Source of the DNA: Nonomuraea gerenzanensis
GTDB lineage: Bacteria; Actinomycetota; Actinomycetes; Streptosporangiales; Streptosporangiaceae
Assembly: GCF_020215645.1 (NCBI RefSeq)
Contig: NZ_CP084058.1
Location: 9,796,001 to 9,860,000, forward strand
Length of the DNA stretch: 64,000 bases
Reading direction: 5' to 3'
In this document: positions 1 through 64,000 of the stretch, one piece after another
Layout: every line of letters begins with the position of its first letter
How positions within the stretch are numbered: position 1 is the first letter of the stretch
Notes under the pieces: generated by a model
The model's database searches: none
The model's input: the letters and a program-made list of their open reading frames with translations, nothing else
Told to the model about the DNA's origin: nothing
Position numbers and translations under genes: made by a program

Positions 1-103
1 GAAACGGTGAAACCCATGGTGCCGGCGACACCTCGGGTCCGAGCATGGCTCGGCGCGGGTGGACCCCGTGTGCCCCGTGATCCGCGCAGCCCGGTTGCTG
101 ACC

Positions 104-1270
104 CTACGCGCAGGTCTTCTTCTCAGGGGCGCAGAACTCGACCTCCGGGTAGCTCGCCGACGGCTTGTCGAGCAAGGGCTGCGGCTTCTTGCGCAGATGC
201 TGGTCGAAGAAGGCCACGACGTACCTGCGAGTGATGGCCATGGCACGAGCGCCGGGAATCTCGGCACCGTCCTCGATCCCGAGCTGATCGACCAGCACCC
301 CGAGGTCGGTGAAGGACAGGTGCACGGCTCCCGTCACGAGCAGCCAGCGCTTCCAGCCGTGCAGCCCCGCCCAGACACCCTCCCAGTTCGCGCCGGTGCC
401 GGGCCGGCCCGGCGTGTACGTGGCGGGCTTGCCCAGCAGCAGGAACGGCCGGGACAGCCCGGCTTCGGGCAGCGGGGTCTCGACGGTGCCGTCCACGTCG
501 ATGCCGGCCCGCAACCGGGAGTCGGCGGCCATGGCCGCGAGCGTGCTCGCACCGCCGGCGGACTGGCCGGACATGGCGATCCTGGCGGGGTCGATCAGCC
601 GCGCGTGCTTCCACTTCGGGTGCGCGCCGGTCAGCTCGTCCAGGACGAAGGAGACGTCGGCGGCCCGGCCCTGCTCCAGCTTCTTCCAGACGTCCGGGTC
701 CTTCTTCATCTCGCACGTGACGCAGGTCGTGACCCGCCCGTCGGGGAAGGTCTGCGCGACGTTCTCGTAGGTGTGGTCGACGGCGGCCACCACGTACCCC
801 CTGCTCGCCAGCTCCTCGGCCAGGCCGGTCAGCTCGGACCTGGGCTTGCTGTGCCCCGGGGAGAGCACGACGAGGGGCAGGCTGCGCGCGCGTCCCGCAG
901 GGCGGGCGTCGGTGAAGGCGTGGGTGCGCACCTTGCTCAGCGTGTCGGCCGGGATGCCGGTGATGCCGCCGTCCTTGAGAAGCAGCTCGGACTCCTTGGG
1001 CGTCATGTACTGCGCGCGGTGACGGCCAGGCGCCTTGGCCGGGTACCACAGCGAGACCATGAGCTCGCGCGCCTTGACACCGGGCACCCAGGGGTCGGGG
1101 CGCGAGGTGTCCTTGAGGTGCAGGGACGTGGTGCCGACCGGCCGCGAGCCGGTGGGCTTGGGCAGGTGCAGCTCAGCGGCGGCCGAGGCGGACGCGGAGG
1201 ACGAGGCCGGGCCGAGGCTGGTGGCGGCCATGACGGCGACGAGCCCGGTAACAGCGATCAGGTGACTCAT
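104..1270 (-). CDS. Secreted alpha/beta hydrolase, PAF-acetylhydrolase/lipase-like
   Basis: This 388-residue protein is probably an exported serine esterase or lipase. The first ~30 residues form a signal peptide with an Ala/Ser-rich cleavage region, so it should act outside the membrane. After an N-terminal strand region (LMVSLWYPA) comes a PAF-acetylhydrolase-type core with the nucleophile elbow GQSAGG (GxSxG) near residue 215. The GHS of the oxyanion region (VLSPGHS) is near residue 140, and a late His in GAVHLSFTD is a candidate catalytic His. The substrate cannot be read from sequence. The ATG at 1270 is the first start of the frame and begins the signal peptide directly. A strong palindrome lies 22 bp upstream. 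Family assignment is confident; specificity is unknown. Confidence 0.85.
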   Translation of the reverse strand: MSHLIAVTGLVAVMAATSLGPASSSASASAAAELHLPKPTGSRPVGTTSLHLKDTSRPDPWVPGVKARELMVSLWYPAKAPGRHRAQYMTPKESELLLKDGGITGIPADTLSKVRTHAFTDARPAGRARSLPLVVLSPGHSKPRSELTGLAEELASRGYVVAAVDHTYENVAQTFPDGRVTTCVTCEMKKDPDVWKKLEQGRAADVSFVLDELTGAHPKWKHARLIDPARIAMSGQSAGGASTLAAMAADSRLRAGIDVDGTVETPLPEAGLSRPFLLLGKPATYTPGRPGTGANWEGVWAGLHGWKRWLLVTGAVHLSFTDLGVLVDQLGIEDGAEIPGARAMAITRRYVVAFFDQHLRKKPQPLLDKPSASYPEVEFCAPEKKTCA

Positions 1271-1280
1271 GCCGAGTGAC

Positions 1281-1312
1281 TATACGCTAAGGGTATACGC
1301 TTGATGTATACC
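1281..1312. promoter_or_regulatory. Operator-like inverted repeat upstream of the hydrolase
   Basis: GGTATAC (1292-1298) and GTATACC (1306-1312) are a perfect inverted repeat with a 7-bp spacer. The octamer TATACGCT occurs twice, at 1281 and 1294. This is the most AT-rich stretch of the neighbourhood and sits just upstream of the hydrolase start at 1270. It has the size of a TetR- or GntR-type operator; the cognate regulator is not evident. Confidence 0.5.
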
Positions 1313-1380
1313 GCCTTCTACAGTTGAGGAGCTTTGATCACGGTCGGTCTCGATCAAACCGGGCCGCTTATGCGCCCTGA

Positions 1381-2016
1381 CCCTGCGCGGCGCTGGCCGG
1401 CTCGAACCAGGTGGCCGAGATCGACCCCTGCACCTTCAGCATCAAGCGCCGGATCGACCTGCCCGGCCATCCCTGCCCGATCTCCCTGGCTCTGACCGGC
1501 GAACGGCTGTGGGTGGGCTACGGCTGTTCGGCGCGTTCGAGGGCGGCTTCCTCGCTCTCGACCTGGCGGCGACCTCCGCCCGCTCCCACCCCGCGCGGCA
1601 CGATCGACGGCGGGACGCACGACCATTCGGAGGTACGGGACCTCGTGCTCACCTCCGACGGAACCCGGGTGATCTCGGCGTTCGACACCCCGTACCGGTT
1701 CGACACCTGGGACACCACGACCCTGTCCCGGACCGGCCACTACGGCCGGCACCACGAGGCGTTCCCCACAGGACTGGCGATCAGCCCGGACGACACCCAC
1801 GTCGCCGGCGGCCGTGACGGGAACACCGATGTCACGGTCTACGACGCGGCGACCGGCGCGCCGGTCTTCTCCGAGGACGCCCCGGCGGGCAGATTCGTCA
1901 CGGGCGGGCTCGCGTTCTCGGGCACGAGCCTCTACGCCCTGCTGAGAGGGGCCGGGGACCGGCTGCGCCTGCGGCGGATCGAGGACGTCACCCCCGCCCC
2001 GGCGCCGCCGGCCTGA
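1381..2016 (+). pseudogene. Broken YncE/WD40-like beta-propeller gene
   Basis: The frame encodes beta-propeller-style sequence (VAEIDP, a potential start GTG at 1411, then HPCPISLAL, RLWVGYG, RDLVLTSDGTRVISA, GLAISPDDTHVAGG). Two things show decay. Coding-like sequence (LAGSNQ) continues upstream of the GTG and then meets a stop at 1378-1380 with no start, so the 5' end is lost. Between about 1515 and 1600 the best propeller sequence (FGAFEGGFLALDLA) lies in the +1 frame and then returns to the original frame at TPRGTIDGG, which implies compensating indels. Intact relatives are surface or periplasmic repeat proteins of several hundred residues. Confidence 0.6.
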
Positions 2017-2020
2017 CCGA

Positions 2021-2302
2021 TCACCCCAGGGAGTCGAGCCGCTTGCGCCCCTTGTCCGTCAGCGACGCCAGGTGCACCCCCACGCCGAAGGTGGTCAAGC
2101 CCGACCTGGCCGCCTTCGTGAACTCCGCGACCACCGACTCCGACGGGAACTCCTTGACCAGGACGTCATAGGCCGCGAATCCGTGGTCGCGGATGGCGGC
2201 GAGGACCATGTCCGTGTTCAGCTCGGAATGTTCCACGATCTCCTCCAGCAGGGTCGCCTTGCCCTTCACCATCCCACCGTCCGGCGAGACCTGCCATCCC
2301 AT
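2021..2302 (-). CDS. Small hypothetical protein
   Basis: I do not recognise this 93-residue protein. It is soluble, charged and predicted mostly helical (LLEEIVEH, MVLAAIRDHGF), with no membrane segment. An open frame runs back to a TTG at 2365. I chose the ATG at 2302 because it has a good Shine-Dalgarno sequence (GGGGAAG, 2309-2315), whereas the upstream starts have none. The longer version would overlap the ribosome site of the divergent gene at 2378. It is transcribed away from that gene, and a 22-bp palindrome lies in the 75-bp interval between them. Confidence 0.6.
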   Translation of the reverse strand: MGWQVSPDGGMVKGKATLLEEIVEHSELNTDMVLAAIRDHGFAAYDVLVKEFPSESVVAEFTKAARSGLTTFGVGVHLASLTDKGRKRLDSLG

Positions 2303-2341
2303 GAGGACTTCCCCGCGGCCGGGACGCGCCACTGCTACAGT

Positions 2342-2363
2342 GATCGACTCCATCGAGTCGATC
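2342..2363. promoter_or_regulatory. Palindrome between divergent genes
   Basis: GATCGACTC (2342-2350) and GAGTCGATC (2355-2363) form a perfect 9-bp inverted repeat with a 4-bp spacer. It is just upstream of the Shine-Dalgarno sequence AAGGAGG of the gene at 2378 and between two divergent starts. It could be a shared operator or a hairpin in the 5' leader of either transcript. Confidence 0.45.
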
Positions 2364-2377
2364 AAGGAGGAAGGACG

Positions 2378-2899
2378 ATGAACCGATCGAACGCCTTACG
2401 CATCGGACGCTCGGCACTGGCGGTCGCGGGAGCCGTCACGCTGATCGCCGTCGCGTCCCCCGCACTCGCCGCCCAGAAGGCCACGCTGGGGCCGTACGGG
2501 TACGGCAGCCTGAAGCTCGGCATGAGCACCGCGAAGGCCAAGGCGACCGGCAGGCTCATCCGCAAACCGGCGGGCGACCACGCCGGGTGCACGGGCTGGG
2601 ACCTGAAGGAGAAGCCGTACGGCGAGTACCAGGTCGGGGCGATCATCTCCAAGAAGTACGGGCTCACCATGATCGTCGCGCATGCCGGCATGAAGACGCC
2701 CAAGGGCATCGGCTTCGGCTCCACCAGGGCCCAGCTCAAGGCCGCCTACCCCGACCTGCGGCGCGGCCCGGGAGGCTTCCCCACCGCTAGCGTGCCCGGT
2801 AACAAGAAGGCCTATTACCTCTTCTACGTGTCCCGCACGGACAACCGGGTCGCCGGGATGTCGCTGGTACTCGCCAAGCACGACTGCCGCAAGTACTGA
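2378..2899 (+). CDS. Secreted hypothetical protein
   Basis: This 173-residue protein has a clear Sec signal peptide ending near SPALAAQ (about residue 31). The mature part begins GPYGYGSLKLGMSTAKAKATG. This pattern (a short strand followed by LGMS and a helix) resembles small actinobacterial exported domains that contain FGM/LGMS repeats, and the same theme recurs at GIGFGSTRAQLKAAYP. Two cysteines (CTGWD, HDC) may pair. The ATG is preceded by AAGGAGGAAGG. No enzymatic motif is visible, and the function is unknown. Confidence 0.75.
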   Translation: MNRSNALRIGRSALAVAGAVTLIAVASPALAAQKATLGPYGYGSLKLGMSTAKAKATGRLIRKPAGDHAGCTGWDLKEKPYGEYQVGAIISKKYGLTMIVAHAGMKTPKGIGFGSTRAQLKAAYPDLRRGPGGFPTASVPGNKKAYYLFYVSRTDNRVAGMSLVLAKHDCRKY

Positions 2900-2919
2900 A
2901 GCGCCCGTGAGCCGCGGCC

Positions 2920-4164
2920 TCAGCGCAGGGGGTCGAAGTCGGCCAGGGCTTCCGGCTGCTTGCCGGTGGTGATCCACTCGGCCAGCAGCCGGCCGGTGAT
3001 CGGGCCGTGCGCCAGGCCCCACATGCCGTGCCCGCCCGCCACGTACACGGTGGGCGCCACCGTCCTGCCGATGAGCGGCCGACCGTCCGAGGTGATCGGG
3101 CGCGGCCCCACCCAGGCGTCGGTCCGCTCGTCCCAGCGCACGCCCCGCAGCAGGGGACGGACGGAGGCGATGATGGCCTCCAGGCGGGCGGGCACCTGCG
3201 GCGCGTCCGGGTCGCGGAACTCCATCGTGCCCGCCACCCGCAGCCCGCCCCGGTAGGGGGTGCAGGCGACCCGGACATCGGGCAGGTAGAGCGGGCCGGG
3301 GACGGGATGGTCGACCGGCACCGTGAAGGAGTAGCCGCGACCCGCCCGCACCGGCACGCGCACGCCCCACTGCCTGGCCAGGCGGGGCAGCCAGGCGCCG
3401 GTGGCGAGCACCACGGCGTCGGCGGACAGCATGGTGCCCTTGGCCGAGCGGACGACCGCCTTGCGGTCGTCGGTGCGCACCTCGTCGACCTCGAACGCGT
3501 ACAGGGTCGCGCCCCGCCGCATGACCGCCTCGCCGAGGGCGTGCACGAAGGCGCCCGGGTCGACGTAACGCTGCCCGCCGATGCGCACCCCCGCGCCCAG
3601 CTCCCCGCCGGCGAGCGGGACCTGCTCGGCGAGCCCGTCCCGGTCCAGCACGGTGTGCTCGACGTGCTGCCCGACCTGCTGGAGCCTGCGCAGCTCGCGC
3701 AGCAGGCCCTCGGCCTGCCGTGAGGTGCGGAACGCGGCCGTGATCGGCGCGTCGACGACCGGGGCGGACACGCCGTTGCGGGCGAGCACCTCGTACGCCT
3801 CGACGCACTCCTCGTTGAGCGGCAGGTTGGCCCGCGCGGCCCGGGTCCAGGAGCGCCAGCCGCTGTTGGCGGCGAAGCGGGTCAGGAACCTCCAGAGCCC
3901 GGGGTCGAGGCGGGCCGGCACGTACAGCGGCGCGGCCGGGTCGAGCAGCGAGCGCAGGCCGTAACGCAGCACGGCGGGCTCGTTCAGCGGGATGGCCAGG
4001 CCCGGCGCGACCCAGCCCGCGTTGCCCCAGGACGCGCCGGCCGCCACGCCCGCGCGGTCCACCACGTCCACCTGGACCCCGCGCTCCTGCAGGAACCAGG
4101 CGGTCGACAGGCCCACGATGCCGGCGCCCACCACGATCACCGAGCGCGGCCAGTTCCCGGCCAT
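2920..4164 (-). CDS. FAD-dependent amine/D-amino-acid oxidoreductase (DadA/DAO family)
   Basis: This 414-residue flavoprotein belongs to the glycine/D-amino-acid oxidase fold. The N-terminus carries the ADP-binding Rossmann motif (IVVGAGIVGLSTAWFL) and an acidic strand end (VDVVDRA). GNAGWVAPGLAIPL and the C-terminal GLRVAGTMEFRD and YVAGGHGMWGLAHGP are typical of DadA-type dehydrogenases, which deaminate D-amino acids at the membrane. I start it at the ATG at 4164, preceded by GGAGGTGG, rather than at an upstream in-frame start that adds a non-conserved tail. A PucR-type regulator lies just upstream in the same orientation and may respond to its substrate. The exact substrate is not determined. 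Confidence 0.85.
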   Translation of the reverse strand: MAGNWPRSVIVVGAGIVGLSTAWFLQERGVQVDVVDRAGVAAGASWGNAGWVAPGLAIPLNEPAVLRYGLRSLLDPAAPLYVPARLDPGLWRFLTRFAANSGWRSWTRAARANLPLNEECVEAYEVLARNGVSAPVVDAPITAAFRTSRQAEGLLRELRRLQQVGQHVEHTVLDRDGLAEQVPLAGGELGAGVRIGGQRYVDPGAFVHALGEAVMRRGATLYAFEVDEVRTDDRKAVVRSAKGTMLSADAVVLATGAWLPRLARQWGVRVPVRAGRGYSFTVPVDHPVPGPLYLPDVRVACTPYRGGLRVAGTMEFRDPDAPQVPARLEAIIASVRPLLRGVRWDERTDAWVGPRPITSDGRPLIGRTVAPTVYVAGGHGMWGLAHGPITGRLLAEWITTGKQPEALADFDPLR

Positions 4165-4291
4165 GTCCCCACCTCCAGGTACGAATGCCGATGTCCCGGA
4201 CAGCATGGCCCGGGGGCCGACCTGCGGCGTTGTCGGCGGACGACAATCGCGGCGCCGCCGTTGTGCCGCCGGCACAACGGCCCGGCCCGGG

Positions 4292-5968
4292 TCAGGTGCC
4301 CGGCTCGTCCTCGACGGCCGCGAGCATGATGGTCATGGCCAGGCGCTGCCGGGCGTCGGCGAGGTCCAGCGGGGTGAGCTCGCCCAGCTTGCGCAGCCGG
4401 TTGCGTACGGTGTTGGGGTGCACGCCGAGGCGTTCGGCGGCCACGGCGGGATCGCCCTGCGACTCCAGCCAGGCGCGCAGCGTGGCGACGAAACGCGTGC
4501 CGTGGCGGGCGTCGTGCCGCAGCAGCGTGGAGACCGGTCCGCGGGCCGGGGTCCGGCCGGTGCGCACGGCGGCGCGCAGCCGTCGCAGCAGGATGTCGTC
4601 CCAGGAATCGTCGTAGGCGGGCGGGAGGTCGTGGGGCCGGCTCTCGTGCAGCGCCAGGCATTCGTCGGCCTCCTGGCGGCCGGCCGGCAGCTCCGCGGCC
4701 TCCGCGGGGGCGCCGATCCCGGCCGCGACGCGTACCTGGGCGGGCAGCTCGGCGGCCAGCGCGGAGATCCACCTCCGCGCCGCGTCGGCCTGCTCGGCGG
4801 GCAGGACGGTGTAGAGCGTGTCCCCCAGCAACGCGCTGCGGCCCGGCCTGGACCAGCCGAACCCGGTGGTGGCCTGCTCGAAGGCCAGCAGCAGCGCGGC
4901 GTGCCGATCACCGCCTACGCGCCGGCCGCCGGCAGGGCGCCGATCACCGTCGGCGTGCTGGTCGCCGTCGGCGTGTGCGCGTACCGCGACCACCCGCAAC
5001 GGCTGTGGCGCCAGTCCCAGCCGGCTGATCACCGTGACGGCGTCGGCGCCGCCCTCCAGCAGCCGGATGATCAGGTCGGACTCCACCTGCCGCTCCAGAT
5101 CGGCGCTGGCCCGCGACCGCAGCAGGTGCAACGCGACGGTGTGCGCGCCATCGGCCAGGGCACGCCGGTGGGCACCGGCCGGCGGTCGCTCGCAGGTCAC
5201 CCACACCGAGCCGAGCAACTCCCGACCGGCCCGTACCGGCACCACCGTCCGCGCCGTCAGACCGTGCTCGGGGTCGGCGGGCACGAACACGGGATCGTCC
5301 GCCGCCGCCAGCCGGTCGAAGACCCCCCGCCGCTGGAACAGCTCGCGCAACCGGTCGGGCACCCGGCGGGCGAGGATGGTCTCCAGCCGGGCAGGATCGC
5401 CCGCCTGCTGGGAACGGGAGTAGGCCAGCACCCGCGAGTGCCGGTCCTCGATGGTCACCGCTCCCCCGAGGGTGTCGGCGAGGCTGTCGGCCAGGGCGAA
5501 CAGGTCGGTCGGCCCCCGCCCGGAGGCGGTCTCACGACTCTCCAGCACCAGCCCGTACACCACCCCGGCGAGCTGGCTCCACGGGATCGCGGGGTCGGCC
5601 AGCAGCACCGCCACCTGGTGCCGGTCACCGAGCGCGGCGGCCTGCCGGTCCAGATCGGCGCCGCTCGCCGCCGCGTCGCCGGAGCCACCGTCGGCGCCGC
5701 TCCCGGCCGCGTCACCAGAGCCGCCGTCGGCGCCGGACGGGGCGGGCCGGACCAGGACGGCCTTGGCCTTGGCCGCGACGGCGCACCGCACCGCCTCGGC
5801 GATCGAGCCGGTGCCGATGGCCAGGAGCAGATCACCCGTGACATGCCGGCCGGCGGTGTCGGGCACGGCCACGCCGTGCAGCCACGCGGCGCGGGCCTCG
5901 GGCCGGTTGCACAGCCGCACGCCGTACCCGCCGAGCACGTTCACCAGGCGATCCAGTGTGATCATCAT
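4292..5968 (-). CDS. PucR/CdaR-family transcriptional regulator
   Basis: This 558-residue regulator has the usual PucR order. An N-terminal purine-catabolism-type domain (LLAIGTGS and KAKAVLVRP, residues ~1-150) is followed by a GGDEF-like middle region. The C-terminal helix-turn-helix comes last (PAVAAERLGVHPNTVRNRLRKLGELT, about 510-540), in which LGVHPNTVRNRL is diagnostic. Residues ~90-120 contain a short repeated block (DGGSGDAAGSGA), probably a flexible linker. PucR proteins usually activate nitrogen or amino-acid catabolism in response to a metabolite. The flavoprotein gene downstream (127 bp away, same strand) is the natural candidate target. Confidence 0.88.
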   Translation of the reverse strand: MMITLDRLVNVLGGYGVRLCNRPEARAAWLHGVAVPDTAGRHVTGDLLLAIGTGSIAEAVRCAVAAKAKAVLVRPAPSGADGGSGDAAGSGADGGSGDAAASGADLDRQAAALGDRHQVAVLLADPAIPWSQLAGVVYGLVLESRETASGRGPTDLFALADSLADTLGGAVTIEDRHSRVLAYSRSQQAGDPARLETILARRVPDRLRELFQRRGVFDRLAAADDPVFVPADPEHGLTARTVVPVRAGRELLGSVWVTCERPPAGAHRRALADGAHTVALHLLRSRASADLERQVESDLIIRLLEGGADAVTVISRLGLAPQPLRVVAVRAHADGDQHADGDRRPAGGRRVGGDRHAALLLAFEQATTGFGWSRPGRSALLGDTLYTVLPAEQADAARRWISALAAELPAQVRVAAGIGAPAEAAELPAGRQEADECLALHESRPHDLPPAYDDSWDDILLRRLRAAVRTGRTPARGPVSTLLRHDARHGTRFVATLRAWLESQGDPAVAAERLGVHPNTVRNRLRKLGELTPLDLADARQRLAMTIMLAAVEDEPGT

Positions 5969-5987
5969 CAGCTTCCATGGAGAAGGG

Positions 5988-6010
5988 AGGGGCAGGGGTG
6001 TCCTGCCCCT
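5988..6010 (-). terminator. Hairpin downstream of the DksA-like gene
   Basis: AGGGGCAGG (5988-5996) and CCTGCCCCT (6002-6010) form a perfect 9-bp stem with a 5-nt loop, 9 bp past the stop of the gene ending at 6019. It has no T-run. It separates that gene from the PucR gene downstream on the same strand. Confidence 0.5.
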
Positions 6011-6018
6011 CCGTGGGG

Positions 6019-6360
6019 TCAGGCGGCCTCGTGCCGCCGCTGGCAGTCGATGCAGGTGCGCGCCAGCGGCCGGATCTCCAGCCGTTCGAACGGGATGGCC
6101 GCCTCACAGTGCGCGCAGCGGCCGTAGGTGCCGGCCGCCAGCCGGTCAAAGGCGTGGGACAACTCGGCGACCGCACGCTCGGCGGCGGCGACCGAGGCGA
6201 CCAGCTCCTGCCAGGTGCCGTCGCCGCCGTTGCTGTCGCGCTCCTGCTCGCGCAGCTCGTCCAGGTGTCGTCTGCGCTGTTCGAGCTGCTCCTGCAGGTC
6301 CTCGCGCAGCGACTGCAGCTGCACGGCGCTGAGGTGGATGCTCGTACGGTGCTCGCTCAT
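6019..6360 (-). CDS. DksA/TraR-family zinc-finger protein
   Basis: The protein has 113 residues. The first ~60 form a charged coiled coil (LQSLREDLQEQLEQRRRHLDELREQE). The C-terminus holds a four-cysteine zinc finger, CAHC and CIDC about 20 residues apart, as in DksA/TraR. Such proteins bind the secondary channel of RNA polymerase and modify promoter responses, often in stress. The tip between the helices is short, and I do not see the paired DksA-tip aspartates, so it may be a TraR-like variant. The start at 6360 follows AAGGAA, and the upstream frame lacks conservation. Confidence 0.82.
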   Translation of the reverse strand: MSEHRTSIHLSAVQLQSLREDLQEQLEQRRRHLDELREQERDSNGGDGTWQELVASVAAAERAVAELSHAFDRLAAGTYGRCAHCEAAIPFERLEIRPLARTCIDCQRRHEAA

Positions 6361-6476
6361 GATCAGTGGTTCCTTTCTGGGACGGTACGCGTCAGGAAGC
6401 TTCGGCGGGCGTGGGCCCGCGAGGTGGTGCGCCAGGTCGGGCGCGTCAACGGAGCGGTGCGCCGGATGCAGGCGTG

Positions 6477-7253
6477 TCAGCGGACCGGCGGGGCGGGGTC
6501 GCCTGCCAGGTCCGGTCGCAGGCACAGCCGCATCAATCCGCGGACGATGGCGTACTGCGGCTCAGGCGCCGCGGTGACCGGTGCCCGCAGCGCGGCGCGC
6601 AACCGGCGCAGTAAGTGCACGTGGTGCGCGCCGCCCCCGGTGATCACCAGGCCAAGGGCACGGACGGCCGGACGGGCGGCGGCCGGCAGGCGGCGGAGCA
6701 GCCCCGCCGTCATGTCGACCACGCTCTCCAGCGCCGCCGCCGTCGGCCCCGCGCCGGTGGTGGTGCTGAGCTGGAGGCTGACCGCGTCGCTGACGCCCCC
6801 GTCCCGCAGGACGACGGCCTCGACGATGCCCGCTCCGACGTCCAGCAGGAGCCGGGGACGGCCACCGAGCACGTCCAGACCGGCGCCGACGGCGGCCGCG
6901 AGCGGCTCCTCCACCAGGACCACCTCGCATCCGGCGATCCCCGCGACCGCCGCGCGGACCGCCGCGCGGTCGCCCGCCGACGCCGCCACCGGCACTCCGG
7001 CCAGCACCCGCTCCAGCGGCCGGCTGTCGTAGAGCCGCGTGTCGCGCAACGCCAGCCGCACCAGCCGCACGCAGGCTCCCGGGTCGGCCACCATGCCGTG
7101 GCGGACCGGCCGCACCACGTCCACCTCACCGGCGGCGGACGAGCGCCGCACGACCACCGACGGCCGGTCGGCGATGGCCTGCCCGCCCAGGATCAGCGCG
7201 CGCGTGCGAGCAGTTCCCAGGTCCAGCGCCGCGAACCGCCGCGACGCGCTCAT
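6477..7253 (-). CDS. Short MreB/actin-like ATPase
   Basis: This 258-residue protein has the actin/Hsp70 ATPase signature. Phosphate-1 is LDLGTARTRALI at the N-terminus, connect-1 is PLAAAVGAGLDV, phosphate-2 is LLLDVGAGIVEAVVL, and the adenosine motif is GLVITGGGAHH near the C-terminus. MreB proteins are about 340 residues, so this one is shorter; several MreB motifs (HGMVAD in the N-terminal lobe) remain. It could be a paralogue adapted away from filament formation. I start it at the ATG at 7253. It follows no cell-shape genes here, and the DksA-like gene lies just downstream on the same strand. Confidence 0.75.
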   Translation of the reverse strand: MSASRRFAALDLGTARTRALILGGQAIADRPSVVVRRSSAAGEVDVVRPVRHGMVADPGACVRLVRLALRDTRLYDSRPLERVLAGVPVAASAGDRAAVRAAVAGIAGCEVVLVEEPLAAAVGAGLDVLGGRPRLLLDVGAGIVEAVVLRDGGVSDAVSLQLSTTTGAGPTAAALESVVDMTAGLLRRLPAAARPAVRALGLVITGGGAHHVHLLRRLRAALRAPVTAAPEPQYAIVRGLMRLCLRPDLAGDPAPPVR

Positions 7254-7568
7254 GCCGCGCCTCCGCGCGGACGCTGCCGCACTATGGGGAGGCGAACGTC
7301 GACGACGAGCATCACGATGATCAGCTCCTAGCTGAGGTCGAGGCAGGGGCGGCATGCGACAGCCGCCCCGCACATCCGACGGCCCGGGCGAACGGCGACT
7401 GCCGCTTGCCCTGCCGTGGAGAAGGTCAGGAAGTGTTGACGAGCGCACGATGCTCGCCCTGCCGGCGGACAGGTGGTGCAGCGTCCTCGAGCGCACGACA
7501 CGCCGAAGCAGCGGTCAGGAATGCACCGGCCGTGCGGTCAGGCTCTCCATCGCGCGCCGCCGGCCCAG

Positions 7569-7696
7569 CGAGAAACGCCGCCAGCGAAAAACGCCGCCCG
7601 CGAAGAACACCGACTGCCACGAACACCGCGTGCGAAGAAGACCGACTGCGAAGAAGACCGACTGCGAACGCCGACCCGGCGAAGACGCCGGCAGGC
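7569..7696. repeat. Degenerate 16-bp minisatellite
   Basis: About eight head-to-tail units of 16 bp (one of 15) resemble CGAAGAACACCGACTG. The units at 7633 and 7649 are identical (CGAAGAAGACCGACTG), the one at 7601 differs by one base, and those at 7569, 7585, 7617, 7665 and 7680 are diverged. The unit is not a multiple of three, so this is not a coding repeat. It fills part of the ~490 bp between the MreB-like gene and the next minus-strand gene, where I see no convincing gene. Confidence 0.7.
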
Positions 7697-7742
7697 GGAG
7701 CAGACGCAGGCTGAGCGAACGTCAGGCCCAGCAGACCGCGCG

Positions 7743-8165
7743 CTAGGCGATCGGCGGGCTCCGCGACCCCGCGATGCGATGCGCGAGCTGTTGCGGATCA
7801 CGCAGCAGATCCGCATCCGACCCCACCCACGACATCAGCGCCAGATGAGCGGGCTCACTCGGAAGGCTGCCACGCAACGGCCGCCACAACGACAGCACGT
7901 GATGCTCGCGCATGTTCCCGGCCTGCGGCGGCAGGCTGGACAGATCGGCGTCCTCCCCGCCCGGCACCCACATCTGCCCGACGGACGCCTGCGTGACCAC
8001 GGCCGAACCGCCACCACGCGCCTCACCCACGGCGCCGATCGACATCAACGCGATCAGGGACAGCAGAACGAGACCCACCACGCCGGTGAACGTGATGGAC
8101 CCCTGTGGTGTTCTCCACGGCCCCCGCATAGGCCCGACCATAGCCCAGCCTGCCGAAAAAGGCAT
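7743..8165 (-). CDS. Putative single-pass membrane protein, unknown
   Basis: This is a protein of about 140 residues with one hydrophobic segment (FTGVVGLVLLSLIALMSIGAV) near residue 45, followed by a soluble C-terminal part. I do not recognise a family. The start is uncertain: ATG codons at 8165, around 8141 and at 8129 are in frame, and none has a strong Shine-Dalgarno sequence. The one at 8129 would place the membrane segment close to the N-terminus. It is divergent from glutamate dehydrogenase, about 100 bp away. The coding call rests on the hydrophobic profile only. Confidence 0.45.
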   Translation of the reverse strand: MPFSAGWAMVGPMRGPWRTPQGSITFTGVVGLVLLSLIALMSIGAVGEARGGGSAVVTQASVGQMWVPGGEDADLSSLPPQAGNMREHHVLSLWRPLRGSLPSEPAHLALMSWVGSDADLLRDPQQLAHRIAGSRSPPIA

Positions 8166-8256
8166 GTCAGGCCGGTGGACGGGCGCGCCCACCCCCTGGG
8201 GGTGCCTTCTTCTCACAACCACCCGAACCGTAAAGTGAGGGCGATTGCACCAGTGA

Positions 8257-9612
<1,356 letters not shown>

Positions 9613-9678
9613 GGTCGAACGGTGTCGCGCCGCTTACGGAGGCCGGCGATGCCTCAGCCGACCCGCGTCCCGTGGCGG

Positions 9679-9711
9679 CGCCACCACGCCCACGCCCAGG
9701 GCGTGGTGGCG
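9679..9711 (+). terminator. gdhA: Hairpin after gdhA
   Basis: CGCCACCACGCC (9679-9690) and GGCGTGGTGGCG (9700-9711) form a perfect 12-bp stem with a 9-nt loop. It lies 67 bp after the gdhA stop. There is no T-run, which is common for actinobacterial terminators. Confidence 0.6.
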
Positions 9712-9776
9712 AGCTGAACGACCTGGCCTGGCTGCACGGGACGCCCGCGACCACGTTCGGTCCGAGGATCAGCGGG

Positions 9777-9863
9777 TGAGCCTTTTCGCCACGTCCACCG
9801 GCGAGTGAGCCTTTTCCCAACGCCCACCGACGGATGAGTCTTTTCGCGACGCCCACCGGCGGG
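9777..9863. repeat. Three tandem 29-bp repeats before the histidine kinase gene
   Basis: Units at 9777-9805, 9806-9834 and 9835-9863 share TGAG-C/T-CTTTTC, then ACG-C/T-CCACCG-G/A-CG. The array ends three bases before an ATG in the kinase frame (9866). With gdhA ended by a hairpin at 9711, the array lies in the only promoter region available to the two-component genes. That position fits a set of binding sites, possibly for the response regulator itself (inference). Confidence 0.7.
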
Positions 9864-9892
9864 TCATGCTCTTTCCGAGGCAGGTGACGCGG

Positions 9893-10831
9893 ATGGCAGC
9901 AGAGGTGATCGCGGATCGGCCGTACCGGCTGGCGCGCCGGGTCGTGACGCGGGCGCCGCGCCTGCCCCTGGTGGCGGGCCTCGCCGGGCTCACCGCCGTA
10001 GCCGTGGCGGTGATGGCCGGACCGGCGGGATGGTGGCCGGTGCTGGTGGCGGCCGGCGGGCTGGCGGGCGGCGCCGGGCTGGCCGTCGCGGGCCTGCGCG
10101 GCATGGTGGCGGCGCAGCAGGCCGAGCTGGACAGGCTGGGTGAGCTGGTGGAGCGGCGGGCCGAGCAGGTGACGGCGCTCAGCCACGAGCTGCGCACCCC
10201 GCTGAGCATGATCAAGGGGGCGGTCGACCTGCTCGGTGAGGGCAGCCCGGGGCCGTTGACGCCGGCGCAGCAACGGTTCGTCGCCGTCCTGGACCGGCAG
10301 TGCGGGCAGGTGATCGATCTGTGCGAGAGCCTGCTCACCCAGGCCAAGATCGAGGCGGGCCTGTTCACGCCGCGCCTGGAGCAGGTGGACATCTCGGTCA
10401 TCGCCCGGGACGTCGTCACCGCCATGCGGGCGTTGTGCGCGGAACGGCAGCAACGCATCACCCTGGACACCCCGCAGGTCACCCCGCCCATCCCGGCCGA
10501 CCCGATGCTGATCGCGCAAGCGCTGACCAACCTGCTGTCGAACGCCGGCCGCTTCACCACCGTGGGCGGCAGCATCGACGTGCGGGTGATGGCCATCGAC
10601 ACGGGCATCGCGGTGTACGTCACCGACGACGGCGCGGGCATGACCAAGGAGCAGCGGCGGCGGTTGTTCCACCGGTTCGTCACGGGCCGCCCGCTGGCCG
10701 ACGGGACCGGGCTGGGCCTGGTCATCACCAAGACCATCGTCGAGCTGCACGGCGGCTCCATCATGGTGGACACCACGTCGATGCACGGCACCACGTTCCT
10801 GTTCACCCTGCCGGGGCGGGAGGAGACCTGA
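9893..10831 (+). CDS. Sensor histidine kinase
   Basis: The kinase has about 312 residues. Two hydrophobic segments at the N-terminus (PLVAGLAGLTAVAVAVMAGPAG and WWPVLVAAGGLAGGAGLAVAGL) are separated by almost no periplasmic loop, so it may sense a signal within the membrane or through a partner. The H-box is TALSHELRTPLSMIKGA, the N-box NLLSNAGRF, the G1 box VTDDGAGM and the G2 box GTGLGLVITKTIVELHGG. I prefer the ATG at 9893 (GAGG and CAGGTG upstream) over 9866, which directly abuts the 29-bp repeats. The stop overlaps the response-regulator start (TGATG), so the two are translationally coupled. Confidence 0.88.
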   Translation: MAAEVIADRPYRLARRVVTRAPRLPLVAGLAGLTAVAVAVMAGPAGWWPVLVAAGGLAGGAGLAVAGLRGMVAAQQAELDRLGELVERRAEQVTALSHELRTPLSMIKGAVDLLGEGSPGPLTPAQQRFVAVLDRQCGQVIDLCESLLTQAKIEAGLFTPRLEQVDISVIARDVVTAMRALCAERQQRITLDTPQVTPPIPADPMLIAQALTNLLSNAGRFTTVGGSIDVRVMAIDTGIAVYVTDDGAGMTKEQRRRLFHRFVTGRPLADGTGLGLVITKTIVELHGGSIMVDTTSMHGTTFLFTLPGREET

Positions 10832-11535
10832 TGACGACGGCCCTCGTGGTCGACGACGAACCGCAGATGACGGCGATCGTCGCGTTCGCCCTGGAGACGC
10901 AGGGGTTCACCGTGTACACGGCGCACGACGGGGCGACCGCGCTGAACGTCCTGCGTACCCGTGAGGTGGACCTGGTGGTGCTCGACGTGCTCATGCCCGC
11001 CCTCGACGGGCTGACGTTGTGCGAGCGGATCAGGGCCAGGTCGGACGTGCCGATCATGCTGCTCACGGCGCTGGCCCAGCACGAGGACGTCATCGCCGGG
11101 CTTGAACGGGGCGCGGACGACTACGTGACCAAGCCGTTCCACCCCCGCGAGGTGGCCCTGCGCGCCCAGGCCCTGGTGCGGCGGCACCGGCGGGGCGGCG
11201 GCGACGACCTGCTGCGGGCCGGTGACCTGGTCGTCGACCGGGCCACGCACACGGTCACTGTCTCGGGGCGGCGGCTGGAGCTGCCCTACACCGAGTTCAA
11301 GCTGCTGGCCCACCTCATGGCGCGGCCGGGCCGTCCGCAGTCGTGGCAGGATCTGCTGCGCGCGGTGTGGGGCACCTCCGACCTGATGGGCGGTCGTGAC
11401 GTGGTCAAGTCGACCGTCTACCGGTTACGGTCGCGGCTGGCCGCGCTCGATGCCGCGGGGTACGTGCAGACGGTGCGCGGCGTCGGCTACCTGATGCCGG
11501 ACGACCTGCGGGAGCCGGATGACGAGCCGAGGTGA
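10831..11535 (+). CDS. OmpR-family response regulator
   Basis: The protein has 234 residues. The receiver domain begins ALVVDDEPQM (acidic pair), with phosphoacceptor Asp in VVLDVLMP, the conserved Thr in LLTAL, and Lys in VTKPF. The C-terminal winged helix includes LPYTEFKLLAHLMARPG and KSTVYRLRSRL, and ends VRGVGYLMP, all typical of OmpR/PhoB proteins. It partners the kinase immediately upstream (1-nt overlap). The ABC transporter genes start 104 bp downstream on the same strand, so the pair may control metal or nutrient uptake. That link is inferred from position only. Confidence 0.9.
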   Translation: MTTALVVDDEPQMTAIVAFALETQGFTVYTAHDGATALNVLRTREVDLVVLDVLMPALDGLTLCERIRARSDVPIMLLTALAQHEDVIAGLERGADDYVTKPFHPREVALRAQALVRRHRRGGGDDLLRAGDLVVDRATHTVTVSGRRLELPYTEFKLLAHLMARPGRPQSWQDLLRAVWGTSDLMGGRDVVKSTVYRLRSRLAALDAAGYVQTVRGVGYLMPDDLREPDDEPR

Positions 11536-11638
11536 CGGCGCCGTCACCTACGCTCACGGCGCTGTCACCGGAGCCGCCCTGCGCGCGGCCTACTTTCTGG
11601 GCACGGCATTCCACCGGCCCGGCCCGAGGAGGTCCACG

Positions 11639-12682
11639 ATGGCCGCAACGCTGACCCGTCCCGTCTTACTGATCGCCGGCGCGCTCGTCCTGTCCGGCTG
11701 CGCCCGCGCACCCAGCACCGCGCCCGCCGACACCGGCAAGGTCGTCGTCGCGTGCGGCGCGACCGAGGAGTGGTGCGCGGCGATGACCTCGGGGTTCACC
11801 GCGGCGACGGGCCTCGACGCCGGTTTCGTCCGCCTTTCCAGCGGCGAGGCCCTGGCCAGGATCCAGGCCGGCGCCGCGAACCCGGAGTTCGACGTCTGGC
11901 ACGGCGGCCCGGCCGACGGGTACGCCGCCGCGGCCGGCAACGGCCTCCTGGAGAAGTACGTCTCGCCGAACGCGGCCGCCATCCCCGACCGGTACAAAGA
12001 CCCCGGCGGCACCTGGACCGGCGTGTACGTCGGCGTGCTCGGCTTCTGCGACAACACCAAAGTGCTCGGTGAGAAACGCCTGCCGGTGCCGCAGTCGTGG
12101 CAGGACCTGCTGCACCCCGGCCTCAGGCAGAACATCGGCATCGCGCACCCGTCCACGTCCGGCACCGCGTACACGGCGTTGTGGACCCAGGTCACGCTGC
12201 ACGGCGGCGCCCCCGACGCGGCGCTGGCGTACATGAGACGCCTGCACCCGAACGTCCTGCAGTACAGCAAGTCGGGCGCCGCGCCCGCGCAGCAGGTCGC
12301 CAGAGGGGAGGTCGGCGTCGGGATCGTCTTCTCGCACGACTGCGTGGCGACGCGCGAGCAGGGGTTCACCGACCTGCGGGTGACCTTCCCCGCGGAGGGC
12401 ACGGGCTACGAGGTGGGCGGGGTCGCGCTGGTCAAGGGGGCGCACAACCCCGTCAGCGCGCGCCGGTACATCGACTGGGCGCTGACCCCGGCGGCGCAGG
12501 AGATCGGCCCGGGCGTCGGGTCGTACCAGGCGCCGACCAACCCGCAGGCCAGGCGGTCGGAGAAGACGGCCGACCTCGCGACGCTGAAGCTCGTCGACTA
12601 CGACAGCGGCGCCGCGGGCGCGCACAAGCTCGACCTGACGCGGCGCTTCGACGCGGAGATCGCCAAGGCACCGAAGTCCTGA
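11639..12682 (+). CDS. ABC transporter substrate-binding lipoprotein, ferric/AfuA-like
   Basis: This 347-residue lipoprotein has a lipobox (LVLSGC, Cys near residue 21), so it is anchored on the outer face of the membrane. The mature part fits periplasmic-binding fold type II: VVVACGATEEWCAAMTSGF, then GVYVGVLGFCDN, VPQSWQDLLHPGL, IGIAHPSTSGTAY and GIVFSHDC. The order and the downstream permease and ATPase match the Fe3+/2-aminoethylphosphonate (FbpA/AfuA) group. I cannot identify the ferric-binding tyrosine pair with certainty, so the substrate is inferred. GAGGAGG precedes the ATG. The last codons lie inside a duplicated 56-bp element. Confidence 0.85.
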   Translation: MAATLTRPVLLIAGALVLSGCARAPSTAPADTGKVVVACGATEEWCAAMTSGFTAATGLDAGFVRLSSGEALARIQAGAANPEFDVWHGGPADGYAAAAGNGLLEKYVSPNAAAIPDRYKDPGGTWTGVYVGVLGFCDNTKVLGEKRLPVPQSWQDLLHPGLRQNIGIAHPSTSGTAYTALWTQVTLHGGAPDAALAYMRRLHPNVLQYSKSGAAPAQQVARGEVGVGIVFSHDCVATREQGFTDLRVTFPAEGTGYEVGGVALVKGAHNPVSARRYIDWALTPAAQEIGPGVGSYQAPTNPQARRSEKTADLATLKLVDYDSGAAGAHKLDLTRRFDAEIAKAPKS

Positions 12683-12779
12683 TCCCCCGGTCCTGCGCGG
12701 GCGCACAGGGACCGCCCGCCTCAGCACCGAAGTCCCGATCCCTCGAAACCGCGCGGGCGCACAGGGGCCGCCCGCCTGA
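12668..12779. repeat. 56-bp tandem duplication with stem-loops
   Basis: The units 12668-12723 and 12724-12779 are near-identical. Unit 1 starts inside the lipoprotein gene and contains its stop codon (GCACCGAAGTCCTGA). In unit 2 the same position reads CGA. Each unit contains GCGGGC and GCCCGC arms able to form a hairpin with an 11-nt loop. The pair fills the gap before the permease start at 12795. Confidence 0.75.
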
Positions 12780-12794
12780 GCGGGAGAACCACCC

Positions 12795-14594
12795 ATGACT
12801 GCTCTGCCACACTCTCCACCCGACGATCCGCCGCCCACCCCGACCCCGACGACGCCGACCCCGACACCCACCTCGGCGAGGCGACCGCCGCGCCGACGCC
12901 GCCGACGCCGTCGTCGTCGTCGTCGTGAGCTGAGCGTGCTGGCGGCGATCACCGCCTGCGCCGTACTCGTCCTGAGTGGCAGCATCTTCCCGATCGGCGC
13001 GGTGCTGGGATCCGCGCTGTCACCGGAGGCCTGGCCACGCTACGCGCGGTTCTTCACCTCCCCGGTCGACCTGCGGATCCTGGGGAACACGCTGGTGCTA
13101 GGCCTCCTGGTCGGCCTGGCCGGCACCGCGATCGGCTTCCTGTTCGCCTTCGTGCAGACCCGGCTGGACGTACCGGGCAAGCGGGTGCTGCACGTCATCG
13201 CGCTCGTGCCGGTGGTGAGCCCGCCGTTCGCGGTGGCCACGGCCACGATCGTGTTGTTCGGCAGGCGAGGGCTGGTGACGCACGGGCTGCTCGGCGTCGA
13301 GTACGACATCTACGGGCTGGACGGGCTCGTGTTCGTCCTGTCGTTGTCGCTGTTCCCGGTGGCCTACCTGGGGCTGCTCGGCATGATGCGCGGCCTGGAC
13401 CCGGCCATGGAGGAGGCCGCCATGACCATGGGCGCCTCCCGGTGGCGGATCTTCCGCACGGTGATGCTGCCGCTGCTCGCGCCCGGGCTGGCGGCTCCGT
13501 TCCTGCTGCTGTTCGTGGAGGCCATCGCCGACCTGGCCAACCCGCTGGTCGTCAGCGGCGACTACACGGTGCTGGCCAGCCGCGCCTATCTGGCCGTCAC
13601 CGGTGAGTACGACGTCACCGGCGCGTCCGTCTACAGCCTGATCCTGCTGGTGCCGTCGATCGGGGTGTTCGCGGCCCAGCGCTACTGGCTGGGCCGCAAG
13701 GTCCGCACCACCATCACCGGCCGCCCGGCCGGGAACGTGCAGCTGGTCACGAGCTGGGTGCGCTGGCCGATCCTGGCGCTGGCCTGCCTCGTCGCGCTGA
13801 TCATCGTCACCCTCTACGGCACGGTGGTCGCGGGCGGCGTCACCCGCGTGTTCGGCGTGGACCACACCCTCACCTTCACCCACCTGCACGAGGTCCTGCT
13901 CGGCGTCGGCCGCGCGGCCCTGCTGGACACCACCCTGCTGGCCACCGTCGCCACCCCGATCGCGGGCCTGTTCGGCCTGCTCATAGCCTGGCTCGCGGTA
14001 CGCCAGCTACCCCGCTCCGGCGGCTGGCTGGACTTCGCGGGCACGCTCGGAGTCGCCGTCCCGGGAACCGTGCTCGGCATCGGCTACCTGCTCGCCTACC
14101 GACCCGACCGTTACGTCGGGGACGTCCTCGTCCTGCCCGGCCTCGTGGGCGGCAGCGCGGTGGCCGGCGGAGCGCTCGTGATCGTGCTCGCCTACGTCAT
14201 CCGCTCCGTGCCCGCCGGCCTGCGCACCAGCACGGCGGCCCTGTCACAGGTGCATCCAAGCCTGGAGGAGGCCTCGAAGGACCTCGGCGTCGGCCCCCTG
14301 CGCACGTTCCGCCGGGTGACGTTGCCGCTGATCCGACCGGCCCTGCTCACAGGACTCAGCTACGGCTTCGCCCGCAGCATGACGTCCATCTCGACCATCA
14401 TCCTCCTGGTCACCCCGGGCACGCAGATCATCACCTCCCAGATCCTCAGCGCCGCGAACACCGGCCGCTACGGCGTCGCGTTCGCCTACTGCACGGTGCT
14501 GACGGTCCTGGTACTGACCGGCTTCGCCCTCATCCGCCTGCTCGTCGGCCGCACCGCCACCCTGCACCGCGTCACCGGAAGGAACCAACGATGA
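12795..14594 (+). CDS. Ferric-type ABC transporter, fused double permease
   Basis: This 599-residue permease has two binding-protein-dependent transport modules in tandem, about 12 membrane segments in all, as in FbpB. Each half contains an EAA-type loop: EEAAMTMGASRWRIFRTVMLPLLAPG (first half) and EEASKDLGVGPLRTFRRVTLPLIRPA (second half), which dock on the ATPase. Residues ~1-45 are unusual: a Pro/Thr tract (PPTPTPTTPTPTPT) followed by about twelve consecutive arginines before the first membrane helix. This tail should be cytoplasmic. The gene ends in an ATGA overlap with the ATPase gene. Confidence 0.9.
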   Translation: MTALPHSPPDDPPPTPTPTTPTPTPTSARRPPRRRRRRRRRRRRELSVLAAITACAVLVLSGSIFPIGAVLGSALSPEAWPRYARFFTSPVDLRILGNTLVLGLLVGLAGTAIGFLFAFVQTRLDVPGKRVLHVIALVPVVSPPFAVATATIVLFGRRGLVTHGLLGVEYDIYGLDGLVFVLSLSLFPVAYLGLLGMMRGLDPAMEEAAMTMGASRWRIFRTVMLPLLAPGLAAPFLLLFVEAIADLANPLVVSGDYTVLASRAYLAVTGEYDVTGASVYSLILLVPSIGVFAAQRYWLGRKVRTTITGRPAGNVQLVTSWVRWPILALACLVALIIVTLYGTVVAGGVTRVFGVDHTLTFTHLHEVLLGVGRAALLDTTLLATVATPIAGLFGLLIAWLAVRQLPRSGGWLDFAGTLGVAVPGTVLGIGYLLAYRPDRYVGDVLVLPGLVGGSAVAGGALVIVLAYVIRSVPAGLRTSTAALSQVHPSLEEASKDLGVGPLRTFRRVTLPLIRPALLTGLSYGFARSMTSISTIILLVTPGTQIITSQILSAANTGRYGVAFAYCTVLTVLVLTGFALIRLLVGRTATLHRVTGRNQR

Positions 14595-15682
14595 CCAACG
14601 ACACACCCCGCGGACGCCTCCGCCTCGACCGCCTCACCAAGGCGTTCACAGCCCGCGGCGCGGACCCGGTCGTGGCCGTCGACTCGGTCTCGCTCGACGT
14701 GTCACCCGGCGAGTTCATCACCCTGCTCGGCCCCTCCGGCTGCGGCAAGACCACCACGCTCCGCATCGTCGCCGGCCTGGAGGAGGCGTCGAGCGGCCAC
14801 GTACGCCTCGACAACCACCCGATCGACGCGCTCCCACCGCAACGCCGCCCCATGGCCATGGTCTTCCAGAGCTACGCCCTCTTCCCCCACCTCACCGTGT
14901 ACGACAACATCGCCTACGGCCTACGCTCCCTGCACCGCGGCAAGGACGAGACGGACAGCGCCATCCGCATCGCCCTCACCAGCATGAACCTCACCGGCCT
15001 CGAACACCGCAGCCCCCACGAGCTCTCCGGCGGCCAGCAACAACGCGTTGCCCTGGCCCGCGCCCTCGTCATGCAACCGGAGGTCCTCCTCTTCGACGAG
15101 CCCCTGTCCAACCTCGACGCCAAGCTGCGCGTCGCCATGCGCGCCGAGATCCGCCGCATCCAGCGCCGCCTCGGCATCACCAGCCTGTACGTCACCCACG
15201 ACCAGGACGAGGCGATGACCATGTCCGACCGGGTGGTGGTGATGAACAAGGGCCGCATCGAACAGACGGCCACCCCGTCCGACATCTACTTCCGCCCGGC
15301 CACCGTGTTCGTGGCGGACTTCATCGGCCGGGCGAACTTCATCGAGGTCGTCCCTCGGCTCGTGGAGGCGGGGAGTGCGGTGGTCACCGCGCTGGGGCGG
15401 GACATGACCGTCGCCGCGCATCCTGCCGTACAGGCGAACACTGCCGCTTACCTCATGGTGCGGCCGGAGACGCTTTCGCTGGCTGCTGCGCCCGAGGGTG
15501 GGGTGGGCACGGTGCTGCGGGCCGGTTTTCATGGGCACAGTGTGGATTACGAGGTCGAGACCGGCTCGGGGACTCTCATGGTGACTGTGCCTGGGCCTGA
15601 TCCGCAGGGGGTGTTGGGCGAGGGGACCAATGTGCGGGTCTTGATTGATCCTGGGCGAGCGTATGTGCTGGTCAAGTCGTGA
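14591..15682 (+). CDS. Ferric-type ABC transporter ATP-binding protein
   Basis: The ATPase has 363 residues. Walker A is GPSGCGKTTT, the Q-loop is VFQSYALFPH, the signature is LSGGQQQR, Walker B is LLFDEP, and the switch His is in VTHDQDEAM. A TOBE-type regulatory domain follows (residues ~240-363: NFIEVVPRLV, MVRPETLSL). The length and tail match FbpC/PotA-type importers. The start overlaps the permease stop by four bases (ATGA), so the two are coupled. It forms one operon with the lipoprotein and permease genes. Confidence 0.93.
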   Translation: MTNDTPRGRLRLDRLTKAFTARGADPVVAVDSVSLDVSPGEFITLLGPSGCGKTTTLRIVAGLEEASSGHVRLDNHPIDALPPQRRPMAMVFQSYALFPHLTVYDNIAYGLRSLHRGKDETDSAIRIALTSMNLTGLEHRSPHELSGGQQQRVALARALVMQPEVLLFDEPLSNLDAKLRVAMRAEIRRIQRRLGITSLYVTHDQDEAMTMSDRVVVMNKGRIEQTATPSDIYFRPATVFVADFIGRANFIEVVPRLVEAGSAVVTALGRDMTVAAHPAVQANTAAYLMVRPETLSLAAAPEGGVGTVLRAGFHGHSVDYEVETGSGTLMVTVPGPDPQGVLGEGTNVRVLIDPGRAYVLVKS

Positions 15683-15769
15683 ATCGTGAGGGGCCGCGGA
15701 GGCGGGCTGACACCCCTTGAGAACGAACCACTCCCCATGAGCAGACATGGCGGACGGTGAACGGAAGCG

Positions 15770-15800
15770 GGTACCGCAGGTTCGAACCTGCCGGGGGCAC
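15770..15800 (+). other. tRNA 3'-end-like fragment or palindrome in a gene-free stretch
   Basis: GCAGGTTCGAACCTGC (15776-15791) is a perfect 16-bp palindrome followed by CGGGGGCAC. This matches the T-arm and acceptor 3' half of some actinobacterial tRNA-Arg genes, except that one base of the T-loop is missing. No D-arm or anticodon arm lies upstream, so it is not a tRNA gene. It could be an old attachment-site relic or simply an operator. In the rest of 15683-16432 I see no convincing gene; a minus-strand fragment near 15900-16060 is weakly coding-like. Confidence 0.35.
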
Positions 15801-16432
15801 GCTTCTCGACCGAGCATTTCGACCTCTGACCCGACGGTTTCTCTGCTACACACGTGCGCCAGCGCGGGCGCGGCAGGCGCCGGACCTGGCCGGTGGCGAG
15901 CGCCACCGTGCAGCTCTCCTCCACGAGACTGCTCATGCTCCGGATGGTGCAGGTGAGGTGCGATCCGTCCAGATCGAACGTCATCGCATGGGCCAGCAGG
16001 TGCCGGTGCGCATCGCGGTACACCACCTGGCGGGCTCCGGTCCGCAGGCCACCGATCTGCACACCGGAGCCGGCGTCGAGCGGCTTCGTGCGTGCCTAGA
16101 ACTTTCCTGAGCCGGTCCACTACTTCGGTGCAGCTCGATTACGTCGAGCTTCGAGGTGCCGGGATGAGTCAGGAGAATCTGATCACGATGCATCCGCCGC
16201 AACGCAGAGGGCGGCGACGACGATTCACCGACGATCGCACCGCATTCCGCCATGGCTGCGAAGCGCAGCGCAGCACATCGTCCTCCACCGTCGGCCCCGC
16301 TGATCGACGTCCTCGACGCCGGACCGCATGCCCGCCGTTCTTCACCCTCACTGCGACATGGATGACAAAACAATCTTGATCACGTCAGAATGCGGAGCCG
16401 TCCAGCATCTATCGCACCTGGAGGAACCTCCC

Positions 16433-16936
16433 ATGCGCCGCCCCCTCGGATTACTCGCCGCAACCACCGCCCTGGCCACCATCACCGCACCCGCGAGCCC
16501 GGCGCGGGCTGTCACGGCGTCCGCATCCAGCGCCGCCAAGGTGGGATCGGCGCAGGAGAACGAGGTGGTGCGCCTGGTCAATGTCCGGCGGGCCAAGAAG
16601 AAGGGATGCCGGGCCCTCAAGCACCACCCGCAACTCCACCGGGCCGCCCGCGGGCACTCCACCGACATGGCGGAGCAGGGCTACTTCGCGGGCACCTCCC
16701 GCGACGGCCGATCCCTCACCGACCGCATCGAGGAGGCCGGCTTCACCGGCGGCACCAGCTTCGCGGAGAACATCGCCAAGGGCCAGCGCACCCCGGCCCA
16801 GGTCGTACAGGCATGGATGAACGCCTCCAGCACCAAACCCGCCATCATGAACTGCAGGTTCACCTTCATCGGAGTCGGCGCGGTCAAGGACTCCGACGGC
16901 GCGATCTACTGGACCCAGACCTTCGCCGCCAGGTGA
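16433..16936 (+). CDS. Secreted CAP/SCP-domain protein
   Basis: This 167-residue exported protein starts with a signal peptide (LLAATTALATITAPASPARA). The CAP fold follows: ENEVVRLVNVRRAKKKGCRAL, then LHRAARGHSTDMAEQGYF (with the conserved HS-DMA of the family), GFTGGTSFAENIAKGQRTPAQVVQAWM and a C-terminal FIGVGAV. CAP proteins are extracellular, bind ligands and occur widely in actinobacteria; catalytic activity is not assured. I chose the ATG at 16433, preceded by GGAGGAA, because it starts the signal peptide. The 3' end of the gene forms one arm of a terminator hairpin shared with the converging gene. Confidence 0.85.
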   Translation: MRRPLGLLAATTALATITAPASPARAVTASASSAAKVGSAQENEVVRLVNVRRAKKKGCRALKHHPQLHRAARGHSTDMAEQGYFAGTSRDGRSLTDRIEEAGFTGGTSFAENIAKGQRTPAQVVQAWMNASSTKPAIMNCRFTFIGVGAVKDSDGAIYWTQTFAAR

Positions 16937-16950
16937 AGGTCTGGGTCCAG
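16909..16950. terminator. Bidirectional hairpin between convergent genes
   Basis: CTGGACCCAGACCTTC (16909-16924) and GAAGGTCTGGGTCCAG (16935-16950) form a perfect 16-bp stem with a 10-nt loop. The left arm and the loop lie inside the last codons and stop of the CAP gene. The right arm ends one base before the stop of the converging gene at 16952. It can end transcription from both sides. Confidence 0.75.
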
Positions 16951-16951
16951 A

Positions 16952-18949
16952 TCAGTGCTTGCGCTTCTTCCGGCGGCCCCGGGCTCCCGGCGGCCGGGTA
17001 GGAACGAAGCGTAGAGGGTGGCGGGCTGTCTTGCGGAGCGGCTCGGCCACCAGCTCGCGCAGCTCCCGCAACCCCACGACATCGGGATGCCCCGACGCCA
17101 GGATCGCCTCCACGAACTCGTACGCGTCTCCACCCCCCATGCTCCTGATCTGCTCGACCAGCCCTTCAGGCCCTGCGAGCTCCAGCACCGACAGGAAGTT
17201 CTCCGCCCCCATCAGCAGGTTCTCCCGCTCACTCAACGCCTCGGGGCTCATCTCCCCGGCATCGACGAGCAGGGACCACACGGCAGGCCCGAGGACCGGG
17301 TCATGACGCAGTTCATGCAGGAGCCGCCGTTCGGGTAGGGCATCGGCCAGTACCCGCAACATCGCCCACGCCCGCGTACGGAACGGACAATCCCGCACAA
17401 CCTGCAGCAACCCCTCGACGTCCTGCCCCGGCCGGGCCAGCCACCCCTGGAGCTCCACGACGGCGTCCTCCGGCGGATAGTGCTGCGCGAGCACCCCGAG
17501 CAGCCCAGCCGCGGGTGCGGTGGCCAGCTCACCGATGAGCGGAGCGTCACGGCCCTCGGCGAGGAGCCGGTCGCGGACACCCCGCACGCCGAGCGGGGTG
17601 AGCCGGACCAGCGGGAGCTCCGGCTCGGCCAGGGCGGCACGCAGGCGTTCGACCGCGTCCGGCGGCAGGGGCTGGTCGGCGTGATCGAGGTCGCTCGCGA
17701 AGAGAGGATCGGCGGGACCGCGTGAGAGTTCCACGACCCCGAGCTCGGCCAGAACCGCGAACATGCGCCCCAGATCCAGAGCAACCTCACGTCGCCAGAG
17801 GTCACGCAGGCGCTCTTCCCCCTGGTCGAGAACGAAGTACTCCTGGCAGGCCAGCCACACCGTCTCTTCGAGCCGGACGACGGGCATCTCGTCCAGCCCG
17901 TACATGGAGTTGAGCACGTCCGGCAGGATCTCCTCGAAGAGCTCGGCCAGGATCGGCTCGGGCCGCCACGTCGTGACGGGCACGGTCACCACCCGCCCCA
18001 GCTCCGGCAGCACCTCGAACGCCCGCCGCCACAACGCCTCCGGATCCCTCAGCAGAGGTGCGGCCTTGGCCACCCGCAACAGCCGGCCCTTGCTGATACG
18101 GACCAGCCGCAGCTTCTTGGCCCAGGCGAGCAGCACATTGAGCTGCGGCAGATCCGTGGCACTGCGGACCCGCAACCGCTCCTCATCGGTGCCCAGCAGG
18201 GCCGACACCTCGCGAGCGTCCGCGACGCGCAGATTGCCCGCATCCGTGAGGGCGCGACCATCCTTGCCCACCCAATCGGCCAGGGCGATGAGCCGCTGCA
18301 CCGTCCGGCTGCCCGCGGCGGCCTCCGCCAGCTCCGCCGCAGGCGGCAGAGAGACAGGCGGCTGCGGGAAAGCGCGTTCCTCGCCGATGCCACCGTGCAG
18401 GAAGCGGTTCTCCATGATCTGGTCGAGCACCTGCTCGTCGTACGGAACGCGCCCGGCGTCGAGATCGCGCTTGAACCGCTCGAACGCCCCGGGAACGGTG
18501 AGATCCACGCCCTGCTCAAGAGCCGTATGCGCCCAGAACGTCGCCAGCCCCCGCAACGTCGGATCGTCGAGCGCGGCCGCATACTCCACCCGCGCCCCCT
18601 CGATGACCCCCTCCGCCTGCGCGAGCGTGGCGCCGCGCGGATCGCGAAGCCCCGTCACGTCGAGATAGCGCAGGTACGTGCGCAGCACCTCCGGCGCTCG
18701 CTCAAGCTCCTCCCGCGAGGCCGTCACCGCGTACGGCACGTACCGCAGCAAGAAGAACCTGATATCCGCCTCGTCCCAGTACGCCAGCCGACCGTCCCGG
18801 CTCTCGTGCCGCGCGTCGACGGCGGCGGAGAGCAGCAGGTCATCGACGGGATGCCGGTGCTCCTGCGCCCAGGTCACACACCGCCGGATCAGCAGGCTCT
18901 TGGCGGCCTCGAACTCCTCGGCCTCTTCAGGCTCGAACCAGGTACGCAT
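16952..18949 (-). CDS. Large hypothetical protein, unknown
   Basis: I do not recognise this 665-residue soluble protein. It is acidic, rich in Leu, Glu and Arg, and predicted mainly alpha-helical. It begins with EPEEAEEFEAAKSLLIRRCVTW and contains repeat-like helical stretches (LPQLNVLLAWAKKLRLVRISKGRL reads like a winged-helix wing). It ends in a basic tail, GRRKKRKH. There is no signal peptide or membrane segment. It lies alone on its strand, convergent with the CAP gene. Strong codon bias in frame over 2 kb supports it as real. Nucleic-acid binding is possible but not shown. Confidence 0.8.
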   Translation of the reverse strand: MRTWFEPEEAEEFEAAKSLLIRRCVTWAQEHRHPVDDLLLSAAVDARHESRDGRLAYWDEADIRFFLLRYVPYAVTASREELERAPEVLRTYLRYLDVTGLRDPRGATLAQAEGVIEGARVEYAAALDDPTLRGLATFWAHTALEQGVDLTVPGAFERFKRDLDAGRVPYDEQVLDQIMENRFLHGGIGEERAFPQPPVSLPPAAELAEAAAGSRTVQRLIALADWVGKDGRALTDAGNLRVADAREVSALLGTDEERLRVRSATDLPQLNVLLAWAKKLRLVRISKGRLLRVAKAAPLLRDPEALWRRAFEVLPELGRVVTVPVTTWRPEPILAELFEEILPDVLNSMYGLDEMPVVRLEETVWLACQEYFVLDQGEERLRDLWRREVALDLGRMFAVLAELGVVELSRGPADPLFASDLDHADQPLPPDAVERLRAALAEPELPLVRLTPLGVRGVRDRLLAEGRDAPLIGELATAPAAGLLGVLAQHYPPEDAVVELQGWLARPGQDVEGLLQVVRDCPFRTRAWAMLRVLADALPERRLLHELRHDPVLGPAVWSLLVDAGEMSPEALSERENLLMGAENFLSVLELAGPEGLVEQIRSMGGGDAYEFVEAILASGHPDVVGLRELRELVAEPLRKTARHPLRFVPTRPPGARGRRKKRKH

Positions 18950-19007
18950 CCCTTAAGCCTCCCACTCCTCCAGGGCCACCGTCTCGCCTGCCGGTCTCCG
19001 CCGGCAC

Positions 19008-19127
19008 ATGAACGAGCACCTCACCGCCCTGCGCCGCGAGATGATGCGTCTGTCCTGCGCACTCCAGCAAGCCAACTTCATCGCGCTGATGCGTGCATTT
19101 GCCGACGCCATTCTGACGGACCAATAG
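19008..19127 (+). other. Possible 39-residue ORF in an intergenic stretch
   Basis: The gap 18950-19275 contains one short plus-strand frame whose product (begins MNEHLTALRREMM, ends FADAILTDQ) has the amphipathic helical look of coding sequence. It has no clear ribosome site. It may be a small protein or a fragment of a lost gene; I cannot assign a family. Confidence 0.25.
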
Positions 19128-19275
19128 GAAGCGGTTGTTCTCCTGGCGAAGGCCATAATCGCCCTCTGCCCTTCGGAACGCAGCATGAGCACTGCCGCAC
19201 CGCCCCCGGATATGCCAGGAAGATCTTTAAGCCTTCTCCTGACCAGCCGTTGAACTACCCACCACACTGAGGGTC

Positions 19276-19869
19276 GTGACACTCGATCTCGCCAAGGTGC
19301 GGGACCGCCTGGTCCCTCTCCCCCTGCTTCACCAGGTGGCGGCTCTGCTCAACATGCCGCCCCTGGATGAGACCACCACCCACGGCGACCCGCCGATCAA
19401 ACAGCGGACGGCTCTCTATGCCAGCATCGCCGACTGGTCGTGGCTGTCCGCGCAGGCGGCCCAACGGTTCGGTGAGCCGGACGACGCGCCTGAGAGCGCC
19501 GGACGGTTCGCCTATCTCGTCGAATACACTGACCAGCATGCCAAGGGCTGGTACGAGGCTCCTGGCGAGCGGTCCGAGGGGATCATCCTGGCCCAGAGTG
19601 CCGAGACGGTCGCGCAGACGGTGCTCACCAGCTACATCACCCACCTGGCCGAGTATCGTGACGACTACGAGCTCTGGCTGGTGGATTCGCTGTCCTTGCG
19701 GGCGAGTGTGTGGCATGTGGACACCGCCGAGGCGCATCGGCGTTATCGCCGGCCCAGCTGGCCTTCTTCGGCGCACACGTTTCAGGAGACCAGCGTTCCT
19801 CCGCACGCGGTCGAGATCCGCACGCCCGTCCAGATAGGCCGACTGATGGATCATCACATCGAGCCATGA
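19276..19869 (+). CDS. Hypothetical protein
   Basis: This is a 197-residue soluble protein of no family I can name. It is rich in aromatic and acidic residues (ASIADWSWLSAQAAQRFGEPDD, LVEYTDQHAKGWYEAPG, YRDDYELWLVDSLSLRASVWHVD). It has no membrane segment or signal peptide. The GTG at 19276 starts the frame, and the composition is consistent with a real gene. It sits between a large unknown gene and decayed DNA, with no informative neighbours. Confidence 0.6.
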   Translation: MTLDLAKVRDRLVPLPLLHQVAALLNMPPLDETTTHGDPPIKQRTALYASIADWSWLSAQAAQRFGEPDDAPESAGRFAYLVEYTDQHAKGWYEAPGERSEGIILAQSAETVAQTVLTSYITHLAEYRDDYELWLVDSLSLRASVWHVDTAEAHRRYRRPSWPSSAHTFQETSVPPHAVEIRTPVQIGRLMDHHIEP

Positions 19870-20831
19870 GCGCCCGGCAGCAAGGAGTCAGTACCGGTGG
19901 GCGGGCGGCGCCTGAACGCGGCTTGTACGACGAGGGTCACGTGGCCGGGTCCGGTTCAAGTGAATACTGGCGGCAGGCGGAGGTACTCACGCCGCTGGTC
20001 AAGGCCGGAGGGACGCGGACTGGCTCATGGCCGTTCCCTCGCACGCGTCCATGAGCGCTGGCTTGACGGTCTTGCCCGAGGTGACGACGGCGGCCGCAGG
20101 GAAGATCGCAGCCTTCTGCCCGCTGAGGAGGCACGCGACGGGACGGGGCCGTTGTCGTTGCCGGGACACATTCATACGTAGCGCAGCACGAACTGCCCAC
20201 ATGATCAAGCAGGCTCCACCGTGAGCGGCCTGCACGTGTGCGTCCACGAAGGCACGGGCGATGGTGGGCTCACGCATGGAGACGACATCTCGTCCACGAG
20301 TGAGCCCGTCCTGGTGGCCTCGGCCTCGATACGGCGCATGGCCTTGGCCTGATCGGATCAGGTGGGCGGCCAGCAACTGCTCGGGCGTGGTCAGGGCCGG
20401 CAGCGGCGAGTCTCCGGGCCGCGCCAGTCCCGGATGTCGCCGAAGGTGGCGCCGCCGGCCAGGACGAGTGCGAGGGCGCCGGTCGTGGTGCTGCCCGAGG
20501 GGCGGCGCGTCGAGACGCATGAAGAGGCCGGTGGCCTGCCGAGCAGAGCGCCGCCCGGCAGACCACCGCGGACATGCCACTTGACGCGATCTTCGTCAGC
20601 CCGCGCTGGGGTCCGATGTGCCTGCGCTGGGCCTTCATCCACATGAACGGCGAATACGCTCGCCACAACGGCCACGCCGACATCCCGCGCGAACGACTCG
20701 ACGGCACCGTCGGCACGTGGCCCCGGAAATGCTCGAGGGCCGTCTTTCACCTCGCAGACCACGTGGGTGACGTCCCGGGATCAGCACAGCTGAACGTGAT
20801 GTACATCGGCGAACGGCCGACGTACACCACA
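19870..20831. other. Decayed stretch with no intact gene
   Basis: I find no intact gene here. On the minus strand near 20640-20740 the translation reads VESFARDVGVAVVASVFAVHV, which resembles the late helix motif of DHA2/EmrB exporters (R-x-VGVA-LASVFA). Other minus-strand fragments (TGLFMRLD, EQLLAAHLIRSG) occur in different frames. This suggests a much-degraded exporter or other gene, but the evidence is weak. A 62-residue frame (19866-20054) overlapping the previous stop is not convincing. Confidence 0.35.
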
Positions 20832-21758
20832 ATGAGAGCGATGTCAGCTCATCTCCCTGCACGAGCCGCAGCCTCACTTCATGGCTTGGCTCTCGGCGAC
20901 GCCTTCGGCTCCCAGTTCTTCGTCCCGGCCAATCGACCCGTCCTCTCTTCTCGCCTCCTTCCGCCCGCCCCGTGGCAGTGGACGGACGACACCGAAATGG
21001 CGTGCTCCATCTACCGCGTCCTGGCCGACCACGGCACCATCGACCAGGACGAACTCGCCACGAGCTTCGCCACCCGTCATGACTTCGACCGCGGATACGG
21101 CCCGGCGACAAACCGGATGCTCCGGCTGGTACGTGAAGGAGCCGACTGGCGGGCGCTCTCCGCGGGGCTTTTCGACGGCAAGGGCTCGTGGGGCAACGGC
21201 GCCGCGATGCGGGTGGCGCCACTCGGTGCCTGGTTCGCCGACGACCTGGCCGAAGTCGTCCATCAGGCCACCCTGTCGGCGCAGGTCACCCATACTCATC
21301 CCGAAGCGGTGGCCGGCGCCGTCGCCGTCGCGGTGGCCACAGCCGTAGCCGTCAGCGACCCCGGTCTGCCTGCCGGGCACTTCCTCGATCGCGTCAGCGG
21401 GCACGTGCCCGCGAGCATGGTCCGTGACGGGATCGCCGAGGCCCGGCAGCTCCTCACCATCAGCGACCCCACGCTGGCCGCCCGGATGCTCGGCAACGGG
21501 CGACAGGTCTCCGCGCACGACACGGTGCCGTTCACCCTCTGGGTGGCAGCCCGTGAACGCCATGACGTCGAGACGGCCATGTGGACCACGGCGGCGGCCG
21601 GCGGGGATGTCGACACCACGTGCGCCATCGTCGGCGGCATCGTCGCGGCTTCCGGAAGCACCCGCCTCCCGCCGCAGTGGAGAGGGAGCTGCGAGCCGCT
21701 ACCGAGCTGGGCAGGCGCCCCGCCGCTCGCCCATGAACCTGGCCGCTGTAGTCGATAG
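20832..21758 (+). CDS. ADP-ribosylglycohydrolase family protein
   Basis: This protein of about 308 residues belongs to the DraG/ARH fold, which removes ADP-ribose from proteins or small molecules using two Mg2+ ions. The metal-binding motifs are visible: LHGLALGDAFGSQ at the N-terminus, WTDDTEMACSIY (the T-D-D metal ligands), SWGNGAAMRVAPLG in the middle and AAGGDVDTTCAIVGGIVAA (D-x-D-T) near the C-terminus. I start at the ATG at 20832; an open frame extends ~86 codons upstream but is not family-like. The last ~30 residues look atypical, so the 3' end may be altered. No ADP-ribosyltransferase partner lies in the window. Confidence 0.85.
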   Translation: MRAMSAHLPARAAASLHGLALGDAFGSQFFVPANRPVLSSRLLPPAPWQWTDDTEMACSIYRVLADHGTIDQDELATSFATRHDFDRGYGPATNRMLRLVREGADWRALSAGLFDGKGSWGNGAAMRVAPLGAWFADDLAEVVHQATLSAQVTHTHPEAVAGAVAVAVATAVAVSDPGLPAGHFLDRVSGHVPASMVRDGIAEARQLLTISDPTLAARMLGNGRQVSAHDTVPFTLWVAARERHDVETAMWTTAAAGGDVDTTCAIVGGIVAASGSTRLPPQWRGSCEPLPSWAGAPPLAHEPGRCSR

Positions 21759-21839
21759 TCTTCTGGGGCATCGGGCTGGTCTTCCACGTCTGGAGCTACT
21801 CGCCGCCCCGCTCGAACACCGCGCACTGAGCGCGTTCAG

Positions 21840-22466
21840 AGTTCGGCGAGCAACTTCTCGGCGCGGCGGGTCGACCAGCGTTCCGGCCAGGATCTGGTCG
21901 GTCTCCGCCGCGATGCCGGCCGGGTCGTCGCCGTCGAGGGCGCGGGCCCAGTACCAGATCAGCCGGATGTAGTGCTCCTGCTGAACGGCGGCGCGGCCGG
22001 TGCCCACGGTCATCCAGCGATCGATCATGCGCAGCACCCAGCCCGCGTCACCGACCATCGAAGCGATGATCGCGGTGCAGTAGGCCCAGGTCGCGACCGC
22101 ATACGCGTCGTCGGGGCCGTCCCCCTTGTCGATGATGGTCTGCGCCGTCCCGACGTCACCGTGCAGTGCCGTGACGACGGCGTGCCAGCCGGGCCACTCG
22201 CCCGAGACGTCACGCCGGATCGGGGTCTCACTGTGCGCGAAGACCACGCCGTCGAGCAGGGCGGGGTTGTTCTCGCTGAAGCATCGCAAGGCCTCACCGA
22301 TGTTGCCGATGTCCCATTGGTGCAGGCCCCAGGCTTGCCGGCCGTACACCTGGACGACCGGATCGCGGGACGCCTCCCCCTGTAGGCTGAGGCCCAGGCC
22401 GAGCATGACGATGCCGATGGCGAGGGGCAGGCTGGCTAGGATCAAGGAGGAGCCCATGGCGGACAT
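21840..22466 (-). pseudogene. TPR-type regulator remnant
   Basis: The translation WGLHQWDIGNIGEALRCFSEN followed by helical pairs (VATWAYCTAIIASMVGDAGWVLRMIDRW, LIWYWARALDGDDP) looks like the C-terminal TPR region of AfsR/LuxR-type regulators. No ATPase or DNA-binding domain precedes it. The N-terminal ~30 residues are hydrophobic and out of character, and the C-terminal part is low-complexity Arg/Ser. I therefore read it as a fragment whose frame happens to remain open. Its exact parent family is uncertain. Confidence 0.45.
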
Positions 22467-22478
22467 TGTGCGGCATGG

Positions 22479-24065
22479 TCAGCGGACGGCGACGTCCTCG
22501 GCATCGGGGTGGAGTGGAGCGGTGTGCTTCGGGCCGCGCAGGGCGACGTAGAGGAGCAGTGCGGCCATGACGCCGGCGCCGATCCACATGGCCTGCTGCC
22601 AGCCGTCGACGAAGGACTGCTGTGCCGCGTCGATCAGGTCCTGGGCGTGGCCGCCGGTCCCGGGCGCGGCCTCGATGGCGTTGGCGATGCCTGCGCGGGC
22701 GGTCTGCGCGGCGCCCGCGGGGATGCCGTCGAGCCTGCCGTCGATGGCACTGCGGTAGCCGTCGGCCAGGAGCGCGCCGAGCGTGGCGACGCCGAGAGCG
22801 GTGCCGAGCTCGCGGGTGACGTCGTTGAGCGCGGAGGCGACGCCTTGCTCGGCGCGGGGCAGTGAGCCGGTGATGGCCTCGGTGGAGGGCGTCATCGACA
22901 GGCCCATGCCGATGCCCATGGCGAGCATGCCGGCCAGGATGGACGGGTAGCCGCCGTCGACGGATACGAACAGGGCCATCAGGGCCAGGCCGAGCGCGCC
23001 CAGGGCGACGCCGGCGGTCATGGTGGAGCGGGCGCCGATCCTGGCGGCCAGCTTCGGGGCCAGGCCCGAGGTCACCATCATCATGACGGCCATCGGCATC
23101 ATCGCCACCGTCGACAGCAGCCCGGACCAGCCGAGTACGGCCTGGAAGAACGGGAAGAGAACGACGGCGATACCGGCCTGGACGCCGAAGACGACCAGCA
23201 GGGTGATGGAGCCGGAGGCCAGGCCCCGCTCGCGGAAGAGGCGGACGTCCAGCAGAGCCGCCTCGCGGCGGTGCAGCTCCCAGGCCACGAAGGTGATCGC
23301 GGCCACGACACCGACGGCCAGGCTGATCAGGGTGATGGGGGCGGTCCAGCCGCGTTCGGGGCCTTCCTGCAGGACGAAGATGAGGCCGATCACGGCGATG
23401 ACGGAGACCAGTGCGCCGATGGTGTCGAAGGAGTGGGCGGAGCGTTCGCGGGAGTCGGGCACTGATCTCAGCGTCATGGCCAGCGCGACGACGATCAGCG
23501 CCACGGGCAGCACGAACAGCCAGCGCCAGTCGGCGACGTCGACCAGCAGGGCGGACAGGAACATGCCCAGGATGCCGCCGCCTCCGGCGACGCCGGTCCA
23601 CACGCCGATCGCCTTGCCTCGTTCGTTCTCGGGAAAGGTGGAAGTGATGACGGCCAGCGTGATCGGCATGATCATCGCGGCGCTGACGCCGGCGGCCAGG
23701 CGGGCGCCGATCATCACCGCGGCCGACGGGGCGAGCCCCGCGGCGGCGCTGGCGGCACCGAAGACGATCAGCCCGGTGATCAGCATGGGCTTGCGGCCCA
23801 GCCGGTCGCCGATCGCGCCGAGCGGCAGCAGCAGTGCGGCCAGGGCAAGGGTGTAGATGTTGATCATCCACAGAACGGTGGTCTGCGAGGCGCTGAACTC
23901 GACGGCCAGGTGGGTCTGGGCGACGCTGAGCCCGGACACCGAGGCGATGACGGCCATCAAGGCGATCGAGACGGCGATCAGGATGGCGCGCAGCTGACGC
24001 GCGTCCGGTGTGCTCCCGTTGCTTGCCGGCTTGGCCGCCGTCCGGGGAGGCTGGTTGATACTCAT
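22479..24065 (-). CDS. DHA2-family (EmrB/QacA) MFS exporter
   Basis: This 528-residue transporter has about 14 membrane segments, as in proton-driven DHA2 drug exporters. Motif A is GAIGDRLGRKPMLITG after helix 2; GARLAAGVSAAMIMPITLAVI holds motif C-like residues; NDVTRELGTALGVATLGAL is the late conserved motif. The ATG at 24065 starts just before a short cytoplasmic tail. It is divergent from an XRE-cupin regulator 120 bp away, which probably controls it. The interval contains the palindrome AAGCGCTT near the regulator. The exported compound is unknown. Confidence 0.9.
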   Translation of the reverse strand: MSINQPPRTAAKPASNGSTPDARQLRAILIAVSIALMAVIASVSGLSVAQTHLAVEFSASQTTVLWMINIYTLALAALLLPLGAIGDRLGRKPMLITGLIVFGAASAAAGLAPSAAVMIGARLAAGVSAAMIMPITLAVITSTFPENERGKAIGVWTGVAGGGGILGMFLSALLVDVADWRWLFVLPVALIVVALAMTLRSVPDSRERSAHSFDTIGALVSVIAVIGLIFVLQEGPERGWTAPITLISLAVGVVAAITFVAWELHRREAALLDVRLFRERGLASGSITLLVVFGVQAGIAVVLFPFFQAVLGWSGLLSTVAMMPMAVMMMVTSGLAPKLAARIGARSTMTAGVALGALGLALMALFVSVDGGYPSILAGMLAMGIGMGLSMTPSTEAITGSLPRAEQGVASALNDVTRELGTALGVATLGALLADGYRSAIDGRLDGIPAGAAQTARAGIANAIEAAPGTGGHAQDLIDAAQQSFVDGWQQAMWIGAGVMAALLLYVALRGPKHTAPLHPDAEDVAVR

Positions 24066-24185
24066 GGTTTCCTTCCGAAAAGGGCATGCGGAATCAGCGC
24101 CGGACAGGGCCGGTCGCCAGCTCGGTGAGGTTGCGAAGATCCGCCTGGATGCGACATTAAGCGCTTGTTGCATGTGGGGCATACC

Positions 24186-24803
24186 ATGTTGCCTATGACG
24201 CAAGAAGATGGGCAGCTGGACGGCCTCGTACGCAAACGGATCCGCGCGCTACGGGTCGCGCAAGGCTGGTCGCTGGAGGAGCTGGCCACGCGCGCCAACC
24301 TCAGCCAGTCGTCACTGAGCCGGATCGAGAACGGCCAGCGCCGCCTCGCCCTGGACCAGCTGGTCACCCTCGCCCGCGCGCTGGACACCAGCTTGGACCA
24401 GCTCGTGGAGAACGCCGCCGAGGACGTCGTCATCAGCCCGATGATCGACAGCACGCACGGCCTGATGCGCTGGCCGGTGAAGGGCGACCCCGGCATGAGC
24501 GTGATGCGTCAGCGGATGACCGACCCGCCGCCCGACAACCCGGCCCGCATGCGCGCCCACCCCGGCCGCGAATGGCTGGTGGTGCTGTCCGGCACCGCCA
24601 TCCTCATGCTCGGCCACCGGCGCTTCCGCATGGAGACCAACCAGGCCGCGGAGTTTCCCACCATGATGCCGCACGCCATCGGCGCCGAGGGCGGGCCGTG
24701 CGAGATCATGGGCATCTTCGACCGCGACGCCCGCCGCGGCCATCAGAAGGACGCCGACGGCGCCGAAGTGGGCTACGGAGGCGTCCAGGGCCCCTGCGAA
24801 TAG
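24186..24803 (+). CDS. XRE-family regulator with cupin domain
   Basis: The regulator has about 205 residues. The N-terminal helix-turn-helix (IRALRVAQGWSLEELATRANLSQSSLSRIENGQRRL) is a standard Cro/C1 type. The C-terminus is a cupin barrel (GREWLVVLSGTAILMLGHRRF, FPTMMPHAIGA) that could bind a small ligand. Such proteins often repress a neighbouring exporter, here the divergent DHA2 gene. The ATG at 24186 has GTGGGG upstream, and the ATG at 24195 is also possible. Confidence 0.87.
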   Translation: MLPMTQEDGQLDGLVRKRIRALRVAQGWSLEELATRANLSQSSLSRIENGQRRLALDQLVTLARALDTSLDQLVENAAEDVVISPMIDSTHGLMRWPVKGDPGMSVMRQRMTDPPPDNPARMRAHPGREWLVVLSGTAILMLGHRRFRMETNQAAEFPTMMPHAIGAEGGPCEIMGIFDRDARRGHQKDADGAEVGYGGVQGPCE

Positions 24804-24907
24804 CGGGTCACCGTCGCGCGGCCGGCGGGTGCGACGGCCGCCGCATCACGCCTCCTGATCTTGCCGTCCCGGGACGCCGCCCGCACGCAGGGACAGGCGG
24901 CCCGCTG

Positions 24908-26605
24908 TCAGAGGGGCACCTCCCAGCTCAGCCGGGTCCCGCCCGGCTCCGGGCTGTCCAGCTCGGCGGTGCCGCCCAGCCGCCCGGCGCGTTCCTCGAT
25001 GTTGCGCAGCCCGCTGCGGCGCCCGCCCTGCCCGACCCCGACGCCGTTGTCGGAGATCACGAGGGTGAGCCGCCGGGCCGCGACCTCGATCGACACCTCG
25101 GCACGGGTGGCGTGGGAGTGGCGTACCACGTTCGACAGCGCTTCGCGCAGGACGGCCAGCAGGTGCTCGGCGACCTGCTCGCCGACCAGGGTGTCGATCT
25201 GGCCCTCCATGCGCAGGCCGGGCATGAAGCCCAGGTGCCCGCCCGCGCCCTCCACCAGGTCGACGATCTGCGCGCGCAGGCCGGGGGCGCTGTCCTCGCG
25301 GGCGCCCTGCAGGGCGAAGATGGACGAGCGGATCTGCCGGATCGTCTCGTCCAGCTCGTCGATCGCGTGCTGCAGCCGCTTGGACGCCTCCGGCCGTTCC
25401 ACCAGGCGGACCGTGCTCATCAGGGTCATGGCGGTGGCGAACAGGCGCTGGATGACCACGTCGTGCAGGTCCTTGGCGATGCGGTCGCGGTCTTCCAGCA
25501 GGCCGAGCCGTTCGGCGTCGCGGCGGGCCTCGGCCAGCTCCAGCGCGATCGCGGCCTGGCCGGCGAACGCCTCGAGCATCTGCTGGTCGCCGTGGCTGAA
25601 GGGCAGCCGGCCGCTGCGCTTGGTGAGGGTGAGCACTCCGCGGACCCTGGGCACGGCGCCCACCGGCACCAGGAGCGCGGGTCCATAGCCCAGCCGCCGC
25701 AGCGGTGAGTCGAGGTCGGCGACGCTCTGCAAGTCCGTCTCCGAGAGCGGCTCGCCCTGGGTGAAGGCGTCTCCCGCCAGGGTGGAGGCGAGGTCGAACG
25801 TGGCCCCCAGCACCTCGTCCGCTCCTTCGCCGTCCGCCACCTCCACGGTCAGCGACTCGCCGGACGCCTCGGGCAGCAGCACCTGGACCAGGTCGGCGTC
25901 GCACATCTGGCGGGCGCGGGCCGCCATCGTGGCGAGCACCTCGTGCGGGTCGGCGCCGGACAACAGGCTGGTGGTGAGCTCGGCGGAGGCCTGCAGCCAG
26001 GTCTCGCGCCGCCGCGACTCCTCGTACAGGCGGGCGTTCTCCACCGCGACGCCGGCGGCGGTGGCCAGCGCGATGACGACGGCCTCGTCCTCCTCGTCGA
26101 ACTCGCCGCCGCCGCGCTTCTCGGTGAGGTACAGGTTGCCGAAGACCTCGTCGCGGACGCGTACGGGGACGCCGAGGAAGGTGCCCATCGGCGGGTGGCC
26201 GGGCGGGAAGCCGTAGGACTCGGGGTGGTCGGAGATGCGGCCCAGCCGCAGCGGACGGGCGTCCTTGATGAGCAGGCCGAGCAGGCCCAGGCCGTGCGGC
26301 CAGTGCTCGATCTTCGCGATCTCCTCCTCGGTCAGCCCCACCGGGATGAACTGCAGGAGCGTGTTCTCCTCGCCGACCACGCCGAGCGCGCCGTAGCTGG
26401 CGTCCACCAGGGTGGTGGCGGTCTCGACGATGCGCCGCAGCACGGTCTCCAGGTCCAGGTCGCTGCCCACGGAGACGACGGCTTCGAGCAGGGCGTGCAC
26501 GCGGTCACGGGTGGCCAGCACGGCGGTGAGCCTGGTCTGCAGCTCTGCGAGAAGCTCATCGAGTCGCATCTGCGGCATCAACGGACGGACCTCACTTTCC
26601 GACAT
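24908..26605 (-). CDS. DevS/DosS-like two-GAF sensor histidine kinase
   Basis: This 565-residue soluble kinase has the domain order of mycobacterial DevS/DosT: GAF-A (~40-180), GAF-B (~200-360), HisKA_3 (DRIAKDLHDVVIQRLFATAM, with the phospho-His in the LHD) and HATPase (EALSNVVRHSHATRAEVSIE, ISDNGVGVG). GAF-A contains YGFPPGHPPMGTFLGVPVRVRDEVFGNLYLTEK, very like DosS. His137 falls where I would place the heme ligand (His149 of DosS), so oxygen, NO or CO sensing is likely but inferred. The start MSESEV at 26605 is chosen because upstream residues are not family-like. No NarL-type partner is present in the window. Confidence 0.88.
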   Translation of the reverse strand: MSESEVRPLMPQMRLDELLAELQTRLTAVLATRDRVHALLEAVVSVGSDLDLETVLRRIVETATTLVDASYGALGVVGEENTLLQFIPVGLTEEEIAKIEHWPHGLGLLGLLIKDARPLRLGRISDHPESYGFPPGHPPMGTFLGVPVRVRDEVFGNLYLTEKRGGGEFDEEDEAVVIALATAAGVAVENARLYEESRRRETWLQASAELTTSLLSGADPHEVLATMAARARQMCDADLVQVLLPEASGESLTVEVADGEGADEVLGATFDLASTLAGDAFTQGEPLSETDLQSVADLDSPLRRLGYGPALLVPVGAVPRVRGVLTLTKRSGRLPFSHGDQQMLEAFAGQAAIALELAEARRDAERLGLLEDRDRIAKDLHDVVIQRLFATAMTLMSTVRLVERPEASKRLQHAIDELDETIRQIRSSIFALQGAREDSAPGLRAQIVDLVEGAGGHLGFMPGLRMEGQIDTLVGEQVAEHLLAVLREALSNVVRHSHATRAEVSIEVAARRLTLVISDNGVGVGQGGRRSGLRNIEERAGRLGGTAELDSPEPGGTRLSWEVPL

Positions 26606-26732
26606 GCGATCAGTCTCGCATCTCGTCGGGCATGCGCCCACTCTCCTTGTCCGGTGCCCGCGCACTGCCGCAGTGACGACAACCGTCGCGGTGGGCATGA
26701 GACACGGCTGCGATCAACGGCCGTGCCTTGAA

Positions 26733-26746
26733 GGGCTTCGGTCCGT
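26733..26746. promoter_or_regulatory. Weak DosR-like box upstream of the kinase
   Basis: AGGGCTTCGGTCCG is a partial match to the GGGACC-NN-GGTCCC palindrome found upstream of other genes in this block. It lies 127 bp upstream of the kinase start. The surrounding 26606-26924 holds no gene that I can support. Confidence 0.3.
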
Positions 26747-26924
26747 ACGCGAGGCACCGCCCGGAGGATCATGACGCACGATGTGATGAGTGCCGGATGA
26801 CGTGGTGCTGGACGTATGGCCGCCCCACGGCAACGGCGTGGACGTCCGCGGCGAGGTGCGTTCCAAGCTGCCGGAGCCGGCGTGCCTGATGCTGAAGAGG
26901 GACCGTGGCGGAGGGCGAAGGAGG

Positions 26925-27530
26925 TCAGGTTTTGGACATGATGGCGACGTGGGCCACGGCTTCGTACCGTCCTCTGGTGGCTTGGATGTAGGCGAGCCAG
27001 GCCCTGCGGCGTACCTCCTCCAGCAGCGGCCCGTCACTCTCGCTGAGCAGGGAGATGTAGAGGTGCACCGTCCCCTCCAGCTCCATCAACCGGACGTGCG
27101 GCCGGTCCGCGTCCTCGCGGAACAGAGGACGGATGGCCTCACTCACCGCCCGCCTGGCCGCGGGGCCGGTGGCGGCCATGGCGCAGGCGCAGGCGTCCAC
27201 GAGTTCGTCGGCTCGGCAGATCGTCGCCGCCTCGCCCAGCGCGGTGTCTTCCGGTGTCGGCCCGGCCACCAGCAGCGGGACGCGGCTGCGTAACGCGCAC
27301 AGCACCCCTGCCTCCCGTAGCGTCAGTCGTCCGGGCGCCGGCCGGACGTCCACGACGAGGTCGACGCCCCCTTCCGACAGCGGGCAGCGCCTGCCTGCCG
27401 CCAGACCGGCGCATGGCGCGCCACCGTCGTCGGCGCCGTGGCAGAAGGCCAGCTCATGTCCTTCCGCGGCGAGCAGGGCCGCCGGGACCGCGGCCGCGGC
27501 CCGCTCCGATTCGGTCAACAGGATTCTCAT
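26925..27530 (-). CDS. Hypothetical protein of the hypoxia block
   Basis: I cannot name a family for this 201-residue protein. The first ~80 residues resemble a receiver or Rossmann strand pattern (MRILLTESERAAAAVPAALLAAEGHELAFCHG, then VDLVVDVRP, VPLLVAGPT). The second half is helical (ISLLSESDGPLLEEVRRRAWLAYIQATRGRYEAVAHV). It has no catalytic Asp/Lys set of a receiver. The ATG at 27530 is chosen because it opens the first strand. Two DosR-like half-sites lie 36-64 bp upstream, so it probably belongs to the hypoxia regulon. Confidence 0.7.
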   Translation of the reverse strand: MRILLTESERAAAAVPAALLAAEGHELAFCHGADDGGAPCAGLAAGRRCPLSEGGVDLVVDVRPAPGRLTLREAGVLCALRSRVPLLVAGPTPEDTALGEAATICRADELVDACACAMAATGPAARRAVSEAIRPLFREDADRPHVRLMELEGTVHLYISLLSESDGPLLEEVRRRAWLAYIQATRGRYEAVAHVAIMSKT

Positions 27531-27565
27531 GCTCCACACCCTGTCGGGATGGCACGCGACCGGCC

Positions 27566-27594
27566 AGGGACCAAGGTCCTCCTGAAGGTCCCTG
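27566..27594. promoter_or_regulatory. DosR-like box, double
   Basis: AGGGACCAAGGTCCT (27566-27580) is a near-palindrome of the GGGACC-NN-GGTCCC type. It is followed by GAAGGTCCCTG (27584-27594), so the two form a larger inverted arrangement. It sits just upstream of the minus-strand gene starting at 27530. Confidence 0.6.
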
Positions 27595-27758
27595 CGCGTC
27601 CGCTCGCGCCGGAGACCGCGCACGGCGCGCAAGCTCCACCATTCGCCGCCGGGAGCCGGATCGCCCCGACACCGCGTGGTGGGCGGGGTGAGCGCGCCGG
27701 CGCGTTCAGATGCGGCGGGGCGAGGATGACGGTCATGATGTGCTGTCCGGCCGGCGGA

Positions 27759-28105
27759 TCACGACCGGCGGACCACGGCCACCGGGCAGTGGGCGCGGCG
27801 CAGGATGCCGCGGCTCACCGAGCCCAGCCCGGCGGAGGCGAACCCGCCGAGCCCGCGCGACCCGACCACCACCAGATCGGCCTGCCGGGACGCCCTGGCC
27901 AGCACCGTGACCGGATTGCCTTGGCCGATGGGTTCGTGGCGGTGAGCACCCAGACCACGAGGCTGGCGCTGCCGAACGCCGCGAGCGACGCGGGCAGCAG
28001 GAACACCCCTGAGCCGATCATGTTGCCGACGACCAGCGCCGTCGCCATCCACGGGCCCAGCCTGCGGCGCCGCGGCAGCGGAGTGACGGACGTGATGATG
28101 TCCTC
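27759..28105 (-). pseudogene. Chimeric remnant: amino-acid permease start joined to a USP end
   Basis: Reading on the minus strand, the right half (about 28105-27945) encodes the first helices of an APC-type amino-acid permease (LGPWMATALVVGNMIGSGVFLLPASLAAFGS, then ASLVVWVLTA). The left half (about 27930-27759) encodes, in another frame, the C-terminus of a universal stress protein (NPVTVLARASRQADLVVVGSRGLGGFA, ILRRAHCPVAVV). A deletion has joined the two and broken the frame. The USP part retains the G-x-x-G ATP-loop signature. Neither piece can make a working protein. Confidence 0.65.
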
Positions 28106-28172
28106 CTTCCAGGCTCATCACCAGCACATCAGCGCCGTCGCCGCAGGTACGGAGGCTGACGTCCTCCATCCT

Positions 28173-28188
28173 GGTGACCTTGGTCCCC
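28173..28188. promoter_or_regulatory. DosR-like box upstream of pflB
   Basis: GTGACCTTGGTCCC lies within 28173-28188, about 80 bp upstream of the pflB start. It matches the shared palindrome at 13 of 14 positions of GGGACC-TT-GGTCCC. Confidence 0.55.
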
Positions 28189-28269
28189 CCGGGAGGTGCC
28201 CTTCGGCCGCCGTGCTGGCCGCGCACATCAAGGAGGGTGAAAGCGGACTTCCGACACGAAGGGGGAACC

Positions 28270-30510
28270 ATGACGGCGATCGCGTCCGAGGCGTGGCGTG
28301 GCTTCAGGGGCACGGCCTGGCGGAACAGCGTGGATGTCCGCGCCTTCATCCAGGCCAACTACACGCCCTACACCGGCGAGGCGGGCTTCCTGTCCGGTCC
28401 CACCGAACGCACCCGCGCCGTGTGGGCGAAGGTGAGCGCCCTGTTCCCGGAGGAGCGGCGGCGCGGGATCCACGACGTGGACGCGGCGACCCCGTCGTCC
28501 ATCACCGCGCACGCGCCCGGCTACATCGACCGCGAGCGTGAGCTGATCGTGGGCCTGCAGACCGATGCCCCGCTCAAGCGGGCCATCATGCCGGCCGGTG
28601 GGCTGCGCATGGTGGAGAACGGCCTGGCCGCCTACGGCTACCAGCTCGACCCCGCCGTCAAGGAGATCTTCACCAAGTACCGCAAGACGCACAACGACGG
28701 CGTGTTCGACGCCTACACCCCGGAGATCCTGCGGGCCCGCAAGGCGGGCGTCATCACCGGCCTGCCGGACGCCTACGGCCGCGGCCGCATCATCGGCGAC
28801 TACCGCCGCGTCGCCCTCTACGGCGCGGACCGGCTCATCGAGGCCAAGCGCGCCGAGCTGCGCTCCCTGGACGACGCGGACGCCTCCGAGGCCGTGATCC
28901 GCGATCGCGAGGAGCTGTCGGAGCAGCTCAGAGCACTGAACGAGCTGAAGCAGATGGCCGCCGCCTACGGCCACGACCTCTCCGGCCCGGCCGCGACCGC
29001 GCAGGAGGCGGTGCAGTGGCTGTACTTCGCCTACCTGGCCGCGATCAAGGAGCAGAACGGCGCCGCGATGTCGCTGGGCCGCACCTCCACGTTCCTGGAC
29101 GTCTATCTGGAACGCGACCTCGCCGAGGGCCGCATCACCGAGGAGCGGGCGCAGGAGCTCGTCGACGACTTCGTGATCAAGCTGCGCATCGTGCGGTTCC
29201 TGCGCACCCCCGAGTACGACCAGCTCTTCTCCGGCGACCCGACCTGGGTGACCGAGTCGATCGGCGGCCTCGGCGAGGACGGCCGTCCCCTGGTCACGCG
29301 GACGAGCTTCCGCTACCTGCAGACGCTGCGCAACCTCGGCCCCGCGCCGGAGCCGAACCTGACCGTCCTCTGGTCGCCGCGCCTGCCCGAGCCGTTCAAA
29401 CGCTTCTGCGCCGCCCTGTCCATCGAGACCAGCGCGATCCAGTACGAGAGCGACGAGCTGATGCGCCCCCGCACCGGCGACGACACCGCGATCGCCTGCT
29501 GCGTCTCGGCCGCGCCGGTGGGCCGGCAGATGCAGTTCTTCGGCGCCCGCGTCAACCTGGCCAAGACCCTCCTGTACGCGATCAACGGCGGCCGCGACGA
29601 GCTCACCGGCGCCCAGGTCGGCCCCGCGTACCCGCCGCTGACCGGCGAGGTGCTCGACTTCGAGGAGGTGAGCAAGGCGCTGGAGCGGATGATGGACTGG
29701 CTGGCCCGCACCTACGTCAACGCGCTCAACGTCATCCACTACATGCACGACAAGTACGCCTACGAGCGCCTGGAGATGGCCCTGCACGACCACCCGGTCA
29801 AGCGCACCCTGGCCTGCGGCATCGCCGGTCTGTCGGTCACCGCCGACAGCCTGTCGGCCATCAAGCACGCCCGCGTCAAGGTGATCCGCGACGAGTCGGG
29901 GCTGGCGGTGGACTACCAGGTCGAGGGCGACTTCCCGGCCTACGGCAACAACGACGACCGCGCCGACGCCATCGCCGTCGAGCTGGTCCGCTCGTTCATG
30001 GCCAAGATCCGCGAGCACCGTACGTACCGGGACGCCGAGCACACCCAGTCCGTCCTGACGATCACCTCGAACGTGGTCTACGGCAAGCACACCGGCAACA
30101 CCCCCGACGGCCGCCGCGCCGGTGAGCCGTTCGCCCCCGGCGCCAACCCGATGAACGGCCGCGACCGGCACGGCATGATCGCCTCCGCCCTGTCGGTCGC
30201 CAAGCTCCCCTACGACCAGGCCCTCGACGGCATCAGCCTGACCAGCACCACCACCCCCGACGGGCTCGGCCGCACCCCTGAAGAGCGCGTCGCGAACCTG
30301 GCCGGGGTGCTCGACGGCTACTTCGACGCCGGCGGCTTCCACCTGAACGTCAACGTCCTCACCCGCGCCGTCCTGCTGGACGCCATGGCGCACCCGGACC
30401 GCTACCCGCAGCTCACCGTGCGCGTCTCCGGCTACGCGGTCAACTTCGTCCGCCTCACCCCCGAGCAGCAGCGCGACGTCGTCAACCGCACCTTCCACGG
30501 CTCGCTGTGA
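28270..30510 (+). CDS. pflB: Pyruvate formate-lyase
   Basis: This 746-residue glycyl-radical enzyme cleaves pyruvate with CoA to acetyl-CoA and formate without oxygen. The catalytic cysteine pair is in [18 protein letters not shown], and the radical glycine is in [13 protein letters not shown] near the C-terminus, as in Pfl[18 protein letters not shown] is the other strongly conserved block. The length is close to the E. coli enzyme (~760). The ATG at 28270 follows GGGGGAACC. The activase gene overlaps the stop by four bases. A DosR-like box upstream fits oxygen-limited expression. The enzyme is unusual in a mostly aerobic actinomycete. Confidence 0.95.
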
Positions 30511-31232
30511 ACGGTTCCGTCAGCTCCTGGGATCTGTCGGTCGGCGTGGACGGCCCCGGCACCCGCTTCGTCGTCTTCACCGCGGGCTGCCCGCTGCGCT
30601 GCCAGTACTGCCACAACCCGGAGACCTGGCGGATGCGCGACGGCCGCCAGGTCACCGCCGATGAGATCATGGCCGAGATCGAGAAGTACCGGCGGTTCAT
30701 CTCGGTGGCCGGCGGTGGCGTGACGATCAGCGGCGGTGAGCCGCTGCTGCAGCCCCGCTTCACCGGCGAGCTGCTGCGCCGCTGCCACGAGGCCGGCCTG
30801 CACACCGCCCTGGACACCTCCGGCCTGCTCGGCGTCCGCGCCACGGACGCCCTGCTCGCCGACACCGACCTGGTGCTGCTCGACATCAAGTCCTACGACC
30901 CGGCCACCTACCGGCGCCTCACCGGCGGCCCGGTCGAGCCGACCCTGCGCTTCGCCCGCCGCCTGGCCGAGCTGGGCCGGCCCACCTGGGTGCGGTTCGT
31001 GCTGGTCCCCGGGCTCACCGACGCGCCGGACAACGTGGACGCCCTGGCCCGCTTCGTCGCCGGCCTCGGCAACGTCGAGCGGGTGGACGTGCTGCCCTTC
31101 CACCGCCTGGCCACCGCCAAGTACGAGCGCCTGGGCCTGCGCTTCCCCCTCGCCGACGTGCCGCCACCCGGCCGGGAGCTGCTGGAACGCGTGCACGCCC
31201 AGTTCCGCGCCCACGGCATCGCCAGCAGCTGA
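30507..31232 (+). CDS. pflA: Pyruvate formate-lyase activating enzyme (radical SAM)
   Basis: This 241-residue radical SAM protein puts the glycyl radical on PflB using S-adenosylmethionine and a [4Fe-4S] cluster. The cluster motif is [15 protein letters not shown] (CxxxCxxC). [14 protein letters not shown] supplies the SAM-binding GGE, and DTSGLLG and [17 protein letters not shown] are PflA-type blocks. No ferredoxin-like insert is present, as expected for a PflA rather than other activases. The GTG at 30507 overlaps the pflB stop (GTGA), so translation is coupled. Confidence 0.95.
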
Positions 31233-31398
31233 CATCGCGGGCTTCCTGCCGGATCGGGCTCCGCGATCAGCGGCGTGCCCGCCACCTCCAGCAGCTCCTC
31301 CTCGACGGGGCCGGGTCCGCCGTCGTGCACCTGCGCCGCCGTGACGGCGACTGCCGCGCCGATCCGCCGGTTGAGACCGATGGGTGACGCAAGGCCCT

Positions 31399-31442
31399 GC
31401 CGAAGGTGACACGTGACCCCTCACGTACGGGACCTTCGGCAC
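31399..31442. promoter_or_regulatory. Nested inverted repeat and DosR-like box upstream of the alcohol dehydrogenase
   Basis: The arms GCCGAAGGT (31399-31407) and ACCTTCGGC (31432-31440) enclose a second inverted repeat, ACGTGA-CCCC-TCACGT. The right arm overlaps GGGACCTTCGGCAC (31429-31442), a 14-mer found identically at 34438-34451. It lies 63 bp upstream of the ADH start. Confidence 0.55.
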
Positions 31443-31504
31443 TGATCAGGGCGCCGCCGGGGCATGAAGCTGGAGGTGAGAGCCGATATAGGGAGAGAAG
31501 AACC

Positions 31505-32515
31505 ATGCGCGCTGCCGTCGTCACCGCCTTCGACCAGCCCGTCGAACTCCAGGAGGTGCCCGTCCCCGAGCCCGGGCCCGCTCAGGTCCTGGTCCACATC
31601 GAAGCGAGCGGGCTGTGCCACACCGACATCCACGCCGCCCAGGGCGACTGGCCGGTCAAACCCGCGCTGCCGTTCATCCCCGGCCACGAGGGCGTCGGCG
31701 TCATCGAACAGGTGGGCTCCGCCGTGACCGGCAGGGTCGTCGGCGAGCGGGTGGCCATCCCCTGGCTCGGCTACGCCTGCGGCAGCTGCGAATACTGCGT
31801 CAGCGGCCGGGAGACCCTGTGCGAGTCCCAGCTGAACAGCGGGTACGCCGTCAACGGCGGCCACGCCGAGTACGCGGTCGCGCACGCCGCCTACGTGGTG
31901 CCGGTGCCCGACGGCGTCGCCCCGGCCGAGGCCGCGCCACTGACCTGCGCGGGGGTGACCACGTACAAGGCGGTCAAGGTCTCGGGCCTGCGCCCCGCCG
32001 AGCGGGCGGCGATCTTCGGCATCGGCGGGCTGGGCCACCTGGCGCAGCAGTACGCGCAGATCTTCGGCGCCGAGACCATCGCGGTGGACGTCACCGAGGA
32101 CAAGCTGCGCCTGGCCAGGGAGCTGGGCGCCGATCACACGGTCGACGCCGCGCGCACCGATCCGGTCGCCGAGATCAAGTCCCTGGGCGGCGCGGACGTG
32201 GCGATCGTGCTGGCCGCCAGCCCGCGCGTGCTGGAGCAGGCGCACGCCTCGCTACGCCGTGGCGGCCGGCTGGTGCTGGTGTCGCTGCCCAAGGACAACA
32301 CGATGAGCCTGCCGATCTTCGAGACCGTCCTGGGCGGCATCAGCGTCATCGGCTCCATCGTCGGCACCCGCGCCGACCTGGCCGAGGTGTTCAGGCTGCA
32401 CGCGGCGGGACGCACCAAGGTCATTTATGAGACCCGCAAGCTGGAGGAGATCAACCAGTCCTTCGACGACGTCCTGGCCGGCACCGTGCCCGCCCGTCTG
32501 GTTCTCGAGCTGTGA
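31505..32515 (+). CDS. Zinc-dependent alcohol dehydrogenase (AdhP type)
   Basis: This 336-residue MDR enzyme probably reduces acetaldehyde to ethanol or the reverse. Catalytic zinc ligands are in GLCHTDIHAAQGDW and PFIPGHEGVG; the structural zinc site is CGSCEYCVSGRETLC. The NAD-binding motif is GIGGLGHLAQQYAQ, followed by an acidic residue (AVDVTEDK), which suggests NAD. The ATG at 31505 follows GGAGAGAAG. Next to pflBA, it would recycle NADH when oxygen is short. Confidence 0.92.
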   Translation: MRAAVVTAFDQPVELQEVPVPEPGPAQVLVHIEASGLCHTDIHAAQGDWPVKPALPFIPGHEGVGVIEQVGSAVTGRVVGERVAIPWLGYACGSCEYCVSGRETLCESQLNSGYAVNGGHAEYAVAHAAYVVPVPDGVAPAEAAPLTCAGVTTYKAVKVSGLRPAERAAIFGIGGLGHLAQQYAQIFGAETIAVDVTEDKLRLARELGADHTVDAARTDPVAEIKSLGGADVAIVLAASPRVLEQAHASLRRGGRLVLVSLPKDNTMSLPIFETVLGGISVIGSIVGTRADLAEVFRLHAAGRTKVIYETRKLEEINQSFDDVLAGTVPARLVLEL

Positions 32516-32800
32516 GGATGTGAAAGACGGGAAAGTCCGGCGCGACCCGTTCGAACTCCGCCGGCGGAGCGGGCCGGTCCACCGGCAGGTGCGGTCGCGC
32601 CCGGCGCGAGTGCCAGGTAGCGGCGCAGGATGGGAGCACGCTTCGCGGGCTCGGCCTCCGCCAGCCGGACGTCCGTGCGCCGGCCGTGGCGCAGCACCGC
32701 TCGCCCCCCGGCCGCGCGCACGTTGAGCACCCAGTTCGTGTTCCGGCCGAGCATCGCCACCAGGTACCGCTCGCCTTCGACCCCTGCGGCTCGTGCGGGC
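32516..32800 (-). pseudogene. Frameshifted deazaflavin-dependent nitroreductase
   Basis: On the minus strand one frame reads GERYLVAMLGRNTNWVLNVRAAGG, then VLRHGRR and RRYLALAPGA. A different frame continues RPHLPVDRPAPPAEFERVAPDFPVF. Together these are the C-terminal two thirds of the F420-dependent DDN nitroreductase family. The frame changes near 32594-32603. The start region and the stop are not identifiable, and the 3' end runs into the end of the alcohol dehydrogenase gene. It is therefore broken. Confidence 0.65.
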
Positions 32801-32890
32801 GTCCCATGCTGCGGATGCGGGTCAGGGAAGGATGCCGATCGACCCCGTCCAGCACGAAGCCGATCAGCTCCAGGTAGCCGTCCAGCCGGA

Positions 32891-33703
32891 TCACCGTTCG
32901 ATCCTGACCACGGCGAGCGGGCACGGGGCGTGGTGCAGCAGCGCGTGGCTGACCGAGCCCAGCACCATCCCGGCGAACATGCCCTGCCCGTGCGAGCCGA
33001 CCACCAACAGCTCCGCGCCGGCCGCGGCCTGCCGCAGCACCTCGACCGGATGGCCGTGCACCAGCTCCTCGACGACGGCCACCCCCGGAAACCGCACGCG
33101 CAGGCCGCTCAGCGTCTCCTTCAGCGTGCCCGGTCCCTCCCCCGCCGCGGGTTCGAACCCCTGCTGGGCGCGGGCGTGCACGACCCGCAGCCGGGCGCCG
33201 CGCAGCGCCGCCTCGGCGAAGCCGAACTCCAGCACCCGGGGCGACGCCGCGGACCCGTCCACCCCGGCCACGATCTCACCTGCCGAGGAGACCTGACGGA
33301 CCACCACGACGTCACACGGCGCGTGCCCGGCCACCCCGTAGGCGACAGAGCCGACCAGCATCCCGCGCACCCCGCCGAGCCCGTGGCTGCCCACCACCAG
33401 CAGCTCCGCGTCCCGCGCGGCCTCGATCAGGGCGGCGCGCGGGTCGTCGGGCAGGAAGGTCGTGCGCAGGCTGATCTTCGGCTTGTCGCCGCGCGCGCGT
33501 TCCTCCGCCGCCGTCAGCACGCTCCTGCCGCCCTCGCGCATCCACGCGGCCACCTCGGCCAGCCGGCCGGTCTCCGTCTCGTACGCCCAGCGCGGCATCG
33601 CGTGCGCCACCAGCAGCGGCACGTCCCGCAGGGCCGCCTCCCGCGCCGCCCAGCCGGCGGCCTCGAGCCCGGCCCGCGAGCCGTCCACTCCCACGAGGAT
33701 CAT
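32891..33703 (-). CDS. Universal stress protein, two domains
   Basis: The protein has 270 residues with two tandem UspA domains. Domain 1 starts MILVGVDGSRAG and carries VVGSHGLGGVRGMLVGSVAYGVAGHAPCDVVVV. Domain 2 starts IVAGVDGSAASPR and carries VVGSHGQGMFAGMVLGSVSHALLHHAPCPLAVV. Both have the G-x2-G-x9-G(S/T) ATP-loop. Tandem USPs of this kind are DosR-regulated in mycobacteria. It lies downstream of a DoxX gene on the same strand, but a terminator hairpin separates the two. Confidence 0.92.
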   Translation of the reverse strand: MILVGVDGSRAGLEAAGWAAREAALRDVPLLVAHAMPRWAYETETGRLAEVAAWMREGGRSVLTAAEERARGDKPKISLRTTFLPDDPRAALIEAARDAELLVVGSHGLGGVRGMLVGSVAYGVAGHAPCDVVVVRQVSSAGEIVAGVDGSAASPRVLEFGFAEAALRGARLRVVHARAQQGFEPAAGEGPGTLKETLSGLRVRFPGVAVVEELVHGHPVEVLRQAAAGAELLVVGSHGQGMFAGMVLGSVSHALLHHAPCPLAVVRIER

Positions 33704-33739
33704 GACTTCTCCTTCAGATCAGTTTCAAGGTCGACGAAG

Positions 33740-33771
33740 ACCCGCCCGCCCTGGGGGCAGGGCGGGCGGGT
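33740..33771 (-). terminator. Hairpin after the DoxX gene
   Basis: ACCCGCCCGCCCTG (33740-33753) and CAGGGCGGGCGGGT (33758-33771) form a perfect 14-bp stem with a GGGG loop (plus strand). It lies 12 bp beyond the DoxX stop. On the minus strand it is followed by TCTTCG, so a terminator or attenuator is likely. Confidence 0.7.
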
Positions 33772-33782
33772 TGCCGGGGTGG

Positions 33783-34313
33783 CTACTGGAGCCACGGGGT
33801 GCGGCGGACGATGGGCAGGTTGCCGAGTCCGAGGGTGCGGCCGGCGCCGGCCAGGGCCAGGCCGATGAGGACGATCGCGTAGACGATGTGGTCGTCCATG
33901 AACGGGTTGGTGGTCAGGGGCAGCTCGGCCGCCCACATGAGCAGCAGCATCGCGGTGCCGGCGCCGGCGGCGATCCGGGTGCCGAGGCCGAGCACGAGCG
34001 CCACGCCGACGCCGGCCAGGCCGGCCATGAACAGCCAGTCCACCCACACCTGCCCGGCCAGGCCGGTGAAGAAGCCGCCCAGGGCGTGCTCGCCGGTGCC
34101 CTTGAGGAAGCCGGTGGTGGGGCTGCCGCCGTTGATCCAGGCCTTGGCCGCCGGGGTGGCGAAGCCGAGGCCGAAGGTCTTGTCCAGGAAGGCCCACAGG
34201 AAGATCCAGCCGATCGCGATCCGGGCGGCGGCCCAGACGTAGTCGACGGGGTTCTTGTGCTCCGCCTTGCCCACGCCGGCGTGCATCACGGGCTGGTTGA
34301 TGGTGGTGGCCAT
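33783..34313 (-). CDS. DoxX-family membrane protein
   Basis: This 176-residue integral membrane protein has four predicted helices (ARIAIGWIFLWAFLDKTFGLGF, WVDWLFMAGLAGVGVALVLGLG, GAGTAMLLLMWAAELPL and IVYAIVLIGLALAGAGRTLGLG). The first helix FLWAFLDKTFGLGF is characteristic of DoxX/thiosulfate-quinone-reductase-like proteins. It may couple to the quinone pool or protect from reductive stress; this is not certain. Two DosR-like boxes (34412-34451) lie about 100 bp upstream. Confidence 0.85.
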   Translation of the reverse strand: MATTINQPVMHAGVGKAEHKNPVDYVWAAARIAIGWIFLWAFLDKTFGLGFATPAAKAWINGGSPTTGFLKGTGEHALGGFFTGLAGQVWVDWLFMAGLAGVGVALVLGLGTRIAAGAGTAMLLLMWAAELPLTTNPFMDDHIVYAIVLIGLALAGAGRTLGLGNLPIVRRTPWLQ

Positions 34314-34411
34314 GGCGGGCCTGCCTTTCCTGTTCTGTCGCGTTTCCCTTGTGCACCTTCATCACATCGGTTTTCGCGGCCGCTGCTCAGAGCCGGACGA
34401 CCCGCGGCAGA

Positions 34412-34451
34412 AGGACCTTGGTCCTCCCCGTGGGCAGGGACCTTCGGCACA
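34412..34451. promoter_or_regulatory. Two DosR-like boxes upstream of the DoxX gene
   Basis: AGGACCTTGGTCCT (34412-34425) is a near-palindromic box. GGGACCTTCGGCAC (34438-34451) is identical to the box before the alcohol dehydrogenase. The centres are 26 bp apart, about two and a half helical turns. Confidence 0.55.
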
Positions 34452-34529
34452 CAGGCGGGGCCCTCGGACGCTCCGCGCAGCCGGTCCGGGTCCGGCGGCG
34501 TCGGCGGCAGGAGGTGTGTGATGTCCGTT

Positions 34530-35033
34530 TCACTCGCTACCGAGCTCGGCGTCCGGAGGCTGCTGGTGGCGGGCCGGGCAGGCGCCGTCGGTGTTCAACA
34601 CCCAGCCGGGACGACAGCGCTGGGCGTGGCACCCCGGAGGGGCAGGGGGTGCCACGCCGATGCGCAGGAGTACGGCGGTGCCGTCGGGGCCGGTGCTGAA
34701 CACAGCGCTGTCGGCCAGGCGGCGCATCAACCAGATCCCCCGGCCGCCGGGCACGGAGGGCGGGGGCAGGCACGCCTGGTCGAGTGTGCGGGCCGGAATA
34801 CCGGGGCCGGCGTCCCTGACCTCGCAGAACAGGTCGTCGTCCGCCCACCACAGGGTGAGCCAGCCCTGCCCTCCGCCATGTTCCACGGCGTTGCCGATGC
34901 TCTCGTTGACCGCTGTGAGGAAGTTGTCGAGCCGCTCGCTCGTCAGTCCCCGTCGCCGTGCTTCGTCGCGGACGGCATGGCGCGCGGCGCACATGCTGTT
35001 CTCGTCGAAGCTCATGGTGAGCAGCGTCACCAT
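34530..35033 (-). CDS. RsbW/SpoIIAB-type ATP-binding regulatory protein
   Basis: This 167-residue GHKL ATPase resembles anti-sigma factor kinases. The N-box is NFLTAVNESIGNAVEHGGG, G1 is EVRDAGPGIP and G2 is GGRGIWLMRRLADS. No anti-anti-sigma or sigma partner is adjacent. The last ~40 residues after VLLRIG (APPAPPGCHAQR and onward) look like non-conserved low-complexity sequence. I chose MVTLLTMSFD at 35033; the upstream frame is not family-like. It is 66 bp downstream of gap on the same strand and may be cotranscribed. Confidence 0.8.
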   Translation of the reverse strand: MVTLLTMSFDENSMCAARHAVRDEARRRGLTSERLDNFLTAVNESIGNAVEHGGGQGWLTLWWADDDLFCEVRDAGPGIPARTLDQACLPPPSVPGGRGIWLMRRLADSAVFSTGPDGTAVLLRIGVAPPAPPGCHAQRCRPGWVLNTDGACPARHQQPPDAELGSE

Positions 35034-35098
35034 GATCACGTCCCTCGCTCGGTGAAGTGTCTGTTGGCTGGAGCGGGCCTTCGTCGTCTTCGTGTCGC

Positions 35099-36085
35099 TC
35101 ACACCATCCGCTGGGCCATCTCGACGAGCCGGTTGGCGTAGCCCCACTCGTTGTCGTACCAGCCGAACACCTTGACCAGGTCGCCGCTGGCCTGGGTGAG
35201 CGCGGAGTCGAACACGCAGGAGGCGGCGTCGCCGATGATGTCGCGGGAGACCAGCGGGTCGGTGCTGTAGCGCAGGATGCCGCGCAGCGCGCCGTCGGCG
35301 GCGGCGGCGGCGAAGGCGTCGTTGATCTCCTGCACGGTGACGGAGCGGGTGAGCTGGGCGGACAGGTCGGTGATGGAGCCGTCCTCGACCGGCACGCGGA
35401 TGGCGATGCCGTCCAGGCGGCCGTTCAGCTCGGGCAGCACCTGGCCTACCATGCGGGCCGCGCCGGTGGTGGTCGGCACGATGTTCACGGCGGCCGAGCG
35501 GGCCCGGCGCGGGTCCTTGTGCGGGGCGTCCAGCAGCACCTGGTCGCCGGTGTAGGCGTGGATGGTGGTCATGAAGCCGCGCACCAGGCCGAAGCTCTCG
35601 TGCAGCACCTTGACCATCGGGGCCACGCAGTTGGTGGTGCAGGAGGCCAGCGAGACGATCTCGTGGCGGGCCGGGTCGTAGGCGGCGTCGTTGACGCCGG
35701 GGACGATGGTGGCGTCCAGGCCCTTGCCCGGCGCCGACAGCAGCACCCTGCGGGCGCCGGCCTTGAGGTGGCCCGCCAGGGCGTCGCGGGTGCGGAAGCG
35801 GCCGGTGGCGTCGATGACCAGCTCGACGTCGTACGCCCGCCAGTCGAGCTGCGCCGGGTCGGCGACGGAGGTCACGGCGATCGTGCGGCCGTCGACCTCC
35901 AGCAGGCCGGGGGCGGCGGTGACGGGCACGTCGAGCGGCCCGTAGGTGGAGTCGTGCTTGAGCAGGTGGGCCAGGGTGGCCTCGTCGGTGATGTCGTTGA
36001 CGGCGACGATCTCCAGGTCGGTGCGCAGCGCGCGGCGCAGGACGGCCCTGCCGATCCTGCCGAATCCGTTGATGCCGATTCTCAT
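35099..36085 (-). CDS. gap: Glyceraldehyde-3-phosphate dehydrogenase, type I
   Basis: The enzyme has 328 residues. The N-terminal NAD-binding motif is INGFGRIGRAVLRRAL, and the catalytic Cys is in SLASCTTNCVAPM. HAYTGDQVLLDAPHKDPRRARSAAVNIVPTTTGAA is the standard substrate-binding block, and the protein ends WYDNEWGYANRLVEMA. The Asp in VAVND points to NAD rather than NADP. It oxidises glyceraldehyde-3-phosphate in glycolysis. This copy, with a near-canonical DosR box 58 bp upstream, may be an extra copy for low-oxygen growth; other copies elsewhere cannot be judged here. Confidence 0.95.
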   Translation of the reverse strand: MRIGINGFGRIGRAVLRRALRTDLEIVAVNDITDEATLAHLLKHDSTYGPLDVPVTAAPGLLEVDGRTIAVTSVADPAQLDWRAYDVELVIDATGRFRTRDALAGHLKAGARRVLLSAPGKGLDATIVPGVNDAAYDPARHEIVSLASCTTNCVAPMVKVLHESFGLVRGFMTTIHAYTGDQVLLDAPHKDPRRARSAAVNIVPTTTGAARMVGQVLPELNGRLDGIAIRVPVEDGSITDLSAQLTRSVTVQEINDAFAAAAADGALRGILRYSTDPLVSRDIIGDAASCVFDSALTQASGDLVKVFGWYDNEWGYANRLVEMAQRMV

Positions 36086-36143
36086 GTTTTCATGATCCGC
36101 TCGCCTCCGGTGCGTTCCTTAGAGGCGGCGGTCCCCGACTCAG

Positions 36144-36157
36144 GGGACTTTAGGCCC
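36144..36157. promoter_or_regulatory. DosR-like box upstream of gap
   Basis: GGGACTTTAGGCCC differs by one base from the mycobacterial DosR core GGGACTWWAGTCCC. It is 58 bp upstream of the gap start and is the closest match in the window to the mycobacterial form. Confidence 0.65.
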
Positions 36158-36182
36158 TGAGATGCCGAGCCCGGGACGGCAA

Positions 36183-36211
36183 GGCCCCCACTGGCGAGAC
36201 CAGTGGGGGCC
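36183..36211 (-). terminator. Hairpin after phosphoketolase
   Basis: GGCCCCCACTGG (36183-36194) and CCAGTGGGGGCC (36200-36211) form a perfect 12-bp stem with a 5-nt loop. It lies 15 bp past the phosphoketolase stop and separates it from gap downstream. Confidence 0.75.
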
Positions 36212-36226
36212 GCTCGTCGCGTCCGC

Positions 36227-38659
36227 TCAGCCCTTCTGCGCCCAGTCCCCCAGCGACCAGTCACGCACCTCGGGCATGTCCTCCAGATGCTCGACCACGT
36301 ACGCCTGGTGCTCGGCGAGCTTGCGCTCGCACCAGGCCATCAGCTCGCTCGCGCCGCGCGGCAGCCGCCGGGCGTTGTTGAGGGCGTCCATCACCAGGTG
36401 ATACCGGGACGCCCGGTTGCGCACCGTCATGTCGAACGGCGTGGTGGTGGTGCCCTCCTCGATGAAGCCACGCACCCGGAACCGGTCGGCGTCCGGACGT
36501 CCGTGCACCAGCTGATGGATGGCACCGGGATAGCCGTGGAAGGCGAACACCACATCCACGGTGTCAGTGAACAGCTCGGTGAACAGCGTCCCGCTCATCC
36601 CGTGCGGATGGTCCTTCGGCCGCGGCAGCGTCATCAGGTCCACGACGTTGACCACCCGCACCTTGAACCCGGGCAGCCGCTCCTTGAGGATCTGCGCCGC
36701 CGCGACCGTCTCCATGGTGACCACGTCCCCGGCGCAGGCCAGCACGATGTCGGGGTCGCTGGTGCCGTCGTCGGTGCCGGCCCACTCCCAGATCCCGGCG
36801 CCGCGGGCGCAGTGCTCGATCGCCTCATCGATGCTCAGCCACTGCAGCTGCGGCTGCTTGTCGATGACGATGAGGTTGATGTACGAGCGTGAACGCAGGC
36901 AGTGGTCGGCCACCGACAGCAGGCAGTTGGCGTCCGGCGGCAGATAGACGCGGGCCACGTCACCACGCTGGGTCAGCACCACCTGGATCAGGCCGGGCCC
37001 CTGGTGGGAGAAGCCGTTGTGGTCGTTGCGCCAGGCGGTCGAGGTGAGCAGCACGTTCAGACTGGGCACCTTGGCCCGCCAGGGCAGCCGGGTCGCCTCC
37101 TGCAGCCACTTGCCGTGCTGCACCGTCTGCGAGGCGCTGACCATCGCGAACGCCTCATAGGTGGCGAACATGCCGTGCCGCCCGGTCAGCGTGTAGCCCT
37201 CCAGCCAGCCATGGCAGTTGTGCTCCGACAACACCTCCATCACCCGCCCGTCCCGGCTGATCGCCACGTCGTCATCGGTGACGCATTCGGCGAAGGCCCG
37301 ATCGGAGACCTCGAACACCGCGCCGAGCCGGTTGCTGTTGGTCTCGTCCGGGCAGAACAGCCGGAAGCTGTCGGGATTGTCGCGGTAGACGTCGCGCAGC
37401 AGCTCGCCGAGCCGGCGGGTCGACTCCACCCGCGTCTGCGCCGGTTGCGGCACCTCCACGGCGTAGTCGCGGAAGTCGGGCAGGGCCAGGTCGCGGGTCA
37501 GCAGGCCGCCGTTGGCGTGCGGGCTGGCGCTCATCCGCAGCTCGCCCTTCGGGGCCAGCGCGCGTACCAGCTCGGAGGGCGCGCCGGTGGCGTCGAACAG
37601 CTCTTCCGGCCGGTACGAGCGCAGCCAGTCCTCCAGGATGGCCAGGTGCTCGGGGTTGTCGCGCACCCCGGACAGCGGCACCTGGTGCGAGCGCCACGTG
37701 CCCTCCATCTGCACGCCGTCCACCTGGCCGGGCCCGGTCCAGCCCTTGGGCGAGCGCAGCACGATCAGCGGCCACCGCGGGCGGCTCCCGTCCCAGCCGC
37801 CGGTACGGGCCGCGTGCTGGATGGCGCGGATCCTCGCCCAGGCGTCGGCCAGCGTCGCGGCGAACCGGTGGTGCATGCCGGGCAGGTCGGAGCCCGCCAC
37901 CTCCAGCACCTCGTACCCGTGGCCCTCCAGCAGCCGCCGCACCTCATCGGGGTCCTTGCGGGACAGCACGGTGGGGCCCGCGATCTTCGCGCCGTTCAGG
38001 TGCAGGATCGGCAGCACGGCGCCGTCGCGTTCGGGGTTGAGGAACGACACGCCCTTCCACGACCCCTCCAGCGGCCCCGTCTCGGCCTCCCCGTCACCCA
38101 CCACCGCCACGGCCAGCAGGTCCGGGTTGTCCATCACCGCGCCGAACGCGTGCACCAGCACGTACCCCAGCTCGCCACCCTCGTGGACGGAGCCCGGGGT
38201 GGTCACCGAGACGTGGCTGGGGATGCCGCCCGGGCTGGAGAACTGCCGGAACAGCCGCAGCATCCCGGCCTCGTCCTGGCCGACGTGCGGGTAGATCTCG
38301 CTGTACGTGCCCTCCAGGTAGCCGGCGGCCACCAGCGCCGGGCCGCCGTGCCCGGGCCCGGCGAGGTAGATCGCCTGCTGGCCGGTGTGCCGGATGAGCC
38401 GGGAGACGTGCGCGTAGATCAGTGACAGGCCCGGGCTGGTGCCCCAGTGGCCCAGCAGGCGCGGCTTGATGTGCCGTGGCGCCAGCGGTTCGCGCAGCAG
38501 CGGATTGCCCTGCAAGTAGATCTGCCCGATCGTGAGGTAGTTGTTCGCCCGCCACCAGGCGTCCAGCTGGTCGATCTCCCCGGCCTCCGGGGCGGCCAGC
38601 CCGCGCAGCAGCTCCTCATCGACGGCCTTGCGGATCTGCTCCTCCGACACCTCGGTCAT
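36227..38659 (-). CDS. xfp: Phosphoketolase (xylulose-5-P/fructose-6-P)
   Basis: This 810-residue thiamine-diphosphate enzyme cleaves xylulose-5-phosphate or fructose-6-phosphate to acetyl phosphate plus a sugar phosphate. Family blocks are visible: LLGHWGTSPGLSLIYAH, AGPGHGGPALVAAGYLEG, VVGDGEAETGPLEGSWKG (ThDP-binding GDG) and GWLEGYTLTGRHGMFATYEAF. The length matches the family (~800). I prefer the second ATG (38659): AGAAGGGA lies 6 bp upstream of it, whereas it abuts the ATG at 38665. With acetate kinase (not seen here) it would give ATP without respiration. It lies 52 bp after a USP gene and is probably in its operon. Confidence 0.93.
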   Translation of the reverse strand: MTEVSEEQIRKAVDEELLRGLAAPEAGEIDQLDAWWRANNYLTIGQIYLQGNPLLREPLAPRHIKPRLLGHWGTSPGLSLIYAHVSRLIRHTGQQAIYLAGPGHGGPALVAAGYLEGTYSEIYPHVGQDEAGMLRLFRQFSSPGGIPSHVSVTTPGSVHEGGELGYVLVHAFGAVMDNPDLLAVAVVGDGEAETGPLEGSWKGVSFLNPERDGAVLPILHLNGAKIAGPTVLSRKDPDEVRRLLEGHGYEVLEVAGSDLPGMHHRFAATLADAWARIRAIQHAARTGGWDGSRPRWPLIVLRSPKGWTGPGQVDGVQMEGTWRSHQVPLSGVRDNPEHLAILEDWLRSYRPEELFDATGAPSELVRALAPKGELRMSASPHANGGLLTRDLALPDFRDYAVEVPQPAQTRVESTRRLGELLRDVYRDNPDSFRLFCPDETNSNRLGAVFEVSDRAFAECVTDDDVAISRDGRVMEVLSEHNCHGWLEGYTLTGRHGMFATYEAFAMVSASQTVQHGKWLQEATRLPWRAKVPSLNVLLTSTAWRNDHNGFSHQGPGLIQVVLTQRGDVARVYLPPDANCLLSVADHCLRSRSYINLIVIDKQPQLQWLSIDEAIEHCARGAGIWEWAGTDDGTSDPDIVLACAGDVVTMETVAAAQILKERLPGFKVRVVNVVDLMTLPRPKDHPHGMSGTLFTELFTDTVDVVFAFHGYPGAIHQLVHGRPDADRFRVRGFIEEGTTTTPFDMTVRNRASRYHLVMDALNNARRLPRGASELMAWCERKLAEHQAYVVEHLEDMPEVRDWSLGDWAQKG

Positions 38660-38711
38660 CAGCACATTCCCTTCTCAGCGGTTAAGCGGAAAATCTTGGA
38701 CAGTGGGTGGG

Positions 38712-39488
38712 TCAGGTCGCGCGGACGACCGCCACCGGGCAGCGCGCGTGGTGCAGGACACCCCGGCCGACCGAGCCGAGCAGCGCCGAGCCACGTCCGC
38801 GAGAGCCCACCACCAGCAGGTCCGCCTCGCCCGACGCGTCCACCGGATGGCCCACGAACGCCTGCTCGATCACCGTCACCTGCGGATACTTCTTCTGCAA
38901 CGTCTCCAGCAGCTCCACGGCCGGCGGCTGCCCGGCCCCCGCCGGCGTCCGGCTGTGCAGGATCCGCAGCGTGCTGTCCCGCAGGGCGGCCTGCTCGAAG
39001 GCGTAGGCCAGGGCAGGCCCGGACGCGGGCGAGTCGTCCACCCCGGCCACCACCTGCCCGTAACAGGGCCGCAGCTCGCCCCGCACCACGACCACCGGGC
39101 AGGACGCCTCCCCGGCGACGTGATCGCTGACCGAGCCGAGCAGGGCACCGGCGAGCGCTCCCCGCCCCCGGCTGCCGACGACCAGTTCGGTGGCCTCGCC
39201 CGCCAGGTCACACAGCGCCGGCGCGGCGGCCCCCTCCACCGTTCGCGTGCTCACCTCGACCGTGGGCCGGCGCTCGTGCACCAGCGCCAGCGCCTCGTTC
39301 AGCACCTTGCGGCCCGCGCGCAGCACCGAGTCGGGCAGGGCGGCGTTCGCGAATCCGGCGATCTGGTACGGCGCGCGATCCAGCGCGTGGACCAGCAGCA
39401 AGGGCTCGTGCATGCGATGCGCGTCGGCGGCGGCCCAGGCGACGGCCGCCCGCGAAGGCACGGACCCGTCGACACCTGCAACGATCAT
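38712..39488 (-). CDS. Universal stress protein, two domains
   Basis: The protein has 258 residues and two UspA domains: MIVAGVDGSVPSRAAVAW with VVGSRGRGALAGALLGSVSDHVAGEASCPVVVV, and VVAGVDDSPASGPALAYAFE with VVGSRGRGSALLGSVGRGVLHHARCPVAVV. The second ATP-loop lacks a few residues between the glycines compared with the first. It starts at the ATG at 39488, since the longer frame adds a non-conserved tail. A DosR-like box lies 54 bp upstream, and phosphoketolase follows on the same strand. Confidence 0.9.
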   Translation of the reverse strand: MIVAGVDGSVPSRAAVAWAAADAHRMHEPLLLVHALDRAPYQIAGFANAALPDSVLRAGRKVLNEALALVHERRPTVEVSTRTVEGAAAPALCDLAGEATELVVGSRGRGALAGALLGSVSDHVAGEASCPVVVVRGELRPCYGQVVAGVDDSPASGPALAYAFEQAALRDSTLRILHSRTPAGAGQPPAVELLETLQKKYPQVTVIEQAFVGHPVDASGEADLLVVGSRGRGSALLGSVGRGVLHHARCPVAVVRAT

Positions 39489-39541
39489 GGCTTCTCCTCC
39501 GTCACCGCTCCATGGGACCGCAGCCGGGACACCCGCGGACA

Positions 39542-39555
39542 GGGCCGGAAGTCCC
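39542..39555. promoter_or_regulatory. DosR-like box upstream of the USP-phosphoketolase unit
   Basis: GGGCCGGAAGTCCC keeps the outer GGG/CCC and the right half AGTCCC of the DosR core. It is 54 bp upstream of the USP start. Confidence 0.45.
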
Positions 39556-39658
39556 ACGAGCCCAAGGCCCAAGGCCACCCGCCGAGCAGTGGCGGCCCCG
39601 CACCTTGTGCGGGGCTTGACGTCCTGCTTCGCCGGCTGGGCCCATCAGCGCGGTAGTC

Positions 39659-39672
39659 AGGACTTTCGCCCG
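39659..39672. promoter_or_regulatory. DosR-like box upstream of the DUF4389 gene
   Basis: AGGACTTTCGCCCG has the left half of the mycobacterial form (GGACTTT) and a weak right half. It is 37 bp upstream of the start at 39709. Confidence 0.45.
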
Positions 39673-39708
39673 CAGGCGGTCGCGTGCGACCGGTGGTGCG
39701 CTGGTCGC

Positions 39709-40719
39709 ATGAGTACTTATCCGGTGCGGGTCGAGGCTCGCCTCGACGAACCGCTCAACCGTGGCCTCTGGATCGTGAAATGGTTCCTGGCGATCCCGCA
39801 TTACCTGGTCCTGAGCCTGCTGTGGATCGCCTTCGGCGTTCTCACCGTCGTGGCGTTCTTCGCGATCCTGTTCACCGGGCGCTACCCGCGCGCGCTGTTC
39901 GACTTCAACCTCGGCGTGCTGCGCTGGACCTGGCGGGTCGCCTACTACACCTACGGCGCCCTGGGCACCGACCGCTATCCGCCCTTCACCCTCGGCGCCG
40001 CCCCCGACTACCCGGCCACCCTGGAGATCGACTACCCGGAACGGCTCTCCCGCGGCCTCGTCCTGGTCAAATGGTGGCTGCTGGCCATCCCGCACTACCT
40101 CGTCGTGGGCCTGTTCACCAGCGGCAGCGTCATCTCCTGGAACGACGGCCTGCCCGACGGCGGCGGCGTCCTCTACACCCTCGACTGGGGCGGCCTCATC
40201 GGCCTGCTGGTCCTCATCGCGGCGCTCTGCCTGCTGTTCACCGGCCGCTATCCGCACGGCGTGCACGACCTCGTGCTCGGGCTGAACCGGTGGGCGATCC
40301 GAGTCGCCGCGTACGCCACGCTCATGACCGACGCCTACCCGCCGTTCAGGCTGGAACAGGGCGGCCACGAGCTGCCGCGCCTCGAACCCCCGCCCGCTTC
40401 TGCGCACACCCCCGCCCGGCACGGCGCCGCCTCCGTCGTGGCCCTCACCGCCGGCTCCGTCCTCGCCTTCGCCGGGCTCGTCACCGCGGCCACCGGTACG
40501 AGTGCCGCCCTGCTCGGCCGGGCCCGCGACACCGGCGGCTTCATCAGCACCGGCGCCCAGCGGGTGGCCGCCGCCCTCCCCTGGCTGGAAGGGCTGACGA
40601 CCGGGCTCTTCATCGCCACGGCGGTCCTGCTGGTCGCCGGCGCGGCGCTCATCCTGACCGGCATCCGCCTGGCCACCGTCCCGGCGTCAGCACCCGTACC
40701 CGTCACGCCGGCGCGTTGA
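39709..40719 (+). CDS. DUF4389 membrane protein
   Basis: This 336-residue integral membrane protein has two internal repeats of a DUF4389-type unit: RGLWIVKWFLAIPHYLVLSLLWIAFGV with FTGRYPRALFDFNLGVLRWTWRV, and RGLVLVKWWLLAIPHYLVVGLF with FTGRYPHGVHDLVLGLNRWAIRV. At least six helices follow in sum, with a Pro-rich cytoplasmic linker near residue 240. The function is unknown; the family is common in actinobacterial hypoxia clusters, as far as I recall. A second alcohol dehydrogenase follows 52 bp downstream and may be cotranscribed. Confidence 0.85.
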   Translation: MSTYPVRVEARLDEPLNRGLWIVKWFLAIPHYLVLSLLWIAFGVLTVVAFFAILFTGRYPRALFDFNLGVLRWTWRVAYYTYGALGTDRYPPFTLGAAPDYPATLEIDYPERLSRGLVLVKWWLLAIPHYLVVGLFTSGSVISWNDGLPDGGGVLYTLDWGGLIGLLVLIAALCLLFTGRYPHGVHDLVLGLNRWAIRVAAYATLMTDAYPPFRLEQGGHELPRLEPPPASAHTPARHGAASVVALTAGSVLAFAGLVTAATGTSAALLGRARDTGGFISTGAQRVAAALPWLEGLTTGLFIATAVLLVAGAALILTGIRLATVPASAPVPVTPAR

Positions 40720-40771
40720 CGCGCCCGCCCACCAGGAACAGGGCAGTCCGCCCCGGAGAAGGAGGTTTCCG

Positions 40772-41821
40772 ATGAAGGCACTGATCTATCACGGACCAGG
40801 CAGGCGCGCCTGGGAGGAGGCGCCCGACCCACAGCTCATCGACCCGACGGACGCGATCGTCCGCGTGGACGCCGTCACGATCTGCGGCACCGACCTGCAC
40901 ATCCTCAAGGGCGACGTGCCCGCTGTCGAGCCCGGCCGGATCCTCGGCCACGAGGCGGTCGGCACCGTCGTGCAGGCCGGCGGCACGGTCACCACCGTCG
41001 AGCGAGGCGACCGGGTGCTGGTCTCCTGCATCACCGCCTGCGGCCGCTGCCGCTACTGCCGCACCGCGATGTACGGGCAGTGCCTGGGCGGCGGCGGCTG
41101 GATCCTCGGCCACCGCATCGACGGCACTCAGGCCGAGTACGTACGGGTGCCGTTCGCCGACACCTCCACCCACCCGCTGCCCGGCGGCGTCACCAGCGAG
41201 GCGGCGCTCATGCTCGCCGACATCCTGCCCACCTCCTACGAGGTCGGCGTGCTGAACGGCCAGGTGCGGCCCGGCGACACCGTCGTGGTGGTCGGCGCCG
41301 GCCCCATCGGCCTGGCCGCCATCAGCACCGCGCAGTTGTTCACGCCGGCCCACATCGTCGCCGTGGACCTGGCCGTGTCCCGGCTGGAGGCCGCCAAGCG
41401 GCTCGGCGCGGACGTCCTCGTCGGCGCCGGCGACGACCCGGCCGCCGCGGTGGCCGAACTGACCGGCGGCCTGGGCGCGGACGTGGCCATCGAAGCGGTC
41501 GGCGTTCCCGAGACCTTCGAGCTGTGCACCCGGCTGGTCCGCCCCGGCGGTCACGTCGCCAACGTCGGCGTCCACGGCGCCCCCGCGACCCTGCACCTGG
41601 AGGAGCTGTGGATCCGTAACCTGACCATCACCACCGGTCTCGTCGACACCCACTCCACCCCGGCCCTGCTCGACATGGTGGCCGCGCACCGGCTCGACCC
41701 GACCACCTTCATCACCCACCGCTTCGGCCTGCACGACATGGAGGCCGCCTACCGGACGTTCTCCGACCCGGCGACCACCGGGGCGCTGAAGGTCGTCCTG
41801 TCCCGGGACGCGGACGGCTGA
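40772..41821 (+). CDS. Zinc-dependent alcohol dehydrogenase (second MDR)
   Basis: The enzyme has 349 residues. Catalytic zinc ligands are in TICGTDLHILKGD and RILGHEAVGTV; the structural zinc lobe is CGRCRYCRTAMYGQC; the Rossmann motif is VVGAGPIGLAAISTAQ with Asp in VAVDLA, suggesting NAD. The sequence (GGWILGHRIDGTQAEYVRVP) is closer to TDH/secondary alcohol-type dehydrogenases than to the first ADH. Substrate unassigned. The start follows a strong GAAGGAGG. Confidence 0.9.
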   Translation: MKALIYHGPGRRAWEEAPDPQLIDPTDAIVRVDAVTICGTDLHILKGDVPAVEPGRILGHEAVGTVVQAGGTVTTVERGDRVLVSCITACGRCRYCRTAMYGQCLGGGGWILGHRIDGTQAEYVRVPFADTSTHPLPGGVTSEAALMLADILPTSYEVGVLNGQVRPGDTVVVVGAGPIGLAAISTAQLFTPAHIVAVDLAVSRLEAAKRLGADVLVGAGDDPAAAVAELTGGLGADVAIEAVGVPETFELCTRLVRPGGHVANVGVHGAPATLHLEELWIRNLTITTGLVDTHSTPALLDMVAAHRLDPTTFITHRFGLHDMEAAYRTFSDPATTGALKVVLSRDADG

Positions 41822-41838
41822 ATGATCACCACGGCCCG

Positions 41839-42027
41839 TCACCGCCGTCGAGGCGCTGACGGGCCCAGCACCAGCACCCGCGGGGTGTGCGGGGTGAGGA
41901 AGGGCACGATCTGCCAGCCCGGGCGGGCGTTGACGGCGTACAGCAGGGCCCCGTCGATGACGGCGGCGATGGTGTAGCCGGTGCGGCGAGCGGCGGCCGG
42001 ACGCCGAATCGGCGCGTGCGTCTCCAT
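41839..42027 (-). pseudogene. Truncated small membrane protein
   Basis: The 62-residue product (RRTGYTIAAVIDGALLYAVNARPGWQIVPFLTPHTPRVLVLG) matches my recollection of the N-terminal third of a small four-helix actinobacterial membrane protein with the motif N-x-RPGW-x-PFLT. The remaining helices are missing: the frame ends in PSAPRRR. I take it as truncated, though a short real protein cannot be excluded. It is divergent from the cation ATPase and shares the DosR-like box at 42173. Confidence 0.45.
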
Positions 42028-42172
42028 CCTGAACCTCCAACGATTCTCAGGAGGGTCGTGATCTCCCGTAACGCTACGACCGGCAGCCCGCGGAGAGGCA
42101 GAGGCGAAGGTCGGCCCGCATTCGCCGGAAGGCCCCCGAAGCACCGGGAAGGCGCTTCCGACCCTCCGGATA

Positions 42173-42186
42173 GGGACCAACGTCCC
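42173..42186. promoter_or_regulatory. DosR-like box upstream of the cation ATPase
   Basis: GGGACCAACGTCCC (with flanking A and T making AGGGACCAACGTCCCT at 42172-42187) is one of the best palindromes of the set. It is only 35 bp upstream of the ATPase start at 42222. Confidence 0.65.
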
Positions 42187-42221
42187 TGTTTCCGGCGCCC
42201 CGATTTCGTGAACATCGTCAT

Positions 42222-44795
42222 GTGAACCAGCTGCGAGCGCCGGTGCCTCCACAGGAGAGCAAGGCGAGCACGGAGGACATGACGGTGACCCCATCGACCG
42301 GGCTGACGTCCGCCCAGGCGGCCGCACGGCTCGCACGCGACGGTGCCAACCTGCTCCCCCAGAAACCCCCTGTGCCCCTCTGGCGCCGCATCGCCGGCCA
42401 ACTGCGCGACCCGCTCATCATCGTCCTGCTCATCGCCGCGGTGCTGACCATCACCACCGGAGACTGGGCCGACGCCGCCGTCATCCTGCTGGTCATCGTG
42501 GTCAACACCACCGTCGGCGTGATCCAGGAGATCCGCGCCGACCGCGCCATCACCGCCCTGGCCCAGCTCGCCGGCCCGGAGGCCCGCGTCGTCCGCGACG
42601 GCCATCAGCAGCAGATCCCCTCCAGCGACATCGTCGTCGGAGACCTGCTCATCCTGGGCGAAGGTGACATCGTCCCCGCCGACGCCGACGTCACCGAATC
42701 AGCGGCCCTGCTCATCGACGAATCAGCCCTGACCGGCGAATCCGTACCGGTGGACAAACCCGCGAGCCGGCCGCTCTCCGCCGGCACCGTCGTCGTCCGC
42801 GGGCGCGGCCGGGCCCAGGTCACCGCCACCGGAGCGGCCAGCGCCAGCGGCCGCATCGCCACCCTCCTGGTCCAGGCCGCCACCCTCACCCCGCTGCAAC
42901 GCCGGCTGATGGGCGTCGGCCGGCTCCTGGCCGGCGTCGCCGTCCTGCTGTCAGCGGTGGTCCTCGCGCTGGGGCTGGTCCGCGGCCAGCCGGTGGAGCT
43001 GATGGTGATCACCGCCATCAGCCTCGTCGTCGCCGCCGTCCCCGAATCCCTGCCCGCCGTCGTCACCCTGAGCCTGGCCCTGGGGGCACGCCGGATGGCC
43101 GCCCGCCACGCCCTGGTCCGCAAACTCCCCGCGGTGGAGACCCTCGGCTCCGTCACCGCCCTGGCCACCGACAAGACCGGCACTCTCACCGAGGGCCGCA
43201 TGCTCGCCCGCCACCTGTGGACGCCGACGGCGCAGGCCACGATCAGCGGCACCGGCTACGCCCCCGAGGGCGAGATCACCGGCGACGCCGGATCCTTCGA
43301 GGCGCTGCTGACGGCGGCGACCCTCTGCAACGACGCCCGCCTGGCACCCCCGGCCGACGACACCGGCGAATGGGCCGCCCTGGGCGACCCCACCGAAGCC
43401 GCCCTGCTCACCGCCGCCGCCAAACTCGGCCTCGACCGCACCACCGTGCAGACTCGCCACCCCCGCCTGGCCGAGCTGCCCTTCGACAGCGACCGCAAGC
43501 GCATGACCACCCTGCACCAGCTCCCCGACGGCCGCACCCGGCTCATCTGCAAGGGCGCACCCGAAGCCCTGCTGCACCACCCCGTCCTGACCGACGAAGC
43601 CGACCTGCTCACCCGTGCCGCCACCCAGGCCGACGAGTTCGCCCGCGCCGGATACCGCGTCCTGGCGGTCGCGAGCACCGACCTCGACAGTCCCCCCACC
43701 ACCCTCGAAGAGCACGGCCTGTCCCTGATCGGCCTGATCGCCATCCTGGACCCACCCCGCCCGGCCGCCGCCACCGCCATCGCCGATTGCCGGCGTGCCG
43801 GCATCAAGCCCATCCTCATCACCGGCGACCACCCCGGCACCGCCCGCGCCATCGCCACCGAACTCGGCATCATCACCGACGGCGACCCCGTCATCGACTG
43901 CCGCGAACCCGGCGCCTTCGATCGAGGCCAGGCCGGCGTCTACGCCCGCGCCACCCCCGAGCAGAAACTCGACATCGTCCAGAACCTCCAGGACCAGGGC
44001 GGCGTCCTGGCCATGACCGGCGACGGCGTCAACGACGGCCCCGCGCTGCGCCGCGCCGACATCGGCGTGGCCATGGGGCGGCGCGGCACCGAGGTCGCCC
44101 GCCAGGCCGCCGACCTGGTCCTGGCCGACGACAACCTCGACACCGTGGTCGCCGCCGTCGAAGAAGGCCGCCGGGTGTACGCCAACATCCGCCGCTTCCT
44201 CGTCTACGGCCTGTCCGGCGGCGCCGCCGAGATCGCCGTGATGCTGCTCGGCCCGTTCGTCGGCCTCCCGCTGCCCCTGCTGCCCGCCCAGATCCTGTGG
44301 ATCAACCTGCTCACCCACGGCCTGCCGGGGGTGGCCCTGGGCGGCGAGCCGACCGTGCCGGGAGCCATGGCCGACCCGCCCCGCCCGCCCAGCCAGAGCA
44401 TCCTCGGTGCGGGCCTGTGGCAACGCGTCATCCGCATCGCCGTCGTCCTCACCGCCGTCACGCTCGGCGTCGCCCTCTGGGCCGCGGCCACCGGCCGCCC
44501 CTGGCAGAGCATGGCCTTCTTCGCCCTCGGCGCCACCCAGCTCGGCGTCGCCCTCGGCTCCCGCACCCGCCCCGGCTCCCTGGCCAACCCCATGCTGCTG
44601 TACGCCGTCGCAAGCGCGTTCGTCCTGCAACTGGCCGCCCTGTACCTGCCACCACTACGCCAGCTCCTCGGCACAGAACCACTCGATCTCAGCGACCTGC
44701 TGATCGTCACCGCACTGTCGGTACTCGGCTACGCCGCCGCCCGCCTCGACCGGATCCTCCACCCCTCCCCCCGTCCACAAGCGAACTCCGCCTGA
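42222..44795 (+). CDS. P-type cation-transporting ATPase (P2/CtpF-like)
   Basis: This 857-residue pump has the full P-type order: actuator TGESVP, membrane helices including PESLPAVVTLSLALGARRMA, phosphorylation site ATDKTGTLTEG, nucleotide-binding KGAPEALLHH, and hinge MTGDGVNDGPALRRADIGVAMG, then a C-terminal helix bundle. It resembles calcium-type P2 ATPases. In mycobacteria the DosR regulon includes the P-type ATPase CtpF, so the box at 42173 is a meaningful parallel. The ion is not certain. The start is a GTG at 42222; an ATG about 20 codons downstream is possible. Confidence 0.9.
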   Translation: MNQLRAPVPPQESKASTEDMTVTPSTGLTSAQAAARLARDGANLLPQKPPVPLWRRIAGQLRDPLIIVLLIAAVLTITTGDWADAAVILLVIVVNTTVGVIQEIRADRAITALAQLAGPEARVVRDGHQQQIPSSDIVVGDLLILGEGDIVPADADVTESAALLIDESALTGESVPVDKPASRPLSAGTVVVRGRGRAQVTATGAASASGRIATLLVQAATLTPLQRRLMGVGRLLAGVAVLLSAVVLALGLVRGQPVELMVITAISLVVAAVPESLPAVVTLSLALGARRMAARHALVRKLPAVETLGSVTALATDKTGTLTEGRMLARHLWTPTAQATISGTGYAPEGEITGDAGSFEALLTAATLCNDARLAPPADDTGEWAALGDPTEAALLTAAAKLGLDRTTVQTRHPRLAELPFDSDRKRMTTLHQLPDGRTRLICKGAPEALLHHPVLTDEADLLTRAATQADEFARAGYRVLAVASTDLDSPPTTLEEHGLSLIGLIAILDPPRPAAATAIADCRRAGIKPILITGDHPGTARAIATELGIITDGDPVIDCREPGAFDRGQAGVYARATPEQKLDIVQNLQDQGGVLAMTGDGVNDGPALRRADIGVAMGRRGTEVARQAADLVLADDNLDTVVAAVEEGRRVYANIRRFLVYGLSGGAAEIAVMLLGPFVGLPLPLLPAQILWINLLTHGLPGVALGGEPTVPGAMADPPRPPSQSILGAGLWQRVIRIAVVLTAVTLGVALWAAATGRPWQSMAFFALGATQLGVALGSRTRPGSLANPMLLYAVASAFVLQLAALYLPPLRQLLGTEPLDLSDLLIVTALSVLGYAAARLDRILHPSPRPQANSA

Positions 44796-44980
44796 GGAAC
44801 ACCGTGAGACGGCGGGGCGGGGCCGTCGCTCTTGCCGCTTCCGCGAGGACGTCCGCCGCAGGCCTGGGTGTGCCCGGTGTTGGCGCGGATGCGGGTGCGA
44901 CGGTTGCGCAACGCCGCACGACACGATCGAGGTGTCGTCGGGCGGCGCAGCGCCGCCCCGGAGGTGAGGAGTGATGCGGC

Positions 44981-45472
44981 ATGGCTGCTGCGACTCTCAA
45001 GAAGGTCCGTGGCCGGCGAGCGATCTGGGTCGCGGCGGTGGCCGTGCTCGCCGGCATCGGCTCAACGGTCCCGGCGTCCGCCGCGGTACCTCCCGAAGTG
45101 ATCATCGCCGACACGTTCGCCACCCGGACGGCGACGGGCGCCGCGAACATCTTCTTCAGCTTCGCCGTCCCGGCCGGGAGCTGGACGGCCGAGGCCACGC
45201 TCACGGCCCGCAACAACACGGCCGTGGCGTCCGGTCTGGCCTGCACGCTGCTGATCATCAGTGAGAGCAGCACCAACAACAGCAGCACGGTCGCCTCGCT
45301 GGGCCCCAACGGCCAGCTCGCCAGCCTGGCGGCGGTCACGGCGCGCACCGTGAGCACGTCCGGGATCGTGCGGTTGTCGTGCAACGCGACCACGACCTCG
45401 AACATCTCGGTGTTCAACGTGAGCATCATGGCGACGCGCGTCAACTCCTTGACCCGCGTGAACCTCGGCTGA
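44981..45472 (+). CDS. Secreted hypothetical protein
   Basis: This 163-residue protein has a signal peptide (RAIWVAAVAVLAGIGSTVPASAAVP). The mature part is low in charge and rich in Ser, Thr, Asn and Ala, with alternating strand pattern (FATRTATGAANIFFSFAVPAG, ATLTARNNTA, ARTVSTSGIVRLSC), suggesting a beta-sandwich. Two cysteines (ACTLL, LSCNA) may pair. The start follows GGAGGTGAGGAG. The function is unknown. Confidence 0.7.
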   Translation: MAAATLKKVRGRRAIWVAAVAVLAGIGSTVPASAAVPPEVIIADTFATRTATGAANIFFSFAVPAGSWTAEATLTARNNTAVASGLACTLLIISESSTNNSSTVASLGPNGQLASLAAVTARTVSTSGIVRLSCNATTTSNISVFNVSIMATRVNSLTRVNLG

Positions 45473-45524
45473 GCATACGATCGGCCCGGTGGCTCCAGCG
45501 CCCGTGAGCGAGCACCGGACCACG

Positions 45525-45556
45525 TCATGACGGGGACAGCGACGTCCCTGTCATGA
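45525..45556. terminator. Bidirectional hairpin between convergent genes
   Basis: TCATGACGGGGAC (45525-45537) and GTCCCTGTCATGA (45544-45556) form a 13-bp stem with a single G-T position (a wobble in RNA) and a 6-nt loop. It lies between the secreted-protein gene and the converging WXG-type gene. The central GGGAC...GTCCC resembles the DosR-like box, but the spacing is wrong, so I take it as a terminator. Confidence 0.65.
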
Positions 45557-45616
45557 CCCGGGCCCAGCTCTCAAGCCACGCAGCTCACCATTCGAGCGGC
45601 ACAGGGTCCCGGGCGC

Positions 45617-46531
45617 TCAGTTGTGCCGCCCCCATCCTCTGCTCCGCTGCTCCTTCTGCACCTCTTTCTGCGCGGCCTTGAGCGCCTCCGCGCTGGCGGT
45701 CCTGCCGTCCTTCTCGGCGTCCCTGATGGCGTTCGCCGCGAACCTGTCCTGGACCTCCAGCTCACGCAGCCGGGCCTCGTTGACGTTCGCCTGGTGCTGG
45801 GCGCTGTTCTCCGCCGCCTTCTGCACCGTGGGAGGCGGCACGTCGTCCGCGGAGCCTCCTCGGCCGAACCAGCCCCTGGCCTCCAGCCGCTGGCCGCCGC
45901 GCGGGACGGGACCCGCCATCGACGGCCCCGGCCCGGCGGGAACCCGGCCGCCCGCCCCGGCATAGGCCGGAGGTGGGCCGCCCGGGCGCTTCATGGCGCG
46001 GATCAGGTTCTCGAGAGGGTCGAGGACCTTCCGCCTGATGGCACCGGTGAGCACGTTGCCGGTGCCCTCACGTACCTCGTTGAGGATCTTGCCCGTCCTC
46101 TGGCGTCCCTGCAGCAGCTCGGCCGTCGCCCTGACGGGCGCCGTGGGGTCCGGGCTCATGTACTGCATGAGAGCCCGATAGGTGAAGTACGTGGCCGTGG
46201 CGCCGGCGACGAGCCCCGCGGCCTTGACCACGCCGGACAGGCCGTCGAGGGCGACGGGCATGGTGCTCGCGGCGGCGTTGGCCTGGGCGAGGTGTCCGCC
46301 CTCGTTACCGCTCTGCCGCCAGTGGCCGGCGAGCGCCGTGCCGCCGTCCCCTCGGTAGGCCTCCTGCGTCTGCCGCATCGTGGACTCGGCGTCCTCGGCC
46401 GCGACGCCGGTGCCGGCCGCCACGGTCCTGAGCGCGGCGGCCTGCTCGTCCATCCCGTCGGTGTGTGGGAAGATTCCGGCCGGAATGCCGATCATCTCCA
46501 GTGCCTGAGCGGCTTGTGGCGAGAGAGTCAT
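45617..46531 (-). CDS. WXG100-like helical protein with linker tail
   Basis: The first ~110 residues of this 304-residue protein are predicted helical with a helix-turn-helix hairpin (QAAALRTVAAGTGVAAEDAESTMRQTQEAY, then GHWRQSGNEGG), as in WXG100/ESX-type substrates. A short hydrophobic stretch follows (VKAAGLVAGATATYFTYRALMQYM). The C-terminal half is a Gly/Pro-rich linker and a charged helix (NEARLRELEVQDRFAANAIRDAEKDG). No toxin domain is evident. Its start overlaps the stop of the small gene upstream (ATGA), so the two are an operon. Confidence 0.65.
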   Translation of the reverse strand: MTLSPQAAQALEMIGIPAGIFPHTDGMDEQAAALRTVAAGTGVAAEDAESTMRQTQEAYRGDGGTALAGHWRQSGNEGGHLAQANAAASTMPVALDGLSGVVKAAGLVAGATATYFTYRALMQYMSPDPTAPVRATAELLQGRQRTGKILNEVREGTGNVLTGAIRRKVLDPLENLIRAMKRPGGPPPAYAGAGGRVPAGPGPSMAGPVPRGGQRLEARGWFGRGGSADDVPPPTVQKAAENSAQHQANVNEARLRELEVQDRFAANAIRDAEKDGRTASAEALKAAQKEVQKEQRSRGWGRHN

Positions 46532-46854
46532 AGCGCCTGCCCGTCGATCCGGCGATCGAGGTCGCCCAGGGAGGCGTGTTCGGCAGTGGTGATGTTCGAC
46601 CCGGCAGCGTGCACCTGCTCACCGGTCCTGTTCAGGCCGGGGCCGAGCTCGCTCAGCACTTCGTGCAGGTAGTGACCGCTGAGACCGAGCGCCGAGGCGC
46701 ATTCGGCGATCAGGCCCACCTGCCCCCACGAGGCGCCGCCGATCTCGCGCTGCCTGAGCGCCTGCACGGCCGCGTCGTAGTCTTCGCCATGGGCGTTCAT
46801 CCGGCGGGGGGCGTGTTCGCCGACCCACTCCCTGTCGATCTCGAGTCCGCTCAC
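46528..46854 (-). CDS. EspC/WXG100-like small protein
   Basis: This 108-residue helical protein has a central SWGQVGLIAECASALG and a C-terminal helix (LNRTGEQVHAAGSNITTAEHA), the pattern of EspC/WXG100-type proteins of type VII secretion. It overlaps the next gene by four bases and probably forms a heterodimer with its product. No ESX core genes lie in the window, so export is not established. Confidence 0.65.
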   Translation of the reverse strand: MSGLEIDREWVGEHAPRRMNAHGEDYDAAVQALRQREIGGASWGQVGLIAECASALGLSGHYLHEVLSELGPGLNRTGEQVHAAGSNITTAEHASLGDLDRRIDGQAL

Positions 46855-46971
46855 GCGACACGACTGTAGTCGGACACCTCAGGCCATCTGGCGATCTTTA
46901 GCGTTTTGCTCGTGTTCGTCGGCACACACGGTCTACTGTTGGGCCGAGCTTCGCACAGGTAGGAACAGAGG

Positions 46972-47367
46972 ATGACGATGCCACCACGATCCGCTGACCA
47001 GGAGGAACTGCTCGCCTACATGAAGCGCGCCCAAACTGCGGTGCGCAAGCTTCAGCAGGCCCAGGAACGGATCGGCGCGGTCATCGGCGAAGGCGCCAGC
47101 GCCGACGAGCTCGTCAGGGCCACCTGCGACGGCCGGGGCGTCTTCTCGCAGGTCTGGCTCGACCCCCGCGTGATGCGCCAGGACCTGGAGACGCTCGGCA
47201 CGACCGTCACGGCGGCACTGCAGTCCGCCCAGCAGGACGCGGAACGCCAGAGCACGGCCATCAGCCGGCAGGCCCTCGACGGCATGGACCCCCTCCCGGA
47301 GCCACCCGACGCACGCGTCATCCGCGACCACATCGATCAGGTCGCCCGCGACATCCTGGAGGCGTGA
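46972..47367 (+). CDS. YbaB/EbfC-like protein, first of pair
   Basis: This 131-residue protein has the YbaB/EbfC layout: an N-terminal helix with basic residues (LLAYMKRAQTAVRKLQQAQERIGAV), a central strand region (ATCDGRGVFSQVWLDPRVM) and a C-terminal helix. YbaB proteins are dimeric and associate with the nucleoid, but many actinobacterial members sit next to WXG100 genes and may be ESX-associated. It is divergent from the EspC-like gene and followed immediately by a second copy (3-nt gap). Confidence 0.7.
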   Translation: MTMPPRSADQEELLAYMKRAQTAVRKLQQAQERIGAVIGEGASADELVRATCDGRGVFSQVWLDPRVMRQDLETLGTTVTAALQSAQQDAERQSTAISRQALDGMDPLPEPPDARVIRDHIDQVARDILEA

Positions 47368-47370
47368 GCT

Positions 47371-47748
47371 TTGGCCGGCGACCACACGGGCGTGGACGAC
47401 CTGTTGAACGAGGACTTCGACGAGGCCGGACGCCGGGCCGGACGGCTCCTGGACTCCGTCGAAACGCTCCGGGGCGACCTCGAGGAGATCAACGGTGTCG
47501 GGGAGGCGGCGGCGGGCCAGGTCAAGGCCAGAGTCACCGCGAACGGCAAGGTGCTGGAGGTCACCTTCGGCCCGCGGACCCCGCGCACGGACAGCCGGGC
47601 GCTGGCCGAGCAGGTGCTCATCGCGGTCCTCGATGCGCAGCGCGACGCCGAGCTCAAGTGCCAGGAACTGATGCGGGAGACGCTGGACGGCTACGACCCG
47701 GCCGCGGCCAGAGCCGATCTCGACCGGATGCTGGGGCTTCGATGGTGA
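47371..47748 (+). CDS. YbaB/EbfC-like protein, second of pair
   Basis: This 125-residue protein has the same layout as the preceding one: a helix (DEAGRRAGRLLDSVETLRGDLEEING), then KARVTANGKVLEVTFGPRTPR, then a C-terminal helix (LAEQVLIAVLDAQRDAELKCQEL). It starts at a TTG three bases after the upstream stop, so it is translated together with it. The two proteins probably form a heterodimer. Confidence 0.7.
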   Translation: MAGDHTGVDDLLNEDFDEAGRRAGRLLDSVETLRGDLEEINGVGEAAAGQVKARVTANGKVLEVTFGPRTPRTDSRALAEQVLIAVLDAQRDAELKCQELMRETLDGYDPAAARADLDRMLGLRW

Positions 47749-48114
47749 GCGTCGTCCTGGTGCCGCCGTCGGAGCCGGCGCGCACGTCGTCCGGAAGCGC
47801 ACCGGCCTGACCAGGGCCGGCCGGATGGACGGCATCCGCCGCTCGCGCCGGCTGCTCGCGCCCCTCGCCCACCTTCGCCCTCTGACGGCGGAGGCCGCGC
47901 TCCGATCACGCCAATCGTCGTAGTGCGAGCTGGCCGCTCGAATCCGCGCCGTCGCCGATTCCGCCTCCCACCGTCGTGGGGCGAACCACTCGGACGACAC
48001 CGGGACGGACGCCGCTTTCAGGCCCCCGCTGCGGCTCTGATGCGATCGGCCGGATCCGCGCCGACGGGAGAAGCACAAGCAGTGACTCCCCTGGGTCAGG
48101 CCGATAATGGCCCG
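47749..48114. other. Gene-free interval
   Basis: I see no gene in this 366-bp stretch. A frame upstream of the oxidoreductase start is open but Arg/Pro-rich and not family-like. No repeat or clear promoter stands out. Confidence 0.5.
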
Positions 48115-48996
48115 ATGAAGGTACGTATCGGGATCGCGCCGCCACCGGGAGACACCCCCGACCACCTCGCCGGGCTCGCGGAGCGGGCCGAGGCTCTCGG
48201 GATCGACTCCCTGTGGCTGTCCGAGATCGTCCACGGGCCGTCTGTCGAGCCCGTCGTCGGCATGGCCTACACGCTGGCCGCCACCCGCCGGCTGAAGGTC
48301 GGCACGGGGGTGGCGATCCTGCCGGGCCGCCACCCGGTGCGGGTGGCCAAGCAGCTCGCGTCGCTGGCCGCGCTCGCCCCCAAGCGCGTGCTGCCGGCCT
48401 TCGGGCTGACGCCGGCCAGGCCCGCCGAACGGGAGGCCTTCCCCGTTCCCGGGCCCCGCGGCGCGGTGTTCGACGAGTCGCTCGAACTGCTCAGGCTGCT
48501 CCTGCGGCAGGAGCAGGTGACCTTCCACGGCGAGTTCTTCACGGTGCAGAACGCCGGGGTCGGCCCGCTGCCGGCCAAGCCGCTCGACATCTGGGTCGGC
48601 GGCAGCGGAGAGCGCGCCCTGCGCCGCGCCGGCCGGCTCGCCGACGGCTGGCTGGCCAGCTTCCTCACCCCCGACCAGGCCGCCGCCGGCCGTACGGCGA
48701 TCGCGGCGCACGCGGCCGAGGCCGGCCGCGAGATCGAGCCCGACCACTACGGCACCAGCCTCGCGGTGGCCGCTGCCGAGATCCCCGCCACCGCGATCGA
48801 TGCCATCGCCCGCCGCAACCCCGGCGCCGATCCCGCCGAGATCGTCCCGGTCGGCTGGGCCGCCGCCCGCGACGTGATCGAGCGCTTCGTCGAGGCCGGG
48901 ATCACCAAGTTCGTCGTACGGCCCGCCGCGCCCGTGTCCTCGGCCGAGCGCTGGCTCGACGAGTTCGCCGACCACCTCATGCCGCTGCAGAACTGA
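48115..48996 (+). CDS. LLM-class F420-dependent oxidoreductase
   Basis: This 293-residue protein is a luciferase-like monooxygenase-fold enzyme (TIM barrel). It starts VRIGIAPPPGDTPDHLAGLAERAEALGIDSLWLSE, followed by RRLKVGTGVAILPGRHPVRVAKQLASL, LDIWVGGSGERALRRAGRLADGW and a C-terminal VIERFVEAGITKFVVRP. The coenzyme in actinobacterial members is commonly F420. The substrate is unknown. The ATG at 48115 is chosen because it opens the first strand. Confidence 0.88.
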   Translation: MKVRIGIAPPPGDTPDHLAGLAERAEALGIDSLWLSEIVHGPSVEPVVGMAYTLAATRRLKVGTGVAILPGRHPVRVAKQLASLAALAPKRVLPAFGLTPARPAEREAFPVPGPRGAVFDESLELLRLLLRQEQVTFHGEFFTVQNAGVGPLPAKPLDIWVGGSGERALRRAGRLADGWLASFLTPDQAAAGRTAIAAHAAEAGREIEPDHYGTSLAVAAAEIPATAIDAIARRNPGADPAEIVPVGWAAARDVIERFVEAGITKFVVRPAAPVSSAERWLDEFADHLMPLQN

Positions 48997-49135
48997 GCAC
49001 AACCGTGACCAGGCACCACGAACGAGGAGGGCCCTGCTTGGTGCAGGTGGACCGCGCCGAGTTCGATGTGAAGGCCGTGATGCACCGCCCATCCAGGTCC
49101 TCGACCCGGCCGCCGCGCCAGCCGACGACCATCCG

Positions 49136-49216
49136 CAGCGGCATCACCTGATCCCCGAGAGCACCGGCATCCCTCTCGCGGTGATCCTGACCGGCGCCAA
49201 CCGCGACGACGTCACC
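49136..49216 (+). mobile_element. IS5-family transposase fragment
   Basis: The translation HHLIPESTGIPLAVILTGANRDDV matches the conserved core of IS5-type DDE transposases (HLIVD-GTPLAV-LTGANRNDVT). Only ~25 residues remain, with no start and no flanking inverted repeats that I can identify. In the surrounding gap (48997-49458) I see no other gene. Confidence 0.55.
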
Positions 49217-49458
49217 CGCTCAGTCACGCCTGCCCGACGAGCCCGCCCGCGTGCCCGCCTCGAGCGGTTGCCGGCTGAGACCCTGCGCATCCTGGTCATC
49301 AGCCTGGCCGGCGAGCGCGAACAGCACACCGGATCGATCCCCAGATCGGCACACGGCATCGGCTCCCCGAGAGCCATCACCGCAGGCGCGCTCAGGAGGC
49401 TACACCTTCGTCCAGAGCTGGCTAGGCTCCGAGCCATGACCTCGATTGACATGACCTG

Positions 49459-50841
49459 GTGAGCCCCACCCGCCTGCTGGTCATCGGAGCCGATGCGGCA
49501 GGGATGAGTGCGGCGCACCAGGCGATCCGGGCGGCCGGGACCAAGCTGGCCGTGACCGCGCTGGAGGCGACCGGCGATACGTCGTACTCCGCCTGCGGCA
49601 TCCCCTACTGGGTCGCCGGAGACGTGTCGAGCGGCGACGCCCTGGTGGCCCGAACCGCTGAGGAGCACCGGAAAGCCGGGATCGACCTGCGGCTCGGCGC
49701 CACCGCGACGGGGGTCGACCGGCAGGCCCGCACCGTCACCTACCGGGATGCCGGCGGTGAGCAGGTGCTGGGCTACGACGAGCTGGTGATCGCGACCGGC
49801 GCGTCGGCCGTGGTGCCCGACTGGGCCGTCGATCCCGGCACCGGGCTGCGGTATGCCGGCGTCGCGCCGGTCAAGACGCTCACCGACGGCGCCGCCTGGC
49901 TGGACCTGCTCGCGGGACTGCCCGGAGGCGGTGGCCGGGTGGTCGTCGCCGGCGGCGGCTACATCGGCGTCGAGATGGCCGAGGCCGCCAGGAGGCGTGG
50001 CCACACGGTCACCGTGATCACCCGTACTCGGGTGATGAGCTCCATGGACCCGGACCTGTCCGCTCGCATCGAGAAGGGCATGCGCGAGGCGGGGGTACAG
50101 GTCCTGACCGGCTTACCGGTCGTGGGGCTGGACGTGGCGGACGGACGGGTGCGGGGCGCGTACACGGCGGAAGGCGAGCACCATCCGGCGGACCTGGTCG
50201 TGCTGGCGCTGGGAGTCACCCCGAACACCGCTTACCTCGATCTCGCCGAGTTGCCGAGCGGCCCGGGCGGCGGCCTGCGACCCGAGCCGGACGGCAGCCT
50301 GGCCGACGGCATCTGGGCCGCCGGTGATTGTTGTGAGACCCGGCATCGGCTCACCGGCACGTGGACGTATCTGCCGCTCGGCACCCACGCCAACAAGCAG
50401 GGCCGGATCGTCGGCACCAACCTCGTCACCCCAGGCGCGCTGCGGTTCGGCGGCGTGCTGGGCACCGCGATCACCCGATTCGCCGTGGGCGCGACCTACT
50501 TGGAGATCGCCCGTACCGGTCTGAGTGAGCACGAGGCAGCCGCCGCCGGCATCGAGGTGACGTCCCTGGTCACAGAAGGCAGCACGGCCAGCGGCTACAT
50601 GAGCGAGGCCGACCCGATCACGGTGAAGGTGCTGGCAGCACCCTCGGATCGCCGGCTGATGGGCGCGCAGGTCGTCGGCGGGCGTGGCGCGGGCAAACGC
50701 ATCGACGCGGTCGCCACCGCCTTGTGGCACGGCGCGACCGTTGACGACCTGGCCTGGTCTGACCTGTCCTACGCGCCGCCGTTCGCCACGGCGTGGGAGA
50801 TCGTACAGGTCGCGGCCCGGCGCCTGGCCGACAGACTGTAG
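49459..50841 (+). CDS. CoA-disulfide reductase/NADH oxidase-like flavoprotein
   Basis: This 460-residue flavoprotein has the FAD-binding motif LLVIGADAAGMSAAHQA, in which GxDxxG replaces the usual GxGxxG. SYSACGIPYWVAGD carries the redox-active single Cys of CoA-disulfide reductases and Nox enzymes. The second nucleotide-binding motif is VVVAGGGYIGVEMAEAARR, and DGIWAAGDCCETRH is the FAD-contact block. The C-terminal dimerisation domain ends SDLSYAPPFATAWEIVQVAA. It may reduce CoA disulfides, oxygen or polysulfide; this cannot be decided. Starts at a GTG. Confidence 0.85.
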   Translation: MSPTRLLVIGADAAGMSAAHQAIRAAGTKLAVTALEATGDTSYSACGIPYWVAGDVSSGDALVARTAEEHRKAGIDLRLGATATGVDRQARTVTYRDAGGEQVLGYDELVIATGASAVVPDWAVDPGTGLRYAGVAPVKTLTDGAAWLDLLAGLPGGGGRVVVAGGGYIGVEMAEAARRRGHTVTVITRTRVMSSMDPDLSARIEKGMREAGVQVLTGLPVVGLDVADGRVRGAYTAEGEHHPADLVVLALGVTPNTAYLDLAELPSGPGGGLRPEPDGSLADGIWAAGDCCETRHRLTGTWTYLPLGTHANKQGRIVGTNLVTPGALRFGGVLGTAITRFAVGATYLEIARTGLSEHEAAAAGIEVTSLVTEGSTASGYMSEADPITVKVLAAPSDRRLMGAQVVGGRGAGKRIDAVATALWHGATVDDLAWSDLSYAPPFATAWEIVQVAARRLADRL

Positions 50842-51234
50842 TCGTCCGAGGGGAGGCAGGTCAGGGGCTTGAGCCCAGGAACGGTCACCTGACGAAGCTG
50901 GCAGGCACGCTCGGCGATCAGCCCCGATGCAGGCCGGTCGGAAGCTGATCAGGAGGGACGGCCAACGCTCGTGTCATCGGGGGGCACCGAGGGCGACTGG
51001 TGACGAACCGGCATCTGGTACTGCGCTCAGCCACGCTGCGCACATGAGCCCGAGTCCGATGCTTACAGGGATCGCCCGTATCAGCCTGATTGCCAGGCGC
51101 TTCCGCCGGCCTCGCACGCGACGATGCACGAGAAAACCAGACACGAGTACGCCAGCGCCGGACAGACCACCACGCCCCAGACGAGAGTGTTCGAGAATTC
51201 CGGCTCCGTCAGATGGCGTTCCCTGGCCAAGTCG
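50842..51234. other. Gene-free interval
   Basis: I see no supported gene or regulatory element in these 393 bp. An Arg/Pro-rich plus-strand frame (from 50927) lacks family character and runs into the converging gene. Confidence 0.5.
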
Positions 51235-51957
51235 TCAGATCGCTGATCCGGTAGTGGAGGGCCCCACGATGTTCGGCGGCGTAGTCACCCCGCCCTTGAC
51301 GGAATGCCAAGTGGCGGGCCACTCATGAGGAGGACGCGCCAGGATCGCGCAGACCTCACGCGCCAGTTCGTTCGGGCTACGGCCGCGCCAGGGAGTGGCG
51401 ACGAAGATCTGGTAGTCATCCTCGATCTCAAGCCAGACCTCGAACAGATCAGGATCTCGGGGGACGGCTCTCTTGGCGCTGAGGCCGTAAGTCAGCAGTC
51501 GGTCATGGTCAATGCTCGTCAGGACCAGCCGCCCCGCGGTGCGCATCGGGGTCTCCCACGAATGATCCACGGCGACCCGCGCGACCTCCAGCTCGTACTG
51601 ACTGGCCGAGAAGCAGGCGCCTCGGTCCGCGGGCACCTCTCCCGACCATTCCCAGCGCACCAGGTCCCCATCACGGGTGATGGTGACGTCCGTGCCCCCG
51701 CAGTCGTAGACGCCGCATGCGCCGCAGCGAGCGATCGCGACCGTGTGCGGCCGGGAATCGGCCAGCAGTCGATTGGCCGGCACCAGGACGTCGTACGGAT
51801 CCATCCCCAGCCCCGCCCCGGCGGAGGTCATCTCCGCTCCGTTGACGTAAACCTGCAGCTGGAACGATTCGCTGCCTGGCCTGCTGGACGCGGGCGCGAC
51901 CGCCAAACGGAGAAGGTCGATGCTCGGTTCTCCGCCGCTCCCCTTCACACCGCTCAT
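51235..51957 (-). CDS. Hypothetical protein
   Basis: I do not recognise this 240-residue protein. It is probably mixed alpha/beta: LQVYVNGAEMTSAGAGLGMDPYDVLVP, then a cysteine cluster in IARCGACGVYDCGGTDVTI that could bind zinc, and DDYQIFVATPWRGRSPNELAREVCAIL near the C-terminus. It has no signal peptide. A strong hairpin (52064-52102) lies upstream. Confidence 0.65.
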   Translation of the reverse strand: MSGVKGSGGEPSIDLLRLAVAPASSRPGSESFQLQVYVNGAEMTSAGAGLGMDPYDVLVPANRLLADSRPHTVAIARCGACGVYDCGGTDVTITRDGDLVRWEWSGEVPADRGACFSASQYELEVARVAVDHSWETPMRTAGRLVLTSIDHDRLLTYGLSAKRAVPRDPDLFEVWLEIEDDYQIFVATPWRGRSPNELAREVCAILARPPHEWPATWHSVKGGVTTPPNIVGPSTTGSAI

Positions 51958-52063
51958 GATCCACCATCATGACGGCCTGACCGCCCGCTTTCGCGCGTGC
52001 AAGCCTGATCATCTACCAGCAATCCGCCTGGGCTTCGGGCCACGCAGAAAGACAAACGTAATC

Positions 52064-52102
52064 CGGCGGGCCGGGGCTGAGGAACGAAGCCCCGGCCCGC
52101 CG
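52064..52102. terminator. Strong 15-bp hairpin
   Basis: CGGCGGGCCGGGGCT (52064-52078) and AGCCCCGGCCCGCCG (52088-52102) are a perfect stem with a 9-nt loop. On the minus strand it is followed by GATTACGTTTGTCTTT, a T-rich tail, so it should end transcripts coming from the right. It insulates the gene at 51957. I see no intact gene between it and 53089. Confidence 0.65.
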
Positions 52103-52369
52103 ATCGCCCCCGACCATGTCCGGCGACCAGACACGCAGTGGCGATCGTAGGGCTGCATCTGTGCGGTGGTGCGGCAACCCCGGTCGGAGCGTTCGGTCGG
52201 TACGAGGCGGCGGGCGTGCGGTGGCTGGCCCGGTGTCCCGCCGCCGTCCGGGACGGGACTCCAGGCCGCACGCCCGGACGGCGGGCGGGCAGCGGGCGGG
52301 CGGAGGGCCGGGGGTACGGCGGCGCGCCGCGCCGCCGCTTGAATACGCCGTGGAGTTGGAAATCCGCTG

Positions 52370-52490
52370 CACAAGGTCGAGTTCCGCAAAGCCAAGGTGA
52401 GCGGCGAGGTCGACCGGCGCTCGGTGGTCAACCCGCAGCAGGCCCGCGAACTGCTCACCGCGATGACCTACGAGCATTCCGCGTATGTTC
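52370..52490 (+). mobile_element. Tyrosine integrase fragment
   Basis: The plus-strand translation VEFRKAKVSGEVDRRSVVNPQQARELLTAMTY matches an internal segment of actinobacterial phage/ICE integrases (the linker before the catalytic domain). Only about 35-40 residues remain, with no catalytic Arg or Tyr. It lies ~110 bp from a tRNA 3'-end fragment, as expected for the end of an integrated element. Confidence 0.55.
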
Positions 52491-52598
52491 CGCGACCAGT
52501 GGCACAGGGCAACTTCGGACCGCCTCCCGCTGCCTGCGGGCCAAAGCTAACGATCATGCAAAAGACCAGGTCAACCGTAGATTGCCCGGTCTCGGTTG

Positions 52599-52630
52599 CG
52601 CGCCCTGCAGGATTCGAACCTGCGACCGTC
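52599..52630 (-). other. tRNA 3'-end fragment, likely attachment site relic
   Basis: On the minus strand the sequence reads GTCGCAGGTTCGAATCCTGC and then AGGGCGCG. This is a complete T-arm (5-bp stem, 7-nt loop TTCGAAT), an acceptor 3' half AGGGCGC and a discriminator base. No anticodon or D-arm lies 5' of it, so this is not a functional tRNA gene. It resembles a tRNA-Arg 3' end, but identity is uncertain. Such fragments are typical att sites left by tRNA-targeting integrases. Confidence 0.6.
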
Positions 52631-53088
52631 GGATAACGTCAGGCGGTGCCGGGCCCTGACGGCGTATGACGGCGCGCGCGAGCACGCGCCGAGCACGGCC
52701 GACAACTGCATTTGATCATTACATCGCGCCTCCACAGCGGGAGCTCCATGCTCCAGAGCACGCCGGAACGCGCATGATCGCCGTCGCCGTGCTCGACTCG
52801 CGCTGCCACGTCACAGCCTTCGAGAAGCACGCCCGCCCGGCAAGCCGATCCTCGCCCGGTCAGGACTCACACAGAACTCGCGACCGACGCCAGCATCCCT
52901 CAGCAATCTCGTTGTCGTCTCTGGGCCCGCAGCCGCCGGCCCAGACCTGGGCCATTGAGCCCCATGCCATGATCCTCACCTGCAAGCAGCCGGTCGTCGG
53001 CGCCGCCGCGGCCGACCACGGCATACCGTTCCGGCATTGGATGCAGCCCCATTCCACTCATCCACTTACAAACACATAAAGTAATCGA

Positions 53089-54481
53089 GTGATTGCGACG
53101 AGTGTCTTAACGCTTCCCTGGCTCCCTGTCGGCAGCCTGGCCCAGGCCACACCCACACCACCCGGATATGCAGACCCCGCCACGGGCACCTGGCTGATGA
53201 GTGCCATCGACTTCTCCGAGGACGGCTTGCTGATCACCCGCACCCACACCGCCGGTCAACGCGGAGATCCCGTCCGGGCCAACGAGCGCATGCTGGGACC
53301 CGGCTGGCAACTGCAGCCGCTGGGCGGCATGCTGGGCAACCGACTGCATGACCACAGCGATCACGGCTTTGTCGTGCTGGACCTCGCTTCTGGCACCGAG
53401 TCTCACCGCTACCTCGCCGATCCGTCCCGGCCAGGGGCCTTCGTGCACGCCGGCGGTCTCATCGTGCGCAACAGCGACGACACCTTCACCCAGACCGACG
53501 AGACGGGCCTGATCGTCACCTGGTCTCGGGTGCACGGCCACGTGCTGCCCATCTCGGTGGGCCTGGCCGATGGCGACTTCCAGAGCGTCACCAACGACGT
53601 ACACCGCCGAGTGCGCCGTCTGGCCTCCCCCGCCACTCCCGGAGCGGACTGCCGGGAGCCTGACCCCGCATCATGCTCCACGGCCACCTTGATCTATGCC
53701 GACAGAACCACCGCCACGCCATCCGCGCCAGGCGAGGTAACCGGCCTGCTCGCGTCGATCAACTACGACGCCGCCGGCGACACGCCACCGGTAACGGCTC
53801 TCACCTATCGCTACGACGCCAGCGGACATCTTCGCCAGGTACGCGATCTGCGACGGCCAGACAAAAATCCTGAACGTCGCTTCGTATACGCCTACTCGGC
53901 AGACGGCGACATCACGAAGATGACCACCACGGAGGAGGGGTCATGGCACCTCACCTACTCTTCCCCGGGCACCTTGGCGAACGCGGCGCGGCGCACCATA
54001 CGCCTCGGCGCCCGAGCCTGTCCCACTCCCTATGCCGCCGACTACATGCTTCGCGGCATGTGCAAGACCAGCGTCGACGTGCGCCAGGGTGCGAGCAAGG
54101 TCATGCGGCCCCCGTTCTGGAAAGCGACACTGACCGGCGGGTCGGTGATGGGTATCACCAACGACGGCTGCAGCGCCCCATCATCGGCAACAAGCCCACC
54201 TACTGGCTGGACTTCCGCGCCGCATGCGACTCCCACGACTACGGTTACGGCCTGATCCGCAACAGCCTGAACGGCGATCGAAACGGCCTGGACCGCTCCC
54301 AGCGCACCCACGTCGACGCTGTCTTCCTGACCATCATGAAGGAGAACGCATCTGCGCCGCCATCACCGGCACAGTCGCCGACCCTTTTCGCGGCACCCAG
54401 TCGTCCAAACGCTCCATCTGCCTCAGCTACGCCAACACCTTCTACAAGGCCGTCCGAGCCAAGGGCGACGGCGCACTCTGA
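53089..54481 (+). pseudogene. RHS-type protein with C-terminal phospholipase A2 domain, frameshifted
   Basis: The first frame (53089 to ~54176) encodes RHS/YD-like repeats (LTYRYDASGHLRQVRDLRRP, YAYSADGDITKMTTTEEGSW), then MGITNDGCS. The next frame continues PIIGNKPTYWLDFRAACDSHDYGYG, where the HD pair is the catalytic motif of bacterial phospholipase A2, up to AVFLTIMKE. A third frame, from ~54345, finishes with ITGTVADPFRGTQ and YANTFYKAVRAKGDGAL. Two apparent one-base deletions therefore interrupt it (or sequence errors). Intact, it would be a ~460-residue secreted toxin acting on membrane lipids. The N-terminal shell is short for an RHS protein. Confidence 0.65.
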
Positions 54482-54506
54482 GACATCACTGTCATGAAGA
54501 GGACAC

Positions 54507-55010
54507 ATGACCCACCTCCTAAGCCGCAGCCCGAAATCCACCCTCGGCCCACTGTCGCTCACGATCACCTCGTACGTGGCCGCCGTCGCCCTCCTGACCT
54601 GGGCAACGATCAACGGCCATCTCGGCGGCCACATGTACGGCCGGATCCTGATCACGGTGCTGAACTTCCCCGCCTCTCTGATCAACCTGCTCCTCGACGG
54701 CCCACTCAGGCATGCCCTCATCGGCGAGACCACCACCGATGAGATCTCCGCCTGGAGCTACGTGATCTTCGCCTGGCCCGGCCTCCTCATGGCGCTCATT
54801 CTGGCCTGGTGCCTCACCCGGCACCGGCCTCACCGATTCACTCGAATCCTCAGCTGGACCCTCACCACAGCCGTCCTTTTGTCCGGCATCGCGATCACTT
54901 TCGACCAATGGGCACCCCGTCGCCCGTACGGCTGGCCATTCGTCCTCTGCGGCGCAGGCATGGCCATCGGCCTGCTGCTCACCCGACGAGCCGTCAGGCG
55001 AACAGGCTGA
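54507..55010 (+). CDS. Four-helix membrane protein, possible immunity protein
   Basis: This 167-residue protein has four predicted membrane segments (LTITSYVAAVALLTWATI, ILITVLNFPASLINLLL, YVIFAWPGLLMALILAWCL, WPFVLCGAGMAIGLLLT), with a further hydrophobic stretch at TTAVLLSGIAIT. I recognise no family. It begins 26 bp after the end of the broken phospholipase A2 gene on the same strand, with GAAGAGGA before the ATG. Position and membrane nature would fit an immunity protein against a phospholipase toxin (inference). Confidence 0.6.
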   Translation: MTHLLSRSPKSTLGPLSLTITSYVAAVALLTWATINGHLGGHMYGRILITVLNFPASLINLLLDGPLRHALIGETTTDEISAWSYVIFAWPGLLMALILAWCLTRHRPHRFTRILSWTLTTAVLLSGIAITFDQWAPRRPYGWPFVLCGAGMAIGLLLTRRAVRRTG

Positions 55011-55489
55011 CGGACGCGAGACCGCCATCGCCTGGGCAGCGCGGCGCGCGCAGCCGGGACATTCAGGGGAAAGTGGTGCGACTCTTCGGTGCGGCGCAGG
55101 TCCATGCTGTCGGATCCGTCCCACCGGTTGTTCGCGGCTGCCTGGCGAGCTCGCCATGCCGGCTCGCCAACCGGAATGGTGCGTTCGATGCACCATTCGA
55201 CCCACCAGTTGTCGGCGAGCGTGGCGGCGTCTTCTCGTTCCGGCCCGCGGTCATCTCGATCGCGATGCCAGGCGACGAACTCGTCGGTGATCGGGTTCAG
55301 GTTCTGCTGAGGCTGGCGCTCAGGAGCGGTGGTGAACGACTCGCACAGGGCGCGGACGCGCTGGCGCAGGCGGAGATGCTCAACGATGAGCTGTTGCGAC
55401 TCGTTGCCGATCAGCGCGCACCCAGCAGGTCGGAACGGCACAGCGAATCCAGCAGACGGCGGGCGGGTGGACTGCTCGCACGGAGCCGG
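55011..55489. other. Interval with weak minus-strand coding trace
   Basis: No intact gene. On the minus strand around 55430-55080 the translation is tryptophan- and acid-rich (NLNPITDEFVAWHRDRDD, ATLADNWWVEWCIERTIP) and looks like a fragment of a real protein. The open frame runs on into the neighbouring gene on the other strand, so its end is not genuine. I cannot name a family. Confidence 0.3.
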
Positions 55490-55604
55490 TCGGGTGGAGA
55501 CGAGTGCCGCGATCGTTGACCGGCTCGCCCATAACGCCACCATCATCGAGACCGGCACCGGCTCCTATCGGCTCGCCCAATCCCGAGCACGCGCCGAAGC
55601 CTGA
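55490..55604 (+). mobile_element. IstB-like (IS21) C-terminal fragment
   Basis: The translation SAAIVDRLAHNATIIETGTGSYRLAQ matches the C-terminus of IstB, the ATPase helper of IS21 elements (V-A-A-I-DRL-HH-x-I-x-GxSYR). The ATPase domain is missing. It is an isolated transposon relic. Confidence 0.5.
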
Positions 55605-55668
55605 CCATCCGCCAGCGATGAGAACCAGCAGCTTCAGGCCTTCCAACAGCTCGGGCCAGTACTCCCCT

Positions 55669-56070
55669 TCAGGCTGGCCCGTCGTAGTATCCCGGGCCTG
55701 CGATCAGCACGCTCTCAAAGCACGTGAACCGGTCGATCGTCTCTTGATCCGCACCGCGGAACGGGACCGTTGACCGAGACATCCCCACCGACAACTCGGG
55801 AACCACCAGACCGTAGTCCCCGTCGTCGACCTCGACGTCATACCGGGCCCGGAGCTCAGCGATCATCTGATCGGCAGGAACGGAGAACACGTCCATACCG
55901 TTGAGGAGCACCCGCGCTCCGCCAATTCAAGGGCTCCGCCCCCGGATACGGCGCATAAGGCCGCGCCGCTCCCCACCCCGCCAGCACACGACCGGCTTCT
56001 TCGAACGAAGCCCCCAGCAGCAACCACCAGCAGCCCGCAGCGGCTCCAACTCGATGACCAACGGCCCCAT
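55669..56070 (-). pseudogene. Frameshifted hypothetical gene
   Basis: On the minus strand, MGPLVIELEPLRAAG begins in one frame. LLLGASFEEAGRVLAGWGAARPYAPYPGAEPLNWR follows in another, and the third reads LLNGMDVFSVPADQMIAELRARYDVEVDDGDYGLVVPELSVGMSRSTVPF to the stop. The pieces read as one small cytosolic protein of unknown function with at least two frame changes and a shortened middle. Confidence 0.5.
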
Positions 56071-56351
56071 GCCGACTCCGACATGCGCAGATCAGCCCGG
56101 AAACCACTCCCGAGCGACCCGACCTCAGTGCCCCGCCATACCCCGGCCATCACGCTCACGCCCCTACGAACTCCGACCAGCACAAGATCGAGAAGTGGTG
56201 CTCAAACTCGTGACCATGACGCACCCCGACGATCAGCTGGTGGTGCTCGAACCCGTGACGAACTGGTGCCCGTTCTCGCGTTCCTAGCCGGACGCGGAGT
56301 CATGACCGGCATACCTTCGTCATACCGCCGGCCGATACAGTTCCCGCCTCG

Positions 56352-57092
56352 ATGATCACCATCAAGGGCGACACCTGGGCCTGGAGCCAGACCGCACCAG
56401 CCGCCCGCGTCGGCACGGGCACCGTTCCTGGTGGGAAGTGCTCCGGTACGTCGACCACCGTAAGGCCGTGCGACATCATGACCGCCAACGGGTTTCTCAC
56501 CCCCGCAACAGAGGTCAGAGCGGGGTCCTGCACGATGCACGCCGACGCTTCCGGACGTCAATACGTCAACATCGCCTGGGACCAGACCGCGTGGCGCACC
56601 GAGGAATGGCGGGTCGAAACCGCGCCTGACGGTACGTACGCGCGCCTGACGTTCAAGTACGGCCGCACATTCACCCACGGCTACGGCAGCAACGCCGGGC
56701 TGACCGTGCGGCGGCCGATGGAGGCGGTGCTCGGGCATGACGCGCCGCTGACCATGACCTATCACCGCGGGACCAAGGGGAGCATCGCGTACGTCGGCAG
56801 GACCTGGAACATGGGCCAGTACCTTAAAGACCAAAGCCTGCAGAACTCCATCCAGCAGGTGACCAGTAAAGACAGCCGTGACACGCACTGGCACTGCTGC
56901 AGCTGCCTGGCGAAGGACAGCCAGTGCTACAAGGGCAACTCCCATGTCTACCCGTTGCTGCAGATCATCGACGACAAGGCCAGGTGGCGTGGCTGGGTCG
57001 GCGTCGAGGCTTCCTTCCATCCGTACGACGGCCAGGCGGATCCTCGTCGGCACGACATGCTCTCGGTCTTCCGCGTCACTGAGTGGGCTTGA
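56352..57092 (+). CDS. Hypothetical protein with Cys-rich patch
   Basis: This 246-residue protein has no family I can name. It seems mainly beta (YVNIAWDQTAWRTEEWRVETAPDGTYARLTFKYG), with a cysteine-rich patch HWHCCSCLAKDSQCY near residue 185 that may bind zinc or form disulfides. It has no signal peptide with the ATG at 56352, so the N-terminus may be truncated, which fits the decayed DNA upstream. It precedes the peptide operon by ~215 bp on the same strand; any link is unproven. Confidence 0.55.
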   Translation: MITIKGDTWAWSQTAPAARVGTGTVPGGKCSGTSTTVRPCDIMTANGFLTPATEVRAGSCTMHADASGRQYVNIAWDQTAWRTEEWRVETAPDGTYARLTFKYGRTFTHGYGSNAGLTVRRPMEAVLGHDAPLTMTYHRGTKGSIAYVGRTWNMGQYLKDQSLQNSIQQVTSKDSRDTHWHCCSCLAKDSQCYKGNSHVYPLLQIIDDKARWRGWVGVEASFHPYDGQADPRRHDMLSVFRVTEWA

Positions 57093-57308
57093 CGTTGTCC
57101 GCAGGTAAGAGTGTGATCCTCCATCGGTGTGGCTCTTGCTCAGTGGCCTGGACGATCAAGCGGTGCGGGCATGTCCGTCTTGCCGGTGCCGGACGCACGG
57201 GAGGCCACGTTCCACCCTGCCGGAATTGTAGAGAGGTTGTAGTGCATGCGTAGAGGCGCCGATGACAATCGACATCGCAACTTCCTCACAGCCGAAAGGG
57301 GGTTCAAC

Positions 57309-57404
57309 ATGAAGGCTGAGAGCAAGCCGGTCAAGAAGGTTTCGCTGCAGATCCGCAAGCTGGAGAAGGTCGAGACCACGTCTTGGCGCGATGGCGGCGG
57401 CTGA
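57309..57404 (+). CDS. Putative RiPP precursor peptide ending in Gly-Gly-Gly
   Basis: The peptide has 31 residues. It starts MKAESKPVKK, continues with a basic amphipathic helix-like leader and ends SWRDGGG. AAAGGGGG at a proper spacing before the ATG at 57309 supports this start; an in-frame ATG at 57246 would give 52 residues but lacks a good ribosome site. The candidate core is the C-terminal segment with Thr-Thr-Ser-Trp and three glycines. An E1/ThiF-type gene and an M50-type protease follow. A C-terminal Gly-Gly is the form used by ThiS, MoaD and ubiquitin for adenylation, so the tail may be the activated site (inference). Confidence 0.65.
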   Translation: MKAESKPVKKVSLQIRKLEKVETTSWRDGGG

Positions 57405-57412
57405 ACAATAGC

Positions 57413-57449
57413 GCATCGGCCGGCCGGGCATCGCCTGGTCGGCCGATGC
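57413..57449 (+). terminator. Attenuator-like hairpin between precursor and ThiF genes
   Basis: GCATCGGCCG (57413-57422) and CGGCCGATGC (57440-57449) form a perfect 10-bp stem, followed by TCGTTTCCCCC. It begins 9 bp after the precursor stop and ends 36 bp before the ThiF start. Partial termination here would give more precursor than enzyme, as in many RiPP operons. Confidence 0.6.
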
Positions 57450-57484
57450 TCGTTTCCCCCGAAATTCTCAGCTGAAAGGCCGTC

Positions 57485-58555
57485 GTGCTCCGCCCGAAGA
57501 TCAAAAGCGTACACCAGCCCGTCGCCCTGCCCGGCGACCGCATCATCATCGGCACGATGCAACTGGGCGTCTCCTCCGAGATCCAGGACGACGAGGACGG
57601 CACGATCGCCAGGCTCATCACGCTCATGGACGGCACGCGTACGATCGACGAGATCTGCGCGGCCTGCCCGGACGTCGATGAGCAAGACGCTCGCGAGGTG
57701 ATCGCGGGCCTGATCGGCCACGGTTTCGTGGAGGACGCCGCCGCCCCCCTGCCCGTCGGCCTCACCGAGCGCGAGGCCGCCCGCTATGAGCCGTCAAGGC
57801 ACTTCTTCTCCTGGATCGACACCAGCCCCCGCAGCTCTCCGTACGACGTCCAGGCCCGCATCAAGCACGCCAAGGTGGCGCTGCTCGGCATCGGCGGCAC
57901 CGGCTCCGCGGTCGCGGCCGGGCTGGTCTCCAGTGGCATCGGGGCGCTGGCCATCGGCGACTTCGACACCGTCGAGGAGCCGAACCTCACCCGGCAACTG
58001 CTCTACAGCGAGGCGGACATCGGGCAGCCGAAGGTGGACAGCGCGGTGGCCAGGCTGCGCGCCATGAACAGCCTGGTGGACGTGACCGGCACCGCCCTGA
58101 AGGCGAGTGGCGCCGATGACATCGCCAAGCTGATGGAGGGGTGCGACGTCTTCGTGCTCTGCGCCGACGAACCGCAGCCGGACATCATGCTCTGGACCAA
58201 CGAAGCCGCGCTGCGCACCGGCACCCCCTGGTTCGTCAGCTTCTACACCGGGCCGATGGCCGTCGTCGGGTCGCTGATCCCGGGCGAGACCGGCTGCTTC
58301 GCCTGCCTGCAGCGCCAGGAGGACCAGCGCGAGTACCGCTCCGAGGGAAGGCCGCTCACCGCCGAACGGCCGAACGCCGTGATCGCGGCAAGCGCCAACA
58401 TCAGCGGCCATCTCTGCGCTCTCGAGACGATGTATCACCTCGCCGGGCTGCCCGCGCAGACGCGCGGCAGGTTCTTCCACTGGAACTACGCCATGTGGAC
58501 CCACTCGTACTACATCGACGTTCCCCGCTACGACGACTGCCCGGCCTGCTCGTGA
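57485..58555 (+). CDS. E1/ThiF-family adenylyltransferase with leader-binding-like N-terminus
   Basis: The protein has 356 residues. Residues ~1-90 form a small winged-helix-like region (LITLMDGTRTIDEICAACPDVDEQDAREVIAGLIGHGF) similar to the PqqD/RRE part of TOMM ThiF-like proteins that bind leader peptides. The ThiF core has GIGGTG at 135-140, GDFDTVEEPNLTRQ (Arg170 as the ATP-contacting arginine), Lys183 in GQPKVD and Asp228 in CADEP. Two CxxC pairs (271/274 and 352/355, the latter in CPACS) should bind structural zinc. The catalytic Cys of E1 enzymes is not obvious. It probably adenylates a peptide C-terminus. The GTG start at 57485 follows GAAAGG. Confidence 0.85.
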   Translation: MLRPKIKSVHQPVALPGDRIIIGTMQLGVSSEIQDDEDGTIARLITLMDGTRTIDEICAACPDVDEQDAREVIAGLIGHGFVEDAAAPLPVGLTEREAARYEPSRHFFSWIDTSPRSSPYDVQARIKHAKVALLGIGGTGSAVAAGLVSSGIGALAIGDFDTVEEPNLTRQLLYSEADIGQPKVDSAVARLRAMNSLVDVTGTALKASGADDIAKLMEGCDVFVLCADEPQPDIMLWTNEAALRTGTPWFVSFYTGPMAVVGSLIPGETGCFACLQRQEDQREYRSEGRPLTAERPNAVIAASANISGHLCALETMYHLAGLPAQTRGRFFHWNYAMWTHSYYIDVPRYDDCPACS

Positions 58556-59799
58556 TCACCACCAGCAGCCGGGTCGACCTGCACCCTCTGATCTCCCGTC
58601 CCGACGACGACGATCCGGACGTCATGGTCTTCGGCCGGGCGGAGATCGGTGAGTACATCGAGCTGCCCACGGTGTACGGGGAGGCGCTCCGGCTGCTGGG
58701 CGAAGGCCACCCGGCCGGTGCGGTCGAGAAGCGCATCGCCGATGAGCAAGGCGCCGAGATCGACGTCGCCGAACTCGTCGAAGCCGCCACCGGTCTGGGG
58801 TTCATCCGCGCGATCGACGGGGAGCCGGTGCCCGACCCCGCTACGGGCGCCCCGCGCAGCCATTTCCCATGGCTCACCGCACGGCACGTCGGCTGGATCT
58901 TCGGTCTGCCGATGAAGGTCCTGTGGGCGGCGACCACGGTGGCGGCCCTGGCGGCCCTCGTCATGCGGCCCGAACTCGTGCCGACGTACGAGCATTTCTT
59001 CTGGAGCGACTATGTCGGCCTGGCGGTGCTGGTCAACACGGCGATGATGTCGGTGGCGATCAGCGCCCACGAGATGATGCACCTCATGGCGGCCCGCTCG
59101 CTCGGCACGCCGGGGCGGATCGGGTTCGGCACCCGGCTGTACACCCTGGTCGTGCAGACCGACGTCACCGGCGTGTGGGGCGTGCCCAGGCGCCGCCGCT
59201 ACCGGGCCTACCTCGCCGGGATGACCTGGGACTTGTTCCTCATGGCCACGATCATCCTGCTGGTGGCGTACGTGCCGATGCCGTCGCTGGCCGCGGCGTT
59301 GCTGCAGGCGCTGCTCGTGACGGTGCTCATGACCATCCCGTTCCAGCTCCAGGTCTACATGCGCACGGACCTGTACTACGTGCTGCGCGACCTGCTGCGC
59401 ACCAGCAACCTCTTCGACGACGGCCTGGCGTACGCCAAGTACCTGCGAGCCAAGGTGTGGGCCGCGGTGCGGCGGCGTCCCCCGCCTGCGGAGGATCCGA
59501 CCACCGGTCTGGACCCGCACGAGCGGCGGGCCACCCGCGTCTACGCTGTCGTCCTCGTGGTCGGAGGGACCTTCGCCCTCGGCAACTACGCCCTCTTCGC
59601 CATCCCGATCGCGATCGAGGCGGTGCTGCGCGCGGTGGACGCCCTCGCCGGCTCCTTCACCGGCGGGCCGATTCTCCCGGCGATCGACTCGGGCCTGCTG
59701 ATCCTCGTCGAGGGCGGCATCCAGGTGCTCTTCGTGATCACCTTCATCCGCACCCACCCGCACTGGTTCGGCCGGATCAGCCGCCGAGCAGGTCGGTGA
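58552..59799 (+). CDS. M50-type membrane metalloprotease with PqqD-like N-terminus
   Basis: This 415-residue protein overlaps the ThiF stop by four bases (GTGA). Residues ~30-95 (LPTVYGEALRLLGEGHPAGAVEKRIADEQG, then LVEAATGLGFIRAI) look like a PqqD-type winged helix. The rest has about six membrane helices with the zinc motif HEMMH at 173-177 and a later Asp in LAGMTWDLFL (Asp227) as likely third ligand, as in YydH-type and site-2-like peptidases. It would cut or export the modified peptide at the membrane. The shared winged helix with the ThiF protein suggests both bind the same leader. Confidence 0.8.
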   Translation: MITTSSRVDLHPLISRPDDDDPDVMVFGRAEIGEYIELPTVYGEALRLLGEGHPAGAVEKRIADEQGAEIDVAELVEAATGLGFIRAIDGEPVPDPATGAPRSHFPWLTARHVGWIFGLPMKVLWAATTVAALAALVMRPELVPTYEHFFWSDYVGLAVLVNTAMMSVAISAHEMMHLMAARSLGTPGRIGFGTRLYTLVVQTDVTGVWGVPRRRRYRAYLAGMTWDLFLMATIILLVAYVPMPSLAAALLQALLVTVLMTIPFQLQVYMRTDLYYVLRDLLRTSNLFDDGLAYAKYLRAKVWAAVRRRPPPAEDPTTGLDPHERRATRVYAVVLVVGGTFALGNYALFAIPIAIEAVLRAVDALAGSFTGGPILPAIDSGLLILVEGGIQVLFVITFIRTHPHWFGRISRRAGR

Positions 59800-59915
59800 C
59801 AACGCCGTCCGATCAGCAGGAGCCTCCATGCGATTGATCCCGGCGTCCAGCAGAACGGCCGGCGCAGCTTGGCGAGCCCGAGGTCGAGTCAGCCGGCCGC
59901 CCAGAGGCCGGCGAA

Positions 59916-60490
59916 TCAGCTGCTGAGTGCGCTGGAGAGGGTGACCACCGCACCGACGAGGAGGGCCACCAGCACCACGTTGCGGAAACGATCCGGGTTG
60001 ATGCGGCTGAAGACCGCGTTGCCGGCGAACCACCCCAACCGCACGACCGGCAGTCCCACCAGGCCGATCCAGATCGAGTGGGAGTTCACCTGGCCGGCCA
60101 CGGCGAACCCGACCAGGCTGAGCACGCTGGTGCCGGCGAACATCGCCGAGAGGGTGGCGCGGAACTTCGCAGGGTCATACCCCATGCCCTGGAAGGCGGC
60201 GATCGTCGATGGCCCGTTGGTGCCGGTGGAGGTCGAGAGCGCGCCGGAGACCCGGCGCCCACCAGCACGGAAACATTCCCGGGCACCTTCACCCGCCGCC
60301 ACACCATGACCGTGCAGCCCAGGACTCCGATCCCGATCAGCACGGTGAGCACTTGCGGGGACGTCACCGCGTACACCCAGAGGCCGAGCGGCATGCCGGT
60401 CATGGCGATCACGGCGATCACGGTGATCTTCCACTCGGCGTGGTGACGTTGACGTACGGCGATCGTGACGGTCCTGGCCAGGGCGGACAT
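59916..60490 (-). pseudogene. Truncated, frameshifted TSUP (TauE/SafE) permease
   Basis: The right part (60490 to ~60250) encodes KITVIAVIAMTGMPLGLWVY and LTVLIGIGVLGCTVMVWRRV. After a frame change near 60250 the left part reads RRVSGALSTSTGTNGPSTIAAFQGMGYDP and three further helices to the stop. This is the C-terminal two thirds of a TSUP anion exporter; the first ~70 residues are missing. Non-functional. Confidence 0.65.
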
Positions 60491-60599
60491 CGTGGTTGCG
60501 CCTGCCGATGATCACATCCATCCAGGTCATCGCGCTGCGAGGGCTTCGCGTGGCGTACGCGAGCTCCGGTCACCCGGGAGACGGAAACGCGTACGGCAG

Positions 60600-60700
60600 G
60601 ACGATCCGCGTAACCGCGCACCCTGATGGCGCTTGGGTTGCCCAAGCCTGTAATCTTCTCGCCGATCACGCCGAGCATGTGCACGAACCCGGGTGCCGAC
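60600..60700 (+). mobile_element. rve-type transposase fragment
   Basis: The translation IRVTAHPDGAWVAQACNLLADHAEHVHEP matches the integrase core of rve transposases (VTAHPTGAWV-QQARNLL-DL). About 30 residues remain without flanks. The rest of 60491-60995 holds no gene that I can support; a minus-strand fragment (VFSVAEVGTRV) is too short to assign. Confidence 0.45.
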
Positions 60701-60995
60701 CTCCGCCACGGAGAAGACGTACGGCCGGCGCAGGGTGACGGTGTCCACCGCGGAGAAATCACACGCCAGCGTGCTCGCATGTGGGCGCGGACGAAATCAC
60801 GCCAGCGATCACCGGCCCGCTGCGGTGCCGGGCCCAAGCGCCCCCGCTTCAGGACCGACGGATCGTCGCACCGCTCACCTGATTGCCCAGATGCCGCAGT
60901 TCGCCACGGATACGCTCGTGACCTCAGCGAGGTTTCTCCCGCGCCAGCCTCTGGATCAGCGCCATGACCGCCGAATCGGTCGCAGGCCGCAGGCA

Positions 60996-63900
60996 CTACC
61001 GCCCCCCGCAGGACCGAGCGACAGTGACGTTCTCGAACGAGCTCTCCGTGGATGCGTGAAGCCCGACGCCGCCGCTGCGCACAACGGTGTCGCGACCCTT
61101 CAGGATCTGAACGCCGTTCAACGTCACGGTGATGCGGTCACCGTGAATCGCCGCACCCAGTCGCACGGGACCTGTCAACGGGTTGCTGATGGACGCCTTG
61201 GCCACTGTGACCGGACCCGACGCGTGAGCCTCGCGGATGATGCTCGCGTACTGGGTTCCGTCGCTGGTCTTGCCGACGTGGATCCGATACCCGTACGCGT
61301 CCGTGGTGTCTCGCAGCGAGATTCCCGCGTTACCGACGGATCCGTCGATCGTGACCGTGGTCTCCACGACATGGTCGCACGCCTCGGAGAAGCGCGTCGG
61401 CAGTGTCGAGTCGGCCAGTACGTGCGCCCGGCCACCGGCAGGCGGCTGGAGGTGCAACTTGCCCGAGGCGACGGACACCGACCCTGTCATTCCTCGCCAA
61501 CTGGCCTGATCGAGCCCTTCCCTGATCACGATGTTGTCGAAGGTCGCGGCCCGCCGATGGGTGAAGGCGGCGGCACCACCCGTCGGCAGCTGTCCGTCAT
61601 CCGCGGAGATCGACGTGTCGCCGACCTTGGCGCTCAGATGCCTCCCGATCGCGGATACGACCAGCTTGTGCGGGACGTTGGCGCCGCTCGGCAGTGCGGT
61701 CTCCGCGAGAACCTCGGTCGTCGAGTCGTAGATCTTCACGAGCTTCAGCGTCGCTCCCGACGTGGAGTTGAGCACTTCGGCCCGGTAGTAGTTGCGGGAA
61801 TTGTGATAGCGGAACGCGAGACCGGTACGGGCCGTCGTCTGGCCGCGTACCCCGGGAACGATGTCCGCGGCCATGACCACGTCATCGGGTACGTCCTGCA
61901 GCGCCGCGAACGACACCATGTCCGCAGTCGAGGTCTGTGCCAGCTGCGTGTCCGGCTGTGCGCCGGTCAGCGCCCAGGTCCCCTGGACCGGCGTCCAGCC
62001 GCCGAAGGATCCGTTGAAGTCATGGACGGTGCGATCCAGGCCGACCTCGTCGAACTCGTCGTTGAGCACGGGTGCCGGGGCGAAGTGTTCCTCGAGTGAC
62101 ACGGTGATGAGGTTGCCCGTGCGGGTGAACGCGATCGGGGTGTCGTTCACCGTCACCGCGTTCGCGTTCGGCGCGTTGATGGAGAGGATGCCGGTGAACG
62201 GGTCCCCGAGCGAGATCCGGGCGGTCGCGCCGCGCAGTTCCACACTGACATCGGACACCGGTGCGGATGCGCTGATGACGGTGTCGTCCTGATCGATCAG
62301 CGACGACCCTCTGGTCAGCGCGTACCTGGTGAGCCCGCCGCCCGAAGCACGCTCGAGGTAGGCGGTCTCCGCGTTGGTCGCGGCGGCTCCGAACGCCCTC
62401 GACGAGGGAGTCGCCTCGCGCGAAAGGTAGAAGCGTCCGGTCGCGTCCGGCAGGGTGATCTCCATCGCCGTCGCCACGGAGTGACTCACCCCGGGCATGG
62501 CGATGCGCTTCGCCGTCACCGAGGGCGCCGCGCCGGCCCGGCCGGGAACCACGACCGTGTCCAGTCCCGTCGGCCCTGTGGAGGACCAGTCGTAGGACAG
62601 GTAGTCGACGTTGGTGAGCACCTGCTCGCCGACGCGTACGGCGCCATCGTCGTGGACCGTGGGGGTCACCGCGGCGCCGGGCGTCGCCACCGGGATGAGC
62701 CGCACGCCGGCGACGGGTGCGGCTCCTGGCACGGTGTCGAACCCGACCGTGGCGACCTTCGTCGCCGGGTTGACGGTCACCGGATCACCGGGGAAGTGCC
62801 AGAGCTGCCGGTAGTCGTGCGCGGCGGTGTCACCGGTGAGGGCGTCGGAGACCACCCAGAAGCCGGGCTTGACGAAGTAGACAGCGCGATCGTGCTCGAC
62901 CGGCCGGTAGCCCATCGCCGCACCGCGGTAGATGTCGAGGCCCGCGTTCGAGCGCCACAGCGACGTTGTGCGGGGAACGCCCTTCTCCTGCGGGAGCCCG
63001 TCGACCTCGATGGTGTTGTGCGCCTCGGTCCTGCGGCGCATCCACTCGTTCGTTTCAGTCGGGCTGTAGTCCCCCACCCCGGAGTCGACGATCAGCGGAC
63101 GCCCGTACGCCGCCATCACCAGGCTGAGGTCGTCCGGATGCCGATGCGAGGCGGTGTAACTGGAGTTCTGGTTGTTGATCAGCATGTACCGGGCATCGGC
63201 GTCCCACCCGGAACGCTGAACCGCGAAGCTGATCGGAAACACCGTGGACGGCAGCGTCGGGGCGGTCCCCTGCGTCCGGCCGGAGGCGACCCAGGTGAAA
63301 TCGGGCCAGGAGTTGCGTACACCGCTCCTGCGAATGGCCGACGTACCCGCGTCGTTGTTCGGCGTGTCGCCGATCGCCGCGGGTTCCAGATTCGGCTGAC
63401 GGGTCGCGAACAGCGAATCCGCGATCCAGTCCGCCGCCTGGACGAGCGCATCGGGAAGCGTTCGCCCGTTGGCATCCCCGACCGCTATGACGGAGTTGAG
63501 GATGTCCGCCACGTATGCCTGATAGTTGAACGCCGGTTCGCGGTACACACCGTCGCCCTTCAAGTACGCGCGCAGGAACCGCTCGGCCGAGCGCACCGCG
63601 AACCACTCCGAGCCAGGCGATGACGAGAACTCGGGCAGGAACACGGCCGCCGCGTAAACGGAGCGGGCCATCGACACGTACCAGTTGTTTCCGATATGTA
63701 TCTGCAGCGCGCCGACGAGGAAGTCCGTCGTGGCGTGCACGCCGGACAGGTACGCCACGAGATCGGTCGCGTCGATGCCAGGATCGGCCCGGAACACGGA
63801 GAACGCGCTGACCAGCTGGGCGAGCCGCTTGGCCGCCGACAGATTGCGGTTCTGCGGCCAGCTCTGATTGTCGGCGAAGAAGTCCAGCGAGATGTCCATC

Positions 63901-64000
63901 CACGCCGCCGCGTACGCCGCACGCTTGGCCGGGTCGCTCTCGGACACGTAGGCGTACGTCAGTTTGGGCATGAACGTGAAGTCGCTCATCAACGTCTGAG
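60996..64000 (-). CDS. Heparinase II/III-like polysaccharide lyase, 5' partial
   Basis: At least 1000 residues are present and the frame is open to the window edge, so the N-terminus is missing. The first ~270 residues are a helical toroid typical of alginate/heparinase lyases (AWMDISLDFFADNQSWPQNRN). Next comes the heparinase II/III signature region, SSYTASHRHPDDLSLVMAAYGRPLIVDSGVGDYSP and TEAHNTIEVDG (catalytic His/Tyr area), then beta-sandwich sequence. Two C-terminal concanavalin-like domains follow (residues ~640-830 and ~840-998; AFRYHNSRNYYRAEV, GISLRDTTDAYGYRIHV). It cleaves an acidic polysaccharide outside the cell. A signal peptide should lie beyond the edge. Confidence 0.85.
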   Translation of the reverse strand, partial: QTLMSDFTFMPKLTYAYVSESDPAKRAAYAAAWMDISLDFFADNQSWPQNRNLSAAKRLAQLVSAFSVFRADPGIDATDLVAYLSGVHATTDFLVGALQIHIGNNWYVSMARSVYAAAVFLPEFSSSPGSEWFAVRSAERFLRAYLKGDGVYREPAFNYQAYVADILNSVIAVGDANGRTLPDALVQAADWIADSLFATRQPNLEPAAIGDTPNNDAGTSAIRRSGVRNSWPDFTWVASGRTQGTAPTLPSTVFPISFAVQRSGWDADARYMLINNQNSSYTASHRHPDDLSLVMAAYGRPLIVDSGVGDYSPTETNEWMRRRTEAHNTIEVDGLPQEKGVPRTTSLWRSNAGLDIYRGAAMGYRPVEHDRAVYFVKPGFWVVSDALTGDTAAHDYRQLWHFPGDPVTVNPATKVATVGFDTVPGAAPVAGVRLIPVATPGAAVTPTVHDDGAVRVGEQVLTNVDYLSYDWSSTGPTGLDTVVVPGRAGAAPSVTAKRIAMPGVSHSVATAMEITLPDATGRFYLSREATPSSRAFGAAATNAETAYLERASGGGLTRYALTRGSSLIDQDDTVISASAPVSDVSVELRGATARISLGDPFTGILSINAPNANAVTVNDTPIAFTRTGNLITVSLEEHFAPAPVLNDEFDEVGLDRTVHDFNGSFGGWTPVQGTWALTGAQPDTQLAQTSTADMVSFAALQDVPDDVVMAADIVPGVRGQTTARTGLAFRYHNSRNYYRAEVLNSTSGATLKLVKIYDSTTEVLAETALPSGANVPHKLVVSAIGRHLSAKVGDTSISADDGQLPTGGAAAFTHRRAATFDNIVIREGLDQASWRGMTGSVSVASGKLHLQPPAGGRAHVLADSTLPTRFSEACDHVVETTVTIDGSVGNAGISLRDTTDAYGYRIHVGKTSDGTQYASIIREAHASGPVTVAKASISNPLTGPVRLGAAIHGDRITVTLNGVQILKGRDTVVRSGGVGLHASTESSFENVTVARSCGGR

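Follow-up and report, generated by a model that had tools for sequence, protein, structure and literature searches.

The locus described here raises the question of what a peptide of 31 residues, encoded directly before a ThiF-type adenylyltransferase and a membrane protease, is made into. It lies in a stretch of 64,000 nucleotides (called the window below) in the 12.07-Mb genome of Nonomuraea gerenzanensis. We consider a minimal RiPP cassette the best overall explanation and hold it to be reasonably probable.

Gene layout and conservation of the cassette

The cassette consists of three genes, all on the + strand, in the order precursor peptide, RRE-ThiF and M50. The precursor gene (57309..57404 including the stop codon) encodes the 31 residues MKAESKPVKKVSLQIRKLEKVETTSWRDGGG, composed of the leader MKAESKPVKKVSLQIRKLEKVETT and the predicted core SWRDGGG. 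As the initial annotation had it, the gene has a ribosome-binding site, AAAGGGGG (57295..57302, + strand), located six bases before the ATG. It is followed by the gene of the RRE-ThiF adenylyltransferase (57485..58555; 356 residues, GTG start; PF00899, E=1.8e-40), with the RRE at about residues 1-90 and the adenylation domain at about residues 120-356. The third gene (58552..59799; 415 residues) encodes an M50 intramembrane metalloprotease, and its GTG start is part of the GTGA by which the gene overlaps the stop codon of ThiF. No other RiPP enzyme was found among the 11 neighbouring ORFs scanned, a selection of those between 42222 and 63989 of the window, in agreement with the initial annotation, which had seen none nearby.

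Related loci were pooled from whole-genome protein searches (a running count of 1,389 genomes that includes repeats) and from a scan of named genomes, which gave 53 loci, 40 of them relatives (L056-L095) and 13 generic ThiF loci. The final set of 68 loci counts identical ThiF segments once but near-copies separately, and requires a tblastn score of at least 290 bits; L162 (288 bits, precursor and M50 present) and L094 (208 bits, no motif) are below this cut. The 68 distinct ThiF relatives span 45-100% identity, and the window's ThiF is 97% identical to proteins of Nonomuraea rubra and N. thailandensis. An M50 gene, read as an open frame with HExxH, is directly downstream of ThiF in all 68 loci, and a short precursor is found 59-345 bases upstream of ThiF in 66 of them (63 with a stricter length filter). 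The three genes are therefore real and conserved as a unit, found in many actinobacteria of the soil, and the peptide that the initial annotation expected before ThiF in homologous loci was indeed found there. The two loci without an upstream precursor are from N. jiangxiensis (L018) and an Actinophytocola MAG (L164); the N. jiangxiensis genome G023 has a precursor-like stretch with a broken core 11 kb from ThiF, on the opposite strand.

The family ThiF is present in 16 of 54 Nonomuraea genomes (E below 1e-150). With E<=1e-85, the families to which Micromonospora chalcea, Saccharothrix carnea and Kribbella antibiotica belong gave 21 of 300, 3 of 297 and 11 of 38 positive genomes, respectively. 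Four Nonomuraea genomes have two cassettes each, and the genome of the window has its second one at C1:5.537 Mb with a different core, INRGGASG. Co-occurrence was also tested in reverse by running a profile of 34 precursors through 53 Nonomuraea genomes. It matched 18 of them, namely all 16 with the family ThiF and 2 of the 37 others. In one of the latter (G048), the match adjoins a sister-family ThiF. In the other (G001), the precursor is lost after ETTGLR and continues directly into the last part of the M50 gene; since the truncated precursor abuts an M50 remnant and there is no ThiF nearby, this is a cassette decayed by deletion. The window's own precursor was found in its genome by a profile of precursors with E=2.2e-12. 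The leader motif with a stop within 3-25 residues has a single occurrence in the 64-kb window and occurs once each in 37 of the 40 named relative loci, being absent from L066, L081 and L094. It was found neither in 174 kb of the 13 generic ThiF loci nor in any of 3,400 shuffled upstream stretches, and therefore its presence at the cassette is more than chance.

The GC-rich hairpin between the precursor and ThiF genes is more stable than expected from dinucleotide shuffles (60 per locus), with z<-2 in 58 of the 66 loci and z<-3 in 35. In the window it is at 57413..57449 on the + strand, with a 17-bp stem and a 3-base loop (z=-4.1), and it is likely an attenuator or an mRNA stabiliser. Such hairpins in RiPP operons often serve to maintain a surplus of precursor message, and this one would probably hold the level of precursor mRNA above that of enzyme mRNA. 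Apart from ThiF and M50, the gene most often seen nearby is that of a BTAD/SARP regulator, present in 13 of 42 loci with a chance expectation of about 2.5 (268 in 72 Mb), where the two values come from different search methods and from related loci. It was rejected as a conserved regulator of the family, as the association exists in subclades only and none is near the window's cassette. Among the recurring neighbours of the 42 loci there is no donor or tailoring-enzyme gene common to the cassettes, nor did a conserved transporter or receptor turn up.

Leader, core and the single arginine

The precursors are 23-46 residues long and have a basic N-terminus followed by the leader motif [IV][RK][KR]LE[KRN][VIL]ETT, or [KR]-L-[EA]-[KRN]-[VIL]-E-T-T in a looser form. 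The conservation of ETT is partly a result of selection, as the motif used for finding precursors contains LE..ETT, while the arginine and the last glycine discussed below are outside it. With the second Thr of ETT taken as T(-1), L is at -7, V/I/L at -4 and E at -3. We placed the core after ETT because this register equals that of the daptide leader, which is cleaved right after it. From the text available for daptides (PMC10036551), neither L(-7) nor M(-4) can be dispensed with, and the leader is cut after P(-1); the pattern L(-7)..[M/VIL](-4)E(-3) with a cut at -1 is shared, and the predicted cut here is the same.

The cores have 6-22 residues, and 46 are distinct among the 66 precursors. 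There is exactly one Arg in every core (66/66 precursors, 46/46 distinct cores), 3-6 residues before the C-terminus; in the window it is residue 27, with its codon at 57387..57389 (+ strand). It is followed by 5 residues in 36 precursors, by 3 in 19, by 4 in 10 and by 6 in 1. The last residue is G in 61 precursors (in the window, codon 57399-57401, + strand), A in 4 and S in 1, and the five ending in A or S count against a terminal-Gly rule. No other universal side-chain nucleophile exists in the 46 distinct cores: Ser is found in 10, Thr in 11, Cys in 17, Lys in 3, Trp in 5 and Tyr in 1. None of the 66 precursors has a C-terminal Asn (Microcin C type) or a C-terminal Thr (daptide type), and, with G, A or S as the last residue in all 66, the Trp three before a terminal Ile of the IndF/indolylamide type does not occur. 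The Arg codons across loci are CGC (51), CGT (10) and CGG (5), and base composition limits what such a codon test can tell. The initial annotation had not mentioned the single arginine.

A maximum-likelihood tree of 66 ThiF proteins was used for counting the changes in the cores. The fewest changes are 3 for the last residue, compared with at least 16 for the penultimate residue and 24 for the first core residue; the Arg-to-end spacing changes 10 times, GG 5 times and Trp 4 times. The C-terminal Gly-Gly, whose invariance the initial annotation proposed to check, is present in only 13 of 66 precursors, or in 7 of the 46 distinct cores, so the pair is not needed. Free variation at the terminal glycines, which that annotation had set as its refutation, is true of the penultimate residue and not of the last one. 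Clade 2 (GCR...CG; Kribbella and part of Micromonosporaceae) is one group on the tree with support 97/97. Its distance from ETT to Arg grows, up to a poly-Gly insert (L143, L169), and its Arg-to-end distance is constant at 5. Because clade 2 varies before Arg and is fixed after it, the segment from Arg to the end looks like the unit that matters. We also considered Trp as nucleophile, for which IndF and the window's own SWRDGGG gave the cue, and rejected it for the family, as it is in 5 of 46 distinct cores. A Cys thiolactone is possible only in clade 2, Cys being in 17 of 46.

More distant relatives put these rules into perspective. Among 31 such ThiF loci (60-288 bits, without L162, mostly with 1.5-kb flanks), 12 have a leader-motif peptide nearby, and 9 of the 12 also have an HExxH frame resembling M50 on a reading of the list. 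Their cores include AFSQGNST, GWSQPSGGSSN, TTSSNSVGN, QTYSGNSNS, CACHEDVA, QACPANNPGCGAG and others, all without Arg; some sister families end in Asn. Judged from these sequences, leader and protease are common to a larger group in which the cores differ, and the chemistries probably differ too. As the sister families keep the leader and vary the core, they support the leader/core border after ETT. As sister cores with the same leader contain no Arg, the arginine rule does not extend to the wider group, which appears to have no single rule; Arg with terminal Gly marks the window's family.

The adenylyltransferase and the protease

A profile of 15 ThiF relatives was compared with solved structures, and the matches were MccB (1.6e-39), PaaA (2.3e-31), MoeB (9.4e-27) and ThiF (6.2e-26). 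MccB and PaaA, the closest by sequence profile, have the same RRE-ThiF layout. The alignment with the PaaA crystal sequence covers residues 3-205, the N-terminal RRE included, and PqqD (PF05402) matches the N-terminus of 39 of 62 ThiF relatives (best 1.8e-6). Both results bear out the RRE-like N-terminus proposed initially. G135, G137, G138, G140, D159, D161, Q171 and D228 are invariant in the 62 relatives, and R170 and K183 are conserved in all but one. An intact ATP/Mg site, on which membership in the RiPPs of ThiF-like adenylyltransferases depends, is thus found across the 62 relatives, and both ThiF-RiPP features, an RRE fused to the ThiF domain and a conserved adjacent precursor (66/68), are present. 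The spacing of R170, K183 and D228 (13, 45) equals that of EnfB R167, K180 and D225, matched by numbering and not by alignment to EnfB; the EnfB residues are reported to be important in the available text of PMC12250964. Likewise, the Q171/K183 spacing (12) equals that of Q167/K179 in the IndF text available.

The MoeB loop cysteine has no counterpart in the profile alignment, and there is no conserved loop Cys, since a Cys anywhere in residues 275-309 is found in 5 of 62 relatives at scattered places. Thiolation in the ThiS/MoaD style, considered in the initial annotation, is therefore disfavoured. Two CxxC pairs, at 271/274 and 352/355, presumably hold zinc as in MoeB. As far as the available text goes, MccB forms no thioester (PMC12250964). 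The sequence features taken together place the enzyme in the MccB/PaaA type, with an N-terminal RRE, an intact ATP site and no ThiS-type thiolating cysteine. ThiF relatives are usually annotated as 'TOMM precursor leader peptide-binding protein'. A docking-only TOMM partner is disfavoured, for the ATP site is kept and there is no YcaO among recurring neighbours or scanned window ORFs.

The window's M50 matches PF02163 at E=7.7e-4, which is below the curated cut-off, and 67 of 71 M50 relatives match it at E<=0.1. H173, E174 and H177 in HEMMH (residues 173-177) and R271 and D273 in RTDLYY (residues 271-276) are invariant among the 71. The NCBIfam model daptide_HExxH (NF041824) matches 16 of 71 relatives (best 1.6e-11), the RseP model 21 (best 0.0051) and the YydH/LiaK model NF058609 weakly 1 (0.048). 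A PqqD-like N-terminus gives a weak match in 13 of 71 (best 0.0023), and a profile comparison of M50 and ThiF N-termini gave a probability of 6% (E=0.0058); an RRE at the M50 start is likely, if weakly supported. The initial annotation was thus right about an overlapping M50, whereas its PqqD-like start is the weaker part. The daptide protease MpaP/DapP is proposed to be an RRE fused to an intramembrane M50 in the available text of PMC10036551. In the passages available from PMC10885120, M50 membrane proteases are also present in the RiPP clusters of epipeptides (EpeP/YydH, of which EpeP is thought to cleave and export) and pearlins (TglG), but these systems carry other modifications than the one proposed here. 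Daptides differ as well: their C-terminal Thr is invariant and undergoes oxidative decarboxylation, and ThiF is mentioned 0 times in the text available (PMC10036551).

Proposed pathway, alternatives and significance

In the pathway that we propose, the RRE of ThiF would very probably bind the leader [IV][RK][KR]LE[KRN][VIL]ETT. The enzyme would then, in our judgement with good probability, adenylate the C-terminal carboxylate, nearly always that of Gly, using ATP/Mg. We infer this from the intact site and the kinship with MccB and PaaA, and activation of the peptide C-terminus, as initially predicted, appears to be the best-supported chemistry. There is about an even chance that a group within the peptide would attack the activated end and displace AMP, so that a small ring between a side chain and the tail forms and, on balance, one water is lost. 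We tentatively favour Arg as the ring partner, because it is the only side chain in every core; the ring would span 4-7 residues and, in clade 1, leave two residues as a tail. M50 would be likely to recognise L(-7), [VIL](-4) and E(-3), as the daptide enzyme does, to cut after ETT and to set the product free at the membrane. Its function is probably that of a secreted signal or an antibiotic. We lean weakly to a signal, because the cores vary around a fixed chemistry and four Nonomuraea genomes have two cassettes. Spelled out in full, the Arg side chain would be acylated by its own C-terminal Gly to give small acylguanidine macrocycles, released by M50 and perhaps acting as signals that owe their specificity to the variable residues, which is possible but doubtful. 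Such a product, with an exocyclic tail and a ring, would be shaped like the staphylococcal autoinducing peptides.

Guanidine is a poor nucleophile, which counts against Arg as the partner, and no report of a ThiF-like enzyme acylating Arg was found in the literature searched. Arg is nevertheless the first candidate, because described ThiF-like RiPP enzymes pair the carboxylate with a family-specific nucleophile; the available texts name Trp, Cys, a backbone amide and a succinimide nitrogen (PMC12250964, PMC12150305). Alternatively, Arg could have a role in recognition, transport or activity. As an MccA-like anchor it is unsupported, since in the MccA text available Thr3 and Asn7 matter and other positions are more permissive (PMC12250964). 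If instead a nucleophile from outside the peptide (an amine, a nucleotide, a lipid or an amino acid) were joined to the activated Gly, Arg would serve only for recognition or activity. A terminal Gly suits such intermolecular transfer, no universal core nucleophile exists besides Arg, and, in passages of PMC12250964, EnfB amidates the activated end with added amines and MccB joins a nucleotide. However, the cassettes have no common donor or tailoring gene and MccB chemistry needs a terminal Asn, seen in 0 of 66 precursors, and we regard this as rather unlikely. Ring closure could also involve a backbone amide, which would give an imide, or some other atom that does not belong to Arg, and Arg would then keep the core in place in the active site. 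EnfB is described as closing a macrocyclic imide with a backbone amide in the same passages (PMC12250964), and the Arg-to-end spacing is not fixed (3 to 6); but anchoring alone would not demand exactly one Arg per core and imides are labile, which makes this quite unlikely.

Two further readings give M50 or the glycine tail another role. In the available text of PMC10885120, TglG and TmoG are M50 enzymes of pearlin pathways that remove residues from the C-terminus, and the peptide here might be a scaffold whose end is built up before M50, as a carboxypeptidase, clips the modified residue. This is very improbable, as neither a peptide aminoacyl-tRNA ligase nor any other tailoring enzyme is encoded repeatedly next to the cassette, and M50 resembles the daptide enzyme. 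Most improbable is a carrier like ThiS/MoaD or ubiquitin, with a Gly tail turned into a thiocarboxylate or joined to targets, as the ThiF/E1 fold and the GGG end of the window's peptide might suggest: GG ends are a minority, the conserved loop cysteine is absent, and a peptide of 23-46 residues is too short for a ubiquitin fold. PADLOC matches only the E1 stretch of E1-E2 models, with M50 and the peptide matching nothing, and it found no E2 partner as in the E1-E2 anti-phage system.

PaaA acts on a side-chain Glu of its own core, and such a core type is not seen here; MccB also differs in needing a terminal Asn and adding a nucleotide. The initial annotation knew of no characterised system of this composition. 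A comparable minimal one has been published, the ind cluster of Streptococcus pneumoniae, with precursor IndA, ThiF-like IndF, protease IndP and a transporter (available text of PMC12150305). It likewise has a short precursor, an RRE-ThiF and a protease, with C-terminal activation, which for the window's cassette is the predicted step. According to that text, IndF joins W6 to I9, 3 apart, in a ring of 4 residues, compared with an Arg-to-end distance of 3-6 here, and the DTT-x-Trp of IndA resembles the ETT-x-Trp of the window's peptide. Nevertheless, IndA has Trp and a terminal Ile where Arg and a terminal Gly are found here, and the ind cluster has an M16 protease and a transporter instead of M50 and no common transporter. 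The (V/I)RKA leader motif of enterofaecin EnfA also resembles [IV][RK][KR]L, but enterofaecin has a WWIVI core and four transporter proteins, and M50 is not mentioned in the text available (PMC12250964).

The cassette is probably a new actinobacterial variant of the RiPPs made by ThiF-like adenylyltransferases. The open-access literature searched had no match for an actinobacterial ThiF-M50 combination or an Arg...Gly core. Nonomuraea, Micromonospora, Kribbella and M50 have 0 occurrences in the text of the review on ThiF-like adenylyltransferases (PMC12250964), and the passages available from RRE-Finder and the 2025 RRE papers have none on a ThiF-M50 cassette. The IndF paper describes, in its available part, a network of 27,400 RRE-ThiF fusions in which several groups might encode new chemistry (PMC12150305), and the window's family may be included in it.

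The reactions of ThiF-like RiPP enzymes have been elucidated in only a few cases so far, and the hosts covered in the available texts are Gram-negative bacteria, bacilli and lactic acid bacteria (PMC12150305, PMC12250964). The actinobacterial family needs only three small genes, offers dozens of cores that vary naturally, and follows a sharp rule open to testing, one Arg and a terminal Gly. Because the cores share these two residues, small modified, perhaps ring-shaped, peptides are suggested as the family's products. If Arg is the nucleophile, the cassette would make a new peptide cross-link; if it is not, there would still be a compact leader-guided enzyme activating C-termini, together with a matched leader protease.

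Second cassettes and neighbouring regulators

The genome from which the window was taken contains a second cassette at G000:C1:5536953-5538020 (loci L002 and L036), with the core INRGGASG. From the protein search of the genus genomes, two family ThiF genes were also found in three further Nonomuraea genomes (G006, G021 and G049). In some subclades, AfsR/SARP-type (BTAD) regulator genes are located either at most about 0.6 kb upstream of the cassette or directly after it, and such a gene stands beside the cassette in loci L070, L071, L072, L093, L074, L079 and L095.

Sister families and a decayed cassette

The leader motif, ThiF and M50 are kept while the core has no Arg in sister-family loci L119, L120, L122, L123, L125, L024, L133, L027, L025 and others. 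Some sister-family cores end in Asn, as microcin C does, and some of these families have two or three precursors per locus. In the decayed cassette L186 (G001:C1:1180658-1180732), a deletion has fused the precursor start to the tail of an M50 gene.

Other genes of the window

The TauE/SafE-like frame at 59916-60530 (- strand) looks like a damaged gene, since its Pfam profile is matched in the second half only and another frame overlaps it. The short RHS/YD-repeat-like protein at 53089-54255 (+) is probably the remnant of a larger protein. A Heparinase II/III-like protein of 997-998 aa (60996-63992, -) extends to the window end.

Possible phage relatives of ThiF

Residues 5-336 of the window ThiF (57485-58555) match PHROG 19840 (3.8e-38), a phage protein family of unknown function, and because of this match RRE-ThiF genes may be carried by phages or prophages.
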